A stretch of 64,000 bases of DNA from Sharpea porci (GTDB lineage: Bacteria; Bacillota_I; Bacilli_A; Erysipelotrichales; Coprobacillaceae): the NCBI RefSeq assembly GCF_009695655.1, contig NZ_VUNM01000001.1, positions 62,001-126,000 of the forward strand, written 5' to 3'. Numbering within the stretch: position 1 is the stretch's first letter; every line of letters begins with the position of its first letter. Both the position numbers and the translations under genes were made by a program. Below the pieces are notes generated by a model, which saw only the letters and a list, made by a program, of their open reading frames with translations, searched no databases and was not told where the DNA came from. Of the stretch, positions 1 through 64,000 are shown piece by piece.

Positions 1-1
1 A

Positions 2-106
2 GATATTGTCGAAGAATGGAAAAAAAACAATCCTGATGGTAAGAAAATTGAGTGTCATAGAGATACTGGATTGAGCAGAGTAACTATAGATAAATGGTGG
101 GGATAG
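2..106 (+). pseudogene. C-terminal fragment of a replication-type protein (HTH tail)
   Basis: The reading frame enters from the window edge and ends at TAG 104-106, so only the last 34 residues are present. They end in a helix-turn-helix-like tail with the core RDTGLSRVTIDKWW. A closely similar tail, RDTGLDKKTVYKWW, occurs at 2111-2152 in the second remnant. I recall such tails at the end of replication initiator proteins of Firmicutes plasmids and integrative elements, so the name is from memory and inference. Whether the part left of the window is intact cannot be seen. It could also be the tail of another mobile-element DNA-binding protein. Confidence 0.45.
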
Positions 107-141
107 AAGAATATTTTTTATAAAAAGCGCAAACAAAAGCA

Positions 142-170
142 AAATCTCAGTCAGCTACTGAGGTTTTTTA
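142..170 (+). terminator. Rho-independent terminator after the rep-like fragment
   Basis: CTCAGT at 146-151 pairs with ACTGAG at 157-162 around a 5-nt loop. The stem is extended by A/T pairs on both sides and followed by a T-run at 164-169. It lies about 40 bp after the TAG of the rep-like fragment. Confidence 0.65.
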
Positions 171-200
171 TCTGAGCGCTCCAACAGTTTGCGAAAGTAA

Positions 201-440
201 GAAGCGTACGAGTATTTGGTGCCAGAACAGCAGATAGACCACCGCTCATATGCGGAACAGGGCATTGACCAGATACCGACCATTCACGATGGATATGCAA
301 GTCGAGAGATACGAGAGAAGAACAATCTCATAAAACAACTTTCAGAACAGCTTAAGGAGTTGGGCGCAAGACTGAAAGAGAAAGGAGCGCATACCTTTGA
401 CAGAATCGGAGAACTATTACAGCGAAGCAGAAGTGCCTGA
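201..440 (+). pseudogene. MobA/MobL-family relaxase remnant
   Basis: An open segment of about 79 codons from 201 (TAA at 198-200) to TGA 438-440 carries the stretch IDHRSYAEQGIDQIPTIHDG. In MobA/MobL relaxases this kind of stretch ends the nuclease domain. The relaxase catalytic Tyr and the metal-binding His triad would lie upstream and are absent. The sequence continues into a Lys/Glu-rich coiled-coil-like tail. A TTG at 216 could serve as a start but has no good ribosome site. It is therefore a decayed fragment of a mobilisable plasmid or transposon, consistent with the rep-like and RelE remnants around it. Confidence 0.6.
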
Positions 441-556
441 AGAGACTGATACAACACAGGATAGGAGACTATCGACTGCTGTGCGAGATAGAGGACGAAA
501 GGCTTGTCATACTGGCACTGACGATAGGGCACAGAAGAGAGGTCTACAGAAGATAG
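434..556 (+). pseudogene. RelE/ParE-type toxin C-terminal remnant
   Basis: In a frame different from the relaxase remnant, codons 455-553 encode HRIGDYRLLCEIEDERLVIL followed by ALTIGHRREVYR and a TAG at 554-556. This is the usual C-terminal half of RelE-superfamily mRNA interferases (RIGDYRL, IGHRxEVY). The N-terminal half and any RelB-type antitoxin gene are missing, and the upstream frame runs straight into relaxase sequence. The fusion point suggests a deletion joined two mobile-element genes. It is non-functional as seen. Confidence 0.65.
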
Positions 557-648
557 GAACTTAGATGCTCTTAAAACGCTCAAATTTCGCATATGAGCCT
601 CTTTAGGTGATAATAAGTAGATTTTCCTGAATAAAGACTTAATACTTC

Positions 649-686
649 GTAAACTACTCCGACTCCTAGAAGTCGGAGTAGTTTAC
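649..686. repeat. Perfect 16-bp inverted repeat (38-nt hairpin)
   Basis: GTAAACTACTCCGACT at 649-664 and its exact reverse complement at 671-686 flank the 6-nt loop CCTAGA. No T-run follows on either side, so it is not a typical terminator. It sits between the mobile-element remnants and the secreted-toxin-like unit. It could be the end hairpin of a lost IS200/IS605-like element or a REP-like unit. Its identity is unknown. Confidence 0.7.
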
Positions 687-798
687 CTATCAAAACAATG
701 TGTTTCTATATCTATTTTTTGAAAACTACATTTTTTGTTAAAATCTATAGATAGATATACTATAATTTATTTATATATTTTAAAGAAAGGGGATTAGT

Positions 799-1152
799 AT
801 GGATTATAAATCATTAGTGACAATTGATAAAAAGGATTTCAAATATTTCATAAGTCGGTTATATGATGAATACTTTGAAGATTATGTTTATGAAGTTCTT
901 GGGGATGAAGATAATGAAAAATCTGTTGTTGTTTTATTTGAGGGGATGAATTACTGTATTAAGTTGTGCGAAAAATATGGATTTCATTTGCCTTTTAAGT
1001 CTATTAAAGAGTATTTTATTAATGATTTTGAAGATGGAGAAAATCTCTATAACAATTTAAATAAAAGGTACATAGAAGAAGATAAAATATATAATTATGA
1101 GAACAAGGATTTTAGAGAAAGGTTTACAAACGATGAATTGGTAGGAAAGTAG
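799..1152 (+). CDS. Small acidic protein, candidate immunity partner
   Basis: This encodes 117 residues, rich in Asp/Glu and aromatic residues, with no signal peptide or membrane segment, so it is probably cytosolic. The start ATG 799 follows AAAGAAAGGGGA, and a TATAAT -10 is at 761-766 with only a weak -35. I do not recognise a family. Only 15 bp separate it from the secreted basic protein downstream, so the two are probably co-transcribed. A small acidic globular protein next to a basic secreted toxin-like protein suggests an immunity role. In most Firmicutes toxin systems the immunity gene lies downstream, so this order is unusual. Function is an inference from context. Confidence 0.6.
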   Translation: MDYKSLVTIDKKDFKYFISRLYDEYFEDYVYEVLGDEDNEKSVVVLFEGMNYCIKLCEKYGFHLPFKSIKEYFINDFEDGENLYNNLNKRYIEEDKIYNYENKDFRERFTNDELVGK

Positions 1153-1167
1153 AAGAGAAGAAAAATT

Positions 1168-1653
1168 ATGAAATTAATGAAAAAAGGCTTTTTTAGTATT
1201 TTAGTTATTGCTATATTGCTTGTATTTTCAATAAGTGTACCTAATAATAGATTTTCTCTTTTTACGACGGTTCAAGGAAAAAATGGTTTTAGCGAAAAAC
1301 CTTCTAAGAAAAATGGCTATAACCCAGACAAGAAAACAAAAGGAAAAAAGAAGAAAAGAGCTCCTAAATCTAACGATTATGGATGGGCAGATGATAAAGG
1401 TAGAGTTTGGGTTCCAGATGGCAAGATGCACGGAGGAAAAGGATGGACAAGAGTATACAAAGATGGAAGTCATGATCATGTGTATACTAATGGAAAAGTA
1501 CGAGTTCACAAAGCAAAAGGAAAAAAGAATCTTGCACAAAGAAATTATGCGGCAATGATTGCTGCTGGTATTTTAGTAGGCATCACTATTATTTCTCCTT
1601 TACCAGGTGATGAAGTTTTTGCATTAACTGCTGCCAAAATAGCCTTTGGATAA
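1168..1653 (+). CDS. Secreted basic protein with polymorphic-toxin-like core
   Basis: This encodes 161 residues. Residues 1-24 are a positively charged start plus a hydrophobic stretch, a signal peptide or membrane anchor. Residues 38-70 are very Lys-rich. Residues 71-114 form a compact core with YGWADDKGRVWVPDG, MHGG (H88), GW, DGSHDH (H102, H104) and a final His (H114). The GW..KGRVWVP..HGG pattern resembles C-terminal domains of polymorphic toxins such as the toxin-37 type, recalled from memory. The clustered His residues could be catalytic or metal-binding. Residues 128-161 are hydrophobic and may insert into a membrane. It follows the acidic 117-residue gene by 15 bp. It could instead be a bacteriocin or a harmless surface protein. 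Confidence 0.6.
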   Translation: MKLMKKGFFSILVIAILLVFSISVPNNRFSLFTTVQGKNGFSEKPSKKNGYNPDKKTKGKKKKRAPKSNDYGWADDKGRVWVPDGKMHGGKGWTRVYKDGSHDHVYTNGKVRVHKAKGKKNLAQRNYAAMIAAGILVGITIISPLPGDEVFALTAAKIAFG

Positions 1654-1930
1654 TTTTTATTAATAAAAGACCACTTTTCACATAACAGACAAATATAGGT
1701 TTTAAGGAGCTTCTCAAAACATTTTCACTTAACTATTTGTTATACAATCCTGAATTTGATAGCTGAAATCAAAAAAGAATGGTAAATTTGGCAGTATAAT
1801 CGCTATTTTTTCCATTCTTTTTATGTTTTAATTTCTCGTAATATTTTTTGTTTGTTTTATAATTTTTTTCATGTTTTTTTCCGATGTGATTTCATGGTTT
1901 GTTCTGAATCCAAATATCTCATGAAGTCTG
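1654..1930. other. AT-rich non-coding stretch with weak inverted repeat
   Basis: I see no gene here. AAAAAAGAATGG (1771-1782) and its near complement at 1812-1822 could form a weak long-loop terminator for the toxin-like unit. On the minus strand a short frame from about 1936 to 1828 is open but has no recognisable family. Confidence 0.4.
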
Positions 1931-2155
1931 TCTGTCAGATCCGTTTACTGAAGCGGATGTATTATCAGCACTTGAAGGATATGATAGCGGATGGTTTACG
2001 TATCCAATAAATAAAATGTCCTATCGAGCAGATATACGAATTGAGAGAAATAAAAGAAATTATCGTAAGTAATCACTACATTTGAGAATGGCGAAAAAGC
2101 CACCTGCATTCGAGATACCGGACTGGATAAAAAGACAGTGTACAAATGGTGGTAG
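1931..2155 (+). pseudogene. Broken replication-protein C-terminus (second copy)
   Basis: From about 1931 a frame reads DPFTEADVLSALEGYDSGWF, then TYPINKMSYRADIRIERNKR, and stops at TAA 2070-2072. After a shift of frame, 2084-2152 reads ENGEKATCIRDTGLDKKTVY, then KWW and TAG 2153-2155. The two halves resemble successive parts of one plasmid-type replication protein, with the segment between them deleted. The tail is a paralogue of the one at 2-106. The 799-1653 unit is thus bracketed by two related remnants. The family name is from memory. Confidence 0.5.
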
Positions 2156-2159
2156 AGAA

Positions 2160-2188
2160 TTGAAAAATATTTTTTAATATGCTATCAT
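2160..2188 (+). promoter_or_regulatory. Promoter of the antisense RNA antitoxin
   Basis: TTGAAA at 2160-2165 and TATCAT at 2183-2188 are 17 bp apart. Transcription would start near 2195 and run into the hairpin at 2231-2261. Confidence 0.65.
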
Positions 2189-2194
2189 CTTAGC

Positions 2195-2262
2195 TGAAAA
2201 AGGTTGCTAGTGCTCATGTGGCACAAAACAAAAACCCCAGGCGTGCGAGACCTGGGGTTTTC
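2195..2262 (+). ncRNA. Antisense RNA antitoxin of Fst-type module (about 68 nt)
   Basis: The RNA would start near 2195 from the promoter at 2160-2188 and end at the strong hairpin 2231-2261. Two short segments of it are identical to the strand opposite the toxin start region. AAGGT-CTAGT at 2200-2211 matches 2372-2383, and GCTCAT-TGGC at 2212-2222 matches 2389-2399, which covers the toxin ATG. It can therefore pair with the toxin mRNA over the start codon and early codons. This convergent layout with a shared bidirectional terminator is that of the Fst/par type I family. Transcription itself is inferred. Confidence 0.65.
2231..2261. terminator. Shared bidirectional terminator of the type I module
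   Basis: AAAACCCCAGG (2231-2241) pairs with CCTGGGGTTTT (2251-2261) around a 9-nt loop, with A-rich and T-rich flanks suited to both directions. It would end the antitoxin RNA on + and the toxin mRNA on -. Confidence 0.85.
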
Positions 2263-2310
2263 TATTCCGTTTGTGGCTAGGTGGCTTAAGCCTAAGGCTG
2301 GCTGTCCTTG

Positions 2311-2394
2311 CTATCTGTCCAACCATTTGCAGATGTAGTAGGCTACAATGCCTGCCAAGACGGATAGAAGAAAGGTCACTAGTAATTCGCTCAT
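2311..2394 (-). CDS. Fst/holin-like type I toxin peptide
   Basis: This encodes 27 residues. It has a short N-terminus (MSELLVT), one hydrophobic helix of about 18 residues, and the charged end CKWLDR typical of small Fst-family or holin-like toxins that insert into the membrane. ATG at 2394 is preceded on the minus strand by GGGAGGTGA with 6-nt spacing, a very strong ribosome site. The mRNA would end at the shared hairpin 2231-2261, giving a long 3' part that overlaps the antisense RNA. No other protein is needed. Such modules commonly stabilise plasmids and are also found on chromosomes. Their presence here fits the neighbouring plasmid-like remnants. Confidence 0.8.
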   Translation of the reverse strand: MSELLVTFLLSVLAGIVAYYICKWLDR

Positions 2395-2461
2395 ATGGCT
2401 TCACCTCCCTTCACTGCCATGTGTCGGGTGGGACAGCCCCTTTTTTCATACGATTATTTTC

Positions 2462-2489
2462 TTTAAATATGAAAAGATTTTGTTATAAT
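2462..2489 (+). promoter_or_regulatory. Promoter of the TPR/cold-shock gene
   Basis: There is a perfect TATAAT at 2484-2489 with a weak TTTAAA -35 at 2462-2467 (spacer 16). The GTG start is 21 bp after the -10. Confidence 0.55.
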
Positions 2490-2509
2490 ATTAACTAGAG
2501 GTGATTTGA

Positions 2510-3748
2510 GTGGATGAAAAGAAAGTAAAAGATTTGACTGCCTACAATGAACGTTTTAATGAAGATCCAACAAGCTTCAACGATTTTCAGGCATCAGATT
2601 ATGTAAAGGAACTAAAGAATCAAGGAAAGGAAGATCAAGCGATTGAAGTCGGTCGTACTTTTCTCGAACAGTGTCCTGAATTAAGTGGATATATCAATTA
2701 CTATGGTTATGCCCTCTATAATCGTTATATCAATATTGATGACGAAAAGATTGCTGAAAATGAAAAACTTTTCTATGACATCCTTGCGGAAATCGCAAGC
2801 CATTGTCGCCAGGAAAGATATTCACCTTTAGAAGCAGCCATCAATAAAGCTATTAAGTATGAAAGCAAGAAAAATCCTGTAGATTATAAGAAATTATCTG
2901 ATTTACTTGATAATCTTGATGCCCCTACTTTAGAAGACACACCATTTGTCAACAAAGAAGGAAAGGAATTTGAAAGTAAAAAGGAAAAATGGTATCGCAT
3001 GAAGGTTCGTGCCCTTTATGAAATTGGCAATTATTCAGAATGCTTGAAGCAGGCTCAAATTGCTACTGGTTTACCTTTAAAGTGGCATTATAACAATCTC
3101 AACTGGGTACAGTATTATAAAGCAAGTGCGCTTGTTAAACTTGGTCGTTATGAGGAAGCTGAAAATATCTTTATTGCCTTAAAGGATAAATTCAGAGCTG
3201 TTAACTTCCAAGAAATTCTTTATGATCTTTACTTGCATACAGGTCGTGAAAATATCGCTTATACACAGCTTTTCTATGAATTCTTCCGTGACGGATTTAA
3301 TTATGTCTTTATTGATTGTTACAAGAAAATCACTGAACTTGCTAAAGAAAAAGGTGAAGAAAAAGCCTATAAGCTTGGTAGTGCCATGATTAAGAAGTTA
3401 GAAGAAGAAAAAGAAAAGTCTTATGAGGTTGATGTTGATGTAAGTGAATATGACGCTTATAGTGCAAGCTATCTCTATGATCTGTTCTATAATGAAATCA
3501 TGAGACATTTAAATCGATATATTGAAAGACATGAAGGTCGCGTTGTTTACTACAATGCTGCTAAGAGATTCGGTTCGATTGGCTTACCTACAGAAGAAGA
3601 TAACCTGTTCTTCCTTCAGGGAGATTATATTTACGATGATCAAGAAGTTGATCGTGGTGATACTGTGGAATATTCAGTTATTAAGACATTTGATAAGAAA
3701 AAGCAAACTCCAAGCTCTAAAGCTGTTCTTATCAGAACAATCTATTAA
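2510..3748 (+). CDS. TPR-like protein with C-terminal cold-shock-like domain
   Basis: This encodes 412 residues and has no signal peptide, so it is cytosolic. The GTG start at 2510 follows AGAGGTG with 6-nt spacing. Residues 25-330 are helical with TPR-like repeats, for example around 160-240 (GNYSECLKQAQIA, GRYEEAENIF). Residues 343-412 look like a cold-shock (CSD/OB) fold: GRVVYYNAAKRFGSIG then NLFF match the G-V-K-W-F-N-x-x-K-x-F-G-F-I and V-F-V-H pattern of RNP1 and RNP2. Aromatic residues of RNP1 are only partly kept (FGSI for FGFI). A TPR scaffold joined to a nucleic-acid-binding domain suggests an RNA- or DNA-linked adaptor, but no function is known to me. A terminator follows directly. 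Confidence 0.75.
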   Translation: MDEKKVKDLTAYNERFNEDPTSFNDFQASDYVKELKNQGKEDQAIEVGRTFLEQCPELSGYINYYGYALYNRYINIDDEKIAENEKLFYDILAEIASHCRQERYSPLEAAINKAIKYESKKNPVDYKKLSDLLDNLDAPTLEDTPFVNKEGKEFESKKEKWYRMKVRALYEIGNYSECLKQAQIATGLPLKWHYNNLNWVQYYKASALVKLGRYEEAENIFIALKDKFRAVNFQEILYDLYLHTGRENIAYTQLFYEFFRDGFNYVFIDCYKKITELAKEKGEEKAYKLGSAMIKKLEEEKEKSYEVDVDVSEYDAYSASYLYDLFYNEIMRHLNRYIERHEGRVVYYNAAKRFGSIGLPTEEDNLFFLQGDYIYDDQEVDRGDTVEYSVIKTFDKKKQTPSSKAVLIRTIY

Positions 3749-3777
3749 ACAATGGTGTTCACACCATTGTTTTTTTC
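3749..3777 (+). terminator. Terminator of the TPR/cold-shock gene
   Basis: ACAATGGTGT (3749-3758) and ACACCATTGT (3761-3770) form a perfect 10-bp stem, followed by seven T. Confidence 0.9.
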
Positions 3778-3838
3778 TTTTGCTCTTTGTCGCTTTTTTA
3801 GAAATATTAGGAATATATTCACCTTTTTTATAATTTCA

Positions 3839-3867
3839 TTGACAAAGAAGCATACTTTAGACATAAT
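3839..3867 (+). promoter_or_regulatory. Promoter of the T-box/ABC transporter operon
   Basis: A perfect TTGACA at 3839-3844 is followed after a 17-bp spacer by CATAAT at 3862-3867. The start of transcription would be near 3874, just before the T-box. Confidence 0.85.
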
Positions 3868-3884
3868 GTTGTTATATTTAAAAA

Positions 3885-4119
3885 GACAGAGAAGTGACAG
3901 AGTACGGATTTTGTGGCATAAGAGATATTACGGTTGGTGCAAGTAATACGCAAGAGATCCCGAATTCACCACGGAGTTGGTACCTCAAAAAGGTAGTCCG
4001 GTTTATGGCCGTTAACCCATAAAGGTTGTAATAACCTAGTGAGATTACTTGTGTGAGCAGGTGATGAACTAGAGGTGGTAACGCGTGGATTCGCCCTCTT
4101 GGACGGATCTTTTTTGTTT
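3885..4119 (+). promoter_or_regulatory. T-box leader, specifier reads UUC (Phe)
   Basis: This is a classical T-box leader. It has the stem I AGTA element at 3901-3904, an AGAGA bulge at 3921-3925, the distal loop GGTGCAAG at 3936-3943 and the antiterminator T-box AGAGGTGGTAACGCG at 4071-4085. A terminator stem then follows. Aligning from the GGTG loop with the alaS T-box of this window, where the specifier GCT followed by A is 28 nt downstream, puts the specifier here at GAA-TTC-A, with TTC at 3965-3967. It therefore predicts sensing of uncharged tRNA-Phe. A TGG at 3914-3916 lies on the 5' side of stem I and is not in specifier position. Confidence 0.85.
4088..4119 (+). terminator. T-box intrinsic terminator
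   Basis: GATTCGCCC (4088-4096) pairs with GGACGGATC (4101-4109, with G-U pairs), followed by a T-run at 4110-4115. Its 5' arm follows directly on the T-box sequence, so it is mutually exclusive with the antiterminator. Confidence 0.75.
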
Positions 4120-4141
4120 TTTAGAAAGAAGAGGGAAATAT

Positions 4142-5116
4142 ATGAAAAAAGTATTAAGTGGTTTACTTGTGGCAGGACTTATGCTGACTGGTTGTGGTGG
4201 GGGTTCCACAACAAAGAAAAAGTCAGATGTCAAGATTTCAGTCATCCAGTATATGCAGCATGATGCATTAGATGCCACACTCAAAGGCTTCAAAGAGGAA
4301 CTTGCGAAAAATGGCTACAACAAAGATAAGATTGTTGTCAAGAATGCTTCAGGTGATGCAAGTAACTGTGAAACAATTGCTGAACAGCTCGTCAACAGCA
4401 ATCCTGATTTGATTTATGCCATTGCGACACCTGCTGCTCAGGCTGTTGCTAAAAAGACACAGGATATTCCTGTTGTTGTTTCAGCGGTCACTGATCCAGC
4501 AAGTGCTAAACTTGTCAAATCTAATAAAAAACCTGGCACAAATGTTACCGGTGCTTCTGATTTAACACCAGTTGCTGATCAGATGAAACTCTTAAAGCAG
4601 TTATTACCTAATGCTAAGAATGTTGCCATTATGTATACAGGTAGTGAAGCTAACTCAGAATTCCAGGCTGATATGGCTGTTAAGGAAGCTAAGAAGAATG
4701 GCTTAACACCTATCCGCAAGACAGTTTCTGATTCTAATGATATTCAGTCTGTTGCTCAGTCTATTAAAGCAGATGCTGTTTATGTACCAACTGATAACTT
4801 ACTTGCTGCCAATATTCCTGCTGTCACTCAAATTCTTGATGAAGCTGGTATTCCTCTTATCTGTGGTGAAAAAGGCATGGTTGAAGCTGGCGGTCTTGCA
4901 ACTTATGGTATCGACTATACAAACCTTGGTAAGATGGCAGGCAAGATGGCTGTCAAGATTCTTTCAGGCAAAGGCAAACCTGCAACAATGCCAATTGAAT
5001 ATCAGAGTGCTAAAGATTCTAAGCTGACAATTAATAGTGAAAAGGTAGAAAAATTAAAAGTAACAGTTCCTGATAGCTTAAAAGCTAAAGCTGAATTCGT
5101 TACAACAAAGAAATAA
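4142..5116 (+). CDS. trpX: Substrate-binding lipoprotein of TrpXYZ-type ABC importer
   Basis: This encodes 324 residues from ATG 4142, which has the ribosome site AGAGGGAA; an upstream in-frame start lies inside the terminator and is rejected. The lipoprotein signal has lipobox LTGC with the lipidated Cys at 18. The mature protein is a periplasmic-binding-like fold of the ABC_sub_bind (PF04392) type, with paired lobes and the stretches IYAIATPAAQAVAK, PVVVSAVTDPASAKLV and YVPTDNLLAANIPAV. It would bind an aromatic amino acid outside the membrane and deliver it to the permease 25 bp downstream. The UUC T-box specifier points to phenylalanine rather than the usual tryptophan of TrpXYP systems. 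Confidence 0.85.
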   Translation: MKKVLSGLLVAGLMLTGCGGGSTTKKKSDVKISVIQYMQHDALDATLKGFKEELAKNGYNKDKIVVKNASGDASNCETIAEQLVNSNPDLIYAIATPAAQAVAKKTQDIPVVVSAVTDPASAKLVKSNKKPGTNVTGASDLTPVADQMKLLKQLLPNAKNVAIMYTGSEANSEFQADMAVKEAKKNGLTPIRKTVSDSNDIQSVAQSIKADAVYVPTDNLLAANIPAVTQILDEAGIPLICGEKGMVEAGGLATYGIDYTNLGKMAGKMAVKILSGKGKPATMPIEYQSAKDSKLTINSEKVEKLKVTVPDSLKAKAEFVTTKK

Positions 5117-5141
5117 GTTTTGAAAAAGAGGTAATGATTTT

Positions 5142-6068
5142 ATGACTTTTATTCTCGCTTTACAGGGGGCATTGAACCAGGGCGTTCTATGGTGCATTAT
5201 GGCGCTAGGCGTCTATATTACATTCCGTTTATTGGATATTGCTGATTTAACAGTTGATGGTTCGTTCGCAACAGGAGGGGCTGTTGCAGCGGTGATTCTT
5301 GTTCATGGCGGTCATCCTGTTGTCGCTATACTGGCAGCCTTACTTGCTGGATGCGTAGCTGGACTCGTAACAGGTTTCTTACTTACAAAATGCCATATTC
5401 CAGCCATCCTTGCTGGTATCCTTTCTCAGATTGGTCTCTATTCCGTCAATTTACGTATCATGGGGAAATCTAATATTCCCCTTCTTGGTACGAAAAGTCT
5501 TTATGACTGGCATTATGATGTAGGCATCAGTACAACACAGGCTTCAATTGTCGTAGGAATCTTTGTAACTGTGCTTGTTGTGGCTTTGCTTTACTGGTTC
5601 TTTGGCACTGAAATTGGTAATGCTATTCGTGCTACAGGTAATAATGAAAATATGGTCAGAGCTGTTGGTGTCAATACCGATATGACAAAGATGATTGGGA
5701 CTATTCTTTCTAATGGGCTGATTGCTTTATCAGGTGGTCTTGTGGCTCAGCAACAAGGTTATGCCGATGTCAAGATGGGAATTGGTGCAATCGTCATTGG
5801 CTTAGCTTCAATCGTTATTGGAGAAACCATCTTTGCGAAATTCTCACGTAATTTCATTGTTCGATTGTTCTCCATTGTTGTAGGCAGTGTCATCTATCGT
5901 TTCGTTATTGCCATTGTATTACAAATGGGCTTATCAACAGATGACTTAAAGCTTTTAACAGCGATCGTTGTTGCTATTGCTCTTGCTGTACCATACTTCC
6001 TTGCAAGAAATAGACAACTAGCGACATATAAGAGACTAACAAGTGAGGTGGATAAGAAAAATGCTTAA
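5142..6068 (+). CDS. trpY: ABC importer permease (TrpY-type)
   Basis: This encodes 308 residues with about eight hydrophobic segments and the LivH/RbsC-like branched permease pattern. Near residue 150-170 lies the cytoplasmic coupling region (GTEIGNAIRATGNNENMVRA, VG), where these permeases contact the ATPase. The family usually has 280-310 residues, so it is full length. The ATG is preceded by AAAAAGAGGTAATGATTTT. The 3' end overlaps the ATPase start by 8 nt, so translation is coupled. It forms the membrane channel of the aromatic amino acid importer. Confidence 0.85.
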   Translation: MTFILALQGALNQGVLWCIMALGVYITFRLLDIADLTVDGSFATGGAVAAVILVHGGHPVVAILAALLAGCVAGLVTGFLLTKCHIPAILAGILSQIGLYSVNLRIMGKSNIPLLGTKSLYDWHYDVGISTTQASIVVGIFVTVLVVALLYWFFGTEIGNAIRATGNNENMVRAVGVNTDMTKMIGTILSNGLIALSGGLVAQQQGYADVKMGIGAIVIGLASIVIGETIFAKFSRNFIVRLFSIVVGSVIYRFVIAIVLQMGLSTDDLKLLTAIVVAIALAVPYFLARNRQLATYKRLTSEVDKKNA

Positions 6069-6855
6069 AATCAAGAATGTTTCCAAGACATTCAATCTTG
6101 GTACAATCAACGAAAAGAAAGCTCTCAAGAATATCAATCTCACACTTGAAGATGGTGACTTTGTAACAATTATCGGTGGTAATGGAGCTGGTAAATCAAC
6201 CCTGATGAATATGGTTGCAGGTGTTTATCCTATTGACTGTGGTCATATCTATCTTGATGATGACGATATTTCCTTAGATCCAGAATATAAGCGTGCAAGT
6301 CGTATTGGCCATGTCTTCCAGGATCCAATGATGGGTACTGCTGCCGACATGAGCATTCAGGAAAATCTTGCCATGGCAGCAAGACGTGGTCAACGCCGAG
6401 GGCTTAGCTGGGGTGTTAAGAAAAGCGAACTTGATGATTATAAGAAAGAGTTGAAGAAACTAGGCTTAGGGCTAGAAACACGTATGACAAGCAAGGTTGG
6501 CCTTCTATCCGGTGGTCAGCGCCAGGCTATTACTTTGTTGATGGCGACATTGACAAAGCCTAAGGTTCTGCTTCTTGATGAACATACAGCTGCTCTTGAT
6601 CCCGCAACAAGTTCAAAAGTCCTTATGCTGACAAATAAGATTGTTGATGAAATGCATCTCACGACCATGATGGTAACGCATAATATGCAGGATGCCATTG
6701 ATGTAGGTAATCGTCTGATCATGATGTATGATGGTCAGATTATCTATGATGTGAAAGGTGAGGAAAAGAAAAAGCTCACAGTGAATGATCTCTTAAAGAA
6801 GTTTGAGGAAGCTTCAGGATCAGAATTTGTGAACGACCGTATGTTATTAGGTTAG
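6061..6855 (+). CDS. ABC importer ATPase (TrpZ/TrpP-type)
   Basis: This encodes 264 residues from ATG 6061. The ribosome site GAGGTGG lies 9 nt before it, and the GTG at 6043 overlaps that site and is rejected. Walker A is GGNGAGKST (residues 39-47), the signature is LSGGQRQA, Walker B is VLLLDEHTAALD, and the H-loop is VTHN. It would hydrolyse ATP to drive the TrpY-type permease. The gene ends the operon and a TTCG-tetraloop terminator follows directly. Confidence 0.9.
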   Translation: MLKIKNVSKTFNLGTINEKKALKNINLTLEDGDFVTIIGGNGAGKSTLMNMVAGVYPIDCGHIYLDDDDISLDPEYKRASRIGHVFQDPMMGTAADMSIQENLAMAARRGQRRGLSWGVKKSELDDYKKELKKLGLGLETRMTSKVGLLSGGQRQAITLLMATLTKPKVLLLDEHTAALDPATSSKVLMLTNKIVDEMHLTTMMVTHNMQDAIDVGNRLIMMYDGQIIYDVKGEEKKKLTVNDLLKKFEEASGSEFVNDRMLLG

Positions 6856-6879
6856 AAAGATGGCTTCGGCCATCTTTTT
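6856..6879 (+). terminator. Terminator of the ABC importer operon
   Basis: AAAGATGGC (6856-6864), a TTCG tetraloop and GCCATCTTT (6869-6877), with TT continuing the T-run. Confidence 0.9.
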
Positions 6880-6885
6880 AAATGC

Positions 6886-6911
6886 AAAAAAAATGAGGAT
6901 TGCTCCTCATT
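6886..6911 (-). terminator. greA terminator
   Basis: AATGAGGA (6892-6899) pairs with TCCTCATT (6904-6911), and on the minus strand it runs into eight T (A-run 6886-6893). It overlaps the greA stop codon. Confidence 0.85.
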
Positions 6912-7386
6912 ATGCTTCATAGGAAATTGCTTTGATACGTACTTCGTAAGGCTTAGCAACACCGACAGATACAATTTCATTAATACCATGACCAATGATT
7001 GCTTTGGCGAGTGGACATTCATTTGAGATTTTGCCATTAAATGGATCAGTTTCAAATGAACCTACGATTTTATATGCGGCTTCTTTATTTTCATCTAAGC
7101 TTTCAATTGTTACGATTGCACCCATCTGTACTGTTGATTTATCAATATCAGCACTTTCGATAATCTTGGCATTTTCAAGCATGACTTCAATTTCTTTAAT
7201 ACGTGCTTCAATATGTGCCTGTTTATCTCTAGCTGCATCGTAATCAGCGTTTTCTGATAAGTCACCCTGGCTTCTTGCGAATGCGATTTCTTCAATGACT
7301 TTAGGTCTTTCTACTTCAATCAGATTTTTACGCTCATCTTCAAGCTTTTTCTTACCTTCGATAGTTAACTGTACTACATTATCCAT
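6910..7386 (-). CDS. greA: Transcript cleavage factor GreA
   Basis: This encodes 158 residues from ATG 7386 (ribosome site GAGGTG, 6-nt gap); a GTG nine bases upstream overlaps that site. The N-terminal coiled coil spans about residues 10-75, with the acidic tip around SENADYDAARDKQAHIE that reaches into the RNA polymerase secondary channel. The C-terminal FKBP-like domain includes FETDPFNGKISNECPLAKA and ends with IKAISYEA. It rescues backtracked polymerase by stimulating RNA cleavage. It is the last gene of the trmR-trhP-udk-greA run, as in Bacillus subtilis. Confidence 0.95.
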   Translation of the reverse strand: MDNVVQLTIEGKKKLEDERKNLIEVERPKVIEEIAFARSQGDLSENADYDAARDKQAHIEARIKEIEVMLENAKIIESADIDKSTVQMGAIVTIESLDENKEAAYKIVGSFETDPFNGKISNECPLAKAIIGHGINEIVSVGVAKPYEVRIKAISYEA

Positions 7387-7425
7387 GTGTTTCACCTCGC
7401 TTTTGTAAATATAGCATACTTCTTT

Positions 7426-8052
7426 TTATTTATCAACAATTGACCTAATCTTTGTCACCAACAAGTCGATGGCAACAACATTCTCGCCACCATTAGGAAT
7501 AATGACATGGGCATACTTCTTACTTGGTTCAATAAAAGCTTCATGCATTGGACGAACCGTTGAAAGATACTGATGACATACATTATCAAGAGTACGACCT
7601 CTTTCTTCAATATCACGTCTTAAACGGCGAATAAAACGAATATCACTATCCGTATCCACATAAACAAGAATATCGCACTGATTACGGACTTCCTCTTCTG
7701 CTAAGACAAAAATACCTTCCAAGATAATCACATCTCTTCCTTCAATAATTTCTGTCTTATCACTTCTTGTATGGGCACTATAGTCATAGATAGGCTTTTC
7801 AACATGTTCCTTATTTTTAAGACGCTTGAGCTGTTCGACAAGCAAGCCGGTATCAAAGGCAAAAGGATGGTCGTAGTTCGTCTTCAGACGTTCACTCATC
7901 GGTTTATCACTTTGATCCTTATAATAGTCATCCTGCTTCACAATGATGACTTTGTGCTTTCCCTTAAAAGCTTCACAGACCTTTCTTGCAATCGTTGTCT
8001 TGCCCGAAGCACTCCCTCCGGCAATTCCAATGATAATGGCTTTATTACTCAT
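7426..8052 (-). CDS. udk: Uridine/cytidine kinase
   Basis: This encodes 208 residues from ATG 8052, which has ribosome site GGAAGG and overlaps the preceding stop by 8 nt. Walker A is GGSASGKTT (residues 11-19). QDDYYKDQSDKP and NYDHPFAFD are the typical substrate-binding stretches of uridine kinase, and RFIRRLRRDIEERGRTLD is the lid. It phosphorylates uridine and cytidine to UMP and CMP for nucleoside salvage. It sits between trhP2 and greA as in Bacillus. Confidence 0.95.
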   Translation of the reverse strand: MSNKAIIIGIAGGSASGKTTIARKVCEAFKGKHKVIIVKQDDYYKDQSDKPMSERLKTNYDHPFAFDTGLLVEQLKRLKNKEHVEKPIYDYSAHTRSDKTEIIEGRDVIILEGIFVLAEEEVRNQCDILVYVDTDSDIRFIRRLRRDIEERGRTLDNVCHQYLSTVRPMHEAFIEPSKKYAHVIIPNGGENVVAIDLLVTKIRSIVDK

Positions 8053-9298
8053 GTCTAACCTTCCTTCCCATATCATTTACATAAACTTTCTGACTGATTG
8101 GAATATAGAGAATTTCCATTGGATGATTAGCAACATCCACCTCTCTATTATCCTCATTATAAATCTTCTCAACAGTGAAATAAAGATTGGAGTGGTGGGG
8201 AGAGAATATTTCTATCTGATCACCTTTTTTGAAATAATTACGTTGTTCAATCTTCATCATATGTTTGTCTTCATCATAATCAATAACGCGCATTACAAAT
8301 TCCTGTGTTGGATGTTCATCGCGGTTATTATAGAGCTGTTCATTTGCTTTAGGGTGGTCATAGAAAAAGCCTGTACAGAACGCACGATTAGCTGATTTCT
8401 CCAGTTCTTTTTCATACCAGTCACTTATTACGAAGTTGTCTGGATCAGCACAATAGGCATCAATAAGCTTACGATACGTAGAAACAACAGTAGCGATATA
8501 ATGCAATGACTTCATTCGACCTTCAATCTTGAAGGAATCAATCCCACATTCAATCAATTCAGGAATATGATTCACTAAAGCCATATCCTTGCTGCCCATA
8601 GTATAAGGGACATCCCCTTCACCATTAACCTGTTTATCATCTTCATATAGATCATAATTCCAGCGACAACTCTGATTACATCCGCCCCTATTTGCATCAC
8701 GTCTTGAGAAATAATTTGAAAGCATACAACGACCACTATAAGCAATACACATAGCTCCGTGAATAAAATATTCCAAATCAATATCAGGACATTTTTGACG
8801 AATGACCTTCACGTCTTCAAAAGTCGTTTCCCTCCCAAAGACAACACGGTCCATACCTAAATGCTGATAGAAACGAATAGCGGAGCTATTGAGCGTTGAC
8901 ATCTGGGTTGAGACATGCACTTCAAGAGAAAGATGCATGCTTTTGGCAAGCATCATGATATAGGGATCAGCAACAATAATTGCATCAACACCAATATCAT
9001 CAAGTGCCTGTAGATAATCCTTAATGCCCTCTAGATTATCATTATGAAGAATGATATTACATGTTACATGAACATCACTATTGTGCTGATGGGCAAAATT
9101 GACGCCTTCTCGAATATCTTCTAATGAGAAGTTACTTGCAGCTGAACGCAAGGAGAATTCCTTGCCACCAAGAAAGACGGCATCCGCACCATAGAGCACA
9201 GCAATCTTTAATTTTTCTAAATTACCTGCTGGCGCCAGCAATTCAGGTTTCTTTACGATGACACGTTTGCCATCAATCATTTTACTGATTTCTTTCAC
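8045..9298 (-). CDS. trhP2: U32-family tRNA hydroxylation protein, second subunit (TrhP2/YrrO)
   Basis: This encodes 417 residues from GTG 9298. GGAGGG lies 6 nt before this GTG but directly touches the ATG at 9304, so the GTG is preferred. The peptidase U32 signature is EYFIHGAMCIAYSGRCMLS around residue 180, followed by further Cys (GGCNQSC) that could bind an iron-sulfur cluster. The family was first described as collagenase-like. The YrrN/YrrO pair is now linked to forming 5-hydroxyuridine in tRNA wobble positions, upstream of TrmR. Its start overlaps trhP1 by 17 nt. Confidence 0.85.
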   Translation of the reverse strand: MKEISKMIDGKRVIVKKPELLAPAGNLEKLKIAVLYGADAVFLGGKEFSLRSAASNFSLEDIREGVNFAHQHNSDVHVTCNIILHNDNLEGIKDYLQALDDIGVDAIIVADPYIMMLAKSMHLSLEVHVSTQMSTLNSSAIRFYQHLGMDRVVFGRETTFEDVKVIRQKCPDIDLEYFIHGAMCIAYSGRCMLSNYFSRRDANRGGCNQSCRWNYDLYEDDKQVNGEGDVPYTMGSKDMALVNHIPELIECGIDSFKIEGRMKSLHYIATVVSTYRKLIDAYCADPDNFVISDWYEKELEKSANRAFCTGFFYDHPKANEQLYNNRDEHPTQEFVMRVIDYDEDKHMMKIEQRNYFKKGDQIEIFSPHHSNLYFTVEKIYNEDNREVDVANHPMEILYIPISQKVYVNDMGRKVRHE

Positions 9299-10199
9299 TT
9301 GCATCCCTCCGTTTCACATCTTCGAGATGATAGATTGTTGCTTCATCAATAAAACCACGATCCATAGGAATATTAAGCTGATGTAAGAGCTGTTCGTATT
9401 CTTTGACATATTTGCCATACAATAAGTCATCAAGATGAGCCAATGTATCACTATAGGCATGAACAGTTTCAATTGCTTCACTTGGTGACATGAAGAGTGT
9501 TTCGATATAAAGATAATCAAAGTCTCTGACCTGCTTTAATAAATCAAGCATCATTAATCTTGTCTGGGAATAGATTGTTGTGCCACGTTCATCCTCATAG
9601 GCATAACATGTAAAATCAAGGCCCTGGGGTTTTATTGTGAGGACACCAGGTTGATGGTTAAGCACTTTTCCACTTGCCTCTTCATAGTTAGAAATGAGCG
9701 CCCGTTTAGAGCTCATCATATACTGTACCCCGGCAATTTGTAGCATCAAAGGGATATTGGTATGATGTTTTATATCAAGCTGTTCTGCTAAAGGGATGAC
9801 ATTAGCCACAAAGGCACTTGTCACACCTGCTGTTGATAAAGTATTAAGTGTATTAGGATTCGTATTGAGTGTTTCAGGGTTATACATCATATCGAAATGA
9901 TAGCCCTTTTCACGCACATACTCCAATACACCAAAGTCCTGAAATATCAGGCCATCTATTGATAATCCTGACAGGGCATCTATATGGGCAAACAAGCCGT
10001 CTAATTCATGTTCGTCATAGAGGCCATTGACCATCACATAGAGATGCTTTACCCGCTTTTGAAGGGCTTCAATCTCTTCAAGAGAGAAATGTTCTGTTGT
10101 ATATGTCCCATATTCTCCAGCAACAATAAACATCTCGACACCCATATCAAGATAATCACTTAAATAATCACAATTGGTTATATGTAATGCTAGTTTCAT
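9282..10199 (-). CDS. trhP1: U32-family tRNA hydroxylation protein, first subunit (TrhP1/YrrN)
   Basis: This encodes 305 residues forming a TIM-barrel-like U32 protein that is shorter than its partner and lacks the FxxExFxxGxxC signature, as YrrN does. The ATG at 10199 overlaps the trmR stop by 4 nt (ATGA), and the ribosome site is AAAGGATT. It is expected to work with TrhP2 in prephenate-dependent tRNA U34 hydroxylation. The position between trmR and trhP2 matches yrrM-yrrN-yrrO. The assignment rests mainly on gene order and size. Confidence 0.75.
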   Translation of the reverse strand: MKLALHITNCDYLSDYLDMGVEMFIVAGEYGTYTTEHFSLEEIEALQKRVKHLYVMVNGLYDEHELDGLFAHIDALSGLSIDGLIFQDFGVLEYVREKGYHFDMMYNPETLNTNPNTLNTLSTAGVTSAFVANVIPLAEQLDIKHHTNIPLMLQIAGVQYMMSSKRALISNYEEASGKVLNHQPGVLTIKPQGLDFTCYAYEDERGTTIYSQTRLMMLDLLKQVRDFDYLYIETLFMSPSEAIETVHAYSDTLAHLDDLLYGKYVKEYEQLLHQLNIPMDRGFIDEATIYHLEDVKRRDASERNQ

Positions 10200-10795
10200 T
10201 CAAAATCCTTTCTTGTAATAATACAAATACCATCACCAATCTCACGATATTCAACATCATAAAGATCATTATTTTTAATCCAATCTCTAAAACGTTTAAT
10301 CTTACGCACTAGTGCTCTTGTATTTCTATTTCTAATATGATCAATATCATAAATCATACCATGAAAATCTAAATTATCGACAAAGACAAAACCATCCTTC
10401 TTGACATAGGGAATATATTTCTCAAAGAATTTCTGATATTGGGCTTTAGCTGCATCAATGAATAGACAATCATAGGGTGCTGCTTGTAATTCTTCTGTCG
10501 ACATTAATAATGCGTCATCATGATGAAGAATAATATGGTCATCCTGATGATAATCATGAATATTTTGATGGGCTTCTAAATATCGTTCATCATCACGTTC
10601 AATCGTTTCCACTTTGAGATTATCTACATTATTGACCATCATTAATGCCGAATAGCCAATTGCGGAACCAATCTCAAGAACAGTTGAAGACTGATGTTTT
10701 AATAGCTCACTAATAAGTTCTTCAAGACCTGCTCTTTGCATGATGGGAATATCACGATCTAATGCTGATTGTTCTAAATCTTCTAAATATTTCAT
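10196..10795 (-). CDS. trmR: tRNA 5-hydroxyuridine methyltransferase
   Basis: This encodes 199 residues from ATG 10795, one base after the mltG stop (10797), so translation is coupled. Longer in-frame starts lie inside mltG and are rejected. It has the SAM-binding Rossmann fold of the O-methyltransferase family 3: VLEIGSAIGYSALMM (motif I), VETIERDDER (motif II), YDCLFIDAAKAQYQKFFE (metal-binding Asp) and GFVFVDNLDFHG. TrmR (YrrM) methylates 5-hydroxyuridine at tRNA position 34 to 5-methoxyuridine, the step after TrhP1/TrhP2, which are encoded next in the operon. Confidence 0.9.
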   Translation of the reverse strand: MKYLEDLEQSALDRDIPIMQRAGLEELISELLKHQSSTVLEIGSAIGYSALMMVNNVDNLKVETIERDDERYLEAHQNIHDYHQDDHIILHHDDALLMSTEELQAAPYDCLFIDAAKAQYQKFFEKYIPYVKKDGFVFVDNLDFHGMIYDIDHIRNRNTRALVRKIKRFRDWIKNNDLYDVEYREIGDGICIITRKDFE

Positions 10796-10796
10796 C

Positions 10797-11840
10797 TTAA
10801 TACCACTTATATTTCTTAATTGCTTCCTGGTGTTCCTGATAGGTCTTGCTGTAAACAACAGTGCCATCCTTTTTCGCAAAGAAGTAGAGATAGTCACTCT
10901 TGGTATAGTTAAGAACACCTTTGATTGTTTTGTCCTGTACGCTTGCGACTGGGCCTACAGGCAGACCTTTATTGAGATATGTATTATATGGCGAAGGTGT
11001 TTTCAACATATCACTTGTCACCTTGACTCCTGTTCTGCCTAAGGCATAGTTAATAGTAATATCTGAACCTAAAGGCATATTCTTATTGAGACGGTTGATA
11101 AAGACGCCAGCAATAGGGCTAATGTCTTTGTCATAGAGAGTTTCTTTTTCAACAATTGAAGAAAGTGTTAAGAATTGATGCATCGTAAATCCACTCTTAG
11201 AAATCTGGTCTTTATAGACTGTTAAGTGCTGATCCATAGTATCAAGCATCTTTGTTGTGATTTCATCAAGGGTAGGCTTTGAAGCATTAATATAATATGT
11301 TTCAGGATAGAGATAGCCTTCTAATGGATAAAGCAAAGAAGGATTTGTTATATCTGCTTCATTGATAAACCAATACTTATTGGATAAGGTCTTAAGATAA
11401 TTGATATCCTTCCATTGATTAAGAACAGTTGTCTGATCAGTTTTAAGTAACTTAGCAACCTTTGTCGCAATCTGGGGAATCGTTTCACCTTCCGTGATCG
11501 TCAAGACACCATTGGCAATATACTTCTTATCACCAGTAGAAAGAATCTTAAAGATCTTTTTGACATCCATATTTGTATTAAGACGATAAGCATTACTTTT
11601 AAGCTCAGGCTTTTCTAAACGCACATAGAGCTTAGTCGCCATTTTATTCTTCAAGAGACCTTTAGCATCAAGTTCATTTAATACCGTGGATGCATTCGTC
11701 CCTTTCTTGACTTCAACAACAACATTCTTACTCTTGTTTGAAACAGCCTGAATCCCTGTCTTATAAAAAAGCACACCACCAATCACTGCTATGACAATGA
11801 TAAGTAGGATGGCAATGATAATTTTTGTGATTTTCTTCAT
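10797..11840 (-). CDS. mltG: Endolytic murein transglycosylase MltG
   Basis: This encodes 347 residues with an N-terminal membrane anchor at residues 5-27 and the rest outside the cell. The YceG-like catalytic domain holds LSSIVEKETL (catalytic Glu near 230) and GLPVGPVASVQ near the C-terminus. The LysM-like region precedes it. It cleaves nascent glycan strands and sets chain length during peptidoglycan synthesis. The ribosome site is GAGGAGAAT. It starts a transcription unit of its own (extended -10 at 11877-11885) and leads the trmR-trhP-udk-greA run. Confidence 0.92.
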   Translation of the reverse strand: MKKITKIIIAILLIIVIAVIGGVLFYKTGIQAVSNKSKNVVVEVKKGTNASTVLNELDAKGLLKNKMATKLYVRLEKPELKSNAYRLNTNMDVKKIFKILSTGDKKYIANGVLTITEGETIPQIATKVAKLLKTDQTTVLNQWKDINYLKTLSNKYWFINEADITNPSLLYPLEGYLYPETYYINASKPTLDEITTKMLDTMDQHLTVYKDQISKSGFTMHQFLTLSSIVEKETLYDKDISPIAGVFINRLNKNMPLGSDITINYALGRTGVKVTSDMLKTPSPYNTYLNKGLPVGPVASVQDKTIKGVLNYTKSDYLYFFAKKDGTVVYSKTYQEHQEAIKKYKWY

Positions 11841-11876
11841 ATCATATTCTCCTCAATAATCATCTTTCGTTATCCG

Positions 11877-11885
11877 ATTATAGCA
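11877..11885 (-). promoter_or_regulatory. Extended -10 promoter of mltG operon
   Basis: On the minus strand this reads TGCTATAAT, an extended -10 with a perfect TATAAT; no clear -35 is seen. It lies between the lactonase terminator and mltG. Confidence 0.55.
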
Positions 11886-11913
11886 TATTCTTTCCCATTA
11901 TCCTCATTTTTCC

Positions 11914-11940
11914 TCAAGAAAAGACGGATTTCTCCGTCTT
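11914..11940 (-). terminator. Terminator after the lactonase-fold gene
   Basis: AAGACGGA and TCCGTCTT (11921-11928 and 11933-11940) form an 8-bp stem with a 4-nt loop. On the minus strand TTTTCTT follows. It ends the alaS-side transcripts before mltG. Confidence 0.8.
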
Positions 11941-13024
11941 AGACAACACGTAAATTTTCTGCTCCCTTAGCAATACATGTAGGAGCATGAAGGGCATAAG
12001 CTGAATGTGTTTCAAAAAGAATACCACGCTTCTCATTTTTTCTGATTTCAAAGCTTTCAACACTGCCACCCTGTTTACTAACAACAACAAGCCAACGATC
12101 TCTAAAGATTTCCAAGGCGACTGGTCCAGCATCCGTCTCAATAAGATCCTTACGCTTTAATAAACCATCATCCCCTCTTTCAAAGAGAACAATAGTATCA
12201 TCACCTTTATTTGTCACAGCGATATATTGATTATCTTCTGTCATAACAATATCAGTTGGGACATTGACACCTTCAAAATCTTCTTTGATATAGGTAAGCT
12301 TTTCTTCTAATAATGTGAAATGTCCATCATGATAGGCATATGTAGTAATTGTTGAGGCAATCTCATTGATACAGTAGGCATATTTCTTGTCTTTAGAGAA
12401 GATCATCTTGCGAGGTCCCGTCCCTGGATTGGTCTTCAATGTACGTTCAAGATCTTCTTGAAGATAACCTTTTTCATTAAGTGTATAGACATGAATTGTA
12501 TCTCCACCCATATCCAGTACAACAACATATTTGTCATCGGGCGTAAAAAGGATCTGTGAAGGATGACTTTCTGTCTGCTTAATAGGATCAATTCCCTTGC
12601 CTTCAAGCTTCTTTGTCTCACTGACACGTACAAGCTTACTTTTTAAAATAGGCATAGTAATGATTTCCCCATTATAATAGTCAATCGCATAAGCATGCGT
12701 TTTATCAGGGGAAACAATGACCTGTGTATAAGTTTTGCCTTCATTATGGACACGGGCAGCTAGACCTAACTGAAGTTCCATACAGGCATATTGCCAGACA
12801 CCACCATCCGTTACTGCACCAGTACCATTACGATAAGTAATATACATCCAGCGTCCTGCTCTAGAGAGGGCAATTGGATTGGCCAAACTCTTGACAAAAG
12901 ACTTCTTGATGAGTTCACCATTATTGACATTCAAATAAAATGAATAGATTCCACGATCCACTTCTGTCCCATCACAACCAATAAAAAAGATATCAACAGT
13001 TTTTGTACGATTAAAAAGTCCCAT
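11939..13024 (-). CDS. Lactonase-type seven-bladed beta-propeller protein
   Basis: This encodes 361 residues with no signal peptide. It has repeated WD-like blades (QTESHPSQILFTPDDKYVVV, GPRKMIFSKDKKYAYCINE, PTDIVMTEDNQYIAVTNKGD), the pattern of the YkgB/6-phosphogluconolactonase (Lactonase, PF10282) family. In that family some members hydrolyse 6-phosphogluconolactone and many have unknown substrates. The ribosome site AGAGGAG precedes ATG 13024. It sits between the DUF1292 gene and mltG, which are usually neighbours, so it appears inserted into a conserved cluster. The catalytic substrate cannot be told from sequence. Confidence 0.7.
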   Translation of the reverse strand: MGLFNRTKTVDIFFIGCDGTEVDRGIYSFYLNVNNGELIKKSFVKSLANPIALSRAGRWMYITYRNGTGAVTDGGVWQYACMELQLGLAARVHNEGKTYTQVIVSPDKTHAYAIDYYNGEIITMPILKSKLVRVSETKKLEGKGIDPIKQTESHPSQILFTPDDKYVVVLDMGGDTIHVYTLNEKGYLQEDLERTLKTNPGTGPRKMIFSKDKKYAYCINEIASTITTYAYHDGHFTLLEEKLTYIKEDFEGVNVPTDIVMTEDNQYIAVTNKGDDTIVLFERGDDGLLKRKDLIETDAGPVALEIFRDRWLVVVSKQGGSVESFEIRKNEKRGILFETHSAYALHAPTCIAKGAENLRVV

Positions 13025-13039
13025 TGTATTCTCCTCTTT

Positions 13040-13345
13040 CTAGAATGATGCATGGGGGCAATCTTCACAGCTAGGACACTTCTCTTCATCACAGACACAA
13101 TTATGACAATGATCTGTTGTTCTTTCATCCTGGTGTAAATAGCGCGCAAAGATATCCTGCATTTCTTCCATTTCTCCATTCGTTAAAGGAAAAAGATGAC
13201 CTTCGTCATCTATTCTTGCAGAAATGACTTCATCCCCATTATTCTCATCCATAAATAGAATATAGTGCTTATCCCCAATATCATGTTTCAATAAAATAGA
13301 ACAATGATGTAATTGGTGAGAGGCATCATAGAAGTTAAAGTGCAT
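13040..13345 (-). CDS. DUF1292 protein with Cys/His-rich tail (YrzB-like)
   Basis: This encodes 101 residues from ATG 13345, with ribosome site AGGAAG; the GTG three codons upstream is too close to it. Residues 1-70 match the DUF1292/YrzB type (YILFMDENNGDEVISARID), usually found with ireB and ruvX. The last 25 residues are a Cys/His cluster with HCHNCVCDEEKCPSCEDCPH, not typical of short YrzB proteins and likely to bind Zn or an Fe-S centre. It follows ruvX, overlapping the ruvX reading region by a few bases at most. Function unknown. Confidence 0.75.
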   Translation of the reverse strand: MHFNFYDASHQLHHCSILLKHDIGDKHYILFMDENNGDEVISARIDDEGHLFPLTNGEMEEMQDIFARYLHQDERTTDHCHNCVCDEEKCPSCEDCPHASF

Positions 13346-13350
13346 TTCTC

Positions 13351-13776
13351 TCACTTCCTATTACGATCTAAATAACCTTGAAGAATCTCAACAGCAGCCA
13401 TCTTATCAACAACTTGTTTACGTTTTTTACGTGAGACATCCCCAAATAAAAGATTATTCGTGGCAATAACTGTTGTTAAACGTTCGTCTTCTAGAATAAC
13501 TTCTACATCCATCATATCTTCGAGGCGTTTCTTAAAATCAATGGAAATCTGGGCACGTTCTCCCAGATCCCCATTCATGTGCTTTGGTAAGCCAAGAACA
13601 ATCGTATGAATATCATTTGCTTCTACGATTTCTTTGATATGTTTCGCACAATTCTTATAGGCGTCAGGCTGTGGGAAGCGATATGTCTCTACTCCATGTG
13701 CAAGCATACCTAAGGCATCACTCATCGCAATGCCACAAGTACGTGAGCCTAAGTCCAAGCCAAGAATCTTTTCCAT
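13351..13776 (-). CDS. ruvX: RuvX/YqgF Holliday junction resolvase-like nuclease
   Basis: This encodes 141 residues in an RNase H-like fold: GLDLGSRTCGIAMSD at the N-terminus carries the first catalytic Asp, IVLGLPKHMNGDLG follows, then LEDERLTTVIA with the Asp/Glu pair, and DKMAAVEILQGYLD at the end supplies the last Asp. Its length is usual for the family. It is thought to act in pre-16S rRNA 5' processing and possibly on branched DNA. Its start abuts the ireB stop, and it lies in the conserved alaS-ireB-ruvX-DUF1292 order. Confidence 0.93.
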   Translation of the reverse strand: MEKILGLDLGSRTCGIAMSDALGMLAHGVETYRFPQPDAYKNCAKHIKEIVEANDIHTIVLGLPKHMNGDLGERAQISIDFKKRLEDMMDVEVILEDERLTTVIATNNLLFGDVSRKKRKQVVDKMAAVEILQGYLDRNRK

Positions 13777-14033
13777 TATTCTGACTCCAAGTAGAACTTT
13801 ACAAGTTCTTCAATAATTTCATCACGATCGATTTGTTGGATGATGGAACGTGCATTCTTGTGAGAAGAGATATAGGCTGGATCGTTAGAGATAAGATAGC
13901 CAGCTATCTGATGAACTGGATTATATCCTCTTTCTTCTAGTGCCTGGGCGACTGTATTCAGATTGGAATGAATGACTTCACGTTTCAATTCTTCTGAATT
14001 AAAGACTCTTGTCTGTGTAAAATCTTTTCCCAT
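13776..14033 (-). CDS. ireB: IreB/UPF0297 regulatory protein
   Basis: This encodes 85 residues, the full length for IreB (YrzL). Conserved stretches are FNSEELKREVIHSNLNTVAQ, LEERGYNPVHQIAGYLISND and DPAYISSHKNARSIIQQIDR. In Enterococcus IreB is a substrate of the IreK/IreP kinase-phosphatase pair and affects cephalosporin resistance. N-terminal Thr residues (TQTR) fit the known phosphorylation area. It lies directly downstream of alaS, the usual place. Confidence 0.92.
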   Translation of the reverse strand: MGKDFTQTRVFNSEELKREVIHSNLNTVAQALEERGYNPVHQIAGYLISNDPAYISSHKNARSIIQQIDRDEIIEELVKFYLESE

Positions 14034-14099
14034 ATAATCAACTCCTCTTGTTTTACCTATACCACATTTTATACTAATTCTAAAGAAAATACTAGGATT

Positions 14100-16706
14100 T
14101 TACATTTTAGATTTAATCAATTCCACAGCTTCATTGATTTTATCTAAATTCTCACAGCCACCCTGTGCCATATCTGGCTTACCACCACCACGGCCATTTA
14201 AAATTGGGTTGATTGCTTTGACTAAATCGCCCGCTTTAAGCTCTTTAGTAAGATCTTTTGTCACACCTACATAATAGCTATTTTTGCCTTCAAATGTTGA
14301 TGTCATTAAGACAACACCATGACCTAAGCTATCACGATAATCAAAGCATGACTGTTTAGCATCCTTAGGATTCTTTTCAACATGAACGTAGAGGAATTTC
14401 TTACCATTCACTTCTTCAACATCTTGCGCTTTGGCTTTAGCTTCTAAGCTATTGAGCTTAGCTGTAAGCTTTTCGATTTCTTTTTGAGCAGCGTTGTAAT
14501 GCTGAACTAATTCTTCGACTTTCTCAAATGTTGAAGCTCTGTTTTTCAATTTCAGTACTTCAGCTATCTTAGTGACTGTTTCTTCTTCCTGCTTAAGTGC
14601 TTCATAAGCAGCTGTTGAAGTTACTGCTTCAATTCTTCTTACCCCTGAACCAACTGATGTCTCCATCAGAATCTTGAAGAGACCAATATGGCTTGTATTC
14701 GCAACATGGCAGCCACCACATAATTCAATAGAGAAATCTCCCATTGAAACAACACGAACTTCATCCCCATATTTTTCATCAAATAAAGCTGTTGCACCTT
14801 TCTTCAAAGCTTCATCTTTAGGCATAATTTCTGTATCAACAGGAATACCGGCAAAGATTTCTTTATTGATTAAGGCTTCAACTTCCTTCAGTTCAGCTTC
14901 TGTCATTTTAGCTGGATGTGTAAAGTCGAAACGCAAACGTTCACTATCGACATAACTACCTGCCTGAGCAACATGTTCACCCAAAACCTTCTTTAAGGCA
15001 GCATCTAATAAGTGTGTTGCTGAGTGATTGTTTTCAATTAAAGCACGTTTCTTCTGATCAACTTTCAAAGTGAATGTATCGCCCACACGAATAGCGCCTT
15101 TTTCAATAGCGACAAAATGAAGGTGCTGTCCATTTGGGGCATTCTTTGTATCTGTGACTGAGGCATATGTGTCTTCATTTTCAATAACACCAGTATCACC
15201 GACCTGGCCACCCATTTCGCCATAGAAGCTTGTTGTATCAAAGATGACTTCACCTTTTGATGTGATTTCATCACACTTAACACCATTTTCAAAGACACCA
15301 ATAACTTTGGCAGTTAATGGGGCATCATCATATGTAAATGATGATGGTTCTGTGAAGTCCATCAAATCTGCTTTCTGTGAAGCGAATGACTCTAAGTCAC
15401 CACGGGCATTTCTTGCTCTTTCCTGCTGGAGACGCATTTCTTCCTGGAAGCCTTCTAAATCAACTGCGAAGCCTTTTTCTTCGGCAATTTCTGTTGTTAA
15501 TTCTACTGGGAAGCCATATGTATCATAAAGCATGAAGGCTGTCTTACCATCAATAAGCTTTTCATCAGCCTGATCCATAAAGTTCTGAATACGCTTTTCA
15601 CCCTGTGTTAATGTCTTCGCAAAAGCTTCTTCTTCCTTCTTCACAGCAGCTTTAACGAACTCTGCCTTTTCTGGTAAATAGTCATAGAATTCCTTCATAA
15701 TATCTACAACAACATCCACAAGTTCATATAAGAAAGCATGATCAATACCTAAGCTTCTTCCATAACGTACCGCTCTTCTTAAGATACGACGAAGAACATA
15801 ACCACGTCCTGCTTTATCAAACATTGCCCCATCACTTAAGGCAAATGTTACCGTACGAATATGATCGGCAATCACACGATATGCCATTTTGTTATCTTCA
15901 TACTTGACATTACACATTTTTTCTGTTGCATGAATGATTGGTAAGAATAAGTCGGTATCAAAGTTAGTTTCACCACCCTGAATAATTGAAACAAGTCTTT
16001 CAAGACCCATACCTGTATCAATATTCTTATGTGGTAATTCTTTATATTCGCTTCTAGGAATAGCTGGATTACAGTCAAACTGTGAGAAAACGATATTCCA
16101 TACTTCAACATATCGATCATTTTCTAAATCTTCATGCAATAAGCGAATACCAATATGATCTGGGTCGAAAGCTTCCCCACGGTCATAGAAGATTTCTGAA
16201 TCAGGACCACCAGGACCTTCACCGATTTCCCAGAAGTTATCATCTGTCTTCCACATATGTGAGGGATCAACACCACATTCCTCTGTCCAGATACGATAAG
16301 CATCTTCATCATCTGTATAAACAGTTACATAAAGCTTATCCTTATCCATATTGATCCAGTCTTCACCAGTTAAGAATTCCCAGGCAAAATGAATTGCTTC
16401 TCTTTTAAAATAATCCCCAATCGAGAAGTTACCCAGCATTTCAAAGAAAGTATGATGTCGAGCTGTCTTACCGACATTCTCAATATCATTTGTACGAATA
16501 GATTTCTGTGCATTCGCAATACGATTGCTGGCAGGCTTTTCTGTGCCATCAAAGTATTTTTTTAATGCCGCAACACCGGCATTGATCCAAAGTAATGTAG
16601 GATCATTATGGGGAATTAAACTTGCCCCAGGTTCAATCATATGACCTTGACTCTTAAAATAATCAAGGAACATTTGTCTTGTCTGATTACCAGTTAGTTT
16701 TTTCAT
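14100..16706 (-). CDS. alaS: Alanyl-tRNA synthetase
   Basis: This encodes 868 residues, close to the usual length. The N-terminal class II catalytic domain starts with LTGNQTRQMFLDYFKSQGH. The central domain with tRNA recognition contains GRGYVLRRILRRAVRYGR. The editing domain has HSATHLLDAALKKVLG and the Cys/His motif CGGCHVANTSHIG. The C-terminal DHHA1 domain has NGRGGGKPDMAQGGCEN. It charges tRNA-Ala and clears mischarged Ser/Gly. ATG 16706 follows GAGGAGGAC. It is controlled by the T-box leader just upstream and leads the ireB-ruvX group. Confidence 0.97.
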   Translation of the reverse strand: MKKLTGNQTRQMFLDYFKSQGHMIEPGASLIPHNDPTLLWINAGVAALKKYFDGTEKPASNRIANAQKSIRTNDIENVGKTARHHTFFEMLGNFSIGDYFKREAIHFAWEFLTGEDWINMDKDKLYVTVYTDDEDAYRIWTEECGVDPSHMWKTDDNFWEIGEGPGGPDSEIFYDRGEAFDPDHIGIRLLHEDLENDRYVEVWNIVFSQFDCNPAIPRSEYKELPHKNIDTGMGLERLVSIIQGGETNFDTDLFLPIIHATEKMCNVKYEDNKMAYRVIADHIRTVTFALSDGAMFDKAGRGYVLRRILRRAVRYGRSLGIDHAFLYELVDVVVDIMKEFYDYLPEKAEFVKAAVKKEEEAFAKTLTQGEKRIQNFMDQADEKLIDGKTAFMLYDTYGFPVELTTEIAEEKGFAVDLEGFQEEMRLQQERARNARGDLESFASQKADLMDFTEPSSFTYDDAPLTAKVIGVFENGVKCDEITSKGEVIFDTTSFYGEMGGQVGDTGVIENEDTYASVTDTKNAPNGQHLHFVAIEKGAIRVGDTFTLKVDQKKRALIENNHSATHLLDAALKKVLGEHVAQAGSYVDSERLRFDFTHPAKMTEAELKEVEALINKEIFAGIPVDTEIMPKDEALKKGATALFDEKYGDEVRVVSMGDFSIELCGGCHVANTSHIGLFKILMETSVGSGVRRIEAVTSTAAYEALKQEEETVTKIAEVLKLKNRASTFEKVEELVQHYNAAQKEIEKLTAKLNSLEAKAKAQDVEEVNGKKFLYVHVEKNPKDAKQSCFDYRDSLGHGVVLMTSTFEGKNSYYVGVTKDLTKELKAGDLVKAINPILNGRGGGKPDMAQGGCENLDKINEAVELIKSKM

Positions 16707-16721
16707 AAGTCCTCCTCAAAT

Positions 16722-16930
16722 AAAAAAGCCGCTCCTAAAAAGGAACGACTTCATCGTGGTACCATCCTTGTTCACAGTATTTCTACTGCCTCTAAGACTC
16801 TTAACGCGAGTTAGACGTTGATGTTTGCATCACTCTCGAAAGTAGCCCACTCTTATCGACTGAAGATTTTCACCAGCCATCTTCTCTCTTTAAGCCTCTA
16901 AGAATTTAATCTTTCTCAACGATTTACCCC
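16722..16930 (-). promoter_or_regulatory. T-box leader of alaS, specifier GCU (Ala)
   Basis: Read on the minus strand, the distal stem I loop is GGTGAAA. The specifier GCT, followed by A, lies 28 nt downstream at 16846-16844. The antiterminator T-box AAGGATGGTACCACG is at 16769-16755. The terminator pairs 16741-16749 with 16728-16736 and runs into six T. It lets uncharged tRNA-Ala switch on alaS. Confidence 0.9.
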
Positions 16931-16933
16931 GTT

Positions 16934-16962
16934 ATTATATAAAATCAAGCTCTAAAAATCAA
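16934..16962 (-). promoter_or_regulatory. alaS promoter
   Basis: On the minus strand TTGATT (16962-16957) and TATAAT (16939-16934) are 17 bp apart, just upstream of the T-box leader. Confidence 0.8.
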
Positions 16963-16975
16963 CTGTCATAGCTAG

Positions 16976-17001
16976 AAAAAGTGTCCCCACTAAGGAACAC
17001 T
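16976..17001 (-). terminator. Terminator of the Na/Pi cotransporter gene
   Basis: AGTGTCCCC at 16980-16988 and GGAACACT at 16994-17001 form the stem; the minus strand runs into TTTTT. Confidence 0.75.
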
Positions 17002-17011
17002 TCGCAAACGA

Positions 17012-18013
17012 TTATTCAATAAAGGATGCACTTGTACGAGGAAGCTTTTCTGATACATAGCTAGCAGCTTCTTCTTCACTTCTTTCAGGAATAATCTTAT
17101 AGATGACTTTCAACAACATCTTATCAAAAGGCAACAACAAGAATGTTGTACCGATATTAAAGACGGTATGGAAGTTAGCAATCTGACTTGCCGCATTCAC
17201 ACTGAAAGACTGTACAATACTTAAGATTGGTGTAAAGGCAATAATGCCTACAAAGATTAATGTCCCAATGCAGTTAAAGAGAACATGGAAAGCTGCAATA
17301 CGTTTAGGACGACGATCACCACTCATGCTTGCGAGCACAGCTGTAATACATGTCCCAATATTTAAGCCACAAACCATGAAAGCCGCTGTAGAGAAAGGAA
17401 TCAGGCCCTTCATTGCCAAAGTCTGCAAGATACCAATGGCAGCACCTGATGATTGGATCAAGGCTGTAAAGGCAGCTGCAAATCCAATAGCGAGTATTGG
17501 ATTGGATAATGTTGTCATGAGATGAAGAAAAGCTTTTGACTTCTGTAATGGCTCCATCGCATCACTCATCATACTCAAGCCCATAAAGAGAACACCAAAA
17601 CCTGTTAAGAGCGTACCAATTGTTTTTGTCTTTTTCTTAGAGGCAAACATATGCATAAAGACACCAACAACCGCAAAGACTGGCGCAATGGCACCTACGT
17701 TAATGGCAATCATCTGTGCTGTTATTGTCGTACCAATATTGGAACCCATCACAACCCAGATACATCTTTGTAGGTTCATTAAGCCGGCATTCATAAAACC
17801 AATGAGCATGACAGTCATCGCACTTGATGACTGCAAGGCAGCTGTGACACCGATACCTACAAGTACCGCTTTGAGTTTACTATTTGTCAGTTTTTCTAAT
17901 ATATCCTTAAGTTTAGATCCAGCAGCTTCTTCAAGCGAATCAGACAAAACAGTCATCCCAAAGAGGAACAAAGCAAGCCCACCTGCCAAAGATAACCAAT
18001 TCGAAATCTCCAT
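17012..18013 (-). CDS. Na+/phosphate cotransporter (NptA/PNaS family)
   Basis: This encodes 333 residues from ATG 18013 (ribosome site AAGGAGAAG). There are about eight hydrophobic segments. Two inverted repeats carry the family QSS motifs: TAALQSSSAMTVMLIGF near residue 60 and TALIQSSGAAIGILQT near residue 210. It would import phosphate with sodium. The C-terminal PhoU-like domain present in longer NptA proteins (about 540 residues) is absent, which is a known short form. It is a single gene with its own terminator. Confidence 0.88.
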   Translation of the reverse strand: MEISNWLSLAGGLALFLFGMTVLSDSLEEAAGSKLKDILEKLTNSKLKAVLVGIGVTAALQSSSAMTVMLIGFMNAGLMNLQRCIWVVMGSNIGTTITAQMIAINVGAIAPVFAVVGVFMHMFASKKKTKTIGTLLTGFGVLFMGLSMMSDAMEPLQKSKAFLHLMTTLSNPILAIGFAAAFTALIQSSGAAIGILQTLAMKGLIPFSTAAFMVCGLNIGTCITAVLASMSGDRRPKRIAAFHVLFNCIGTLIFVGIIAFTPILSIVQSFSVNAASQIANFHTVFNIGTTFLLLPFDKMLLKVIYKIIPERSEEEAASYVSEKLPRTSASFIE

Positions 18014-18153
18014 ACTTATCTTCTCCTTTGCCTTCATTATAGTTCAAAAGAAAATGATAAATATCAAGCTATACTTAAGGAAATGTTAAGATTATGTAAA
18101 TTATAAAGATAATTTTAATGTATTTCTAAGATAGTTGAAGTTGTTCACAGTTC

Positions 18154-20349
18154 TTATTCAAAATCATCAAACGAGAAACCCATCATTTCATCGCTCATAC
18201 GTTGTGTCAGAGTCGTTCTGCGTGCCGCTAAATTCTCTTTGCGATTAATGGCTGCCTTAAAGACCTGGGTTGCACCAAGCAAGTAAAGCGCGCTCTTCGC
18301 TCTAGATAGGCCTGTATAAAGAAGATTCTTTCTATTCATGATACCAAAGTCAGAAAGAACGGGCATGATGACAACAGGGAATTCATTGCCCTGGGATTTA
18401 TGTACTGTCATACAATAGGCATGGGTAATAACACCGAAATCACCATCAATATATTCTACTTGCACACCATCAAAATCACAAACAATCGTATTGCTTGGAT
18501 GAGCAGGTGTCTTCTTGATAATTTCCACCAACGTCCCAATATCACCATTAAAGACCTCATCATCTGGGCGATTCTTAAGCTGGAGAATCTTATCACCCAC
18601 TCTAAAGATACGAGCACCAACTTTCAGCTCATCCTTGAGTGGTGAAGGGGGATTGAGTAAAGACTGCAATGCTTCATTCAATGCATCAACACCGGCAACG
18701 CCTTGATACATCGGCGATAGGACCTGAATATCTTTGTCTTCATAGCCATCATCGATATACGATTTCACTATATCAAGTACTTCACCAACAACTTCATAAT
18801 TAGGAATACTGATAAAATGAATATCATGATATTGTCTGAAGATGGTTTCATCATAGACATCATTACGCAAAGCATGGGCTAAAGTGACAATTCCACTGCC
18901 CTCTTCCTGACGATAGATCTTGTTGAGTTCAATGACAGGGACAAGATGACTCTTAATCATATCAGCAAGAACATTCCCTGGTGAGACAGAAGGCAATTGT
19001 TGGTCATCACCAATTAAGAGAATCTTATTGACATGCCCACTTGCTTCTAGAAGTTTCGCAAAGAGCACACTATCCACCATTGAAAATTCATCAATCACAA
19101 GCAAGCGAGTGGAAAGAGGATTGGCGCTATTCATGCCAAATGTGTTCGTATGCATATCCCATTTCAACAAGCGATGAATAGTTGCGGTTTCAAGGCCGGT
19201 TAGCTCGCTTAATCTTTTTGCGGCTCTGCCTGTTGGTGCGACAAGATCAATCTGGTCATCGGGATAGAAGCTTTTGAAAATACGCAAAATAGCTTTGACA
19301 ATAGTTGTCTTCCCCGTTCCTGGTCCTCCTGTGAGAATTGTTGCAGGACTGCGCATAAAGGTTGTAATAGCTTCTTTTTGTGTACTGTCATAGGTAATGT
19401 CAAGCTGCTTTTCAACTTCATGTATTTGTTCCTCTAAACGTGCTTCATCTAGCGTAGCTAAAGGAAGTTCGGAGAATTTTCTAAAGAGGGATGAGATTGT
19501 GATTTCTGAATCATAGAGATCATAGGGATAATAACGTTCATCTTCTTTGATGATCTTATGGTCATCAAGAAGATCTTTTAAATATTCATCAAAGTGTTCA
19601 GACGTTAACTGGGGTACAAAGCGATGAGCTGCTTTCTTGATTTCATCAAGATAAGCATAAGATGACCCTGTCTGAAAGCAACGCTCCGTTAACGCATAGG
19701 CAACAGCTGCTTTTAAACGGTAAGGATGATCATCCGCAAAATTAAGCTTTTTAGCGAGCGTATCTGCACTCTTAAAGCCCACCCCATCAATATCATCAAT
19801 AAGCTGATAAGGATTATTCTGCAAGACATCCAATGTCTTCTCTTTATAAAAGCCTTGAATCAGGCCAAGATTACGTGTTGAAATACCATGGCCCATAAAG
19901 AAAGAAAGGACTTGTTGGTCATAGGATTGATTATCAATAACTTGTTTGATGGTATCGATTTTTTGTTTATTCATGCCCTTAATGCCAACCAGACAGCTCG
20001 CATCTTCCTTAATCATCTTTAAAGCATCCTCTCCCAATGCATCAACAATGGCTGTTGCCTGCTTTTCGCCAATGCCCTTAAAAAGCGATGAAGAGAGATA
20101 GCGAATAATACGTTCACGATCATCCGCCAATAGAACTTCATAGCTCTTTAACTGGAACTGCTTGCCATAGCGGGGATGATGAATAAATTCTCCTTCTATA
20201 CGATAACGTTCATCACTTTCGACATAACTCATATTGCCAGTAATCGTAAAAGGTGTCATTTCTTCATTTGCTTCAAATGTTGCCACAATGAACTTTGATT
20301 CTTCATTATAATACCGTATGCGGGTAATCATTCCTGTATATGTGAGCAT
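18154..20349 (-). CDS. recD2: RecD2-family 5'-3' DNA helicase
   Basis: This encodes 731 residues. The N-terminal OB-like region is followed by helix-hairpin-helix stretches (GIGEKQATAIVDALG, GIKGMNKQKIDTI), as in RecD2. The SF1B motor carries Walker A GGPGTGKTT near residue 345, the DEFSM Walker B box and HKSQGNEFPVVIM in the C-terminal part. RecD2 acts in DNA repair and replication-fork maintenance without RecBC. ATG 20349 overlaps the mnmA stop, so the two are co-translated. Confidence 0.93.
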   Translation of the reverse strand: MLTYTGMITRIRYYNEESKFIVATFEANEEMTPFTITGNMSYVESDERYRIEGEFIHHPRYGKQFQLKSYEVLLADDRERIIRYLSSSLFKGIGEKQATAIVDALGEDALKMIKEDASCLVGIKGMNKQKIDTIKQVIDNQSYDQQVLSFFMGHGISTRNLGLIQGFYKEKTLDVLQNNPYQLIDDIDGVGFKSADTLAKKLNFADDHPYRLKAAVAYALTERCFQTGSSYAYLDEIKKAAHRFVPQLTSEHFDEYLKDLLDDHKIIKEDERYYPYDLYDSEITISSLFRKFSELPLATLDEARLEEQIHEVEKQLDITYDSTQKEAITTFMRSPATILTGGPGTGKTTIVKAILRIFKSFYPDDQIDLVAPTGRAAKRLSELTGLETATIHRLLKWDMHTNTFGMNSANPLSTRLLVIDEFSMVDSVLFAKLLEASGHVNKILLIGDDQQLPSVSPGNVLADMIKSHLVPVIELNKIYRQEEGSGIVTLAHALRNDVYDETIFRQYHDIHFISIPNYEVVGEVLDIVKSYIDDGYEDKDIQVLSPMYQGVAGVDALNEALQSLLNPPSPLKDELKVGARIFRVGDKILQLKNRPDDEVFNGDIGTLVEIIKKTPAHPSNTIVCDFDGVQVEYIDGDFGVITHAYCMTVHKSQGNEFPVVIMPVLSDFGIMNRKNLLYTGLSRAKSALYLLGATQVFKAAINRKENLAARRTTLTQRMSDEMMGFSFDDFE

Positions 20350-21479
20350 TATAAGTATGTTATCTCCTCATTATTCTTATAGACCTTATCGATTGTTCCT
20401 CCGCCAAGACATACTTCTCCTTGATAGAAGACAGCTTCCTGTCCTGGTGTCACACTCTTGACCTGGTTCTTAAATGTACAATAAAGTGTACCATCCTCAT
20501 TGAAATGAATGGAAACATCATTATCTTTCTGGCGATATCTGAATTTTGCAGTACAGTCATATTCACCTACTAGTGGTTTACCAGAGATCCAGTTGACATC
20601 CGTCACAGTGCAGCCATCACTCATCAGCCATTTATTCTGATCACCTTGGGCAATGTAGAGGATATTCTGGTCATAATCCTTTCCACATACAAACCAAGGA
20701 CCACCCTTACCACCAATATTCAGACCCTTTCTTTGTCCGATTGTATAATACATAATACCTTGATGTTCACCAATGACCTTCTTTGTTTCAATATCCACCA
20801 TCTTCCCTGGTTTAGCAGGAATATAGTTCTTTAAGAAGGCTTTGAAGTCGCGTTCACCAATAAAACAAATACCCGTGCTGTCTTTCTTCTTGGCAACAGG
20901 AAGATTCTGTTCTAAGGCAATCTTTCTGACTTCTGGCTTTGTGATATCACCAAGTGGGAAAAGGACACGTTCTAACTGATGCTGATTAAGCTGACATAAG
21001 AAATAAGTCTGATCCTTATTATTATCTACACCTCTTAACATGACACTTTCTCCATCCTGGTGATGTTCAATACGCGCATAATGTCCCGTCGCAATCCAGT
21101 CTGCATCAATGGAGAAAGCATAATCAAGGAAGGCTTTGAATTTGATTTCTTTATTGCAGAGGATATCAGGATTAGGTGTGCGCCCTTTCGCATATTCTTC
21201 TAAGAAATAAGTAAAGACACGATCCCAATATTCCTTAATAAAATCAACACGTCTTAATTCTAAGCCAAGATGTTCTGCAACAGCTTTAGCATCGGCATAG
21301 TCCACTTCCTGTGAACAGACATCATCATTTATAGTTGGATTGCCTAAATAGTCATTATTGAGCTGTGAATCCCAGTTACGCATAAAGACAGGTACAACTT
21401 CATAACCTGCTTCCTTCAACAAATAAGCTGCAACAGCACTATCTACGCCTCCACTTAAACCTAATACAACTCTTTCCAT
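20349..21479 (-). CDS. mnmA: tRNA-specific 2-thiouridylase MnmA
   Basis: This encodes 376 residues from ATG 21479 (ribosome site GAGGAG); longer in-frame starts have no site. The PP-loop GLSGGVDSAVAAYLL binds ATP. Two catalytic Cys lie in NPDILCNKEIKF and GICFIGERDF. It thiolates U34 of tRNA-Lys, tRNA-Glu and tRNA-Gln using sulfur delivered by a cysteine desulfurase, which is not in this window. It is followed directly by recD2. Confidence 0.95.
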   Translation of the reverse strand: MERVVLGLSGGVDSAVAAYLLKEAGYEVVPVFMRNWDSQLNNDYLGNPTINDDVCSQEVDYADAKAVAEHLGLELRRVDFIKEYWDRVFTYFLEEYAKGRTPNPDILCNKEIKFKAFLDYAFSIDADWIATGHYARIEHHQDGESVMLRGVDNNKDQTYFLCQLNQHQLERVLFPLGDITKPEVRKIALEQNLPVAKKKDSTGICFIGERDFKAFLKNYIPAKPGKMVDIETKKVIGEHQGIMYYTIGQRKGLNIGGKGGPWFVCGKDYDQNILYIAQGDQNKWLMSDGCTVTDVNWISGKPLVGEYDCTAKFRYRQKDNDVSIHFNEDGTLYCTFKNQVKSVTPGQEAVFYQGEVCLGGGTIDKVYKNNEEITYL

Positions 21480-21560
21480 AATCCTACTCCTCTCATTTTC
21501 GTCACCCTCCATTAAAAAACAAATTTCCAAAATAATCAAGATATCTACTTATCTACCAAC

Positions 21561-21585
21561 AAAAAAAGCAGGTTTCCCTGCTTTT
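21561..21585 (-). terminator. Terminator of the glucokinase gene
   Basis: AAAAGCAGG (21564-21572) pairs with CCTGCTTTT (21577-21585), with a T-run on the minus strand. Confidence 0.9.
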
Positions 21586-21586
21586 C

Positions 21587-22510
21587 TTATTCACCTAGCT
21601 GACTCATTGGTAACATTGCTGCACCAATCGCACCACAGTCATCAAGCTTCTTTAATAAAAGTGGAATATGATTACGCATACCAACATGAATCTTACTATT
21701 GAACTGTTCATTTAAAGTATCCCAGAAATAATCTCTGCTCTTCATGACACCACCACCAAGTACAAAGCAATGTGGATCAACAGTATGAGCAATATTAGCC
21801 AGCATTGAGCTTAATTCATCAATAGCTTCATCAGCAATCTTCTTAGCTTCAGCATTACCTTCTGATGCCAATTCAAAGACATTCCCCGCATGCTTAATGA
21901 CATCCTTGCCCAAGATGGCCTGAGCTTTTGCCGTAATAGCTGTACCTGAACATTCCGCTTCAACAGCACCTGGGTTTAATGCCCCCTGCTTACGTCCATT
22001 AGGCTTAATGATCATGTTGCCGATTTCACCTGCATGACCACGTCCACCAGAAATAAGCTTACCATCCACAATGAATGCACCGCCAACACCTGTTGAAACA
22101 GTGATGAAGTAGACTGTTGGATAGCCTTTACCAGCACCAAGCAAAGCTTCAGCTAAACCAGCACAGTTCGCATCATTATCCATAAAGACAGGTTTATCGA
22201 ATTCTTCAGAAAGCTCACTGGCAATTGGATATCCTGCAAAACCTGGTAAATTACTTGCCATGATCATTGTACCATGGACAGTATCAACAGGTCCTGGAAC
22301 ACCAACACCAATACCATGTATGTTTTCAAAGCCATTGCATGCATCATAATCCAATGTACGAATCATACGTTTAATCTTGCTGACAACATATTCAGGACCA
22401 TTTTCACTTTCTGTCGATTCCTTGACTTCTGAATAAGTCTGTCCCTTCTCATCAACAAGTAGTGTACGGACATTCGTACCTCCTAAGTCAACACCAATAT
22501 AAAATTTCAT
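21587..22510 (-). CDS. glcK: ROK-family glucokinase
   Basis: This encodes 307 residues from ATG 22510 (ribosome site GGGAGGAAAA). The ATP-binding motif is GVDLGGTNVR (residues 5-14). Other matches are VGVPGPVDTVHG, NDANCAGLAEALLGAGKG and STGVGGAFI. The usual ROK zinc motif CxCGxxGCxE is replaced by NGRKQGALNPGAVEAECSG, so the structural zinc is probably absent. It phosphorylates glucose or a related hexose at C6. A repressor is unlikely because no N-terminal HTH is present. It is a stand-alone gene. Confidence 0.85.
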   Translation of the reverse strand: MKFYIGVDLGGTNVRTLLVDEKGQTYSEVKESTESENGPEYVVSKIKRMIRTLDYDACNGFENIHGIGVGVPGPVDTVHGTMIMASNLPGFAGYPIASELSEEFDKPVFMDNDANCAGLAEALLGAGKGYPTVYFITVSTGVGGAFIVDGKLISGGRGHAGEIGNMIIKPNGRKQGALNPGAVEAECSGTAITAKAQAILGKDVIKHAGNVFELASEGNAEAKKIADEAIDELSSMLANIAHTVDPHCFVLGGGVMKSRDYFWDTLNEQFNSKIHVGMRNHIPLLLKKLDDCGAIGAAMLPMSQLGE

Positions 22511-22571
22511 ACAAGATTTTCCTCCCTTAACGTTTACATTATAATATAGATATATCAAAGATGAAAGCACT

Positions 22572-23537
22572 TTAAAAGAGGTCATCAACGATTTCCTTAA
22601 ATTTTCCACTTAATGGAGAAGTAAAGGTCTTATCCTTTAAATATTTCATTGAACCAAATGGTTTTGTAAAGGTAAGCGAATAAGCATGAAGAAGCTGATT
22701 ATTGAATTTATATGACTTAGCGATTTCCTTATTCCAATGAAAATCACCATATTTACGATCGCCCATAACAGGATGTCCCTCTGATGCAAGATGGACCCTG
22801 ATTTGATGTGTTCTTCCGGTCACCAAGCTCACTTCTACTAAAGAGACATCATTGCCATAACGAAGAGGATGTACAAGAGTATGCATCGTTAAAGCATTAG
22901 GATAGTCAGCACTGACAACACGCATCTTGCCAGCATCCTGATCTTTCACTACATAACCTTTTAAATCCGCCTCATCCATATGTCCTTTGACAACTGTCAA
23001 ATACTTCTTATCAATACAATGCCTTTTCTTCATCATCTCATTAAGATCCTGAAGAGCACGCATATCCTTACCATAAATCACTAAGCCACTCGTATTACGA
23101 TCTAGACGGTGAACAGGTCCAGGAGTAAAACCTAGATCTTTTTGGGGATCATATTCTCCCTTCTTAGACAAATAAGTGAGAACCTGGTTAGAAAGGACAT
23201 TGATTTCTTCCTTTTCATCAGGCTGGACAAGCAAGCCAACAGGCTTATCGACAATGAGGATGTGTTCATCCTCATAAATCACTTTGAACTGAATAGGTAA
23301 ATCATAGATGGTTGTTGCTTTACTATATTCCGCAAAACGATCATCATAGAGAAAGAGACTGACTTCATCACCATACTGAACAATATAATTTTCTTTCACC
23401 TTTACACCATTAACTTTAACATCTTTCTTTCTGAGCATTTTATATACAAAGCCTTTTGGGGCATTGGGTAAAAGCTTATTTAAATATTTATCGATGCGCT
23501 GATTCTCATGCAGGTGGTCTATTTTTAATATTTTCAT
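22572..23537 (-). CDS. RluD/RluA-family 23S rRNA pseudouridine synthase
   Basis: This encodes 321 residues. The N-terminal S4-like RNA-binding part spans residues 10-70 (DKYLNKLLPNAPKGFVYKML, RKKDVKVNG). The catalytic RluA-type domain carries PVHRLDRNTSGLVIYGK with the active Asp and GRTHQIRVHLASEGHPVMGD. It converts specific uridines in large-subunit rRNA to pseudouridine; the exact sites cannot be set from sequence. The ribosome site is GGAGAATG. It is monocistronic, or read before glcK across a 61-bp gap. Confidence 0.88.
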   Translation of the reverse strand: MKILKIDHLHENQRIDKYLNKLLPNAPKGFVYKMLRKKDVKVNGVKVKENYIVQYGDEVSLFLYDDRFAEYSKATTIYDLPIQFKVIYEDEHILIVDKPVGLLVQPDEKEEINVLSNQVLTYLSKKGEYDPQKDLGFTPGPVHRLDRNTSGLVIYGKDMRALQDLNEMMKKRHCIDKKYLTVVKGHMDEADLKGYVVKDQDAGKMRVVSADYPNALTMHTLVHPLRYGNDVSLVEVSLVTGRTHQIRVHLASEGHPVMGDRKYGDFHWNKEIAKSYKFNNQLLHAYSLTFTKPFGSMKYLKDKTFTSPLSGKFKEIVDDLF

Positions 23538-23640
23538 AACATTCTCCTATTTCACATATACCTTACAACAACTTCCCATCAATTACTACTATGCATTTCA
23601 AAAAGTAAGCCTTTACATTTTCATATAAATGTGGTAATGT

Positions 23641-23722
23641 ATTCATAGTAAGTCAAAAACTTACTCCCCCTATTATCAGAAGAGAATAAAAGAACGAAGA
23701 ATGCGCCCCCGCATTCTTTTTT
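23641..23722 (+). ncRNA. Candidate small RNA before the NUDIX gene
   Basis: No coding frame longer than a few codons exists here, yet a stem AGTAAGT/ACTTACT (23647-23665) is followed by a strong terminator at 23698-23722. The next gene has its own TATAAT at 23736-23741, after that terminator. A possible promoter TTTACA (23612-23617) with a weak -10 at 23635-23640 could start an RNA of about 75-80 nt. It could also be an attenuated leader of the NUDIX gene. Confidence 0.35.
23698..23722 (+). terminator. Strong terminator upstream of the NUDIX gene
   Basis: AGAATGCG (23698-23705) and CGCATTCT (23710-23717) form an 8-bp stem with a CCCC loop, followed by six T. Confidence 0.85.
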
Positions 23723-23758
23723 CTTTGATTAATGATATAATGGGAACGAGGTGGAATA

Positions 23759-24292
23759 ATGGAAAAGAAATTAAAAAGTGAAACAGTATTTGATGGCAAT
23801 GTGATTCATGTCACTTATGATGATATAGAACTCGAAGATGGACGCAAAGCCAAAAGAGAAGTTGTTCATCATCGTGGTGGTGTTTGCATTCTCGCAATAG
23901 AAGATGGCTGTATTCTTCTTGTCAAACAATATCGTTATCCCCATGGTTGCGATACGTTAGAAATTCCAGCAGGAAAGCTTGAAAAAGGCGAAGATCGTAA
24001 TGAAGCCTGCTTTAGGGAATTTGAGGAAGAAACTGATCGTCGTGCAAAGACAATGCATTTCATTCTTCAATTATTACCAACGCCTGGTTATAGTTCTGAA
24101 GTGGATTATTTATATGAAGCTATTGACTTTAAACATGTCGATGACAGTAAGCCGGCTGATGATGATGAATTCTTAAAGGTCATCAAAGTCCCTCTAGAAC
24201 AAGCTTATCAAATGGTCTTAAAAGGGGAGATTGTTGATGCGAAAACACAGATTGCAATTCTCTATGCCTATACAAAGAAAAAGAGCTTATGA
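23759..24292 (+). CDS. NUDIX hydrolase, ADP-ribose pyrophosphatase type
   Basis: This encodes 177 residues from ATG 23759 (ribosome site GAGGTGG, TATAAT at 23736-23741). The NUDIX box runs from residue 63 as GKLEKGEDRNEACFREFEEE and continues T-D-R. It keeps the metal-binding REF-EE core, but the final Gly-hydrophobic pair of the box is Asp-Arg. QLLPTPGYSSEVDYLYEA is typical of the ADP-ribose pyrophosphatase (NudF/YqkG) group. It would split ADP-ribose or a related nucleoside diphosphate derivative. It shares a terminator tail-to-tail with the HAD-like gene. Confidence 0.85.
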   Translation: MEKKLKSETVFDGNVIHVTYDDIELEDGRKAKREVVHHRGGVCILAIEDGCILLVKQYRYPHGCDTLEIPAGKLEKGEDRNEACFREFEEETDRRAKTMHFILQLLPTPGYSSEVDYLYEAIDFKHVDDSKPADDDEFLKVIKVPLEQAYQMVLKGEIVDAKTQIAILYAYTKKKSL

Positions 24293-24318
24293 TAGATTAT
24301 TCTATCATGAGCTCTTTT
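24279..24318. terminator. Bidirectional terminator between NUDIX and HAD-like genes
   Basis: An 18-bp stem (24279-24296 with 24301-24318, mostly perfect) has A-rich and T-rich ends. It includes the stop codons of both converging genes. Confidence 0.9.
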
Positions 24319-25915
24319 ATTCTTCCTCTTCTTCTTGCTTATGTGTTCTTAAACGTTTTATGAGTGCAATAATAATTTCAACAACGATAATAATCAGTGT
24401 ATTAGTTACATAAACAGCCACCAGCTGGCTTGCTGAATAGCTTAAATACTTACCTGAAGTAAAGCTTGCATAGCTTGGAATAAAGTTTATAACGGAATGA
24501 AGACCATCAAGTAATGCCTTGAAGTACATATTTGAGAAATCAGAATATTGTTGATAAACGGCTGCAACACCTTGAAGATTACCACTTTCAAAGTTATTGA
24601 TAAAGATAACATAAACAAATAATCCAACAACCATGATTAACAAAGAGAACATCAAGGTAAAGACAACATTCAATAAACCATTGAGAATGGGATGAGGACG
24701 TTTTTTGATAACATCTTCACTGACTTCTCCTGCTTGATAGTGAATCGGTTCCGGTTCTTCATTAAGAACCTTCGAAAGCACTTCACTTAAATCCTGTGCT
24801 TCTTCATCATCAAGAGATAGTGCCCCAGAATTATCTACAGCAACCTTAATGGTTTCTGGTTCTTGCTTGTCTTCTTGTTCTTTAGCTGGATATTCATCTT
24901 CAAATGATGACTGTCCAACTTCATCCATATCCTCGTCTTTGACTTCCGTCTGTTCTACAAAAGATGGTGATTCAGGAGTATCATCCGTTGTATATTTAAT
25001 ACGATGAACAAATTCAGAATCTCTTAATTCTACTGGTAAAGTAATAGGATCTTCTTCATCACTGAATATAAAGCGGGGATGCTCTCTTTCTAGGTCAGCT
25101 AAGCGATTACGATAAGTATCCTCGACTACCTTCAACAGTTCAGGATCATCCTTGTAATTTTCTTTTAAGCGTTCATAGACTTCTTTAAGCTGTTTACGAT
25201 CCAAGTCAGGTGTCATCCCTAAAGCAGGTTCGAAAATCTTATAGTTTTCAAGATGATCAAACATCACCGTATTAAGCACATCATACATATTCTTCACACA
25301 AGTGAAGGCAATACGCTTTTCCTCTGTCGTAGCAGGTGTCAAATCTTCTTTAAAAATGACATTCATACCCAGGCTTGAAGCAGCTTTTTCTAACGCAAAG
25401 ATACTTGTAATAACCAGTATTTGATCTGCCTTAACCTTATAGCGTCCTGCTAAGAAAGAAAGCATTTCTGTTGATGGTAATGGTGCTAATTTTGTATCCG
25501 ATCCAATCACATAGTCAACCTTCTTACTTAAACCAGCAAGTTCTAAGTAATCCATAGCTGTTGATGTCTTATGAGTGGAAAAGACAGCAATCTTGATATG
25601 CTTTTGACGAAAATATTCGATAAGTTCATTAATACCTTCTTGCACTGTTGCCTTCTTTAAGCGCAAATAATTCAACAAATCTTTTTCCACACGTTTGTTC
25701 AACAATTGTGGTCCCACTGCTTTAGCGAGCGGTAATTCATCATACATCGTGTACATATTTCCAAGATGTTCATGAAATTCTTCAGGTGTTACTGTTAGAT
25801 CACGTTGACTCGCAAGATTCTTATAGAAATTGTAACGATAATGGTTTAAATTGAAAACACAGCCATCTAATTCTAGAATAGCTAATTGGATATCTGTTAC
25901 ATTCTGTCTATTCAT
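24317..25915 (-). CDS. HAD-like protein with C-terminal membrane anchor
   Basis: This encodes 532 residues from ATG 25915 (ribosome site GAGGGGAA). Residues 8-215 resemble a HAD-family phosphatase: LAILELDGCVF aligns with the nucleophile loop, AVFSTHK with motif II, and IGSDTKLAP follows. The nucleophile Asp of DxDG is Glu15 (E-L-D-G) and the motif IV acidic pair is not evident, so catalysis is doubtful. Residues 330-420 are acidic and low in complexity. Two membrane helices lie near 437-465 and 500-522. The N-domain may be a cytosolic sensor or scaffold tethered to the membrane. I do not know this architecture by name. Confidence 0.6.
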   Translation of the reverse strand: MNRQNVTDIQLAILELDGCVFNLNHYRYNFYKNLASQRDLTVTPEEFHEHLGNMYTMYDELPLAKAVGPQLLNKRVEKDLLNYLRLKKATVQEGINELIEYFRQKHIKIAVFSTHKTSTAMDYLELAGLSKKVDYVIGSDTKLAPLPSTEMLSFLAGRYKVKADQILVITSIFALEKAASSLGMNVIFKEDLTPATTEEKRIAFTCVKNMYDVLNTVMFDHLENYKIFEPALGMTPDLDRKQLKEVYERLKENYKDDPELLKVVEDTYRNRLADLEREHPRFIFSDEEDPITLPVELRDSEFVHRIKYTTDDTPESPSFVEQTEVKDEDMDEVGQSSFEDEYPAKEQEDKQEPETIKVAVDNSGALSLDDEEAQDLSEVLSKVLNEEPEPIHYQAGEVSEDVIKKRPHPILNGLLNVVFTLMFSLLIMVVGLFVYVIFINNFESGNLQGVAAVYQQYSDFSNMYFKALLDGLHSVINFIPSYASFTSGKYLSYSASQLVAVYVTNTLIIIVVEIIIALIKRLRTHKQEEEEE

Positions 25916-25959
25916 ACTATTCCCCTCGCATATTAACAGTATTATATCAAATAATAGAA

Positions 25960-25985
25960 AAAAAGAGAACCTTGTAAAGGTCCTC
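25960..25985 (-). terminator. Terminator of tRNA-Lys copy 1
   Basis: GAGGACCTTTACAAGGTTCTC on the minus strand (25985-25965) forms a hairpin and runs into a T-rich stretch. It lies between the tRNA and the HAD-like gene. Confidence 0.75.
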
Positions 25986-25999
25986 ATGTCATAAAAAAA

Positions 26000-26075
26000 T
26001 GGTCTCCCCTCACGGGCTCGAACCGTGGACCCTCTGATTAAGAGTCAGATGCTCTACCAACTGAGCTAAGGAGAG
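26000..26075 (-). tRNA. tRNA-Lys (CUU), copy 1
   Basis: A 76-nt cloverleaf on the minus strand. The acceptor stem CTCTCCT pairs with AGGGGAG, with discriminator A and CCA encoded. The D arm is GCTC/GAGC, and the anticodon stem TCTGA/TCAGA surrounds the loop CTCTTAA (anticodon CTT). The T arm CACGG-TTCGAGC-CCGTG is standard. It is identical to the copy at 28119-28194. Confidence 0.97.
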
Positions 26076-26087
26076 ATTACGTGTTAT

Positions 26088-26116
26088 ACTATACTCAATT
26101 CATTCATCAAAGTCAA
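26088..26116 (-). promoter_or_regulatory. Promoter of tRNA-Lys copy 1
   Basis: On the minus strand TTGACT (26116-26111) and TATAGT (26093-26088) are 17 bp apart, 12 bp before the tRNA. Confidence 0.8.
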
Positions 26117-26201
26117 TAACAAATACAAAATAATCAAGAAAATTCTACACTAACACGCCCTTTTCAAATACACTATAATAAAGATACAGGAGGAATGCAT
26201 T

Positions 26202-27668
26202 ATGGCAACAAAAAGAACAAAGAAAAAGAAGAATACCCCTCAAAAGAAAAATACATATATCACAAAACTAAGAGAACTTGCCCAAGAAAATCAACCTGAT
26301 GCTTGTTTTCAGCTAGGGATGGAATATTTTAATGGCGAACATCTTTCCTATAATCCTGAACGTGCTTTTCAATATCTTGAAAAGAGTGCAAATCTCTACT
26401 ATGTTCCCGCAATGGTTGAACTCGCTACGTCCTATATGATGGCTAGAGGCGTAGAACGGGACTATGAGAAAGCAAAGCAGTGGGCAAAGCGTGCGGAAAG
26501 TCTTGGCAACAAAGAAGCTTATAGCTTACTAACCCAAATTAATTTCGTACAGGGGCAAGATGAATCAAATAAAAAGGAATATCAAGAAGCTTTAAAAGGT
26601 TATCAAGCTGGTGACGTTGAAGAAACGAGTCATCTTGGTGAATGTTATCTTTATGGTATTGGTGTGAGTTGTGATAAAGACAAAGGACTTGCATTATTAC
26701 ATGAGGCACTTGATCAAGGTTATAAAGAAGCAGCGATGGTTATTGCGGATGCCTATTTCTTTGATGAAACATTAAAGAGTGATGCCAAAGCACTCCAATA
26801 TTACCAATATGGCAATAAAGACAACAATAAAGAATCACTTTTCATGACAGGTTCAATCTATATCAATACCTATCAAGACTATGATCAAGGTATGGCCTAT
26901 TTGAAAAAAGCAGCCCAATATCAAAGTGATCAAGCAGCCTATCAGCTCGCTGTCTTCTATCTAGGTGACAATCCCCATGTTCCCCAAGATAGAGAAGCTC
27001 TCAAATACTATCTTAAACAAGCCCTTCAAGCAAAATATGAAGATGCCTTTGAATTCTTAGATTTCCTGCACAATGAACAATATCTCAAAGATAGGGATGT
27101 GCTCTCACTCAATGACTTTATTGCCTTAAGCCAGATTGCTGCCAAGACCAAAAGGCCTGAAGATCTTAACCGACTTGCCTTTGATTATTTCATTGCCAAG
27201 AGAACAGATTTAGCCCTCCAATATCTTAAAGAAGCAGCTAACTTAGGACATGAACAGTCCTTACGTCTATTACAGTCCTTAAGCATCAACAAGAACGATC
27301 CTGAAAACAGCCTGATCAGTGCCGCAAGTCAGGGTGATGAGATTGATGCGATGAATCTCGCCTCATTCTATTTCAGTGGCATTATCGTTGAGAAAAATAC
27401 AGAGAAAGCTCTAGAATGGCTTCAGATTGCTTATGGAAGGGGCAGTTATGAAGCAGGCAGTATACTTGGAGAGTTCTATCTCACTGGTGAGCATGTCGCT
27501 AAAGATACAAAGAAAGCTATTCCATTACTTGAAGATTGTGCCAAACATAACAATATGCGTAGCTTAATGATTTTAGTAGATTGTTATGAAAAAGGTATTG
27601 GCGTTGTCAAAAACAAAAAGAAAGTTGAATTACTCAAAAAACAAATCGCACGTTTGGAGAATCATTGA
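26202..27668 (+). CDS. Sel1-like repeat protein
   Basis: This encodes 488 residues. A basic N-terminus (many Lys in the first 18 residues) has no signal peptide. About ten Sel1/TPR-like repeats of roughly 36 residues follow, for example QLGMEYFNGEHLSYNPERAF, ELATSYMMARGVERDYEKAK, HLGECYLYGIGVSCDKDKGL and LGEFYLTGEHVAKDTKKAIP. Such solenoids serve as protein-binding scaffolds; the partner is unknown. ATG 26202 follows AGGAGGAA and a TATAAT lies at 26174-26179. It is encoded opposite to the tRNA-Lys genes that flank it, and ends in its own terminator. Confidence 0.85.
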   Translation: MATKRTKKKKNTPQKKNTYITKLRELAQENQPDACFQLGMEYFNGEHLSYNPERAFQYLEKSANLYYVPAMVELATSYMMARGVERDYEKAKQWAKRAESLGNKEAYSLLTQINFVQGQDESNKKEYQEALKGYQAGDVEETSHLGECYLYGIGVSCDKDKGLALLHEALDQGYKEAAMVIADAYFFDETLKSDAKALQYYQYGNKDNNKESLFMTGSIYINTYQDYDQGMAYLKKAAQYQSDQAAYQLAVFYLGDNPHVPQDREALKYYLKQALQAKYEDAFEFLDFLHNEQYLKDRDVLSLNDFIALSQIAAKTKRPEDLNRLAFDYFIAKRTDLALQYLKEAANLGHEQSLRLLQSLSINKNDPENSLISAASQGDEIDAMNLASFYFSGIIVEKNTEKALEWLQIAYGRGSYEAGSILGEFYLTGEHVAKDTKKAIPLLEDCAKHNNMRSLMILVDCYEKGIGVVKNKKKVELLKKQIARLENH

Positions 27669-27681
27669 TTCTCCTTTTTTT
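27656..27681 (+). terminator. Terminator of the Sel1-repeat gene
   Basis: GGAGAATCA (27656-27664) pairs with TGATTCTCC (27666-27674), then seven T. It overlaps the Sel1 stop codon. Confidence 0.88.
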
Positions 27682-28063
27682 ATTCATGAATCTCAATAGG
27701 TAAGCCATCTGGATCATGGAAGAAAGTCATTTTCTTATGTGTATATTCATCAAAGCGTATTGGTTCACATGGAATATCTTTTGCTTCTAATTCTTTGACC
27801 ATATCATCTACACAATCAACATGAAAGGCAAGATGTCTTAAACCATAGGCTTCAGGATAGCTTGGTCTTTTGGCTGCATCCTCTTTGACAAAGATTTCTA
27901 GTTCTGTTGTTTCATTGATTTTTAAATCAATCTTCCAGTCATGTCGATCTTTACGTTCATTTTCACGTATTAAAGAAAAGCCAAGTTTATTCATATAGAA
28001 TTCTTTAGCCTGATTTCTATCACTAACGATAATGGCTATATGGTGTATAGTATGAAAATCCAT
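27680..28063 (-). CDS. VOC/glyoxalase-fold protein
   Basis: This encodes 127 residues from ATG 28063, with ribosome site GGAGGG 6 nt away; the ATG two codons earlier touches that site. It has two beta-alpha-beta-beta-beta modules: IHHIAIIVSDRNQAKEFYMN with a first metal-ligand His, and RHLAFHVDCVDDMVKELEAK with a second. FFHDPDGLPIEIHE closes the fold with the conserved Glu. Members act as lactoylglutathione lyases, dioxygenases or antibiotic-binding proteins; the substrate is unknown. It lies just downstream of tRNA-Lys copy 2 on the same strand, and the tRNA terminator sits in its leader. Confidence 0.8.
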   Translation of the reverse strand: MDFHTIHHIAIIVSDRNQAKEFYMNKLGFSLIRENERKDRHDWKIDLKINETTELEIFVKEDAAKRPSYPEAYGLRHLAFHVDCVDDMVKELEAKDIPCEPIRFDEYTHKKMTFFHDPDGLPIEIHE

Positions 28064-28078
28064 ATTCATCCCTCCAAA

Positions 28079-28106
28079 TAAAAAAAGAACCTGCCTACGC
28101 AGATTC
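28079..28106 (-). terminator. Terminator of tRNA-Lys copy 2
   Basis: GAATCTGC-GTAG-GCAGGTTC on the minus strand (28106-28087) is followed by seven T. Read-through would enter the VOC gene. Confidence 0.8.
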
Positions 28107-28118
28107 CTAATCGTTAAA

Positions 28119-28194
28119 TGGTCTCCCCTCACGGGCTCGAACCGTGGACCCTCTGATTAAGAGTCAGATGCTCTACCAACTGAGCTAAGGAGAG
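28119..28194 (-). tRNA. tRNA-Lys (CUU), copy 2
   Basis: Base for base the same 76-nt sequence as 26000-26075, including the encoded CCA and the anticodon CTT. Both copies read leftwards and enclose the Sel1 and VOC genes. Confidence 0.97.
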
Positions 28195-28206
28195 GCGACG
28201 CATATG

Positions 28207-28234
28207 AGTATAACACAAAAATATGATAATGCAA
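28207..28234 (-). promoter_or_regulatory. Promoter of tRNA-Lys copy 2
   Basis: On the minus strand TTGCAT (28234-28229) and TATACT (28212-28207) are 16 bp apart, 12 bp before the tRNA. It differs from the copy 1 promoter, so only the tRNA body is conserved. Confidence 0.7.
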
Positions 28235-28272
28235 GAGAAAAAAGAAAAAAATGGAATAAAGGCAGGACACCT

Positions 28273-29721
28273 TTACTCCATTGTTGTATAGCCCATAAGA
28301 TAACGATCAACATGCGCAGCACAGTTACGTCCTTCAGCAATTGCCCAAACGACAAGTGACTGTCCACGTCGGCCATCCCCTGCTGCAAAGAGCGGAGTAT
28401 CGCCACATTGATACGCTTCATTCGTTAAAATCGTATTTCTTGGTGTTGTTTTTAATTTGAAGGCTTTTGTGACATAGCTTTCAGCACCAGTGAATCCTGC
28501 TGCAATAATGAGTAAATCACAATCAATGACCTTTTCACTTCCAGCTACTTCAGTTAGTTTGCCATTTTCAAACTTCACCTGAACTGTCTTGATTTTCTTC
28601 ATGACACCTTTTTCTTCAATCACTTCTTTGACAGTTGTGTTGTAAATACGTGGGTCATGACCAAAGACATGAATAGCTTCCTGCTGGCCATAGTCTGTCT
28701 TCTTGACATTTGGCCATTCTGGCCAAGGGTTATCAGCTGTTCTTTCAAGAGGTGGTTCGCCCATCATTTCAAGCTGAACAACGCTCTTTGCCTGCTGACG
28801 AATAGCTGTGGCCACACAGTCATTACCTGTATCCCCACCACCAACAATAACAACATGCTTTCCTTTAGCCTGGTTATCTGCTTTGTTGGCAAGCACATTC
28901 TTTGTTGAATGAGCAAGATAATCAACCGCAAACATCACATTCTTATCAACCTTGACATTTGGTAATGTACGGGCTTGCTTTGAGCCAACACAAAGAACAA
29001 CCGCATCATATTCTTTCAACAGTTCTTCCTTAGTGATATCTTTGCCTACATTGACACCTGTCTTGAAGACAACACCTTCTGCTTCCATGAGCTTAAGACG
29101 TCGTTCAATAACAGACTTATCGAGCTTCATATTAGGAATACCATACATCAACAAGCCACCAATACGATCATCACGTTCATAAACATCAACATGGTGCCCC
29201 CTGTGATTAAGCGAATCCGCAACAGCCAGTCCTGATGGCCCGCTGCCGATTACTGCGACCTTCTTTTTGCTTCTAACAACGGGAATACGAGGAGTCATCA
29301 GAGCATTTTTGAAAGCAGATTCAATGATAAAGTTTTCATTATCATGAATTGTGACAGGAGAATCGTTCACGCCGCATAAGCACGCCTTTTCGCAGAGGGC
29401 TGGGCATACACGTGATGTAAATTCTGGAAAGTTATTTGTTTTCAACAATCTGCTTAACGCATGATTGAGATGGCCATGATAGATTTCATCATTCCATTCA
29501 GGAATCAGATTGTGTAGTGGGCAGCCCACTACACGATGCTTGATTTCCATCGCACTCTGACAATATGGCACACCACAATCCATGCATCTTGCAGCCTGTG
29601 TCTTTCTTTCTTGTTCATCTAAAGAAGAGTGGAATTCAAAGTAATCCTTAATTCTTTCATCTATTGCGCGTTCTGGATTTGTATGACGCGTATATTCCAT
29701 AAATCCTGTTGGTTTACCCAT
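28273..29721 (-). CDS. gltD: Glutamate synthase small subunit
   Basis: This encodes 482 residues. The N-terminal Fe-S region holds CMDCGVPYCQS and GCPLHNLIPEW. The FAD site is VAVIGSGPSGLAVADSL near residue 145 and the NADPH site is VVIVGGGDTGNDCVATAIRQ near residue 285. AAGDGRRGQSLVVWAIAEGR closes the FAD domain. It passes electrons from NADPH to the large subunit. It lies 5 bp after gltB in the glnN-gltB-gltD operon, and the ribosome site is AGAGGGG. Confidence 0.95.
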   Translation of the reverse strand: MGKPTGFMEYTRHTNPERAIDERIKDYFEFHSSLDEQERKTQAARCMDCGVPYCQSAMEIKHRVVGCPLHNLIPEWNDEIYHGHLNHALSRLLKTNNFPEFTSRVCPALCEKACLCGVNDSPVTIHDNENFIIESAFKNALMTPRIPVVRSKKKVAVIGSGPSGLAVADSLNHRGHHVDVYERDDRIGGLLMYGIPNMKLDKSVIERRLKLMEAEGVVFKTGVNVGKDITKEELLKEYDAVVLCVGSKQARTLPNVKVDKNVMFAVDYLAHSTKNVLANKADNQAKGKHVVIVGGGDTGNDCVATAIRQQAKSVVQLEMMGEPPLERTADNPWPEWPNVKKTDYGQQEAIHVFGHDPRIYNTTVKEVIEEKGVMKKIKTVQVKFENGKLTEVAGSEKVIDCDLLIIAAGFTGAESYVTKAFKLKTTPRNTILTNEAYQCGDTPLFAAGDGRRGQSLVVWAIAEGRNCAAHVDRYLMGYTTME

Positions 29722-29726
29722 TCTTC

Positions 29727-32700
29727 TTACCCCTCTCTGCTGACCTTCTGGTATGCTTCCATGAGTGCATTTTCATGGGAGATACCCTGTTCTTCAAAGT
29801 GACTGATTAATCTGATCACTTTTGCATAATCATCAGGCACAATCTTCTTGAAGCAAGGAATATAGTTTTTAAAGTCATCCAAGATTGTCTTAGCCTTCTT
29901 GCTTCCTGTTTCCTTATAATAATCTTCAATCAGATCACGTAATTCCTGTTTATCATATTTTTCAGTGACTTCATGCATTGTCACCATATCTTTATTCATC
30001 TTTAAGTAAAGTGTATGATCTTCATCAAGTACATAGGCAATGCCCCCACTCATACCAGCAGCAAAGTTCTTGCCTGTATGACCAAGGATAACAGCCTTAC
30101 CACCTGTCATATATTCAAGACCATGATCACCGCATCCTTCACTAATCGCAATAGCACCAGAGTTTCTGACACAGAATCTTTCTCCGGCTACACCTTCAAA
30201 GTAAGCCTTACCGCTTGTTGCTCCATAGAGGGCTACATTACCGACAATGATATTCTTTGATGGATCAAATGGTGCTCTCTCATCAGGCTTGATGACAATC
30301 TTACCACCTGATAAGCCTTTTCCCGCCCCATCGTTGGCATCACCAGAAACTCTCACAGTTACACCTTTAGGAAGGAAAGCCCCAACGGACTGACCGGCAC
30401 CACCTTTTGCCTTAATGACAATACTGTCTTCCTCAAGCTTGTTGCCAAACTTCTTTGTGACTTCAGAGCCAAGTCTTGTCGCAAAAGTACGGTCTGTAGA
30501 TGTAATCTTGACATCAATTTCTTTATGATCGCCAGCTTTGAAATTCTTAAGCGTAGGAATCAAAACACGTTCATCCAATGTCTTTTCAAGTTTGAAATCA
30601 TAAACATGAGCTGGATTGAAGTGGTTAATTGGTGATGAAGCATATGTCGTATCAAGAATAGAGGCATAATCCATCTTATCTGCAACTGGGAAATCACCTT
30701 TACGCTGTTTGAGGCAATCAGTATGACCAACCATTTCATCAATAGTTCTAAAGCCAAGTTCAGCCATGATTTCTCTTGCTTCTTCAGCAATGAACATCAT
30801 GAAATTCATGACATATTCAGGTTTACCCTTGAAACGTTTACGTAATTCTTTGTTCTGTGTTGCTACACCAAATGGACAAGTATCCTTATTACAAACACGC
30901 ATCATACGACAGCCCATGGCAACTAATGCTGTTGTCGCAAAGCCAAATTCCTCAGCGCCAAGTAATGCGGCAATGACAACATCACGACCACTCATAAGCT
31001 TACCATCTGTTTCAATCAGAACACGGTCTCTTAACCCATTAGCAACAAGTGCTTTATGAGCTTCTGATAAACCAAGTTCCCATGGCAAGCCAGCATGATG
31101 GATGGAACTAATTGGAGCAGCCCCAGTACCACCATCGTAGCCAGAGATTAAGATGACCTGAGCACCGGCTTTAGCTACACCTGAGGCAATAGTTCCTACC
31201 CCAGCTTCAGAAACAAGCTTAACAGAGATTCTTGCATCTTTATTCGCATTCTTTAAGTCATAGATAAGCTGTGCTAAGTCTTCGATAGAATAGATATCAT
31301 GATGAGGTGGTGGTGAAATAAGGGATACACCTGGTGTAGAATATCTTGTCTTGGCAATCCAAGGATAGACCTTCTTTCCTGGTAAGTGTCCACCTTCACC
31401 TGGCTTAGCGCCCTGTGCCATTTTAATCTGAATTTCAATGGCACTATTTAAATAAGCTGAAGTGACCCCGAAACGACCTGATGCAACCTGTTTAATAGCT
31501 GAGTTTCTTTCGCTATTAAAGCGATCTTCATTTTCGCCACCTTCACCTGTATTACTCTTACCATGAAGTCGATTCATCGCAATAGCCATTGTTTCATGAG
31601 CTTCCTTAGAGATAGAGCCATAACTCATAGCCCCTGTCTTGAAACGTTTAACGATTTCAGAAGCTGGTTCAACTTCATCAAGTGGAACAGGTTTACGATT
31701 AGGCGTAATCTCAATACGACTACGCAATGTATGAGGACGCTTTTCATCATCAATCATCGCTGTATAACGTTTGAATTCTTGATAGTCACCATGAACTAAT
31801 GATGACTGAAGTGTAGTGATAGCTTCTGGTGTATAGAGATGATCTTCTTTATCTTCACCAGAACGTAATTTATGGAAACCAATTGAATCCAATGTTGTAT
31901 CGACACCTAATCCCATTGGATCAAAGGCATGATCATGACGGAAATTCACACCTTCTTCTATTTCCTTAATACCTATACCGCCAACCTTGCTGACAATACC
32001 AGTAAAGTATTCATCAACAAGCTCTTGAGATAAGCCAATTGCTTCAAAAATGTGTGCTGATTCATAAGACTGTAAAGTACTAATACCCATCTTAGCCATA
32101 ACTTTAACGATTCCACCAAGAATCGCTTTATTATAGTCTTCAACAGCTGTTGAATAGTCTTTGTCCAACATGCCAATGTGAATAAGCTCAGCAATACACT
32201 CATGAGCAAGGTATGGCTGAATGGCCGTTGCACCAAATCCTAATAATGTTGCAAACTGATGAACATCTCTTGGTTCACCGGATTCAAGAATGAGAGAAAC
32301 CGCTGTTTTCTTCTTCGTTAATACAAGATGTTGTTCAACAGCAGAAACAGCTAATAATGAAGGAATAGCCACATGGTTTTCATCCACTCCACGGTCACTT
32401 AGAATAATGATGTTGTAACCCTGATTGTAGGCTTTATCAATGGCGATATAGAGAGATTCTATCGCTTTCTTCAAAGACGTATGCTTATAGTAAAGCAATG
32501 AGATTGTCTTAGCTTTAAAGCCTGGCTGATTAAGACTCTTGATTTTCATCAAGTCAACACCATTGAGAATTGGATTTTCAATTTCTAAGACACGACAGTT
32601 TTTGCCTTTTTCTTCAAGAAGATTGCCATCACTACCAATATAGACCGTTGTATCAGTGACAATCTTTTCTCTTAATGAATCGATAGGCGGATTAGTGACT

Positions 32701-34229
32701 TGGGCAAAGAGCTGTTTGAAGTAGTAGAAGAGTGGCTGATGGTGATCAGATAGAATAGCTAATGGGATATCATGTCCCATGGATGCTGTTGGTTCTACAC
32801 CATTTGTGGCCATTGGGATCAACATAGCTTTGACATCTTCATAATTCCAGCCAAAGACTTTATATAAGCGATCACGTGCTAACTGAGAGTGTGTTGGCAC
32901 TTGTTTGTTTGGAATCTTTAAGTCAGAGAGATGGAGTAAATTGCAATCCAGCCATTCTCCATAAGGTTGCATATTTGAGTAATAGCTCTTTAATTCATCA
33001 TCAGAAATAATACGTTTCTGCTTTGTATCAACAAGAAGCATCTTACCAGGTTCTAGTCTTGATTTTGTAATGACATGAGCAGGATCAATATCAAGAACAC
33101 CGACTTCACTTGAAAGAATAAGACGATTATCATCAGTGAGATAATAACGTGATGGTCTTAAACCATTTCGATCAAGTGTTGCCCCTAAAATATCACCATC
33201 AGTATAGAGAATAGCAGCTGGACCATCCCAGGCTTCCATCATTGTTGCATAGTAGTGATAGAAGTCTTTCTTTCTTGCGCTCATAAAACGGTTATGTTTC
33301 CATGGTTCAGGAATCAGCACCATCATTGCTAGAGGCAATGGCATATTATTCATATAGAGGAATTCGAGCGTATTATCCAACATAGCCGAATCAGAACCAG
33401 ATGGACGAATCACTGGAAGAATCTTTTCCATATCATCTTCTAATACGCTTGAACTCATTGTTTCTTCACGGGCGAGCATTCTATCGCTATTGCCACGAAT
33501 TGTATTAATTTCACCATTATGGGCAATCATACGATAAGGGTGTGCTCTTTCCCAAGAAGGAATTGTATTGGTTGAGAAACGAGAATGCACAATGGCAATG
33601 GCACTCTTGTAGTCAGGATCACGTAAATCATCATAGAAGTTTCTCAGCTGGGTTACTAAAAACATTCCTTTGTAGACAATTGTACGTGAAGAGAGAGAAC
33701 AAATATAAGTATCCTCACTACTCTGTTCAAATTCTCTACGAACAACATAGAGCTTTCTATCAAAATCTAAGCCCTGGGCAACATTTTCTGGTCTTTCAAT
33801 AAAGCCCTGGAGAATATTAGGCATGCAGTCTTTAGCCACCTGTCCTAGGATTTCATCATGAACAGGGACCTTACGCCAACCAAGAAATTTCAAGCCATTC
33901 TTTTCGACAATGACTTCAAACATACGTTTTGCGAAAGTACTCTTTAGGCTGTCATCAGGGAAGAAGAACATACCAATACCATAATCACGTTCCTCACCAA
34001 TCTTTATCGCACTATCTTTTAATGCTTTTTTAAAGAAAGAATGCGAGATCTGGAGCAAAATACCAACACCATCGCCAACCTTTCCACTGGCATCTTTACC
34101 AGCTCGGTGTTCTAGTTTTTCTACAATATGTAAGGCATCATCCAATGTACGATTGTCTTTATGACCATCGATATTGACTATTGCCCCGATACCACAGGCA
34201 TCTTTTTCTAAAGGGATGTATTTTTCCAT
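29727..34229 (-). CDS. gltB: Glutamate synthase large subunit
   Basis: This encodes 1500 residues, the usual length. A short propeptide of 11 residues precedes Cys12 (CGIGAIVNI), the glutaminase nucleophile. The central domain is followed by the FMN-binding synthase domain ([40 protein letters not shown]) and the 3Fe-4S Cys in [15 protein letters not shown]. A C-terminal GXGXG-repeat beta-helix ([18 protein letters not shown]) ends it. It makes two glutamates from glutamine and 2-oxoglutarate. It follows glnN by 26 bp, so ammonia assimilation is one operon. Confidence 0.97.
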   Translation of the reverse strand: [1500 protein letters not shown]

Positions 34230-34255
34230 TTCTCGTATTCCTCTCCTATCTAATT

Positions 34256-36355
34256 TTATCTTAATGAGAATAATAACTGATCATATGTTGGATATGGTAA
34301 GGCTTCTGAAGGTAATTTTGCTTCAGCAGTGTCAACTGGGACACGTAAATCATCCATATCTTTCAAGATCACACTATGGTAGAACTCTGCTTGAGCAAGT
34401 GAATCGACTTCTCCTTCTGCCTTCTTCACATCTGCTTCAAGCTTAGCTAAACCTTCATCAATTGCTTTAGAGCATGCATCTAGTTCTTTCAGGACTCTGA
34501 GATCATAACCATCAACACTGCCCAATAATGCTTTCTTATCTAACAATTCACCTTCTACAGCCTTCATATATTTAAAGAGTGCTGGGGTGAAATCACGCTT
34601 AACCATATCAATCATTGTCAATGCTTCAATATGGATTGTCTTTGAGTAGTTCTCAAGCTTAATTTCATAACGTGAATCAATTTCACTTTCAGTAAAGATA
34701 TGATATTTCGTAAAGAGATCAACATTCTTTTCAGCTTTGAACTGTGGTAAAGCATCTGGTAATGACTTTAGGTTATATAAGCCACGTTTCTTAGCTTCTT
34801 CAAGCCATGCATCAGTATATCCATTACCATTGAATAAAATACGCTTATGTTCGTCAAGCATCTTTTTAAGAAGTTTATAAACTTCGTGATCGAATTCTTC
34901 TTCTGGGACATCTTTTAAAGCTTCATAAATATCTTCAAGTGAGCTTGCGACTGCTGTATTCAAGATGATATTTGGATCAGCAACACTCAATGAAGAACCA
35001 GGCATTCTGAATTCAAACTTATTACCTGTGAAGGCAAATGGTGATGTTCTGTTACGATCTGTTGGATCCTTAACAAAGTTAGGAAGAACAGCTGCACCAA
35101 TTGACATTTCTGTCTTTTCAGTTTTTTCCATGCTTGCTTCATGGTCAATGGCGTCAAGCACTTTCGCAAGTTCGTCACCAACGAAGATAGAAACAACAGC
35201 TGGAGGAGCTTCGTTAGCGCCAAGTCTGTGATCATTACCAGCACTTGCGACTGAGATACGTAAGAGATCCTGATAATTATCAACGGCAGAAATTGTTGCC
35301 AGTAAGAAAATAAGGAAAGTCTTATTGTGATATGGATCACTTCCTGGATCCAAGAGGTTCATCTTTGTATTTGTAACGAGTGACCAGTTATCATGCTTAC
35401 CTGAACCATTGACACCAGCAAATGGTTTTTCATGAAGAAGACATGCATAATGATGTTTATCAGCAACTTTCTTCATCATTTCCATTGTTAATTGGTTGTG
35501 GTCAACAGCAACATTCGCTGTTTCGAAAACTGGAGCCAATTCATGCTGAGCTGGAGCAACTTCGTTATGTTTTGTCTTAGCAGGAACGCCAAGCTTCCAT
35601 AATTCTTCATCCAAATCATGCATATATTCTGATACTTTTGGTTTAAGGACACCGAAGTAATGATCTTCCATTTCCTGACCCTTAGGAGCAGGCGCACCAA
35701 TTAAAGTACGACCTGTCAAAAGCAAGTCCTTTCTCTTCTTATAAAGATCCTTATCAATCAAGAAATATTCCTGTTCACTACCGATTGTTGTATCGATATG
35801 TGTCACATCATCATAGCCAAGTAAATGTAAGACTTTAACAGCCTGTTCATTTAAAGCTTCCATTGATCTCAATAAAGGTGTCTTCTTATCCAAAGCTTCA
35901 CCACTATAAGAACAGAAAGCAGTTGGAATATAAAGCGTACCATCTTTAATAAAGGCAGGTGAAGATGGATCCCATGCTGTATAGCCTCTTGCTTCGAATG
36001 TTGCACGTAAGCCACCACTTGGGAAGCTTGAAGCATCAGGTTCACCTTTCACTAATTCTTTACCAGAGAATTCCATAATCACTTCACCATTTGAACGTGG
36101 TGAGATAAAGGAATCATGTTTTTCAGCAGTTACACCAGTCATTGGCTGGAACCAGTGTGTAAAGTGTGTTGCGCCATGCTCAACAGCCCAGTTTTTCATT
36201 GCTGCAGCAACAGTATTCGCTACATCTAAATCAAGAGATGCACCATACTTTGATGTCTTATGCAATTTACGATAAACATCTTTAGGTAATTTCTCTTTCA
36301 TCACAGAATCATTAAATACAAGACTTCCATACATTTCAGGGATTGATTTATCCAT
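34256..36355 (-). CDS. glnN: Type III glutamine synthetase
   Basis: This encodes 699 residues from ATG 36355 (ribosome site GAGGAGGAA). The length and the motifs GSEQEYFLIDKDLY, KHNEVAPAQHELAPVFETAN, GSGKHDNWSL and NRTSPFAFTGNKFEFRMPGS identify the GSIII (GlnN) class, not the 470-residue GlnA. It makes glutamine from glutamate, ammonia and ATP. It leads the operon with gltB and gltD. No PII or GlnR gene is visible in this window, so the regulation of the operon is unclear. Confidence 0.95.
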   Translation of the reverse strand: MDKSIPEMYGSLVFNDSVMKEKLPKDVYRKLHKTSKYGASLDLDVANTVAAAMKNWAVEHGATHFTHWFQPMTGVTAEKHDSFISPRSNGEVIMEFSGKELVKGEPDASSFPSGGLRATFEARGYTAWDPSSPAFIKDGTLYIPTAFCSYSGEALDKKTPLLRSMEALNEQAVKVLHLLGYDDVTHIDTTIGSEQEYFLIDKDLYKKRKDLLLTGRTLIGAPAPKGQEMEDHYFGVLKPKVSEYMHDLDEELWKLGVPAKTKHNEVAPAQHELAPVFETANVAVDHNQLTMEMMKKVADKHHYACLLHEKPFAGVNGSGKHDNWSLVTNTKMNLLDPGSDPYHNKTFLIFLLATISAVDNYQDLLRISVASAGNDHRLGANEAPPAVVSIFVGDELAKVLDAIDHEASMEKTEKTEMSIGAAVLPNFVKDPTDRNRTSPFAFTGNKFEFRMPGSSLSVADPNIILNTAVASSLEDIYEALKDVPEEEFDHEVYKLLKKMLDEHKRILFNGNGYTDAWLEEAKKRGLYNLKSLPDALPQFKAEKNVDLFTKYHIFTESEIDSRYEIKLENYSKTIHIEALTMIDMVKRDFTPALFKYMKAVEGELLDKKALLGSVDGYDLRVLKELDACSKAIDEGLAKLEADVKKAEGEVDSLAQAEFYHSVILKDMDDLRVPVDTAEAKLPSEALPYPTYDQLLFSLR

Positions 36356-36375
36356 ACGTATTCCTCCTCTCAAGC

Positions 36376-36439
36376 GTGATAATTTATTATCACCTTGTCT
36401 AATTTTCTCTTATTATACAAAACTCTATCCATTCGTCAA
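36376..36439 (-). promoter_or_regulatory. glnN promoter with palindrome in the 5' leader
   Basis: On the minus strand TTGACG (36439-36434) and TATAAT (36417-36412) are 16 bp apart. A perfect 18-bp palindrome, GTGATAAT-TT-ATTATCAC on the + strand, lies at 36376-36393, about 12-30 nt after the likely start. It is either an operator or an mRNA hairpin near the ribosome site. From 36440 to 36630 I see only AT-rich DNA. Confidence 0.65.
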
Positions 36440-36628
36440 TATCTTTTTATCACTTTAATAACAATTTCTTGTATCCATAAAGAGATTTATCAATATTTGT
36501 ATATTTCCAAAATTAGTATTTTTCATTTAACCTTTTTCCTTAATTCACCACTAAAATAATTGTTTTCCATTTAAAAATCAATACTTATTCAACAATTCCT
36601 ACGATGTGAGCCTTTTCATTTTCAAAAA

Positions 36629-36658
36629 GAAAAAAAGCCTTAGTACATTTGTACTAAG
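36629..36658 (-). terminator. Terminator of the dapF-dapH-dapL operon
   Basis: CTTAGTAC (36639-36646) pairs with GTACTAAG (36651-36658), and the minus strand runs into seven T after a GC pair. Confidence 0.85.
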
Positions 36659-36662
36659 ACTC

Positions 36663-37778
36663 TTACTGATATTGACAAGCAATCTTGATATACATTTCAA
36701 CAGCTCTCTTTAAGACTTTTTCATCAAAGTTGAAATGATCTGTATGCAGACCTGACTGATAATTTTCAGATTTCGTTCCGACAAAGACAAAGACACCAGG
36801 TACTGCTTTTTGATAGAATGAGAAATCTTCAGCAAGCATGAGCGGTTCATCAAGCAAGACAATATCATCAATCTCACTTAAGAATTTCACAAGCTTTTCA
36901 TCATTGAGAACAGGTGGATAGAGCGGCGGACAACTAAATTCAATCTTACAGCCATAACTTATCTCAGCGCCCTTATTAAAATCTTCCATCTTTTTCACTA
37001 AGAAATTAAAGACATCTTCACTGTAGGTACGCATTGTCCCATGCATTTCACATTCTTTGGCAACACTATTTCTCGCTGTTCCGCCATGAATCTGGCCGAT
37101 ATTGATAATGGCAGGATCAAAGGGAGACTTCATACGTGTTAAGATCTGTTGATAGTCTTCTAGCAAATGGGCAGCAACAAGCAAGGAATCGATGCCATTT
37201 TGTGGCAGGCCGGCATGGGCATCACGTCCGGTAATATGGATATCGATTTCGCCACATTCCGCCATTAAGCCATCCTTCTTGGTAGCTAGTACGCCTTCTT
37301 CGATAGTAGGCATAAGATGAATGCCAAAGATAGCTTCAACATTAAATTCTTTAAGCAGTCCGCTTTCGACGATGATTTTCGCCCCGCCCGGTCCTTCTTC
37401 AGCTGGTTCAAAGATCAGCAAAATATTGACCTGTGGATGAACATTTTCATCCCTCAAGCGATAGGCAAAGCCAAGCATAGCTGCCATATGGCCATCATGA
37501 CCACATGCATGCATGATACCTTCATGTCCACTTTTAAAAGCAATATCATTGGCTTCACAAATAGGCAAGGCGTCAATATCTGTACGAAAGGCAACACATT
37601 TTTCAAAGCCATAGTCAAGATAGACATAGCAGCCAGTCTTAAGCTGTGGAAGTGGCTTTGGGTCATAGCCCATCTTGATCAGTTCGTTTTTGAGATACGC
37701 TGTTGTCTGATTTTCTTCAAGCCCAAGTTCAGGAATCTGGTGAAGATCACGACGCCATTTCTGTAATTGTTCTAACAT
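36663..37778 (-). CDS. dapL: N-acetyldiaminopimelate deacetylase
   Basis: This encodes 371 residues of the M20 metallopeptidase family. Metal-binding motifs are HACGHDGHMAAMLG and FEPAEEGPGGAK; the lid/dimerisation domain holds GRDAHAGLPQNGIDSL. The C-terminus has EDFSFYQKAVPGVFVFVG. Within lysine operons this family removes the acetyl group from N-acetyl-LL-diaminopimelate. Its position 2 bp after dapH supports that over an amidohydrolase role. It is the last gene of the operon. The symbol follows common Firmicutes usage and should not be confused with the LL-DAP aminotransferase DapL. Confidence 0.85.
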   Translation of the reverse strand: MLEQLQKWRRDLHQIPELGLEENQTTAYLKNELIKMGYDPKPLPQLKTGCYVYLDYGFEKCVAFRTDIDALPICEANDIAFKSGHEGIMHACGHDGHMAAMLGFAYRLRDENVHPQVNILLIFEPAEEGPGGAKIIVESGLLKEFNVEAIFGIHLMPTIEEGVLATKKDGLMAECGEIDIHITGRDAHAGLPQNGIDSLLVAAHLLEDYQQILTRMKSPFDPAIINIGQIHGGTARNSVAKECEMHGTMRTYSEDVFNFLVKKMEDFNKGAEISYGCKIEFSCPPLYPPVLNDEKLVKFLSEIDDIVLLDEPLMLAEDFSFYQKAVPGVFVFVGTKSENYQSGLHTDHFNFDEKVLKRAVEMYIKIACQYQ

Positions 37779-37780
37779 GA

Positions 37781-38482
37781 CTAGATCTTTCTTAAATCGT
37801 CTTCTAAGCCTGTCTTTGATTTTGTCTTGTCATCTTTCATCTTGATGACCTTGGCAGGATTACCTACAACGACGGCATTGGCAGGAACATCTTCCGTAAC
37901 GATGGCACCAGCTCCAACAACGGCATCATGGCCAATACGTACACCTTCAATGACAACGGCATTAGCCCCAATTAAAACATTATCTTCAAGAATAACCGGT
38001 GTGGCACTTGCTGGTTCAATAACGCCTGCTAAAACGGCACCAGCACCAACATGACAATGCTTACCAACTGTAGCACGACCGCCAAGAACAGCACCCATAT
38101 CAATCATTGAGCCTTCGCCAATAACAGCACCAATATTGATCACAGCCCCCATCATGATAACAGCATTATCACCAATAGTAACACCATTACGAATAAAGCA
38201 GCCTGGTTCAATACGGGCATTGATATTTGTCATATCCAGCATTGGAATAGCTGAATTACGACGATCCTGTTCCATATAACAATCCTTGATAGCTTCTTTA
38301 TTTTCTTCTAAATAAGCCTTAACATCTTCCAATTCACCAATCAGAACACGGCTCTTCTTGCTGCCAAAGCAATGAACTGTGTCTGTATCTGGCAAGTCAT
38401 GACCTTTTACATAAACCTTAACAGGTGTTTTCTTCTTCGCATTCGCAATATAATCAATAATTTCCTGAGCACTATCTAACAT
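37781..38482 (-). CDS. dapH: Tetrahydrodipicolinate N-acetyltransferase
   Basis: This encodes 233 residues. A short alpha/beta N-domain precedes a left-handed beta-helix built from hexapeptide repeats: [40 protein letters not shown] and [20 protein letters not shown]. The length and order are those of DapH (DapD family, acetyl branch). It acetylates tetrahydrodipicolinate with acetyl-CoA in lysine and meso-DAP synthesis. The ATG overlaps the dapF stop by 11 nt. Confidence 0.93.
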
Positions 38483-39311
38483 AATTTTCCTCCATTACTT
38501 CTCCGGTAAATGTTGTTCTTGCCTGGCCTGTCATAAAGAGATGGCCATCACGATAAGTGATGGATAAATGACCACCTAGTAATTCAACATCACATGTTGT
38601 ATCAATCTTGTTTTCTAGAATAGCAGCATAGACCGTCGCACATGCGCCTGTACCACAGGCTAAAGTTTCCCCACTACCACGTTCCCAGACACGCATTTTT
38701 AAGTGATTGCGGTCAATGACTTCGACAAATTCCACATTCACCTTTTCTGGGAATACGCCAGAATGTTCAATCTTGAAGCCATCTGTCTCGATATCTTCAG
38801 GTAAATGTTTTGTGAAGAGAACAATATGTGGGTTACCAACTGAGATGGCTGTTCCACGATAATGCTTACCACCAACGACAAATTCACCATTAATGCATTC
38901 CTCTGCATCATAGACCATAGGTAAATCTTTGACCTTGCTTGAAGGGACACCCATATCTACTGTTGCGCCAGTGACCTGACCATCTTCTAAGATCAAGTCC
39001 ACAATGCGCTTACCAGCCATTGTTTCAAATTCAAGATGGGTTTTGTCTGTTAATTTGTTGTCATAAGCAAACTTCGCTAAACAGCGAATACCATTGCCAC
39101 ACATTTGTCCTTCTGAACCATCAGCGTTGAACATGCGCATTTTAAAATCATATTTGTCACTGTTTTCCAGGGCAATGAGGCCATCAGCACCAATACCCAT
39201 ATGACGATCACTGATTTTGGTAATAAAAGCTGGATCATAATCAAAGAAATGATCACGATTATCTATATAGATATAATCATTACCAATACCTTCCATCTTT
39301 GTAAATTTCAT
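38472..39311 (-). CDS. dapF: Diaminopimelate epimerase
   Basis: This encodes 279 residues from ATG 39311 (ribosome site AGGAGAAG). It has two symmetrical lobes with the catalytic Cys pair in [13 protein letters not shown] and [12 protein letters not shown], and the N-terminal [12 protein letters not shown]. It converts LL-DAP to meso-DAP for lysine and peptidoglycan. It leads the dapF-dapH-dapL operon, so the last four-carbon-branch steps from tetrahydrodipicolinate are encoded together, apart from the N-acetyl-DAP aminotransferase, which is not seen here. Confidence 0.95.
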
Positions 39312-39374
39312 TTGACTTCTCCTTTTTGTCATATTCTAACCATTCTTGACTGACAATGCAATCAATACACCAAC

Positions 39375-39403
39375 ATTATACCAACTAACCATCCAATTGA
39401 AAA
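39375..39403 (-). promoter_or_regulatory. Promoter of the dapF operon
   Basis: On the minus strand TTTTCA (39403-39398) and a perfect TATAAT (39380-39375) are 17 bp apart. The leader of about 60 nt is too short for a lysine riboswitch. Confidence 0.6.
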
Positions 39404-39420
39404 CAAATCACAATGTAAAA

Positions 39421-39446
39421 GAAAAGATCCCTAAAAGGGACCTCTT
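39421..39446 (-). terminator. eno terminator
   Basis: GATCCCT (39426-39432) pairs with AGGGACC (39436-39442, one wobble), and TTTTC follows on the minus strand. Confidence 0.75.
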
Positions 39447-39456
39447 CAAGGAAGAT

Positions 39457-41019
<1,563 letters not shown>

Positions 41020-41048
41020 TTGCATTTCACACTCTCTCATGATATATT
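41020..41048 (+). promoter_or_regulatory. tRNA-Ser promoter
   Basis: TTGCAT (41020-41025) and TATATT (41043-41048) are 17 bp apart, 16 bp before the tRNA. Confidence 0.75.
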
Positions 41049-41064
41049 GATTAGGCAATCCATT

Positions 41065-41156
41065 GGAGGTATACTCAAGTGGCTGAAGAGGCTCCCCTGC
41101 TAAGGGAGTAGGTCGGGATAACTGGCGCGAGAGTTCAAATCTCTCTGCCTCCGCCA
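41065..41156 (+). tRNA. tRNA-Ser (GCU)
   Basis: A 92-nt tRNA with a long variable arm. Acceptor GGAGGTA pairs with TGCCTCC, with discriminator G and CCA encoded. The anticodon stem CTCCC/GGGAG encloses CTGCTAA, anticodon GCT. The T loop is TTCAAAT. Transcription ends at the hairpin 41168-41196. Confidence 0.97.
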
Positions 41157-41167
41157 TTGCGAAGTTG

Positions 41168-41196
41168 ACATCGGGCATTTGTCCGATGTTTTTTTA
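41168..41196 (+). terminator. tRNA-Ser terminator
   Basis: ACATCGG (41168-41174) pairs with CCGATGT (41183-41189), followed by seven more T. Confidence 0.88.
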
Positions 41197-41205
41197 TACT
41201 TAACC

Positions 41206-41229
41206 TAAAAGGAGCAGTTCAACTGCTCC
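41206..41229 (-). terminator. glgB terminator
   Basis: GGAGCAGTT (41211-41219) and AACTGCTCC (41221-41229) form the stem, with TTTT following on the minus strand. Confidence 0.8.
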
Positions 41230-41233
41230 CGTT

Positions 41234-43003
41234 TTATTTTATAAGATAAGCTTTAGCACTTAATGGATCCAACGTGAATGTCTTTGTGTGATTGACATCA
41301 AATTCATTCTCAGCTTCATTTTCTCCACCATAGATTTTCGCATTACTATCAAGTAATGGAATAAAATGTTCGCCTTGGGAATTAGTATAAGTATAAGTTT
41401 GTTCTTCACTTGAGAAATTGAAGAAGAAGATGGTACGTTCGTCTTCACAGCGTCTTTCAAAGACATAAACAGCTTTATCTTCTTGATGACAATCAATCCA
41501 TTCAAAGCCAGATAAGTCATAATCATGTGCACTTAATGATGGATGTTCTAGATAGAGTTTTGATAAATCCTTAAAGTAATGATTGAAAGCATCATGGATT
41601 GGATATTTTAATAAGTCCCAATCCTGTTCACGTTTTTCATCCCATTCTCTAAACTGGGCAATTTCATTGCCCATGAAGTTGAGTTTCTTACCTGGATGGG
41701 CAAACATATACATATAGAATGCTCTGGCATTCTTAAATTTATCCTCATACTCACCATACATCTTATCAATAATTGTCTTCTTGCCATGAACAACTTCATC
41801 ATGTGAGAGTGGTAATAAATAATGTTCATTATAGAAATAATACATAGAGAATGTCAGTTTATGATAATTCTCTTTTCTTTCATCACTTGTCTTCTTGAAA
41901 TAATCAAGCGTATCATTCATCCAGCCAAGATCCCACTTATAATCAAAGCCAAGACCACCTTCTTCAAGCTTCTTCGTCACACCAGGATAGCTTGATGAAT
42001 CTTCCGCAAAGAGAAGTGCATGAGGTAAACGTCTCTTTAAACCACCATTAAAGTTCTTGATGAAATTTACGGTATTATTATTCACACCACGATTACTATC
42101 ACCTTGCCAGAAGATAAGATTGCTGACAGCATCTAGTCGCAAGCCATCAAAATGGAATTCCTTAAGCCAGTAATAGCCTGAAGAATTCAAGAAACTGCAA
42201 ACATCCCCACGGCTATGCTGGAAGTTACATGTTCCCCATTCACTCTTGCCAACAGCATCATTAGGATAGTTATAGAGTGGTGTTCCATCATAGTTATTGA
42301 GAGCGAAGCCATCAATCGCAAAATGCACTGGCACAAAGTCAAGAATGACACCAATTGACGCCTGATGACAAGCATCAATAAGATAGCGCAGCTGATCAGG
42401 TGTGCCATAACGTGATGTTGGTGCGAAATAGCCAGTTGGCTGATAGCCCCAGGATGCATCATTTGGGAATTCTGTTATCGGCATTAGTTCGAGATAGTTA
42501 TAATGATTCTCCTTGCAGTATTTCACCAACATCCCAGCTAGCTCTTCATAGCTATACCATTCGTCATCTTCTTTTAAATGCCAGCTGCCAAGATTGACTT
42601 CATAGATATTCATTGGTTCATGTTCACTATCGTCAATAAGGTTGAACCATTCGTCATCATGGAATGTATAGCTTGATGTAAAGATACGACTAGCTGTTGC
42701 CGGACGTACTTCTGCCCATGCGGCATAGGGATCACAATGATCAATAAAGTCATAGTCATTTGTATAGATACGATACTTATAAAGATCACCCTCAGCAGCA
42801 GGAACGCTCGCTTCATAGAACTGACCATTTGCGATAGGATGCATTGGAATCTCCGTCCAGTCAGAGAACGAGCCAATTAAAGATACATGCTTAGCGTTAG
42901 GGGCATACGTTCTAAACGTGACATGGTGGTCATGGGTGCGGTGGGCACCTAAATACGTATACATTTCAAATTCATTACCATTATAGAAATCACTTAAATT
43001 CAT
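41234..43003 (-). CDS. glgB: 1,4-alpha-glucan branching enzyme
   Basis: This encodes 589 residues. The N-terminal CBM48 beta-sandwich spans about 5-100 (VTFRTYAPNAKHVSLIGSFS, DW). The GH13 catalytic barrel has region I DFVPVHFAID, region II GLRLDAVSNLIFW with the nucleophile Asp, region III LFAEDSSSYPG with the acid/base Glu, and region IV LPLSHDEVVHGKK. It makes alpha-1,6 branches in glucans. No other glycogen gene lies in the window. It is divergent from a TetR gene, and palindromes lie between them. Confidence 0.93.
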   Translation of the reverse strand: MNLSDFYNGNEFEMYTYLGAHRTHDHHVTFRTYAPNAKHVSLIGSFSDWTEIPMHPIANGQFYEASVPAAEGDLYKYRIYTNDYDFIDHCDPYAAWAEVRPATASRIFTSSYTFHDDEWFNLIDDSEHEPMNIYEVNLGSWHLKEDDEWYSYEELAGMLVKYCKENHYNYLELMPITEFPNDASWGYQPTGYFAPTSRYGTPDQLRYLIDACHQASIGVILDFVPVHFAIDGFALNNYDGTPLYNYPNDAVGKSEWGTCNFQHSRGDVCSFLNSSGYYWLKEFHFDGLRLDAVSNLIFWQGDSNRGVNNNTVNFIKNFNGGLKRRLPHALLFAEDSSSYPGVTKKLEEGGLGFDYKWDLGWMNDTLDYFKKTSDERKENYHKLTFSMYYFYNEHYLLPLSHDEVVHGKKTIIDKMYGEYEDKFKNARAFYMYMFAHPGKKLNFMGNEIAQFREWDEKREQDWDLLKYPIHDAFNHYFKDLSKLYLEHPSLSAHDYDLSGFEWIDCHQEDKAVYVFERRCEDERTIFFFNFSSEEQTYTYTNSQGEHFIPLLDSNAKIYGGENEAENEFDVNHTKTFTLDPLSAKAYLIK

Positions 43004-43018
43004 TTTCTCACCTCTTTA

Positions 43019-43115
43019 TAGACATGTGTCTAATCTACTATTATAATAACGAAAGTGTAACCGTTTTACATCCACCAAAAATAGATTACCATCTATTTTT
43101 AGACACTTTTCTAAT
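43019..43115. promoter_or_regulatory. Operator-like palindromes between glgB and the TetR gene
   Basis: Two related imperfect palindromes, TAGACATGTGTCTAATC (43019-43035) and TAGACACTTTTCTAAT (43100-43115), share TAGACA..T.TCTAAT. Between them lies the perfect inverted repeat AAAAATAGAT/ATCTATTTTT (43077-43086 and 43091-43100). The TetR ribosome site follows directly. These are good candidates for autoregulation and control of glgB. Confidence 0.55.
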
Positions 43116-43131
43116 ATTGTTGGAGGTCACT

Positions 43132-43656
43132 ATGAAGAAAATGCCTAAGAGCCAAAAATACATTATTGAAACCTTTCTCGAACTACGTAAACATAAACCC
43201 CTCGAGAAAATGAGTGTTGTTGAATTATGCAAGAAAGCCGATATCAATAAGTCTACTTTCTATGTCTATTATCATGATATCTATGATTTAAGTGAACAGC
43301 TAGAAGATGAGATGGTCGAAAATATCAAAAACTCTCTTGCTGATCCTGAAAGTATTATCAAAGATCCTCAGTCCTTCACCAAACAGCTTTTTAATGCCTT
43401 TAGTAAGGAAAATGAAAAGATTGCGATTCTCTTTGCCGATTCGCGTTCTTCCCAGCTTCCTCATAAGATTTTAAAGACTTTACAAGAGCTTGTCTTCTCT
43501 CTCCATCCTGAATATCGTAATAACCAGGAAATCAATATCATTCTCACTTACTATATTTATGGTGCCTACTATGCTTACAACGAAAATAAAAACAATGACC
43601 ACAACTACGTTGTTTCGGTCATTGCTTCATTAATTAAATGGAAAGCCGACATTTAA
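43132..43656 (+). CDS. TetR/AcrR-family regulator
   Basis: This encodes 174 residues from ATG 43132 (ribosome site TGGAGGT); an upstream frame start at 43024 has no site and overlaps the palindromes. The N-terminal HTH holds FLELRKHKPLEKMSVVELCK and KADINKSTFYVYYHDIYDL, as in TetR proteins. The C-terminal part is short and resembles the C8-type TetR ligand domain. It is probably a repressor of itself and of divergent glgB. Its end overlaps that of the convergent znuB-like gene by 4 bp. Confidence 0.8.
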   Translation: MKKMPKSQKYIIETFLELRKHKPLEKMSVVELCKKADINKSTFYVYYHDIYDLSEQLEDEMVENIKNSLADPESIIKDPQSFTKQLFNAFSKENEKIAILFADSRSSQLPHKILKTLQELVFSLHPEYRNNQEINIILTYYIYGAYYAYNENKNNDHNYVVSVIASLIKWKADI

Positions 43657-44471
43657 TACTTGGCCTGCTTAAATAGTGAAATCAGTTTAAAGAGTATAAA
43701 AGCAACAAGATTAACGATGACAATCGATGCTCCTGAAGGTGTGGCATAGAGATAGGAAATCGATAAGCCAATCACAAAGCAGATCATGCCAACAATACTG
43801 CTCGCAATAACAACCTGTTTAAAGCTCTTATATACCTGCATTGTTGTGAGGGTTGGAAAGATGGTCAAGGCAGATATCAACAAAGCCCCCATCATGCGCA
43901 TGCCAAGTACGATTGTAATTGAGCATAAAATTGCAAGAATGATATTATAAAGCTCTACATTTGTACCCGTGCTCTTCGCAAAGCTCTGATCGAAAGTCAA
44001 AGCAAAGATCTTGTTGTAAGAAAAAATAAACAATAAGACGACCACAAGTGATAGAACCACCGATACAATGACATCATTGGTAGATAAGGACAAAATAGAG
44101 CCAAAGAGATAGTTATTAACATCCGTATTAATGCCCTTAGTGACGGAAATCACCATGATACCAATAGCAAGAGCTGAACTTGACAGCAAGGCAATTGCTC
44201 CATCACCATGCAGCTTGTTGTTTTCATTGAGCTTTAAAATCAGCACTGAAGCAACAATAGCAACTGGTATCGCAAATTGTATAGGGGCAATATTAGCTAC
44301 TGTAGCAATGGCAAATGCACCAAAAGAGACATGGGACAAGCCATCACTGATCATCGCATTACGTCTTAAGACAAGCGAGACACCAAGAAGTGAAACAGCC
44401 AAAGTAATCAATAGTCCTACAATAAATGCCCTTAATAAAAATGTATATTGAAACATACTAAAGAGATTCAT
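43653..44471 (-). CDS. Zinc/manganese ABC importer permease
   Basis: This encodes 272 residues from ATG 44471 (ribosome site GGAGGAAGA). It has about eight membrane helices of the ABC-3 family (ZnuB/MntB/AdcB): VSLLGVSLVLRRNAMISDGL, SHVSFGAFAIA and MRMMGALLISALTIFPTLTT. It forms the membrane channel for a divalent metal. Its start overlaps the ATPase by 14 bp. The Fur-family gene that starts the operon and the palindromes upstream suggest zinc control. Confidence 0.88.
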   Translation of the reverse strand: MNLFSMFQYTFLLRAFIVGLLITLAVSLLGVSLVLRRNAMISDGLSHVSFGAFAIATVANIAPIQFAIPVAIVASVLILKLNENNKLHGDGAIALLSSSALAIGIMVISVTKGINTDVNNYLFGSILSLSTNDVIVSVVLSLVVVLLFIFSYNKIFALTFDQSFAKSTGTNVELYNIILAILCSITIVLGMRMMGALLISALTIFPTLTTMQVYKSFKQVVIASSIVGMICFVIGLSISYLYATPSGASIVIVNLVAFILFKLISLFKQAKY

Positions 44472-45138
44472 GCATCTTCCTCCTATAATCTTCAATCTTT
44501 CCGACAAAGATTTCTTGATCTTCAAAGGCAATAATCTTATTACCGGCAATCGCATGCATATCAAGATCATGTGTAATCATCAAGATTGTGATTCCTTCTT
44601 CTTTATTCAAGCGATGAATGATTTTATAAAATTCTTCACGGCTTGAAAAATCCAGATTATTGGAAGGTTCATCAAGAATTAAAAGCTCACGTGTTGCGCT
44701 AAGTGCTCTTGAAAGAAGGACTTTCTGGCGTTGTCCACCTGACAGGTTGGTAAAGCTTTTTTTCTTTAAATCCAAAATATCCAAGAGAGCTAATGAATCA
44801 TCAGCCAGCTTTCTTTCCTTCTTGCCATAGAATGGACGATGACCAAGACGATTAAGTGTTCCCGAAAGAACAATCTCTTCAACACTTGCTGGGAATGTTG
44901 CATCAATCTTTGTTTCCTGGGGCATATACCCGATTTGTTTTGTGTCAATATGATATTGGATGTCACCCTGCATTGGCTTAATTAAGCCAAGCAAGCCTTT
45001 GACAAGCGTACTCTTGCCTGAGCCATTGGCACCAATAATGGTAATGAAGTCCCCCTTCTCAACAGTAAAAGAGAGATCTTTGATCACTTCCTGGTGCTCA
45101 TAGCCAAGTGTTAAATGATTTACGTTAATGAGATTCAT
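44458..45138 (-). CDS. Zinc/manganese ABC importer ATPase
   Basis: This encodes 226 residues. Walker A is GANGSGKSTLV (near residue 35), the signature LSGGQRQKVLLSRAL, Walker B ELLILDEPSNNLD, and the H-loop ITHDLDMHAI. The MPQETKIDATFPASVEEIVL stretch is typical of the ZnuC/MntA group. It powers the permease encoded next. The ATG overlaps the binding-protein stop by 4 bp. Confidence 0.93.
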   Translation of the reverse strand: MNLINVNHLTLGYEHQEVIKDLSFTVEKGDFITIIGANGSGKSTLVKGLLGLIKPMQGDIQYHIDTKQIGYMPQETKIDATFPASVEEIVLSGTLNRLGHRPFYGKKERKLADDSLALLDILDLKKKSFTNLSGGQRQKVLLSRALSATRELLILDEPSNNLDFSSREEFYKIIHRLNKEEGITILMITHDLDMHAIAGNKIIAFEDQEIFVGKIEDYRRKMHESL

Positions 45139-46115
45139 AATAATGCTTCCTTTAATACTTTGATATTTCTTTTCATGAGTGAGACATAAGTTTCATGATT
45201 ATTATAATCTTTTGCTGAAACATTATGCATTGTATAGAATGTTCTGACTTTTGCCCCCGTTTCAGAAGCAATCGTCTTAGCCACATTCTGATTAGAAAGT
45301 TCAATCGCAAAGACAATCTTGACATCATGCTTTCTGACATAATCTATCAAATAGCTTAACGTCTTCGCACTTGGTTCACTCTGTTCTGAACAGCCTGCAA
45401 ATGCAGCACGGTAATCAAGTCCATATTCCTTCACAAAATAAAGAAGAGGAAAGCGATCACCAAAGACTAGCTGTTTTGTCTTTGACTTATCAACGATTGT
45501 TTTGATTTCCTGTTCAAGCTGGGCAACTTGTTTGATATAGGCATCTGTATTGGCTTTTAATGTTGCTTGGTGTTTTGGATTGATTTCTATAAGGGCGTTG
45601 GAAAGTTTTTTAAGGATGATCTGTTCATTGGCGAGCGAAGTCCAGACATGTTCATCATATTCCTCTTCCTCTTCCTCATCACCTTCATGATCATGATCGT
45701 GCTCTTCTTCATCATCATGGTGATGATGTTCATCCTTTTCTTCCTCCATCCCTTCCGCTTCTTCCTCTTCACGCTTTTCCACCAAATCCATCAGCTTAAT
45801 AACCTTGCCATGCTTCTTGTCAGTTAAGATTTCATTGACCCATGTATCCGAGTCACCACCTGTATAGACAAACATATCGGCATTTTCAACCTTAATGATA
45901 TCTTCGGGTGAAGGTTCATAAGAATGGGCATCAGCACCTGGTTTTAGAAGCATATGGAGATCATAATCAGAATCATTGCCAATAATCGCCCTTAAGGCAT
46001 CATAACTTGGGAATGTTGTTGTAACGACCTTGATCTTGTGACTTGTTGAAGTTGTTTGTGGGCCACAACCAACCAACAAGAGACAAAGAATAGCTGCGAA
46101 TAGTTTTTTAACCAT
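45135..46115 (-). CDS. Zinc/manganese-binding lipoprotein (ZnuA/AdcA-like)
   Basis: This encodes 326 residues. The lipobox LVGC places the lipidated Cys at 17. It is a cluster A-I metal-binding protein: AHSYEPSP supplies His64, DEHVW supplies His156, and YRAAFAGCSEQSEPSAKTLS leads to the acidic ligand side. Between helices, residues 115-153 are a Glu/Asp/His-rich loop (DEHHHHDDEEEHDHDHEGDE), the mark of zinc rather than manganese proteins. It captures zinc outside the cell for the ABC importer. It overlaps the Fur-type gene end by 8 bp. Confidence 0.9.
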   Translation of the reverse strand: MVKKLFAAILCLLLVGCGPQTTSTSHKIKVVTTTFPSYDALRAIIGNDSDYDLHMLLKPGADAHSYEPSPEDIIKVENADMFVYTGGDSDTWVNEILTDKKHGKVIKLMDLVEKREEEEAEGMEEEKDEHHHHDDEEEHDHDHEGDEEEEEEYDEHVWTSLANEQIILKKLSNALIEINPKHQATLKANTDAYIKQVAQLEQEIKTIVDKSKTKQLVFGDRFPLLYFVKEYGLDYRAAFAGCSEQSEPSAKTLSYLIDYVRKHDVKIVFAIELSNQNVAKTIASETGAKVRTFYTMHNVSAKDYNNHETYVSLMKRNIKVLKEALL

Positions 46116-46518
46116 GTTGCATTTCCTCCTGACACTCCTTACATAAGCCCGTCAGTACAGAATTAGCACAATCAAGCTTAAAGCCATGTTCACCTAAGAT
46201 ATGAGCATTAATAATATCCATACATTCACAATCAAGATGAATAATCTTGCCACAACGAGAACATTGTAAATGAAGATGATGCGCACATTTAGGTGAGGCA
46301 TGCTGGTAATAGGATTGCTTGGCATTATTTGTCTTGTACTTCTTGAGTGTTCCTTCATCCGTCAATTTATCAAGATGACGGTAGACAGTCGCTAGATTGA
46401 TTGGAATACCCTGGGCTGTCAAGCTTTCATAAATACCAGCTGCAGAAATACGTGAATCTTTATGTTCATCAACATAGGTCTTGATGAGATCTTTATATTT
46501 TGTATGATATTCTTTCAT
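46108..46518 (-). CDS. zur: Fur-family metalloregulator, probably Zur
   Basis: This encodes 136 residues from ATG 46518 (ribosome site AGAGGACT). The winged-helix N-domain has ISAAGIYESLTAQGIPINLA, TVYRHLDKLTDEGTLKK. The C-domain has HHLHLQCSRCGKIIHLDCE and a second Cys pair, LTGLCKECQEE, forming the structural zinc site. It starts a four-gene operon with a zinc-type ABC importer, so Zur is the best guess; PerR or Fur cannot be excluded by sequence. Two palindromes just upstream are its likely targets. Confidence 0.85.
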   Translation of the reverse strand: MKEYHTKYKDLIKTYVDEHKDSRISAAGIYESLTAQGIPINLATVYRHLDKLTDEGTLKKYKTNNAKQSYYQHASPKCAHHLHLQCSRCGKIIHLDCECMDIINAHILGEHGFKLDCANSVLTGLCKECQEEMQHG

Positions 46519-46529
46519 AATAGTCCTCT

Positions 46530-46606
46530 TTTTGCGAATCATTTGCATTTGTAAGTGTATAGAGATTAAGATAAACTGTCAAGAGATTTGCAAATCATTC
46601 GCAAAT
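46530..46606. promoter_or_regulatory. Two Fur/Zur-box palindromes upstream of the zur operon
   Basis: Box 1, TTTGCGAATCATTTGCAT (46532-46549), and box 2, ATTTGCAAATCATTCGCAAAT (46586-46606), are the same 21-bp near-palindrome (ATTTGCxAATxATTxGCAAAT) in opposite orientations, centred about 55 bp apart. Box 1 lies just before the regulator ribosome site. Two related sites in front of a Fur-family gene and a metal importer suggest metal-dependent autorepression. Confidence 0.7.
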
Positions 46607-46634
46607 AAAAATGATAATCCGAAGATTATCATTT
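46606..46634 (-). terminator. Terminator of the alpha/beta hydrolase gene
   Basis: On the minus strand ATGATAATC-TTCG-GATTATCAT (46632-46611) is followed by TTTTATTT. It includes the stop codon at 46629-46631. Confidence 0.85.
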
Positions 46635-47498
46635 CTTGATTGTGGCAATAATTTGATCTGCCATATCATTCAAATAATATTCATTGAATAAGTGATCCGC
46701 ATCCTCATAGCTTATCAGTTTGGCATGTTGATATTCTTCAACAGCTTGAGCTGAGTACTGAATGGGGACCAATGTATCCGAGCCACCATGAAAGATCAAG
46801 ACTGTCTTATCGAAAGACTTTACATCACCATAAATCTTGATATCACGTGCATCTTCAACATATTTTCGCCCAACATCAGTGCCTAGGAAACGATAAGTCT
46901 TGCCCTTTTCTGGCAATGGGACAAAACGAAAGAGACGTGGAATATTGAAAGCTGGCGCAGCAAGAAAGAGTCCTTGAATATCATCTCTTTTAGCCCCGAC
47001 TAAGCTGGCAACCAGTCCACCCTGTGAATGACCGCCTAGATAGATGCGATCATTATTCACAAAATCCTGATGACGCATATTGTCAATAACAGCTTCCAAG
47101 TCTTCTTCTTCCGTCTTTATGCTCATATCAACCATCCGTCCATCACTCTTGTTTGTAGGAGCACCACCACGAAAATCAAAACAGAAAGCAGCAATGCCAT
47201 TGGCCATGCATTTTTTAGCAATGGGAATAAGGTCCGTATAATGTCCACCAAAGCCATGACATAATATTAATAGTGGCAAACTGCCTTGCGGGCTGGCAGG
47301 AATATAAGCCTGACCATAAATATGTTCATTCTTGATATTAACATAGATGTCTTTTATTTCATCCTGTGTTCGCTGTGCTGGATGTTTGACAATCACTGGC
47401 AATTGTTCTTTCTTGGGCTGATGATAATAATCATAGCCATAAAAGCCGGCAAGAATCACAAGAGCAACAAGAAGTAAGAGAAAGAATTTTTTCATCAT
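46629..47498 (-). CDS. Alpha/beta hydrolase with N-terminal membrane anchor
   Basis: This encodes 289 residues. A hydrophobic helix at residues 4-24 anchors or exports the protein. The serine hydrolase fold has LPLLILCHGFGGHY (oxyanion region), YLGGHSQGGLVASLVG with the nucleophile Ser, IFHGGSDTLVP with the Asp, and EDADHLFN with the His. It resembles the serine aminopeptidase/esterase (Hydrolase_4) group; the substrate is unknown. The start overlaps the stop of the upstream oxidoreductase by 1 bp, so the two are probably co-transcribed. Confidence 0.82.
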   Translation of the reverse strand: MMKKFFLLLLVALVILAGFYGYDYYHQPKKEQLPVIVKHPAQRTQDEIKDIYVNIKNEHIYGQAYIPASPQGSLPLLILCHGFGGHYTDLIPIAKKCMANGIAAFCFDFRGGAPTNKSDGRMVDMSIKTEEEDLEAVIDNMRHQDFVNNDRIYLGGHSQGGLVASLVGAKRDDIQGLFLAAPAFNIPRLFRFVPLPEKGKTYRFLGTDVGRKYVEDARDIKIYGDVKSFDKTVLIFHGGSDTLVPIQYSAQAVEEYQHAKLISYEDADHLFNEYYLNDMADQIIATIKK

Positions 47499-48595
47499 TA
47501 GCTAAATGCTTTCTGCGTACGCGCTAACTGCTCAATAATAGAAATATGTTGTGGACAGGCAGCTTCACACTGACCACAGGCAATACAGTCTTCTGGTCCT
47601 GTTTCTTTAGTGACACGTTGATAGCGTTCAATAGCACTTTCTTTATTTCCGAAAAGAATATTGCGATTCATTGCCTCAAAGATTTCTGGTATTGGCATAT
47701 TGACTGGACATCCTGGTGTACAGTAATGACAAGCCGTACATGGAATCTGGTCAAGAGAAGCCATGATACCCTGCACTTGATTGATGACTTTTTGTTCTTG
47801 TGCAGACAAAGGCTTGAAGTCACGCATATAAGAAATATTATCATCCATCTGTGCTCGATTACTCATTCCTGATAATACAACAATCACATTCTGTAAAGAA
47901 GCAACATAGCGAATAGCCCAGGATGCAATAGACATCTCAGGTTCAGCTTTTTTCAAGACATCTGCTACAGCTGGAGCAGGTGTAGCTAAAGTCCCGCCTT
48001 TGATTGGTTCCATGACAATAACCTTTTTATGATGTTTAAGGCAGACTTCATAATTACGTCTTGAGCTCACTGCTGGATTATCCCAATCGGCATAATTGAG
48101 TTGTAACTGCACAAAATCCACTTCAGGATGTTCATTTAAAAGCTGATCGAGGAGCTCAGGCTGATCATGGTAGGAAAAGCCAATATGTTTAATAAGTCCT
48201 TCTGTTTTCTTTTGTTTAATGAAATCCCATAAATGCCAGTCATTATAGAAATGCAGATTTTCCTTCTTAATGGCATGTAACAAATAATAATCAATATAAC
48301 CACAGCCTAGTCGTTCCAATGAAACTTCAAATTCCTTCTTTGCACTTTCTTCATCATGACAGCCCATCCAGCCATTGAGCTTTGTGGCTATCTGATAGCT
48401 TTCTCGTGGATAACGATCGACCAAGCAAGCCTTTGCTGCTTTTTCACTTGCCCCATCACCATAGACATAGGCCGTATCGAAGTAAGTAAAGCCAGCAGCC
48501 ATGAAATCATCAACCATGTGCTTAACTTGTGCTAAATCAATGTCGCCATCAGCACATTGAGGCAAACGCATTAAACCAAATCCTAATTTCTTCAT
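47498..48595 (-). CDS. Aldo/keto reductase with C-terminal 2x[4Fe-4S] domain
   Basis: This encodes 365 residues. The TIM-barrel aldo/keto reductase runs to about residue 270, with FDTAYVYGDGASEK holding the catalytic Asp and Tyr, and ATKLNGW. Two ferredoxin-type clusters follow: CTACHYCTPGCP near 282-293 and CIACGQCEAACP near 339-350. This architecture is common in anaerobes and suggests electrons can pass to ferredoxin rather than NADPH alone. The substrate is unknown. The ribosome site is GAGGAGG. Confidence 0.88.
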   Translation of the reverse strand: MKKLGFGLMRLPQCADGDIDLAQVKHMVDDFMAAGFTYFDTAYVYGDGASEKAAKACLVDRYPRESYQIATKLNGWMGCHDEESAKKEFEVSLERLGCGYIDYYLLHAIKKENLHFYNDWHLWDFIKQKKTEGLIKHIGFSYHDQPELLDQLLNEHPEVDFVQLQLNYADWDNPAVSSRRNYEVCLKHHKKVIVMEPIKGGTLATPAPAVADVLKKAEPEMSIASWAIRYVASLQNVIVVLSGMSNRAQMDDNISYMRDFKPLSAQEQKVINQVQGIMASLDQIPCTACHYCTPGCPVNMPIPEIFEAMNRNILFGNKESAIERYQRVTKETGPEDCIACGQCEAACPQHISIIEQLARTQKAFS

Positions 48596-48641
48596 ACCTT
48601 TTCCTCCTCACAGTTTTGTATACTTATTATAGTAGATATAG

Positions 48642-48669
48642 AAAAAAGAATCATGACTTTTCATGATTC
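48642..48669 (-). terminator. ogt terminator
   Basis: GAATCATGA (48648-48656) pairs with TCATGATTC (48661-48669), then six T on the minus strand. It overlaps the ogt stop codon. Confidence 0.88.
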
Positions 48670-49148
48670 AATAAAGCTTTTTTATTCTTCAAGCCACCCC
48701 GATAGCCATTCAGCTTGCCATTTGACCCAATGACACGATGACAGCCAATCATAATCGCAATGGGATTGGAGCCAACAGCCTGCCCGACAGCCTGGGCACT
48801 CATTGAAGTCATGCCTCTCTTGATGGCAATTCTCTTGGCAATATCTTTGTAGGTAACAGTCTCACCATAAGGAATGGCTTTTAATATTTCATAGACTTCC
48901 TGTTGAAAGGCTGTCGCATGTTCAATCTTGATTGGTGGACATTGACCACATTCATGATGAAGGAAGTATGCATCCAGCCATGCTCTTGTCATCTTAAAGA
49001 TTTCCAGGTCTCGCTTGCTTAATGTGATGGCTTGCTTGTCTAAGTGAGGATCACAGGTGAAATAAAGACCCGTTAAAAATACTCCATCACTTACCATCAC
49101 CAGGTCATCAAAAGAAGCAGGCGTTTGATAATAGTTATAATCACACAT
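48651..49148 (-). CDS. ogt: Methylated-DNA-protein cysteine methyltransferase
   Basis: This encodes 165 residues. The C-terminal domain has IPYGETVTYKDIAKRIAI, the arginine-finger helix region, and the active loop IGCHRVIGSNGKLNGYRGGL with the methyl-accepting Cys136. The usual PCHRV is GCHRV here (Gly135 for Pro), an unusual change at a nearly invariant place. It repairs O6-alkylguanine by taking the alkyl group on itself. It follows the MFS gene with one base between stop and start. Confidence 0.88.
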   Translation of the reverse strand: MCDYNYYQTPASFDDLVMVSDGVFLTGLYFTCDPHLDKQAITLSKRDLEIFKMTRAWLDAYFLHHECGQCPPIKIEHATAFQQEVYEILKAIPYGETVTYKDIAKRIAIKRGMTSMSAQAVGQAVGSNPIAIMIGCHRVIGSNGKLNGYRGGLKNKKALLNHEKS

Positions 49149-49149
49149 A

Positions 49150-50355
49150 TTAACGATAAGACTTATGACGATTCAGGAACAATGCCGTCATAGCAATACA
49201 TACAAAGATAATGATCATCACAAAAGCGGCCTGGTAGCTTTTGAAGAAGTCATAGACATAACCAATGGCAGACAATGCGATTGCTGCACCGACATTGGAA
49301 ATAAAGTTGACAGGTGGATAGATGGTATCATAGAGTTCATCCTTGAAGAAGTGATGGGTGAGAAGTGGTCCACCCACTGCCCCCACACTATAACATGCCC
49401 CAAACATCAATGCCCCGACAATCATCAAGAAAGGCACTCTAACAAAAAGCAGAATGCATAAACCTGTCAATGTAATCAACATCATACAAAGAGTACTCTT
49501 CAAGGCGCCAATATGGTCCGTTAATAAACCGATAATAATCTTAAAGACAATATTCCCAATCATACCTGCTGAAAGCATTAAACTGCCAATGGTGCCAAGA
49601 TTTATTGTTTGGGCATAGCCAGGAAAATGCTGGGCTAAGCTTGTTGTGAAGGCCATCAACAAGACTGAAACAAATAAGGCAATAAAGGTAGAATTAGTAA
49701 AATCAAAATGCTGTTTTTCATGTGCGACAACTTTAGCTGCCTTCTTCATTGTGCTACCACCATAGGGCATCTTACCTTCGTCATAGGGATCAAGCTTAAA
49801 AGGCATAATAATGCCAGGCAGACATAACACAAGAATCATGATTCCCGCCACGAGATAGCCTGTTTGCCAGCTTGTAGCACGAATGACACGACTTAATACT
49901 GTTGATCCGATGGCACCTGCTAAACCGCTTGAGGCAAAGACAATGGATGTCGCTATACCATGAGATTTCTCAAACCAGTTATTGATAATCATCGAAAGAG
50001 GCACTAAGGAAAACATGGCTGTCGTGATGCCACGAATAGCTCCAAGAAGATAAAAGATAGGTAAGCTTCTAACATAGCCCATGGCTATTGTTGCCACGAC
50101 AGTAAGTCCAACTGAAATTGTGAGAAGAATTTTATAGGATATCTTCTTCATAAGAGGTGGAATCACAAAGGCAGCTAAGCCAGTAAAAAATGTAAAAATC
50201 GTCATATGAAAGGCAAAAGAACCACGCATAATGCCTAAATCATCAGCCACAACACTATAGAATACCCCTGAGGAATTAATCGATATGCCTATTGAGCTAG
50301 CAGCTAATCCACAACATACAGCTACAATAAGCCATGGTTTAATATTTTTCTTCAT
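49150..50355 (-). CDS. MFS transporter, OFA (oxalate/formate antiporter-like) type
   Basis: This encodes 401 residues from ATG 50355 (ribosome site AAGGAGAG). Twelve hydrophobic segments are visible. The first helix has CCGLAASSIGISINSSGVFY, and the region of helix 4-5 has GITTAMFSLVPLSMIINNWF, typical of the OFA/monocarboxylate group. The long loop near residue 190-210 is cytosolic. The substrate is probably a small organic anion but cannot be set. It is followed by ogt. Confidence 0.8.
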   Translation of the reverse strand: MKKNIKPWLIVAVCCGLAASSIGISINSSGVFYSVVADDLGIMRGSFAFHMTIFTFFTGLAAFVIPPLMKKISYKILLTISVGLTVVATIAMGYVRSLPIFYLLGAIRGITTAMFSLVPLSMIINNWFEKSHGIATSIVFASSGLAGAIGSTVLSRVIRATSWQTGYLVAGIMILVLCLPGIIMPFKLDPYDEGKMPYGGSTMKKAAKVVAHEKQHFDFTNSTFIALFVSVLLMAFTTSLAQHFPGYAQTINLGTIGSLMLSAGMIGNIVFKIIIGLLTDHIGALKSTLCMMLITLTGLCILLFVRVPFLMIVGALMFGACYSVGAVGGPLLTHHFFKDELYDTIYPPVNFISNVGAAIALSAIGYVYDFFKSYQAAFVMIIIFVCIAMTALFLNRHKSYR

Positions 50356-50463
50356 AGCTCTCTCCTTTTCTCTATTGTAAACAATTTTTGAAATCGTTAC
50401 CAATACTTATGAGGCAAGATTACTATAGACAAAAGGCATAATTCTCGTGTTTTCAAAATTAGG

Positions 50464-50491
50464 AAAAAAGAGAACCGGTTGCCCAGTTCTC
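50464..50491 (-). terminator. metY terminator
   Basis: GAGAAC (50470-50475) pairs with GTTCTC (50486-50491), with TTTTTT following on the minus strand. Confidence 0.75.
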
Positions 50492-50498
50492 AAGTCTA

Positions 50499-51794
50499 TT
50501 ATTTAACTGCATCAAATGCCTGTGATAAGTCATCAATAATATCATCAATATGTTCAGTACCAATAGAAAGTCTAATAGAATTTCTATAAATACCAACAGA
50601 ATTTAATTCTTCATCATTCATTTCTGCATGTGTTGTTGTAGCTGGATGGATAACAAGTGATTTTACATCAGCGACATTAGCAAGTAATGAGAAGAGTTCA
50701 AGATGATCGATAAAGTCTTTGGCTTTTCTTTCATCACCTTTGATTTCAAATGTGAAGATAGATCCACCACCATGAGGGAAGTACTTCTTGTAAAGACGTT
50801 GTTGTTCTGGATCATTTGAAACTGATGGATGATGAACCTTCTCTACCTGTGGATGATTATTAAGGAATTCAACAACCTTTAATGTATTTTCAACCTGTCT
50901 TTCTACACGCAATGACAATGTTTCAAGTCCCTGTAAGAAGATAAATGAATGGATTGGTGATAAAGTCGCACCTTCATCTCTTAAAAGAATAGCACGAATT
51001 CTTGTAACATAAGCAGCCGCACCGACATCCTTTGCGAAGCTTACACCATGATATGATGGATTTGGTTCAACAAGCTGAGGGAATTTATCAGCATGTGCAG
51101 CCCAGTCAAACTTACCAGCATCGACAATGACACCACCAATTGTTGTACCATGGCCACCAATGAATTTTGTAGCCGAATGCACAACAACATCTGCACCATA
51201 TTCAATTGGTCTAATTAAGTATGGTGTACCAAATGTATTATCAATAACAAGTGGTAAGCCATGCTTATGAGCGATATTCGCAATAGCTTCAATATCAACT
51301 GTATCTGAATTTGGATTACCTAAAGTTTCAATAAAGACAACCTTTGTATTATCCTGGATGGCATCTTCAAAATTCTGTGGGTTAAGAGCATCTACAAATG
51401 TTGTTTCAACACCATCTTCTCTTAATGTATGAGCGAATAAATTGTATGTACCACCATAGATATTCTTTGCGGCAACAACATGATCACCAGCAAAGGCTAA
51501 GTTCTTGATGGCATAAGTTACAGCAGCAGCACCTGATGCAACAGCTAAGGCTGCAACCCCACCTTCCAAAGCCGCAATTCTCTTTTCAAAGACATCAGTA
51601 GTTGGGTTTGTCAGACGGCCATAAATATTACCGGCATCCTGTAAGCTAAATCTAGCAGCAGCATGATCTGAATTCTTAAATACGAATGATGAAGTCTGAT
51701 AAATTGGGACTGCTCTTGAATCAGTAACTGGGTCTGCTTCTTCCTGACCTACGTGTAAAGCTAAAGTTTCGAAATGATATTTTCTATTTGACAT
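50499..51794 (-). CDS. metY: O-acetylhomoserine sulfhydrylase
   Basis: This encodes 431 residues of the Cys/Met-metabolism PLP family. HFETLALHVGQE at the start, the insertion typical of MetY, NIYGGTYNLFAHTLREDGV, and VHSATKFIGGHGTTIGGVIV with the PLP Lys identify it. The length of 430 fits MetY rather than the 380-residue MetB/MetC. It makes homocysteine from O-acetylhomoserine and sulfide. ATG 51794 has the site AAGGAGAAA. It is a single gene with an unusual leader of about 164 nt. Confidence 0.93.
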   Translation of the reverse strand: MSNRKYHFETLALHVGQEEADPVTDSRAVPIYQTSSFVFKNSDHAAARFSLQDAGNIYGRLTNPTTDVFEKRIAALEGGVAALAVASGAAAVTYAIKNLAFAGDHVVAAKNIYGGTYNLFAHTLREDGVETTFVDALNPQNFEDAIQDNTKVVFIETLGNPNSDTVDIEAIANIAHKHGLPLVIDNTFGTPYLIRPIEYGADVVVHSATKFIGGHGTTIGGVIVDAGKFDWAAHADKFPQLVEPNPSYHGVSFAKDVGAAAYVTRIRAILLRDEGATLSPIHSFIFLQGLETLSLRVERQVENTLKVVEFLNNHPQVEKVHHPSVSNDPEQQRLYKKYFPHGGGSIFTFEIKGDERKAKDFIDHLELFSLLANVADVKSLVIHPATTTHAEMNDEELNSVGIYRNSIRLSIGTEHIDDIIDDLSQAFDAVK

Positions 51795-51958
51795 AATTAT
51801 TGTTTCTCCTTATTTCTATTGTATCTTCTTTTTATTGAGGTTACAACATATGTCGCATGACGACTATGTCGGTTCTCTCCCGACACATTCGTGCTAAGGA
51901 GAGGATTACATGGTATGAAATTGTCATTGTTTTTCCTCCCGACTACTTCTCTTGAAGT
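51795..51958 (-). promoter_or_regulatory. Structured metY leader, candidate translational switch
   Basis: The leader has hairpin ACTTC-AAGA-GAAGT at its 5' end. In the middle the segment TCTCCTTA (51902-51895) is fully complementary to the metY Shine-Dalgarno TAAGGAGA (51812-51805). The overlapping CTCTCC (51903-51898) can instead pair with GGAGAG in the loop of hairpin TGTCGG-GAGAGAA-CCGACA (51885-51867), making a pseudoknot. The two pairings exclude each other. No conserved SAM-I core, T-box or other class I know is present. Confidence 0.5.
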
Positions 51959-51964
51959 GACTAT

Positions 51965-51993
51965 ACTATAACTTTGTAAACCCATAAAGTCAA
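51965..51993 (-). promoter_or_regulatory. metY promoter
   Basis: On the minus strand TTGACT (51993-51988) and TATAGT (51970-51965) are 17 bp apart, placing the start near 51958. From 51994 to 52110 I see only AT-rich DNA. Confidence 0.8.
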
Positions 51994-52109
51994 TAGGTTT
52001 TAGAGATTTTTGTTTACTTATATCATAAATTTGAGTTATATTTTTGTATTTATCGTAATTATAAATTATATATTTTGAGTTCTATAGGCTAATCCTATAT
52101 ATAAATAGA

Positions 52110-52141
52110 CAAAAAAGCACTCTACATGATATGCAGAATGC
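52110..52141 (-). terminator. azlD terminator
   Basis: An imperfect stem from GCACTCT (52117-52123) to AGAATGC (52135-52141) is followed by six T on the minus strand. Confidence 0.55.
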
Positions 52142-52439
52142 CCATATAAAGAAGCGTGCCAAGAACGATGGAAAGCATTGTATTATGGCGAAGCTTGTAG
52201 CTAATCACCGTGACTAGACCAGCCACAAATGCTGGAAGACTTTTCATTGGTGACACATAGAGTGCATCTTTGAAACAATAAACAACTAGAACGCTCATAA
52301 CGACAAGTGGTAAATCCGCAATGAGCTTCTCAAGAAATGCCGGCATATGATCCAACTTGTTGATAAGTAAATAAGGTGTTGCTCTAAGAGCAAAAGTGAG
52401 AAGAGCACTGAGAACAATAATGACAATAATCTTATTCAT
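52122..52439 (-). CDS. azlD: AzlD-family branched-chain amino acid export subunit
   Basis: This encodes 105 residues with three to four hydrophobic segments, and the AzlD pattern ALRATPYLLINKLDHMP and VMSVLVVYCFKDALY. AzlD works with AzlC to export branched-chain amino acids. The ATG overlaps the azlC stop by 8 bp. Because azlC is frameshifted, the pair may not function in this strain. Confidence 0.85.
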   Translation of the reverse strand: MNKIIVIIVLSALLTFALRATPYLLINKLDHMPAFLEKLIADLPLVVMSVLVVYCFKDALYVSPMKSLPAFVAGLVTVISYKLRHNTMLSIVLGTLLYMGILHIM

Positions 52440-53105
52440 CGATGATCCACCTTGTATAAAGCACCATTATCAGTGTTGCAAGAAGCAAGCTTGGCAACAT
52501 GAAATGCTGGCTTTTAAGAAGACCAAGCAAAACGAGAGCGACAATTGCCGACATAATTGTTGGAAAATGGTGATGACTCTCCCACTGGTCGATGACAATA
52601 GTGATAAACATAGCTGTCATACAAAATTCGATGCCTTCAAGTTTTATAGGCAAAATAGCCCCAATCGTTGCGCCAAGCAATGTGCCTACTAACCAGCTGC
52701 ATTGAGAAAAGAGTGCAACATAGTACATCAGATCAACCTGCTTCTCCTGTTTTGATTCTGCGATTTTTAAATCAAGAGCATAGGTTTCATCCGTCAGTGA
52801 ATGAATCAAATAAGGATAATGCTTACTCGTTTGAAAAAGCTTCGCAAATGTAGGACCATAGAAGAACAGCCTAGCATTCATAAAAAGAGCAGTGATCAAT
52901 ATTGTCATGATGGGTGTTGAAGCACTGATCAAACCGACAAGGACATATTGGAAAGCACCTGTATAAATAAGAACACTGGCAAGAATACTATAATACCACA
53001 GCCAAGATGCGCCTGCTGCATCATGAGGCCATAAGCCAAAGACATAAAGAGATAGCTCAACATGACAGGCATGGCAAGCTTGAAAGCACGTTTCTTGATA
53101 TCCAT
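52432..53105 (-). pseudogene. azlC: azlC, frameshifted near its 5' end
   Basis: The ATG at 53105 has a good site (AGGTGAT) and encodes MDIKKRAFKLAMPVML, SYLFMSLAYGLMMQQA, the normal AzlC N-terminus. At about 53008-53022 the homology jumps frame. The other frame continues GASWLWYYSILASVLIYTGA and runs to the stop at 52432 with the rest of AzlC. The first frame stops about 50 codons later, near 52930. One base seems to be missing (CAGCAGGCGCATC). A sequencing error is possible; otherwise the exporter is lost. A TTG at 52932 could give a truncated protein but has no reason to be used. Confidence 0.75.
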
Positions 53106-53167
53106 ATGATCACCTACCTATAATATCTATTATCATAGCACTTTAATAGGTATTATGGAAGATGGCA

Positions 53168-53548
53168 TTATTTTGGTCTTGGAGCGATATAAGGCACCCC
53201 CTGCTTATAGAGCTTATGATCATATTCACCACCATGAAAGGCATTGTTGTGATAGCGGATATGTTTCTCTCTATAAGTCATATGTTGGTAGATGTATTCA
53301 CAAAGTCCTTCAACATCATCAATGACAAGAGGTTCCATCTTGTAGTCATCATAATAGAAGATAGAAGTCTTGGTATATTTGTAAGGATCTTTGACCCAGT
53401 AAATCAGCTCAGCATATTCCGTAGTAAAACCGACCTGAACATAGTTCTTGCTTTCTTCTATGATGGACAAAAGCATGTTCGCAAAGGCATTCTTTTCAAA
53501 CCTTTTACGTGGTTTGACTTGCAGCCATATTTTTTCAACTAATCGCAT
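53168..53548 (-). CDS. Hypothetical protein of 126 residues
   Basis: This is a soluble, charged protein with many aromatic residues. It has no signal peptide or membrane helix. Notable stretches are NYVQVGFTTEYAELIYWVKD and GVPYIAPRPK at the C-terminus. I do not recognise a family. The start ATG 53548 has a modest site (AAGAAAGTGAG). The opposite strand is also open over the same span, but gives a hydrophobic, repeat-free product without a ribosome site, so this strand is preferred. It stands alone between azlC and the tRNA-Asp genes. Confidence 0.6.
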   Translation of the reverse strand: MRLVEKIWLQVKPRKRFEKNAFANMLLSIIEESKNYVQVGFTTEYAELIYWVKDPYKYTKTSIFYYDDYKMEPLVIDDVEGLCEYIYQHMTYREKHIRYHNNAFHGGEYDHKLYKQGVPYIAPRPK

Positions 53549-53566
53549 ATTTTTCTCACTTTCTTA

Positions 53567-53595
53567 TTGACTCATGTACAATACTTTGATATATT
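53567..53595 (+). promoter_or_regulatory. Promoter of tRNA-Asp copy 1
   Basis: TTGACT (53567-53572) and TATATT (53590-53595) are 17 bp apart. Confidence 0.82.
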
Positions 53596-53608
53596 CTTAT
53601 TCGTACCT

Positions 53609-53686
53609 GGTCTGGTAGTTCAGCTGGTTTAGAATGCCGCCCTGTCACGGCGGAGGTCGCGGGTTCGAGCCCCGTCCAGACCGCCA
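53609..53686 (+). tRNA. tRNA-Asp (GUC), copy 1
   Basis: A 78-nt tRNA. Acceptor GGTCTGG pairs with CCAGACC, with discriminator G and CCA encoded. The anticodon stem CCGCC/GGCGG encloses CTGTCAC, anticodon GTC. The T arm contains GGGTTCGAGCCCC. It is followed by its own terminator. Confidence 0.97.
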
Positions 53687-53697
53687 GATACAAACAT

Positions 53698-53724
53698 CCT
53701 TCGGTGAAAGCCGAAGGTTTTTTT
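53698..53724 (+). terminator. Terminator of tRNA-Asp copy 1
   Basis: CCTTCGG (53698-53704) pairs with CCGAAGG (53711-53717), followed by seven T. Confidence 0.9.
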
Positions 53725-53725
53725 A

Positions 53726-53754
53726 TTGACTTCACATGCCATAACTGATATATT
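53726..53754 (+). promoter_or_regulatory. Promoter of tRNA-Asp copy 2
   Basis: TTGACT (53726-53731) and TATATT (53749-53754) are 17 bp apart, the same two boxes as copy 1 with a different spacer. Confidence 0.82.
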
Positions 53755-53767
53755 ACTATTCGTAGCT

Positions 53768-53845
53768 GGTCTGGTAGTTCAGCTGGTTTAGAATGCCGCC
53801 CTGTCACGGCGGAGGTCGCGGGTTCGAGCCCCGTCCAGACCGCCA
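53768..53845 (+). tRNA. tRNA-Asp (GUC), copy 2
   Basis: Identical to 53609-53686 over all 78 nt, 159 bp downstream of it. It has its own promoter and terminator. Confidence 0.97.
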
Positions 53846-53855
53846 GTTACAAATA

Positions 53856-53887
53856 ACCTTCAGGTTAATCCTGAAGGTCTTTTTTTA
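53856..53887 (+). terminator. Terminator of tRNA-Asp copy 2
   Basis: ACCTTCAGG (53856-53864) pairs with CCTGAAGGT (53870-53878), followed by a T-run to 53886. On the minus strand it may also help end the CPBP/teichoic operon. Confidence 0.88.
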
Positions 53888-54628
53888 TATAAACATGGCG
53901 AGAAGGACTGCCACTAGGTTGTTACCCATATGTCCGATGATTGAGGCAAAGATATTATTGCTGGACTCATAGCCATAACAGAAGACAAGCCCGGCAAAGA
54001 AATAAGGGAAGATCTGAACAATCTCACTGACATTTCCTGAAAGAATGGAAGCATAGACATGAGCTAAGCCAAAGGCTAAGGCTGTCACGACATAGGCAAG
54101 TGTGCGATGCTTGCGGCGTAGTGTCGTAAAGATAACCCCTCTAAACATCAATTCTTCTACAACTGGCCCAATCAGTACGGCATAGAGAATCATTGGCACA
54201 GGAACACGACTGAGAATCTGCTCAATCCCTGCCTGGTTGGCAGAATTGCTTGCCCCACCCATCAACATGACAATAATTGTGCCGATATAGTTGGCAAGAT
54301 AGACTAAGACAAAAGTCATCACGCCCTTGATAATAATAGCTTTCTTATTCTGCATGAAGTCTTTCCAGTTGTCCTTTAAGAATCCTCTTAATAAAAGGAC
54401 AAGCAAGATCAGCATCATAGCACCAAAGACAAGATTCAAATAACTGCTAAGAGCTGTTCTTGTCAGACGGTAGTCAAAAAGCACCATTGAAAGCTTCATT
54501 AAAGCTGTAACAATGCGTGAACCAAAGATGGCATAGAGTGGCAATAGGACAATCAAGCCAATGGCTGATTGGGTGCCGGTGAGCTGTCTTTGGAAATGTG
54601 TTCTTTTTATATTTCTTGTATTTTCCAT
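53885..54628 (-). CDS. CPBP-family intramembrane metalloprotease
   Basis: This encodes 247 residues with six or seven membrane helices. The CPBP (Abi/CAAX-type) motifs are VEELMFRGVIFTTLRR (EExxxR), LAFGLAHVYA (FxxxH) and IIGHMGNN (HxxxN). Members cleave or bind membrane peptides, for example in bacteriocin immunity or prenyl-protein processing. The start abuts the stop of a TagB/F-like gene at 54628, so it appears to be the last gene of the teichoic acid run. Its target there is unknown. Confidence 0.85.
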   Translation of the reverse strand: MENTRNIKRTHFQRQLTGTQSAIGLIVLLPLYAIFGSRIVTALMKLSMVLFDYRLTRTALSSYLNLVFGAMMLILLVLLLRGFLKDNWKDFMQNKKAIIIKGVMTFVLVYLANYIGTIIVMLMGGASNSANQAGIEQILSRVPVPMILYAVLIGPVVEELMFRGVIFTTLRRKHRTLAYVVTALAFGLAHVYASILSGNVSEIVQIFPYFFAGLVFCYGYESSNNIFASIIGHMGNNLVAVLLAMFI

Positions 54629-55767
54629 TACAACGCCTCCTTGTTAAGTGTGTGATAGAGAAAATCTGTGAAATCCTTTGTATAGCTTATATGACATGGG
54701 CTGATCATTAGCCTACTAAAATCTTGAAGCTTCTTATAATCATAAGAATGGGCGTCAATAGCGTGCATTAAATCCTTAGGATCACGTGACATATAACCAG
54801 GCATATCATGCTCATAGTCAATATAAAATGAACGCCCTATTTTATAGAAATCATAATCGAAATCATAGAAATAAATAGGCTTATGTAATAATGATGCTTC
54901 AAAGAGTACTGCTGAATAATCAGTTATTATGATATCAGCTTTATGAAAGAATTCCAACGAAGAAAATTGATGATCAATGATGATACGATCATCATCTATG
55001 GTCATAGATGATAAGGGATGAAGCTTTAAGACAAAATGATATTTTTCAAAATCTACTTCCTTGATCAAGGCTTCAATGCCTTCTTTAAGATGATTATGGG
55101 TCTTACGGAATGTTGGTGCATAGACAATGATTTTCTTGCCATCATTGAGTTCTGGATAGGCTTTATCGATTTGTTTGATGATGGTTGCTTTGCGTTCTTC
55201 ATCGACCAAGAGATCCGTTTTAGGTAAAGGATAAATGCGCATCTGATCTTCTCTGACATGGAAGGCCTCGGCAAAGAACTTTGCCGCATAGGGTGAACTT
55301 GAAAGGACATAGGTATAGTTTTCATGCATATGCATAAGCTTGGCAACCTTAGAGGAACTGCCTTCCTGACAATCAAGAATAGAATAAGCAAATTTCTTAA
55401 AAGCTCCTAAAGCATGCCACATTTGTATCACGACAAGGCTTTTACGCTGATGCAAGATAGAGATGCAGATACAATAGGTATCAAGAATCACTGCTTCACT
55501 TGTCGCAATATGGTACATTTGGACAAACATATGACCAACATAGCCTATTTTCGCCTTTAAGCCTGGATGGATCATTTTGGCAAGCACGACATGACGATAT
55601 TCAGGATGATCTTTACGCATTTGTTGGATGGTGAGGGAGAAATCTACAGGTGTTGTATCCATCTGTCTTGAGATATAGGTAATCTTCTTCTGGATTGGTA
55701 GAAGCTTCATAATCGCAAAGATGATATTCATGAAAAAGATCCCTATTTTTGCAATGATTGTCATCAT
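54628..55767 (-). CDS. CDP-glycerol/ribitol transferase, TagB/TagF-like (4th in cluster)
   Basis: This encodes 379 residues in a single Glyphos_transf (PF04464) domain. Family motifs are VVIQMWHALGAFKKFAYS, KKIIVYAPTFRK, KLHPLSS and ADIIITDYSAVLFEASLL. A hydrophobic start (residues 5-22) may bind the membrane. It would move glycerol- or ribitol-phosphate from the CDP form to a lipid-linked polymer. Which step it does (primase or polymerase) cannot be said. The start overlaps the preceding gene by 4 bp. Confidence 0.85.
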   Translation of the reverse strand: MMTIIAKIGIFFMNIIFAIMKLLPIQKKITYISRQMDTTPVDFSLTIQQMRKDHPEYRHVVLAKMIHPGLKAKIGYVGHMFVQMYHIATSEAVILDTYCICISILHQRKSLVVIQMWHALGAFKKFAYSILDCQEGSSSKVAKLMHMHENYTYVLSSSPYAAKFFAEAFHVREDQMRIYPLPKTDLLVDEERKATIIKQIDKAYPELNDGKKIIVYAPTFRKTHNHLKEGIEALIKEVDFEKYHFVLKLHPLSSMTIDDDRIIIDHQFSSLEFFHKADIIITDYSAVLFEASLLHKPIYFYDFDYDFYKIGRSFYIDYEHDMPGYMSRDPKDLMHAIDAHSYDYKKLQDFSRLMISPCHISYTKDFTDFLYHTLNKEAL

Positions 55768-56864
55768 TTGTCCCCTCCTAATAAGAGATTGACAAAGCGC
55801 TCACTGGCATGCCCATCACATGATGCCACAAACTTCTTTTTAAAACGTTCTAGTTTCTCTCGATCAATAATTGGATGCTTGATGGCTTCAATAAGTTCTT
55901 CTTCATTCTTAACTACTGGTCCATAGGTATATTCTGAATATGGATAGAAGAAATCACGTTCGCTAATATACTGATCGAGATCATAGGCAAAGAAGATTGT
56001 TGGAATATTCAACAAGCTTGCTTCAAAGATAACGGACGAATAATCAGTAATTAGGATATCCGTAATAAAAAGCAAGTCATTGATTTCTCTTTGACTAGAG
56101 AGATCTAAGAAGAAATGGGGATCAAGATCTAAACTTCGATGTTTGATAAAAGGATGCATTTTTATGATACAGAAATAGTCATGACCCAATGCTTCTTGTA
56201 AATGCCTAAAGTCAATTTGATCATCATCATAATAGGCATGATAAATATTATTACCTCTAAATGTTGGCGCAAAGAGAATAATTTTTTTATCTTTGAGCTG
56301 TGGATAATGGTCATAGAGTTCTTTTTTGATCTTATTGGCATAGGATGCATCAAAGAAGATATCACTTCTTGGAATGCCTATAGGATGAATACGGCGTGGA
56401 TCCATATGAAAAGCTCTGGCATAGTCATTGATGATATCTGGCGAAGAGACAATCGCATCCGTATAGCCATGATGCGTGAGTGTGAGCGCACTATTCTTTC
56501 TTGCATAGCCAACAGTCTTGAAGGCCCCAATCGCATGCCAGACCTGGATGAGCTTTGTTTGGGCTCTTAGATGTACTGGATAAATAGCGGGATAGAAGTC
56601 ATCAAGAAGAATATAATGTGACTCAGCCATCAATCGTGCCAGCTCTTTATAAGGAATTTTGTCATCTAATAGCACAGACTTCACGACAAAGCGATCTTTC
56701 ATAGCCTGACGAATATAATAGAAATTACCCGAGAGTTCTTTTCTACTTTGTGAAAGAAAGAGCACTTGTTGGGGATTGATGGGTTGTTTTTTATAGTGGT
56801 TATAGTAAGTTGTTAGGCTTAGATATCTAAGCTTCTGGGCGGCTATTTTGAGGATGTTTTCCAT
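55764..56864 (-). CDS. CDP-glycerol/ribitol transferase, TagB/TagF-like (3rd in cluster)
   Basis: This encodes 366 residues. It has the motifs KLIQVWHAIGAFKTVGYAR, KKIILFAPTFRGNN, IIKMHPF and ITDILITDYSSVIFEASLL of the Glyphos_transf family. It lacks the N-terminal extension of the 542-residue member. ATG 56864 follows GAGGTTAAG. It lies 3 bp after the upstream transferase and overlaps the next by 4 bp. Its closest role is adding polyol-phosphate units to wall teichoic acid. Confidence 0.85.
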   Translation of the reverse strand: MENILKIAAQKLRYLSLTTYYNHYKKQPINPQQVLFLSQSRKELSGNFYYIRQAMKDRFVVKSVLLDDKIPYKELARLMAESHYILLDDFYPAIYPVHLRAQTKLIQVWHAIGAFKTVGYARKNSALTLTHHGYTDAIVSSPDIINDYARAFHMDPRRIHPIGIPRSDIFFDASYANKIKKELYDHYPQLKDKKIILFAPTFRGNNIYHAYYDDDQIDFRHLQEALGHDYFCIIKMHPFIKHRSLDLDPHFFLDLSSQREINDLLFITDILITDYSSVIFEASLLNIPTIFFAYDLDQYISERDFFYPYSEYTYGPVVKNEEELIEAIKHPIIDREKLERFKKKFVASCDGHASERFVNLLLGGDK

Positions 56865-56867
56865 ATC

Positions 56868-58034
56868 TTAACCTCTTAATATATATTGGACTGCACGCTT
56901 AGTAGCCTTCCCATCACAGGCATTCATGAAGGTCTCAAAGAAGACTTTACGTTTCTCGATTTCAAGATTGCCCTTGCTTAAAGCGGCGATGAGTTCAGAC
57001 ATATTGTGTGCCACTTCCCCATAGACATATGTCTCAAAAGGAAAGTAAAGACCACGACCATTATAACCCGTATAGTCTTCTAAATCATAAGTATAATAGA
57101 CAATAGGCTTATTGAGAAGAACATAATCAAAGATTAATGAGGAATAATCAGTAACAAGCGTATCACAAACAACCAGCAGTTCCTGAATATCACGATAGAA
57201 AGAGAAATCACGATAGAATCCATGATATTTCTCAAAGTGAGGGGCTTTGACTTTTTTCATCACAATATTGTTGTAGAGGGCTGGATGCCACTTGAAAATA
57301 ATGACATAGTCTTGATGGAATTTTTCATATAAAGCATCTAAGTCAAGCTTAGAAAAATCATAGCTGGCATCACGAGGGACTACTCCACGATAAGTTGGGG
57401 CAAAGAGAATAATCTTTTTGTCTTTGAGTTCGGGATAGTTTTGATAGAATGTTTCTCTAACATGATCTAGGTAGTCTTGATGATAGAAGTCATCGGTTCT
57501 AGGGAAACCAGTTGCCTTGACTTTATCTAAAGGAAGACCAAAAGCTTCTGCATAGCACCATCTGATCTTTTCACCACTTGTAATGACTTTTGTATATTTC
57601 TTATAGCCTCGATGAATAGTGCCAATCTTTTCTCCTGTTTTCTTTCTTGAATAGCCAAAGCGCTTATAAGCCCCCGGTCCATGCCACAGCTGAACAATAT
57701 CCTGATGCTTGCGTACAGGAAAATAAGTGATGGCTGTACTGAGGTCTTCAAGAAGAATATAGCGTGAAGTGGAAAGATTGTAGGCTAAGCTGAGCTTTTC
57801 TTTAAGCGTACGACGAACTCTGCGATCGCGCTTGAATTCAATTACACGTTGGTAGGAACTACCTTCAAGAGCATCATAAATGCTTTTAAGATTGCCTCCC
57901 ATAACCTCACGGTTATCGGAAAGAAAGCATATTTTTTGTTCATCAAGTGCATGTGTGCATTCAATAGCGAGGCATACAATCTTAAAGATATAAAAGCGTA
58001 GTTTGCGTCTAATACGTACAATAAGTCTTTTCAT
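56868..58034 (-). CDS. CDP-glycerol/ribitol transferase, TagB/TagF-like (2nd in cluster)
   Basis: This encodes 388 residues. Motifs are DIVQLWHGPGAYKRFGYSRK, KKIILFAPTYRG, FKWHPALYNN and CDTLVTDYSSLIFDYVLLN. WHGPGAYK departs from the WHA-GAFK of its neighbours, so its acceptor or donor may differ. It follows tarJ by 39 bp, and could use the CDP-ribitol made by the TarIJ pair next door. It is a single-domain member with a short basic N-terminus. Confidence 0.85.
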   Translation of the reverse strand: MKRLIVRIRRKLRFYIFKIVCLAIECTHALDEQKICFLSDNREVMGGNLKSIYDALEGSSYQRVIEFKRDRRVRRTLKEKLSLAYNLSTSRYILLEDLSTAITYFPVRKHQDIVQLWHGPGAYKRFGYSRKKTGEKIGTIHRGYKKYTKVITSGEKIRWCYAEAFGLPLDKVKATGFPRTDDFYHQDYLDHVRETFYQNYPELKDKKIILFAPTYRGVVPRDASYDFSKLDLDALYEKFHQDYVIIFKWHPALYNNIVMKKVKAPHFEKYHGFYRDFSFYRDIQELLVVCDTLVTDYSSLIFDYVLLNKPIVYYTYDLEDYTGYNGRGLYFPFETYVYGEVAHNMSELIAALSKGNLEIEKRKVFFETFMNACDGKATKRAVQYILRG

Positions 58035-58073
58035 AATCTCTTCCCTTAGAAAAAATAGGCAAACAATGTTTGC

Positions 58074-59090
58074 CTAGATATCCCATTTCATAACTGTCTT
58101 AAAGTCATTATTAGAATCATTTTCAAATGCCTTAATCATATCCTTTGTCGTCTTGATATCAACGATTTCTGAAATAATTGTTGAAAGATAATCACGCACA
58201 TCATCATATTCTTCCATAAAATCCACAGACTTCTTGAAATCATCATAGTTCGAACGACTATTACCAAGTAATGTCAAGCCTTTTTCAAGGACCATTCTCG
58301 TATTGATGGCAACAGGATTCTCTGATACACCCATTAGATTGATTGTACCCTGAGGGTTAATGAGATCAATAATCTGATTAATAGCAGCTTCTGAGCCTCT
58401 TCCCCCAACACATTCAAAGGCATGGTCTAGCTTTAAATCTTCAGGTATATCATTGATTAAGAATGTTTCATCCGCAAATGAGAAATAACGATTCTTTCTC
58501 TCCTGAACACCAAAGACATAAAGCTTAGCATCAGGAAAGGCTTTTCTTAAAATAAGAGATGTCACAAAACCAACATTCCCATTACCCCAGACACCGATTG
58601 CATGCTTTCTTTCATGAGCATGTTTTTTGAATGTTTCAACCGCATTCATGCCAACTGATGTCAATTCCAGTAAAACAGCGATTTCAGGATCGAGTGTAAA
58701 AGGAATAATGAGATCACGGCGCATGCTGACAACATTCTGCATGAAGCCATCAAAACCGCTCGCTCTAAATCGTGATGAACGTAAATAATTAGCCTTAATG
58801 ACATCATCTTTTTCCATTGGTGTATTAGGAATCATGACAACCTTTGTGCCAACTTCATATTCACCTTTAGGATCATAAACAACTTCACCAACACCCTCAT
58901 GAATAAGAGCCATTGGCAGTTTCTGTTTCATGACAACACGTCCTCTTGAACCCGTATAATAACGCTGATCAGCAGCACAGATAGAGAGGTAAGTTGGTCT
59001 GATAATCACTCTCTCATCATCAATTGTTAAATCAACGAAATCACTGCGAATCTGACGTGGTGCGATAAGACGATAAACTGTATTAATCAT
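58074..59090 (-). CDS. tarJ: Ribitol-5-phosphate dehydrogenase TarJ
   Basis: This encodes 338 residues of the medium-chain dehydrogenase fold. The N-domain has YLSICAADQRYYTGSRGR with a Cys for zinc, and MALIHEGVGEV. The NADPH domain has IGVWGNGNVGFVTSLIL. TarJ reduces ribulose-5-phosphate to ribitol-5-phosphate for CDP-ribitol. The start overlaps the stop of tarI by 1 bp, and the pairing of tarI and tarJ makes the assignment firm. Confidence 0.9.
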   Translation of the reverse strand: MINTVYRLIAPRQIRSDFVDLTIDDERVIIRPTYLSICAADQRYYTGSRGRVVMKQKLPMALIHEGVGEVVYDPKGEYEVGTKVVMIPNTPMEKDDVIKANYLRSSRFRASGFDGFMQNVVSMRRDLIIPFTLDPEIAVLLELTSVGMNAVETFKKHAHERKHAIGVWGNGNVGFVTSLILRKAFPDAKLYVFGVQERKNRYFSFADETFLINDIPEDLKLDHAFECVGGRGSEAAINQIIDLINPQGTINLMGVSENPVAINTRMVLEKGLTLLGNSRSNYDDFKKSVDFMEEYDDVRDYLSTIISEIVDIKTTKDMIKAFENDSNNDFKTVMKWDI

Positions 59091-59800
59091 TAGATTTTTT
59101 GCCCTTCTACCAGACCATTCGCAACTTTTAAGTCATGTTGTGTTGTAATCTTCATATTGTAGACTTCACCTCGAACAAGATGGACAGGTGTGCCCTTGAT
59201 GACAAGTGCTTTACATGCATCTGTTAAGATATTCTTTTCATCTTCACTTAGTGACGCTAAGAAATTCTTCAACAAAGGAAGATTGAAAGACTGAGGTGTC
59301 TGGCCCTGGAACATTTCTGAACGTACAGGAATATCCGCAATTGTTTCACCATTTGTAGAATGGACAATTGTATCGAAGGCTTCGACAACAGTATCAACAG
59401 CACCATACTTAATAGCTCCATCAATATTGTCATCAATAATACGCTGTGTTAAGAATGGTCTAACTGCATCATGTGTTAGCACAATATCATCATCATTAAG
59501 ACCATATTCATTTTCAATGAAGCTTAAGCCATTCATGATAGTATCATTACGACTTGCCCCACCTTTAACGACAACGATCTTTGTACGATCAGCAATATAT
59601 TTCTTTAATGTATCTTTTGTATAGCTGATCCAGGCTTCTGGACAGCAGATTAAAATCTTATCAATGCGTCTATTCAACATAAACTGTTCAACAGTATGAA
59701 TAAAAATAGGTTTATCACCAAGCATAAGGAACTGTTTTGGGAGTTCAGTATTACCCATACGTGTACCCTTACCGCCGGCTAGAATTTCTGCATAAATCAT
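59090..59800 (-). CDS. tarI: Ribitol-5-phosphate cytidylyltransferase TarI
   Basis: This encodes 236 residues in the IspD/TarI nucleotidyltransferase fold. The CTP-binding N-terminus is LAGGKGTRMGNTELPKQFLM, and VLTHDAVRPFLTQRIIDDNI, DGAIKYGAVDTV is typical. It makes CDP-ribitol from CTP and ribitol-5-phosphate. An IspD role is less likely because tarJ is directly downstream. The gene is 34 bp after the phosphodiesterase gene. Confidence 0.92.
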   Translation of the reverse strand: MIYAEILAGGKGTRMGNTELPKQFLMLGDKPIFIHTVEQFMLNRRIDKILICCPEAWISYTKDTLKKYIADRTKIVVVKGGASRNDTIMNGLSFIENEYGLNDDDIVLTHDAVRPFLTQRIIDDNIDGAIKYGAVDTVVEAFDTIVHSTNGETIADIPVRSEMFQGQTPQSFNLPLLKNFLASLSEDEKNILTDACKALVIKGTPVHLVRGEVYNMKITTQHDLKVANGLVEGQKI

Positions 59801-59834
59801 AAATTACCTCCGTTATGACTGTATCATAATCTAA

Positions 59835-60833
59835 TTAGTGATCAAATACAACTAAATCGCTTGTCATTGATGTAATCGGCCATTCGAGTAATGCTTTGGC
59901 TGTTTTCTTGTCATTGATAATCCAGATATCTACTTCTAGTCCACTATCCATCACTTTCTGTAAGAAGTCCTTGTTGGCTGCTTCATACTTAATGGAAAAA
60001 AGGAAATGGTGCTTTTGAAGCAATTCAAGGTCATCAAAGGCAGGATCTTCAACAATATAAGCCAAAGTACTTTCTTCATTGATAGCTTCATAAGCTTCAA
60101 TATTATCAAGAATAGCACTTGTAACACGCGCTTGTGAAGCAAGGCCATATTGATCAATCAGATTCTTGATGACAATAAGCTGATCCTTGTTTTCAGTAGA
60201 TAGTGTTGGATCTTTAAGTTCAATCATTGGCTTTGAAGATATCGTTGACATATAAGCAAGATATTCTTCAAAAGTGACAATCTTTTCATCAGGATATTCT
60301 TTCAGCCCATTGCCACCTGTAAGCTTTAATTGTTTCAATTCATCCAATGTATAATCACAGATATGTCGTTCTACTAAGCCATACATTCTCTTCAATGTAT
60401 TATCATGGAAAAGAACAAGCTTTTTATCTTTTGTCACCTGAATATCAGTTTCAATATAATCAAAGCCATAATCACCCGCAAGCTTGAAAGCGGCCATCGT
60501 ATTTTCTGGAGCTAACTTTCTGACACCACGATGGGCAGTAAAGCCTTTAATGCCCCTTGGGACAGAAAAGACTTCAAGACCAAGCCTTGCCGTCTTGCCG
60601 CGCCCATAGGCTGTAATTTCGGTATAGCCTTCTTTATGGGCAGTTACGATACCTTGATCATCAATTGAGACAATCTCAGGATTATCACTTTTATAGATTA
60701 TCGTATCTTCTATAATCTCTCCTTCACCACGATAGATGGTTGCTTTGAGATTCTTTTTTTCATGAAGATTAAGTCCTACTGTTTCTTTAGTAGGAAATTT
60801 AGGATGAGGATAGATATGTTTTCCTGTAGCCAT
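59835..60833 (-). CDS. Glycerophosphodiester phosphodiesterase with N-terminal Ig-like domain
   Basis: This encodes 332 residues. Residues 18-90 look like a bacterial Ig-like (Big_2) fold: IYKSDNPEIVSIDDQGIVTA, HKEGYTEITAYG. Residues 96-332 are a GDPD barrel with H101-R-G, E110-N-T, E128-T-D130 and H143-D144 in place. No signal peptide or membrane helix is seen, though Big_2 domains are usually outside the cell. It would hydrolyse glycerophosphodiesters to glycerol-3-phosphate. In a teichoic acid cluster it could trim or recycle polyglycerol phosphate. ATG 60833 follows AAGGTGG. Confidence 0.85.
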   Translation of the reverse strand: MATGKHIYPHPKFPTKETVGLNLHEKKNLKATIYRGEGEIIEDTIIYKSDNPEIVSIDDQGIVTAHKEGYTEITAYGRGKTARLGLEVFSVPRGIKGFTAHRGVRKLAPENTMAAFKLAGDYGFDYIETDIQVTKDKKLVLFHDNTLKRMYGLVERHICDYTLDELKQLKLTGGNGLKEYPDEKIVTFEEYLAYMSTISSKPMIELKDPTLSTENKDQLIVIKNLIDQYGLASQARVTSAILDNIEAYEAINEESTLAYIVEDPAFDDLELLQKHHFLFSIKYEAANKDFLQKVMDSGLEVDIWIINDKKTAKALLEWPITSMTSDLVVFDH

Positions 60834-60845
60834 TATGCCACCTTC

Positions 60846-62474
60846 TTATTTCTTGAGAATTAATGTATCAATAATACGGTCGGTTGCCTTGCCATCTGTG
60901 AATTTGAAGTTCTTTTTCACAAATGGATCAACCTTTTCAAACTCAAAATCACGTTTCTTAATCGCATGAAGCAATTCTTCACTTGTACGGACGATCTTAC
61001 CTGGAACCATCTCACTATAAGGTTCATAGAAGCCACGGTCTGCTTCATACTTCATGCGGTCAAAAGCATAGAAAAGCATAGGCTTATGGAAAAGTGAGAA
61101 TTCATAGATAACGGATGAATAATCTGTTATCAATAAGTCTGTCACAAACAACATATTATTGATTTCACGATAAGCTGATGCATCAACAATGACATCACGA
61201 TATTGTTCGGGGATGTTGAGTGGTTCTTTGACGAAAGGATGCATTTTGATCAACATGACAGAGTGTGATTCATGTAAATATTCTCCCCAGGCATCAAAGT
61301 CCACCATATCCATTGGGAAGCTGGCATTTTTCGCATTGACTCCTCTAAATGTTGGTGCATACATAATAACTTCCTTGGCCTCTTTCACCATTGGAAAAGC
61401 TGCTTCCACCTGTGGAATAATCGCCTTACGATATTCTTCAGAAAAGAAGATATCCGTTCTTGGCACACCAAGAGGCAGAATCTTGCTTTCATGAATACCA
61501 AAGGCTTCCGCATAGTGATCGGCGGCAAGCTGTGAAGAAACCGTCATCGCTGTATAGCATTTATGTATACGGGTGTTAAAAGCAGGTGCCCCAGGCTTAC
61601 CCAGTCTTTCTAGGCCAACTGTCTTAAAGGCGCCACATGCATGCCATAACTGAATAATATCGACATGGGGTAAATAGTCGACAAGATAGAGTTCTGGCTG
61701 GTAGTCATCACAAATAATAATATTCGCCATTGCTAGTTTTCTAGCGAAAGAGAATTTAGAAAGCGGACTACGGTAACTCTTAATGGATTCCTTATAAGAG
61801 AAATCAATATGGAATTGTTTGTCCACGCCTCTTTCGACCATACGGTCATAAACAAACTTCTCATTACCACCAATTTCGCTTCTTGAAGAAGACGTAAAGA
61901 GAATACGGTTGCCATCCTCCTTGTTGAAGTGTTTCCAGAAATTAAAAACTTTGACATAAGCACCTTGACGAATAGCCGTCTTACGCTTATGCATATTACG
62001 TTTCCACTTCTGGAATGATGAGAGTGGAGGATTGGGGATATTGTATTGTATTTTTAGATAGTAGGAAGCATTATCTTCATCGATTTTACTTTCTGCCACA
62101 AACTTATTATTGTTGGATTTAATGAAATAAGCGTTGTATTCATTACTGATGTTGAAGGTTCTTACCTTCATTGCCTGACATAAGTCTGGTAATGGGTAGA
62201 CTTCATGCATTCTCTCCTTCTGATCGATACCAATGAGATACCAATCGCCAGTATGCATAGGTTCTTCATTATTAAGTGACATCAAGTTAAAAGAAAGAGA
62301 AAAATGATGATCTTGCCATTTGATATTGGTAGGGACTAAACGATCATTCGTCATATAATCCCTCAACAATAACTGTTTAATATCCAGATCAGGATTGGTA
62401 TTTTCTCCTTCGATATGCACCATAATACGTTTTATTGATACATTTGTGATAATGAGATTTCTTTTTTCTCGCAT
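60846..62474 (-). CDS. CDP-glycerol/ribitol transferase, TagF-like with N-terminal extension
   Basis: This encodes 542 residues. Residues 1-170 form a beta-rich N-terminal domain of unclear role, and residues 175-540 the Glyphos_transf domain. Motifs are DIIQLWHACGAFKTVGLERL, EVIMYAPTFRGVNA, LIKMHPFVKEP and VTDLLITDYSSVIYEFSLF. The size and extra domain fit a polymerase (TagF/TarL) more than a primase. It is the first transferase after tagH and is probably translated with the ABC exporter genes. Confidence 0.87.
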   Translation of the reverse strand: MREKRNLIITNVSIKRIMVHIEGENTNPDLDIKQLLLRDYMTNDRLVPTNIKWQDHHFSLSFNLMSLNNEEPMHTGDWYLIGIDQKERMHEVYPLPDLCQAMKVRTFNISNEYNAYFIKSNNNKFVAESKIDEDNASYYLKIQYNIPNPPLSSFQKWKRNMHKRKTAIRQGAYVKVFNFWKHFNKEDGNRILFTSSSRSEIGGNEKFVYDRMVERGVDKQFHIDFSYKESIKSYRSPLSKFSFARKLAMANIIICDDYQPELYLVDYLPHVDIIQLWHACGAFKTVGLERLGKPGAPAFNTRIHKCYTAMTVSSQLAADHYAEAFGIHESKILPLGVPRTDIFFSEEYRKAIIPQVEAAFPMVKEAKEVIMYAPTFRGVNAKNASFPMDMVDFDAWGEYLHESHSVMLIKMHPFVKEPLNIPEQYRDVIVDASAYREINNMLFVTDLLITDYSSVIYEFSLFHKPMLFYAFDRMKYEADRGFYEPYSEMVPGKIVRTSEELLHAIKKRDFEFEKVDPFVKKNFKFTDGKATDRIIDTLILKK

Positions 62475-62488
62475 GAGATAACTCCTAA

Positions 62489-63310
62489 CTAACGGGTACG
62501 GATTGCTGAGAAGAATTTGTCACCAAAAGTACGTTTAGAGTTCTTGATGATTCTCTTGGCAAATTTACGATCTCTTTCCGCATCCTTTTCTTTTTTCTTT
62601 AAACCATTGTAATAATCAACATATTCAGCATAGTCATTACATACTTCATCGATATCGCCATATTCTCTCAGCATACCGCCTTCAATCCACATGGCACTAT
62701 CACAGAATTCACGAACCTGGGAAAGGTTATGAGAAATAAAGACAATCGTCTTGCCTTCATCTCGTAATTCCTTCATTTTATTTAAGCACTTTGCCGCAAA
62801 GCCTTTATCACCAACGGATAAGGCTTCATCAACAATCATAATATCGGGATTTAAACAAAGATTAATGGAGAAGCCAAGTCTTGATTTCATACCTGAAGAA
62901 TAAGTCTTAACGGGCTGATAGAGGAAATCACCAATTTCCGCAAATTCAATAACCCCTGCTTTAATTTCATTAATACGACGCTTACTTAAGCCAAGTAAGG
63001 CACCTTTCAGCTCAATATTTTCCATGCCTGTCAATTGTTGGTTTAAACCCGTATTGATGGCAATAAGCGCCTGGCTACCATTGACGGTGATTTCTCCTTC
63101 ATCAGGATCACAAATGCCAGCGAGGATAATGGAAATGGTGGATTTCCCACTTCCATTTGTCCCTAGCACACCGACAACTTCGCCTTTTTCAATCGCAAAA
63201 TTTAAGTCTTTCAAGGCATAGAATTTCTGGCCTTGTTCATTTTTATTCTTTCCTCTTAGTTCATAGATTTTTGAGGCATGTTTTGCCACAATCGCATACT
63301 CAGTTTCCAA
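62489..63310 (-). CDS. tagH: Teichoic acid exporter ATPase TagH
   Basis: This encodes 273 residues from a TTG start at 63310, preceded by AGGAGGT with a 6-nt gap. Walker A is GVLGTNGSGKSTIS, with SSGMKSRLGFSINLCLNPDI (signature), MIVDEALSVGD (Walker B) and VFISHNLSQV (H-loop). It is shorter than the 527-residue Bacillus TagH, lacking the large C-terminal extension, but of normal length for many others. It powers export of lipid-linked wall teichoic acid through TagG. Confidence 0.92.
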   Translation of the reverse strand: METEYAIVAKHASKIYELRGKNKNEQGQKFYALKDLNFAIEKGEVVGVLGTNGSGKSTISIILAGICDPDEGEITVNGSQALIAINTGLNQQLTGMENIELKGALLGLSKRRINEIKAGVIEFAEIGDFLYQPVKTYSSGMKSRLGFSINLCLNPDIMIVDEALSVGDKGFAAKCLNKMKELRDEGKTIVFISHNLSQVREFCDSAMWIEGGMLREYGDIDEVCNDYAEYVDYYNGLKKKEKDAERDRKFAKRIIKNSKRTFGDKFFSAIRTR

Positions 63311-63321
63311 AACACTACCTC

Positions 63322-64000
63322 CTAAATAAAGTCTACAAACTTCGCTTTAAATTTATACATCATGGTACTACCAAAGATAAACAAGAAGATTGTAATAGCC
63401 CAGAAGCTCACCATCGAATACTTATAAAACATAAAGCCTTTATGATAGAAGAAGCAATCACGATAGCCCTGGACAATATAATAAATTGGATTTGTCAGCA
63501 TAATTCTTTGAAGATAACCAGGTAAGGTCTTGATATTCCAAAGAATGGGTGTCATATAAAGCAAGAGACGCATCAATGCCAGCACTAACTTACGCATATC
63601 ACGAGCAAGCATATTAAGAACACTTGTTGTAAGTGACAACGAAATCCCAAAGACAATGGCACAGAAACAATAATAAACTAAACCTAGCCAATGCAAAGAT
63701 GGATAATAGCCACCAAATGCCAACAAAACTGTCAAAATAATCATCAGACAGAAATGGTCAAAGAGCTTTGTAAAGACGACTGTTGCTGGTAAAACAGAAA
63801 CTGGGAATTTCATCTTCGTGATAATATTGATCTTGGAGAAAACCGCATTACAGCCATCGGTAATACATGGTGAAATAAAGAACCAGCAGACCATTCCACC
63901 AAGCATCCACCAGATATAAGTAATACCATCCACAGCCTTCTTATCAAAAACCAAGCCAAAGACAAACCAGTATGTCAGACACTGAATAACTGGATTGGCA
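63322..64000 (-). CDS. tagG: Teichoic acid exporter permease TagG (5' end beyond window)
   Basis: The frame is open to the right edge, so the N-terminus (about 40-50 residues) is missing. The visible part begins ANPVIQCLTYWFVFGLVFDK and contains the ABC-2 stretches MKFPVSVLPATVVFTKLFDH and NMLARDMRKLVLALMRLLLY, ending in a basic tail. About six membrane helices are expected. It forms the channel for export of lipid-linked teichoic acid with TagH, which is 11 bp downstream. Confidence 0.9.
   Translation of the reverse strand, partial: ANPVIQCLTYWFVFGLVFDKKAVDGITYIWWMLGGMVCWFFISPCITDGCNAVFSKINIITKMKFPVSVLPATVVFTKLFDHFCLMIILTVLLAFGGYYPSLHWLGLVYYCFCAIVFGISLSLTTSVLNMLARDMRKLVLALMRLLLYMTPILWNIKTLPGYLQRIMLTNPIYYIVQGYRDCFFYHKGFMFYKYSMVSFWAITIFLFIFGSTMMYKFKAKFVDFI

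Follow-up and report, generated by a model that had tools for sequence, protein, structure and literature searches.

The window analysed here is a stretch of 64,000 nucleotides from Sharpea porci, and the locus of interest lies on its minus strand. There, metY (50499-51794) encodes an O-acetylhomoserine sulfhydrylase of 431 aa that scores 619.6 bits against TIGR01326, for which the cut-off is 495.1. By consensus scan we located a predicted metY promoter, TTGACT-N17-TATAGT, at 51993-51965 (10/12 matches), just as an earlier note on this DNA had claimed. Most of the metY leader is occupied by a short upstream open reading frame (uORF) of 28 codons at 51841-51927, which encodes the leader peptide MTISYHVILSLARMCRERTDIVVMRHML ahead of its stop codon. 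It has its own ribosome site, the Shine-Dalgarno sequence GGGAGG at 51935-51940, read directly, with the ATG 7 nt further on. Within the uORF, the codons CGA-ATG-TGT at 51883-51891 specify Arg13-Met14-Cys15, and relatives carry the same core as a conserved codon triplet. A hairpin, TGTCGG/CCGACA (51867-51885, predicted fold), starts exactly at the Cys codon; its arms lie at 51885-51880 and 51872-51867, with GGAGAG in between. Further on, the arm CGACATATGTTG (51844-51855) is predicted to pair with either the metY start region or the upstream CGACATAGTCG; these predicted pairings are Sharpea-specific and without conservation. The metY Shine-Dalgarno, TAAGGAGA, was likewise read directly, at 51805-51812.

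Several other features were observed in the window and around the promoter. An inverted repeat at 51978-52000, AAACCTAT-TGACTTT-ATGGGTTT, spans the -35 box, and of 79 relatives, 42 have a TAGGAA/GTAGG-like box 5' of the uORF, where 9.3 would be expected. The repeat or the box is possibly the operator of an Rrf2/CymR-type repressor. Elsewhere in the window, a T-box leader is found at gathering score at 16738-16928, and 53556-53842 holds two plus-strand tRNA genes about 85 bases apart, whose repeated flanks yield a repetitive, spurious ORF on the minus strand.

The earlier note had read the metY leader as a ligand-binding RNA in which two alternative pairings control the metY ribosome site. The letters on which that reading was built could be found. 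As stated there, TCTCCTTA (51902-51895) is perfectly complementary to the metY Shine-Dalgarno over 8 nt; a perfect 8-nt complement to this region arose in 27 of 5000 dinucleotide shuffles, which makes it unusual, yet it was picked out after looking. The overlapping CTCTCC was said to pair alternatively with the loop of the downstream hairpin, and TGTCGG, GGAGAG and CCGACA are all present, but the minimum-energy fold pairs CTCTCC with the upstream GGGAGG instead; in the same fold, the metY ribosome site and start codon are taken up by pairing with CGACATATGTTGTAACCT. A third partner, GTCGGGAG, does occur upstream, at 51943-51936, one base away from where it had been placed, and it overlaps the uORF ribosome site. 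The whole leader is also more structured than its shuffles (z -4.1). However, except for the metY Shine-Dalgarno and the upstream GTCGGGAG, all of the proposed switch segments lie inside the uORF, and TCTCCTTA corresponds to its Leu-Ser-Leu codons. Nor do the pairings persist in relatives. The Shine-Dalgarno complement shrinks to 7 nt in S. azabuensis and to 5-6 nt, partly of other bases, in the next relatives (loci L087 and L089), and in L087 a hairpin ATGTGC/GCACAT sits at the same codons as the Sharpea hairpin with its bases changed. What relatives share is the peptide and the codon core, not an RNA fold. When searched with Rfam 15, the leader had no match at gathering score or credible E-value, and the same models returned nothing relevant on 18 related metY loci or on 20 further metY loci without the uORF. 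With pairings that are unconserved and lie within uORF codons, we regard a riboswitch acting through the Shine-Dalgarno and pseudoknot pairings as very improbable. What survives of the earlier proposal is its outline, namely that a cis-regulatory leader precedes metY, is tied to sulfur metabolism and matches no Rfam family.

The uORF itself is strongly conserved. MetY of Sharpea shares 98% identity with its counterpart in S. azabuensis DSM 18934, and the genes differ at 106 of 1296 nt (8%), with 90 synonymous codon changes; the spacer and the upstream region differ as well. Over the 87 nt of the uORF, we found no difference. For a broader comparison, metY loci were collected by metY similarity alone, and a pattern scan (CGAATG) together with a peptide profile then widened the set. 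In Erysipelotrichaceae, metY leaders encode MKKLKLHSIHSVLALNRMCSELKAHTMMC, MKLTTKLFTPSLLALNRMCGRA, MKILTIDYFLALDRMCISR, MIRDLIIHLRHNFRNGRMCY and MSFELLKQLRHNFRNGRMCCFV, among others, while Lachnospiraceae and Ruminococcus-like MAGs have metY-leader peptides ending in RMCC, RMCCC or RMCCCC. The commonest form, which we call class A, follows LRxN[FYW]R[NF]GRM and is exemplified by MKLLFEKLLRQNFRYGRMCHC. These uORFs have ribosome sites, are short and conserve their residues through synonymous change, and their translation is predicted. The class-A profile misses the Sharpea peptide, which has nothing beyond the Arg-Met-Cys core in common with class A. The two are linked by L087 (LALNRMC), L089 (LALNRMC) and L091 (LALDRMC), and judging from these sequences the Sharpea peptide is tied to class A through its close relatives and gene context.

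In Erysipelotrichaceae and in many Clostridia, uORFs with the core stand before metY; the family is patchy, with many sampled metY leaders lacking the element. At E 0.05, profile matches were found in 46 of 391 genomes of Clostridia, with a few weak ones at the end of the ranking, and in 33 of 150 genomes within one family at E 0.003; among 346 genomes of Bacilli there was one clear match. At one locus (L209, position 1527, minus strand), a class-A-like peptide (LVRSNYRFGRMYCC...) has no sulfur gene close downstream, and the next ORF resembles a sigma-factor gene. The peptides match no model in Pfam or NCBIfam, and no paper in the open-access literature contains the core motif strings that we tested. 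Neither open-access text nor the Pfam, NCBIfam and Rfam databases appear to describe this peptide family.

To compare codons, we gathered cores by a peptide pattern that allowed any residue after GR and left the codons unconstrained, which yielded 66 distinct class-A cores. The last motif Arg is encoded by CGA in 66/66, and the next residue is always Met. The two other motif arginines are CGA in 4/66 and 9/66 (13/132 together) and are commonly AGA, CGT, CGG, CGC or AGG; the rest of the motif varies freely among synonymous codons. Fisher's test for CGA at the last versus the other motif arginines gives p = 8e-40, a value that overstates independence because the cores are related. In metY genes, CGA makes up 3.6% of Arg codons. 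Although some loci had first been fetched by the CGAATG pattern, every locus obtained from the peptide profile alone has CGA too. When any Arg codon was admitted before ATG in the metY-based sample, 45 peptides had CGA, and the six others were seemingly unrelated. The rule is strict only where the Arg is present, since the poly-Cys or Met-Cys leaders L004, L057 and L066 carry other codons before AUG. Reading of CGA by an inosine tRNA is inefficient. Such an inosine-containing tRNA-Arg reads CGA in most bacteria (PMC3711424, PMC10454642). Our search for tRNA-Arg(ACG) by anticodon-arm pattern found no tRNA; decoding of CGA by an ICG anticodon is therefore taken here from general knowledge (PMC3711424, PMC10454642).

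The invariance of CGA-AUG could reflect an RNA-level signal instead of a decoding effect. For instance, a protein, nuclease or sRNA might recognise CGAAUGU(G) in RNA or DNA, and its being read in one frame would then be a coincidence. The constraint does run beyond the six invariant bases: the codon after the core AUG begins with U in 61/66 cores and with UG in 54/66, and it is a stop in 25/66, with UGA in 22 of those 25. Among 61 class-A leaders, UGA accounts for 17 of 20 stops directly after the core, against 16/78 at the downstream genes. On the other hand, the conserved peptide always reads the site in one and the same frame, at a fixed spacing from its start codon, and no cis complement accompanies the site; the longest complement to CGAAUGUG averages 4.19 versus 4.03 in shuffles, which is no enrichment. 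We therefore rate a recognition site as quite improbable. A transcriptional pause sequence was also considered and set aside, as it leaves the invariant C of CGA unexplained.

What follows the core bears on another possibility, plain Cys-codon attenuation of the trp type, in which a shortage of charged tRNA-Cys stalls the ribosome and a downstream RNA structure switches. Many members have 2-6 Cys residues, mostly directly after the core; RMCCC or RMCCCC occurs in many relatives, in Sharpea the Cys codon is precisely where the hairpin starts, and the downstream genes are sulfur genes. However, Cys is entirely absent from 21 of 61 class-A peptides, of which 20 end in GRM and a stop, and the Sharpea uORF has a single Cys codon. 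Because about a third lack cysteine, simple Cys-codon attenuation cannot account for all of the family. Under it, neither CGA nor the conserved residues LRxN[FYW]R[NF]GR would be required, and it finds neither a terminator nor structured spacers to act on. As the whole explanation it is unlikely.

The part of the peptide before the core is constrained as well, with the core Met at residue 18 in 45/61 class-A peptides. On sequence comparison, three features together point to a ribosome stall: the core is reached after a fixed length of peptide, the conserved residues would sit in the exit tunnel, and a rare codon is invariant. In one form of stall, an abundant sulfur metabolite, be it Met, Cys, SAM or a related compound, would bind in the exit tunnel, arrest the nascent chain and turn metY off. 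Conserved upstream residues and the fixed distance to the start agree with it, such sensors are known (TnaC and tryptophan, PMC8429421), and in Sharpea the metY start codon remains paired (unpaired probability 0.07) when a stall at the core is simulated. In the same simulations, however, the unpaired probability of the metY Shine-Dalgarno rises from 0.47 to about 0.9, so that stalls expose and do not hide it, and poly-Cys runs at the same place suggest sensing of starvation. Arrest by an abundant metabolite seems to us rather unlikely.

RNA structure between uORF and gene offers no common mechanism. The spacers have a median of 59 nt, contain 46-47% A and show no excess structure (mean z 0.12, 79 leaders). 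The mean z of full leaders, -1.13, includes the outlier L060, in which a long inverted repeat is inserted between the uORF and metY (fold z -16.7). A conserved spacer motif was sought in the relatives' leaders and none was convincing. In the search for a terminator/antiterminator pair, only a weak terminator-like hairpin without a U-run was found, inside the Sharpea uORF. Since spacers are unstructured and lack a complement to the core, the family as a whole cannot rely on a terminator, on switching of the Shine-Dalgarno or on a common RNA fold. The hairpin and Shine-Dalgarno part of the modelled mechanism below is lineage-specific, and our confidence in it is moderate. Frameshifting into the metY start was rejected, as in 52 leaders both alternative frames (-1 and +1) close at positions that are not conserved. 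Lastly, Rho (PF07497) was absent from the Sharpea genome, which is 99.4% complete, and was detected in 9 control genomes; a TnaC-like Rho mechanism is unlikely in Sharpea because no Rho was found. With these routes set aside, the translating ribosome is the candidate that is left.

Downstream, 71 of the 79 distinct leaders stand before metY and 8 before lipoprotein (transporter) genes. The latter encode MetQ/NlpA (L119, L160, L165, L231, L237 and L242), a sulfate-binding protein (L243) and an SsuA-type sulfonate-binding protein (L183); a second sulfate-binding case, L169, lies outside the 79-leader set. As predicted from these neighbours, the leaders serve a sulfur supply gene set and are not a peculiarity of metY.

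Regulatory leader peptides as a kind are already known, and what we rate as new is the CGA-AUG core and the Cys-less members. In ErmCL-type translational attenuators, which are linked to antibiotics, a stall in the leader peptide frees the downstream Shine-Dalgarno. A Sharpea stall would do the same, whereas the hairpin switch is unconserved in the family and there is no antibiotic link. SpeFL is a ligand-sensing arrest peptide like TnaC and is Rho-dependent. In plants, the MTO1 region of cystathionine gamma-synthase responds to SAM. As in TnaC (PMC8429421), our family has a short peptide with conserved residues before the proposed stall, in some members at a stop codon, and a metabolic gene downstream, but the sequence is different, and TnaC and SpeFL act via the Rho not found in Sharpea. 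The likeness to MTO1 (PMC8137854) is that a nascent peptide controls a related sulfur amino-acid enzyme; its sequence is unrelated, and MTO1 is in-gene, eukaryotic and SAM-induced. The nearest concepts are two other systems. Mycobacterial polycysteine short ORFs (Canestrari et al. 2020, as presented in PMC9094748) also stand before sulfur genes and contain Cys codons; they are described there as cysteine-responsive and leaderless, whereas the uORFs here have a Shine-Dalgarno and an invariant CGA-AUG, often lack Cys and belong to other phyla. The uORFC-8-2 motif before cysS, a cysteine gene, likewise has a uORF with Cys codons; as outlined in PMC8632094 it is a two-stem RNA of Rhodobacterales with an intrinsic terminator, neither of which is present here. 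As far as the text of these two sources shows, both systems are without the CGA-AUG core or Cys-free members.

Taken together, we assign a probability of roughly 0.65 to the reading that the uORF encodes a regulatory leader peptide and that a ribosome pause at CGA-AUG-UGN sets the expression of sulfur genes. Directly observed are the uORF and its conservation, the invariant CGA-AUG and the sulfur genes downstream; the stall, its trigger and its direction we infer as follows. A ribosome translating the uORF would pause at CGA-AUG-UGN (Arg13-Met14-Cys15 in Sharpea), and more strongly under methionine or cysteine shortage, because it would be held there either by the Met codon and the Cys codons after it or by the nascent peptide in combination with a poorly read CGA. 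The pause would turn metY on, a direction suggested for the sulfur genes because Cys runs sit at the stall point. A ribosome held at the core in Sharpea would mask the first arm of the TGTCGG/CCGACA hairpin, and the leader would then refold and expose the metY Shine-Dalgarno. In most relatives, where the spacer is unstructured, protection of the mRNA by the stalled ribosome would be the likeliest route. A bolder version, which we put forward only tentatively, is that these are widespread sulfur-sensing arrest peptides in which CGA-AUG itself senses: weak inosine-adenine reading would tie the next step to Met or Cys without any RNA switch.

In many gut Clostridia and Erysipelotrichaceae, annotation appears to have overlooked a regulator of the supply of sulfur amino acids because its ORF is very short. 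An Arg that is always CGA, beside arginines whose codons vary freely, is a rare natural sign of selection on the codon and not on the amino acid, and it raises the question of whether the reading of CGA before AUG sets up a regulated ribosome stall.
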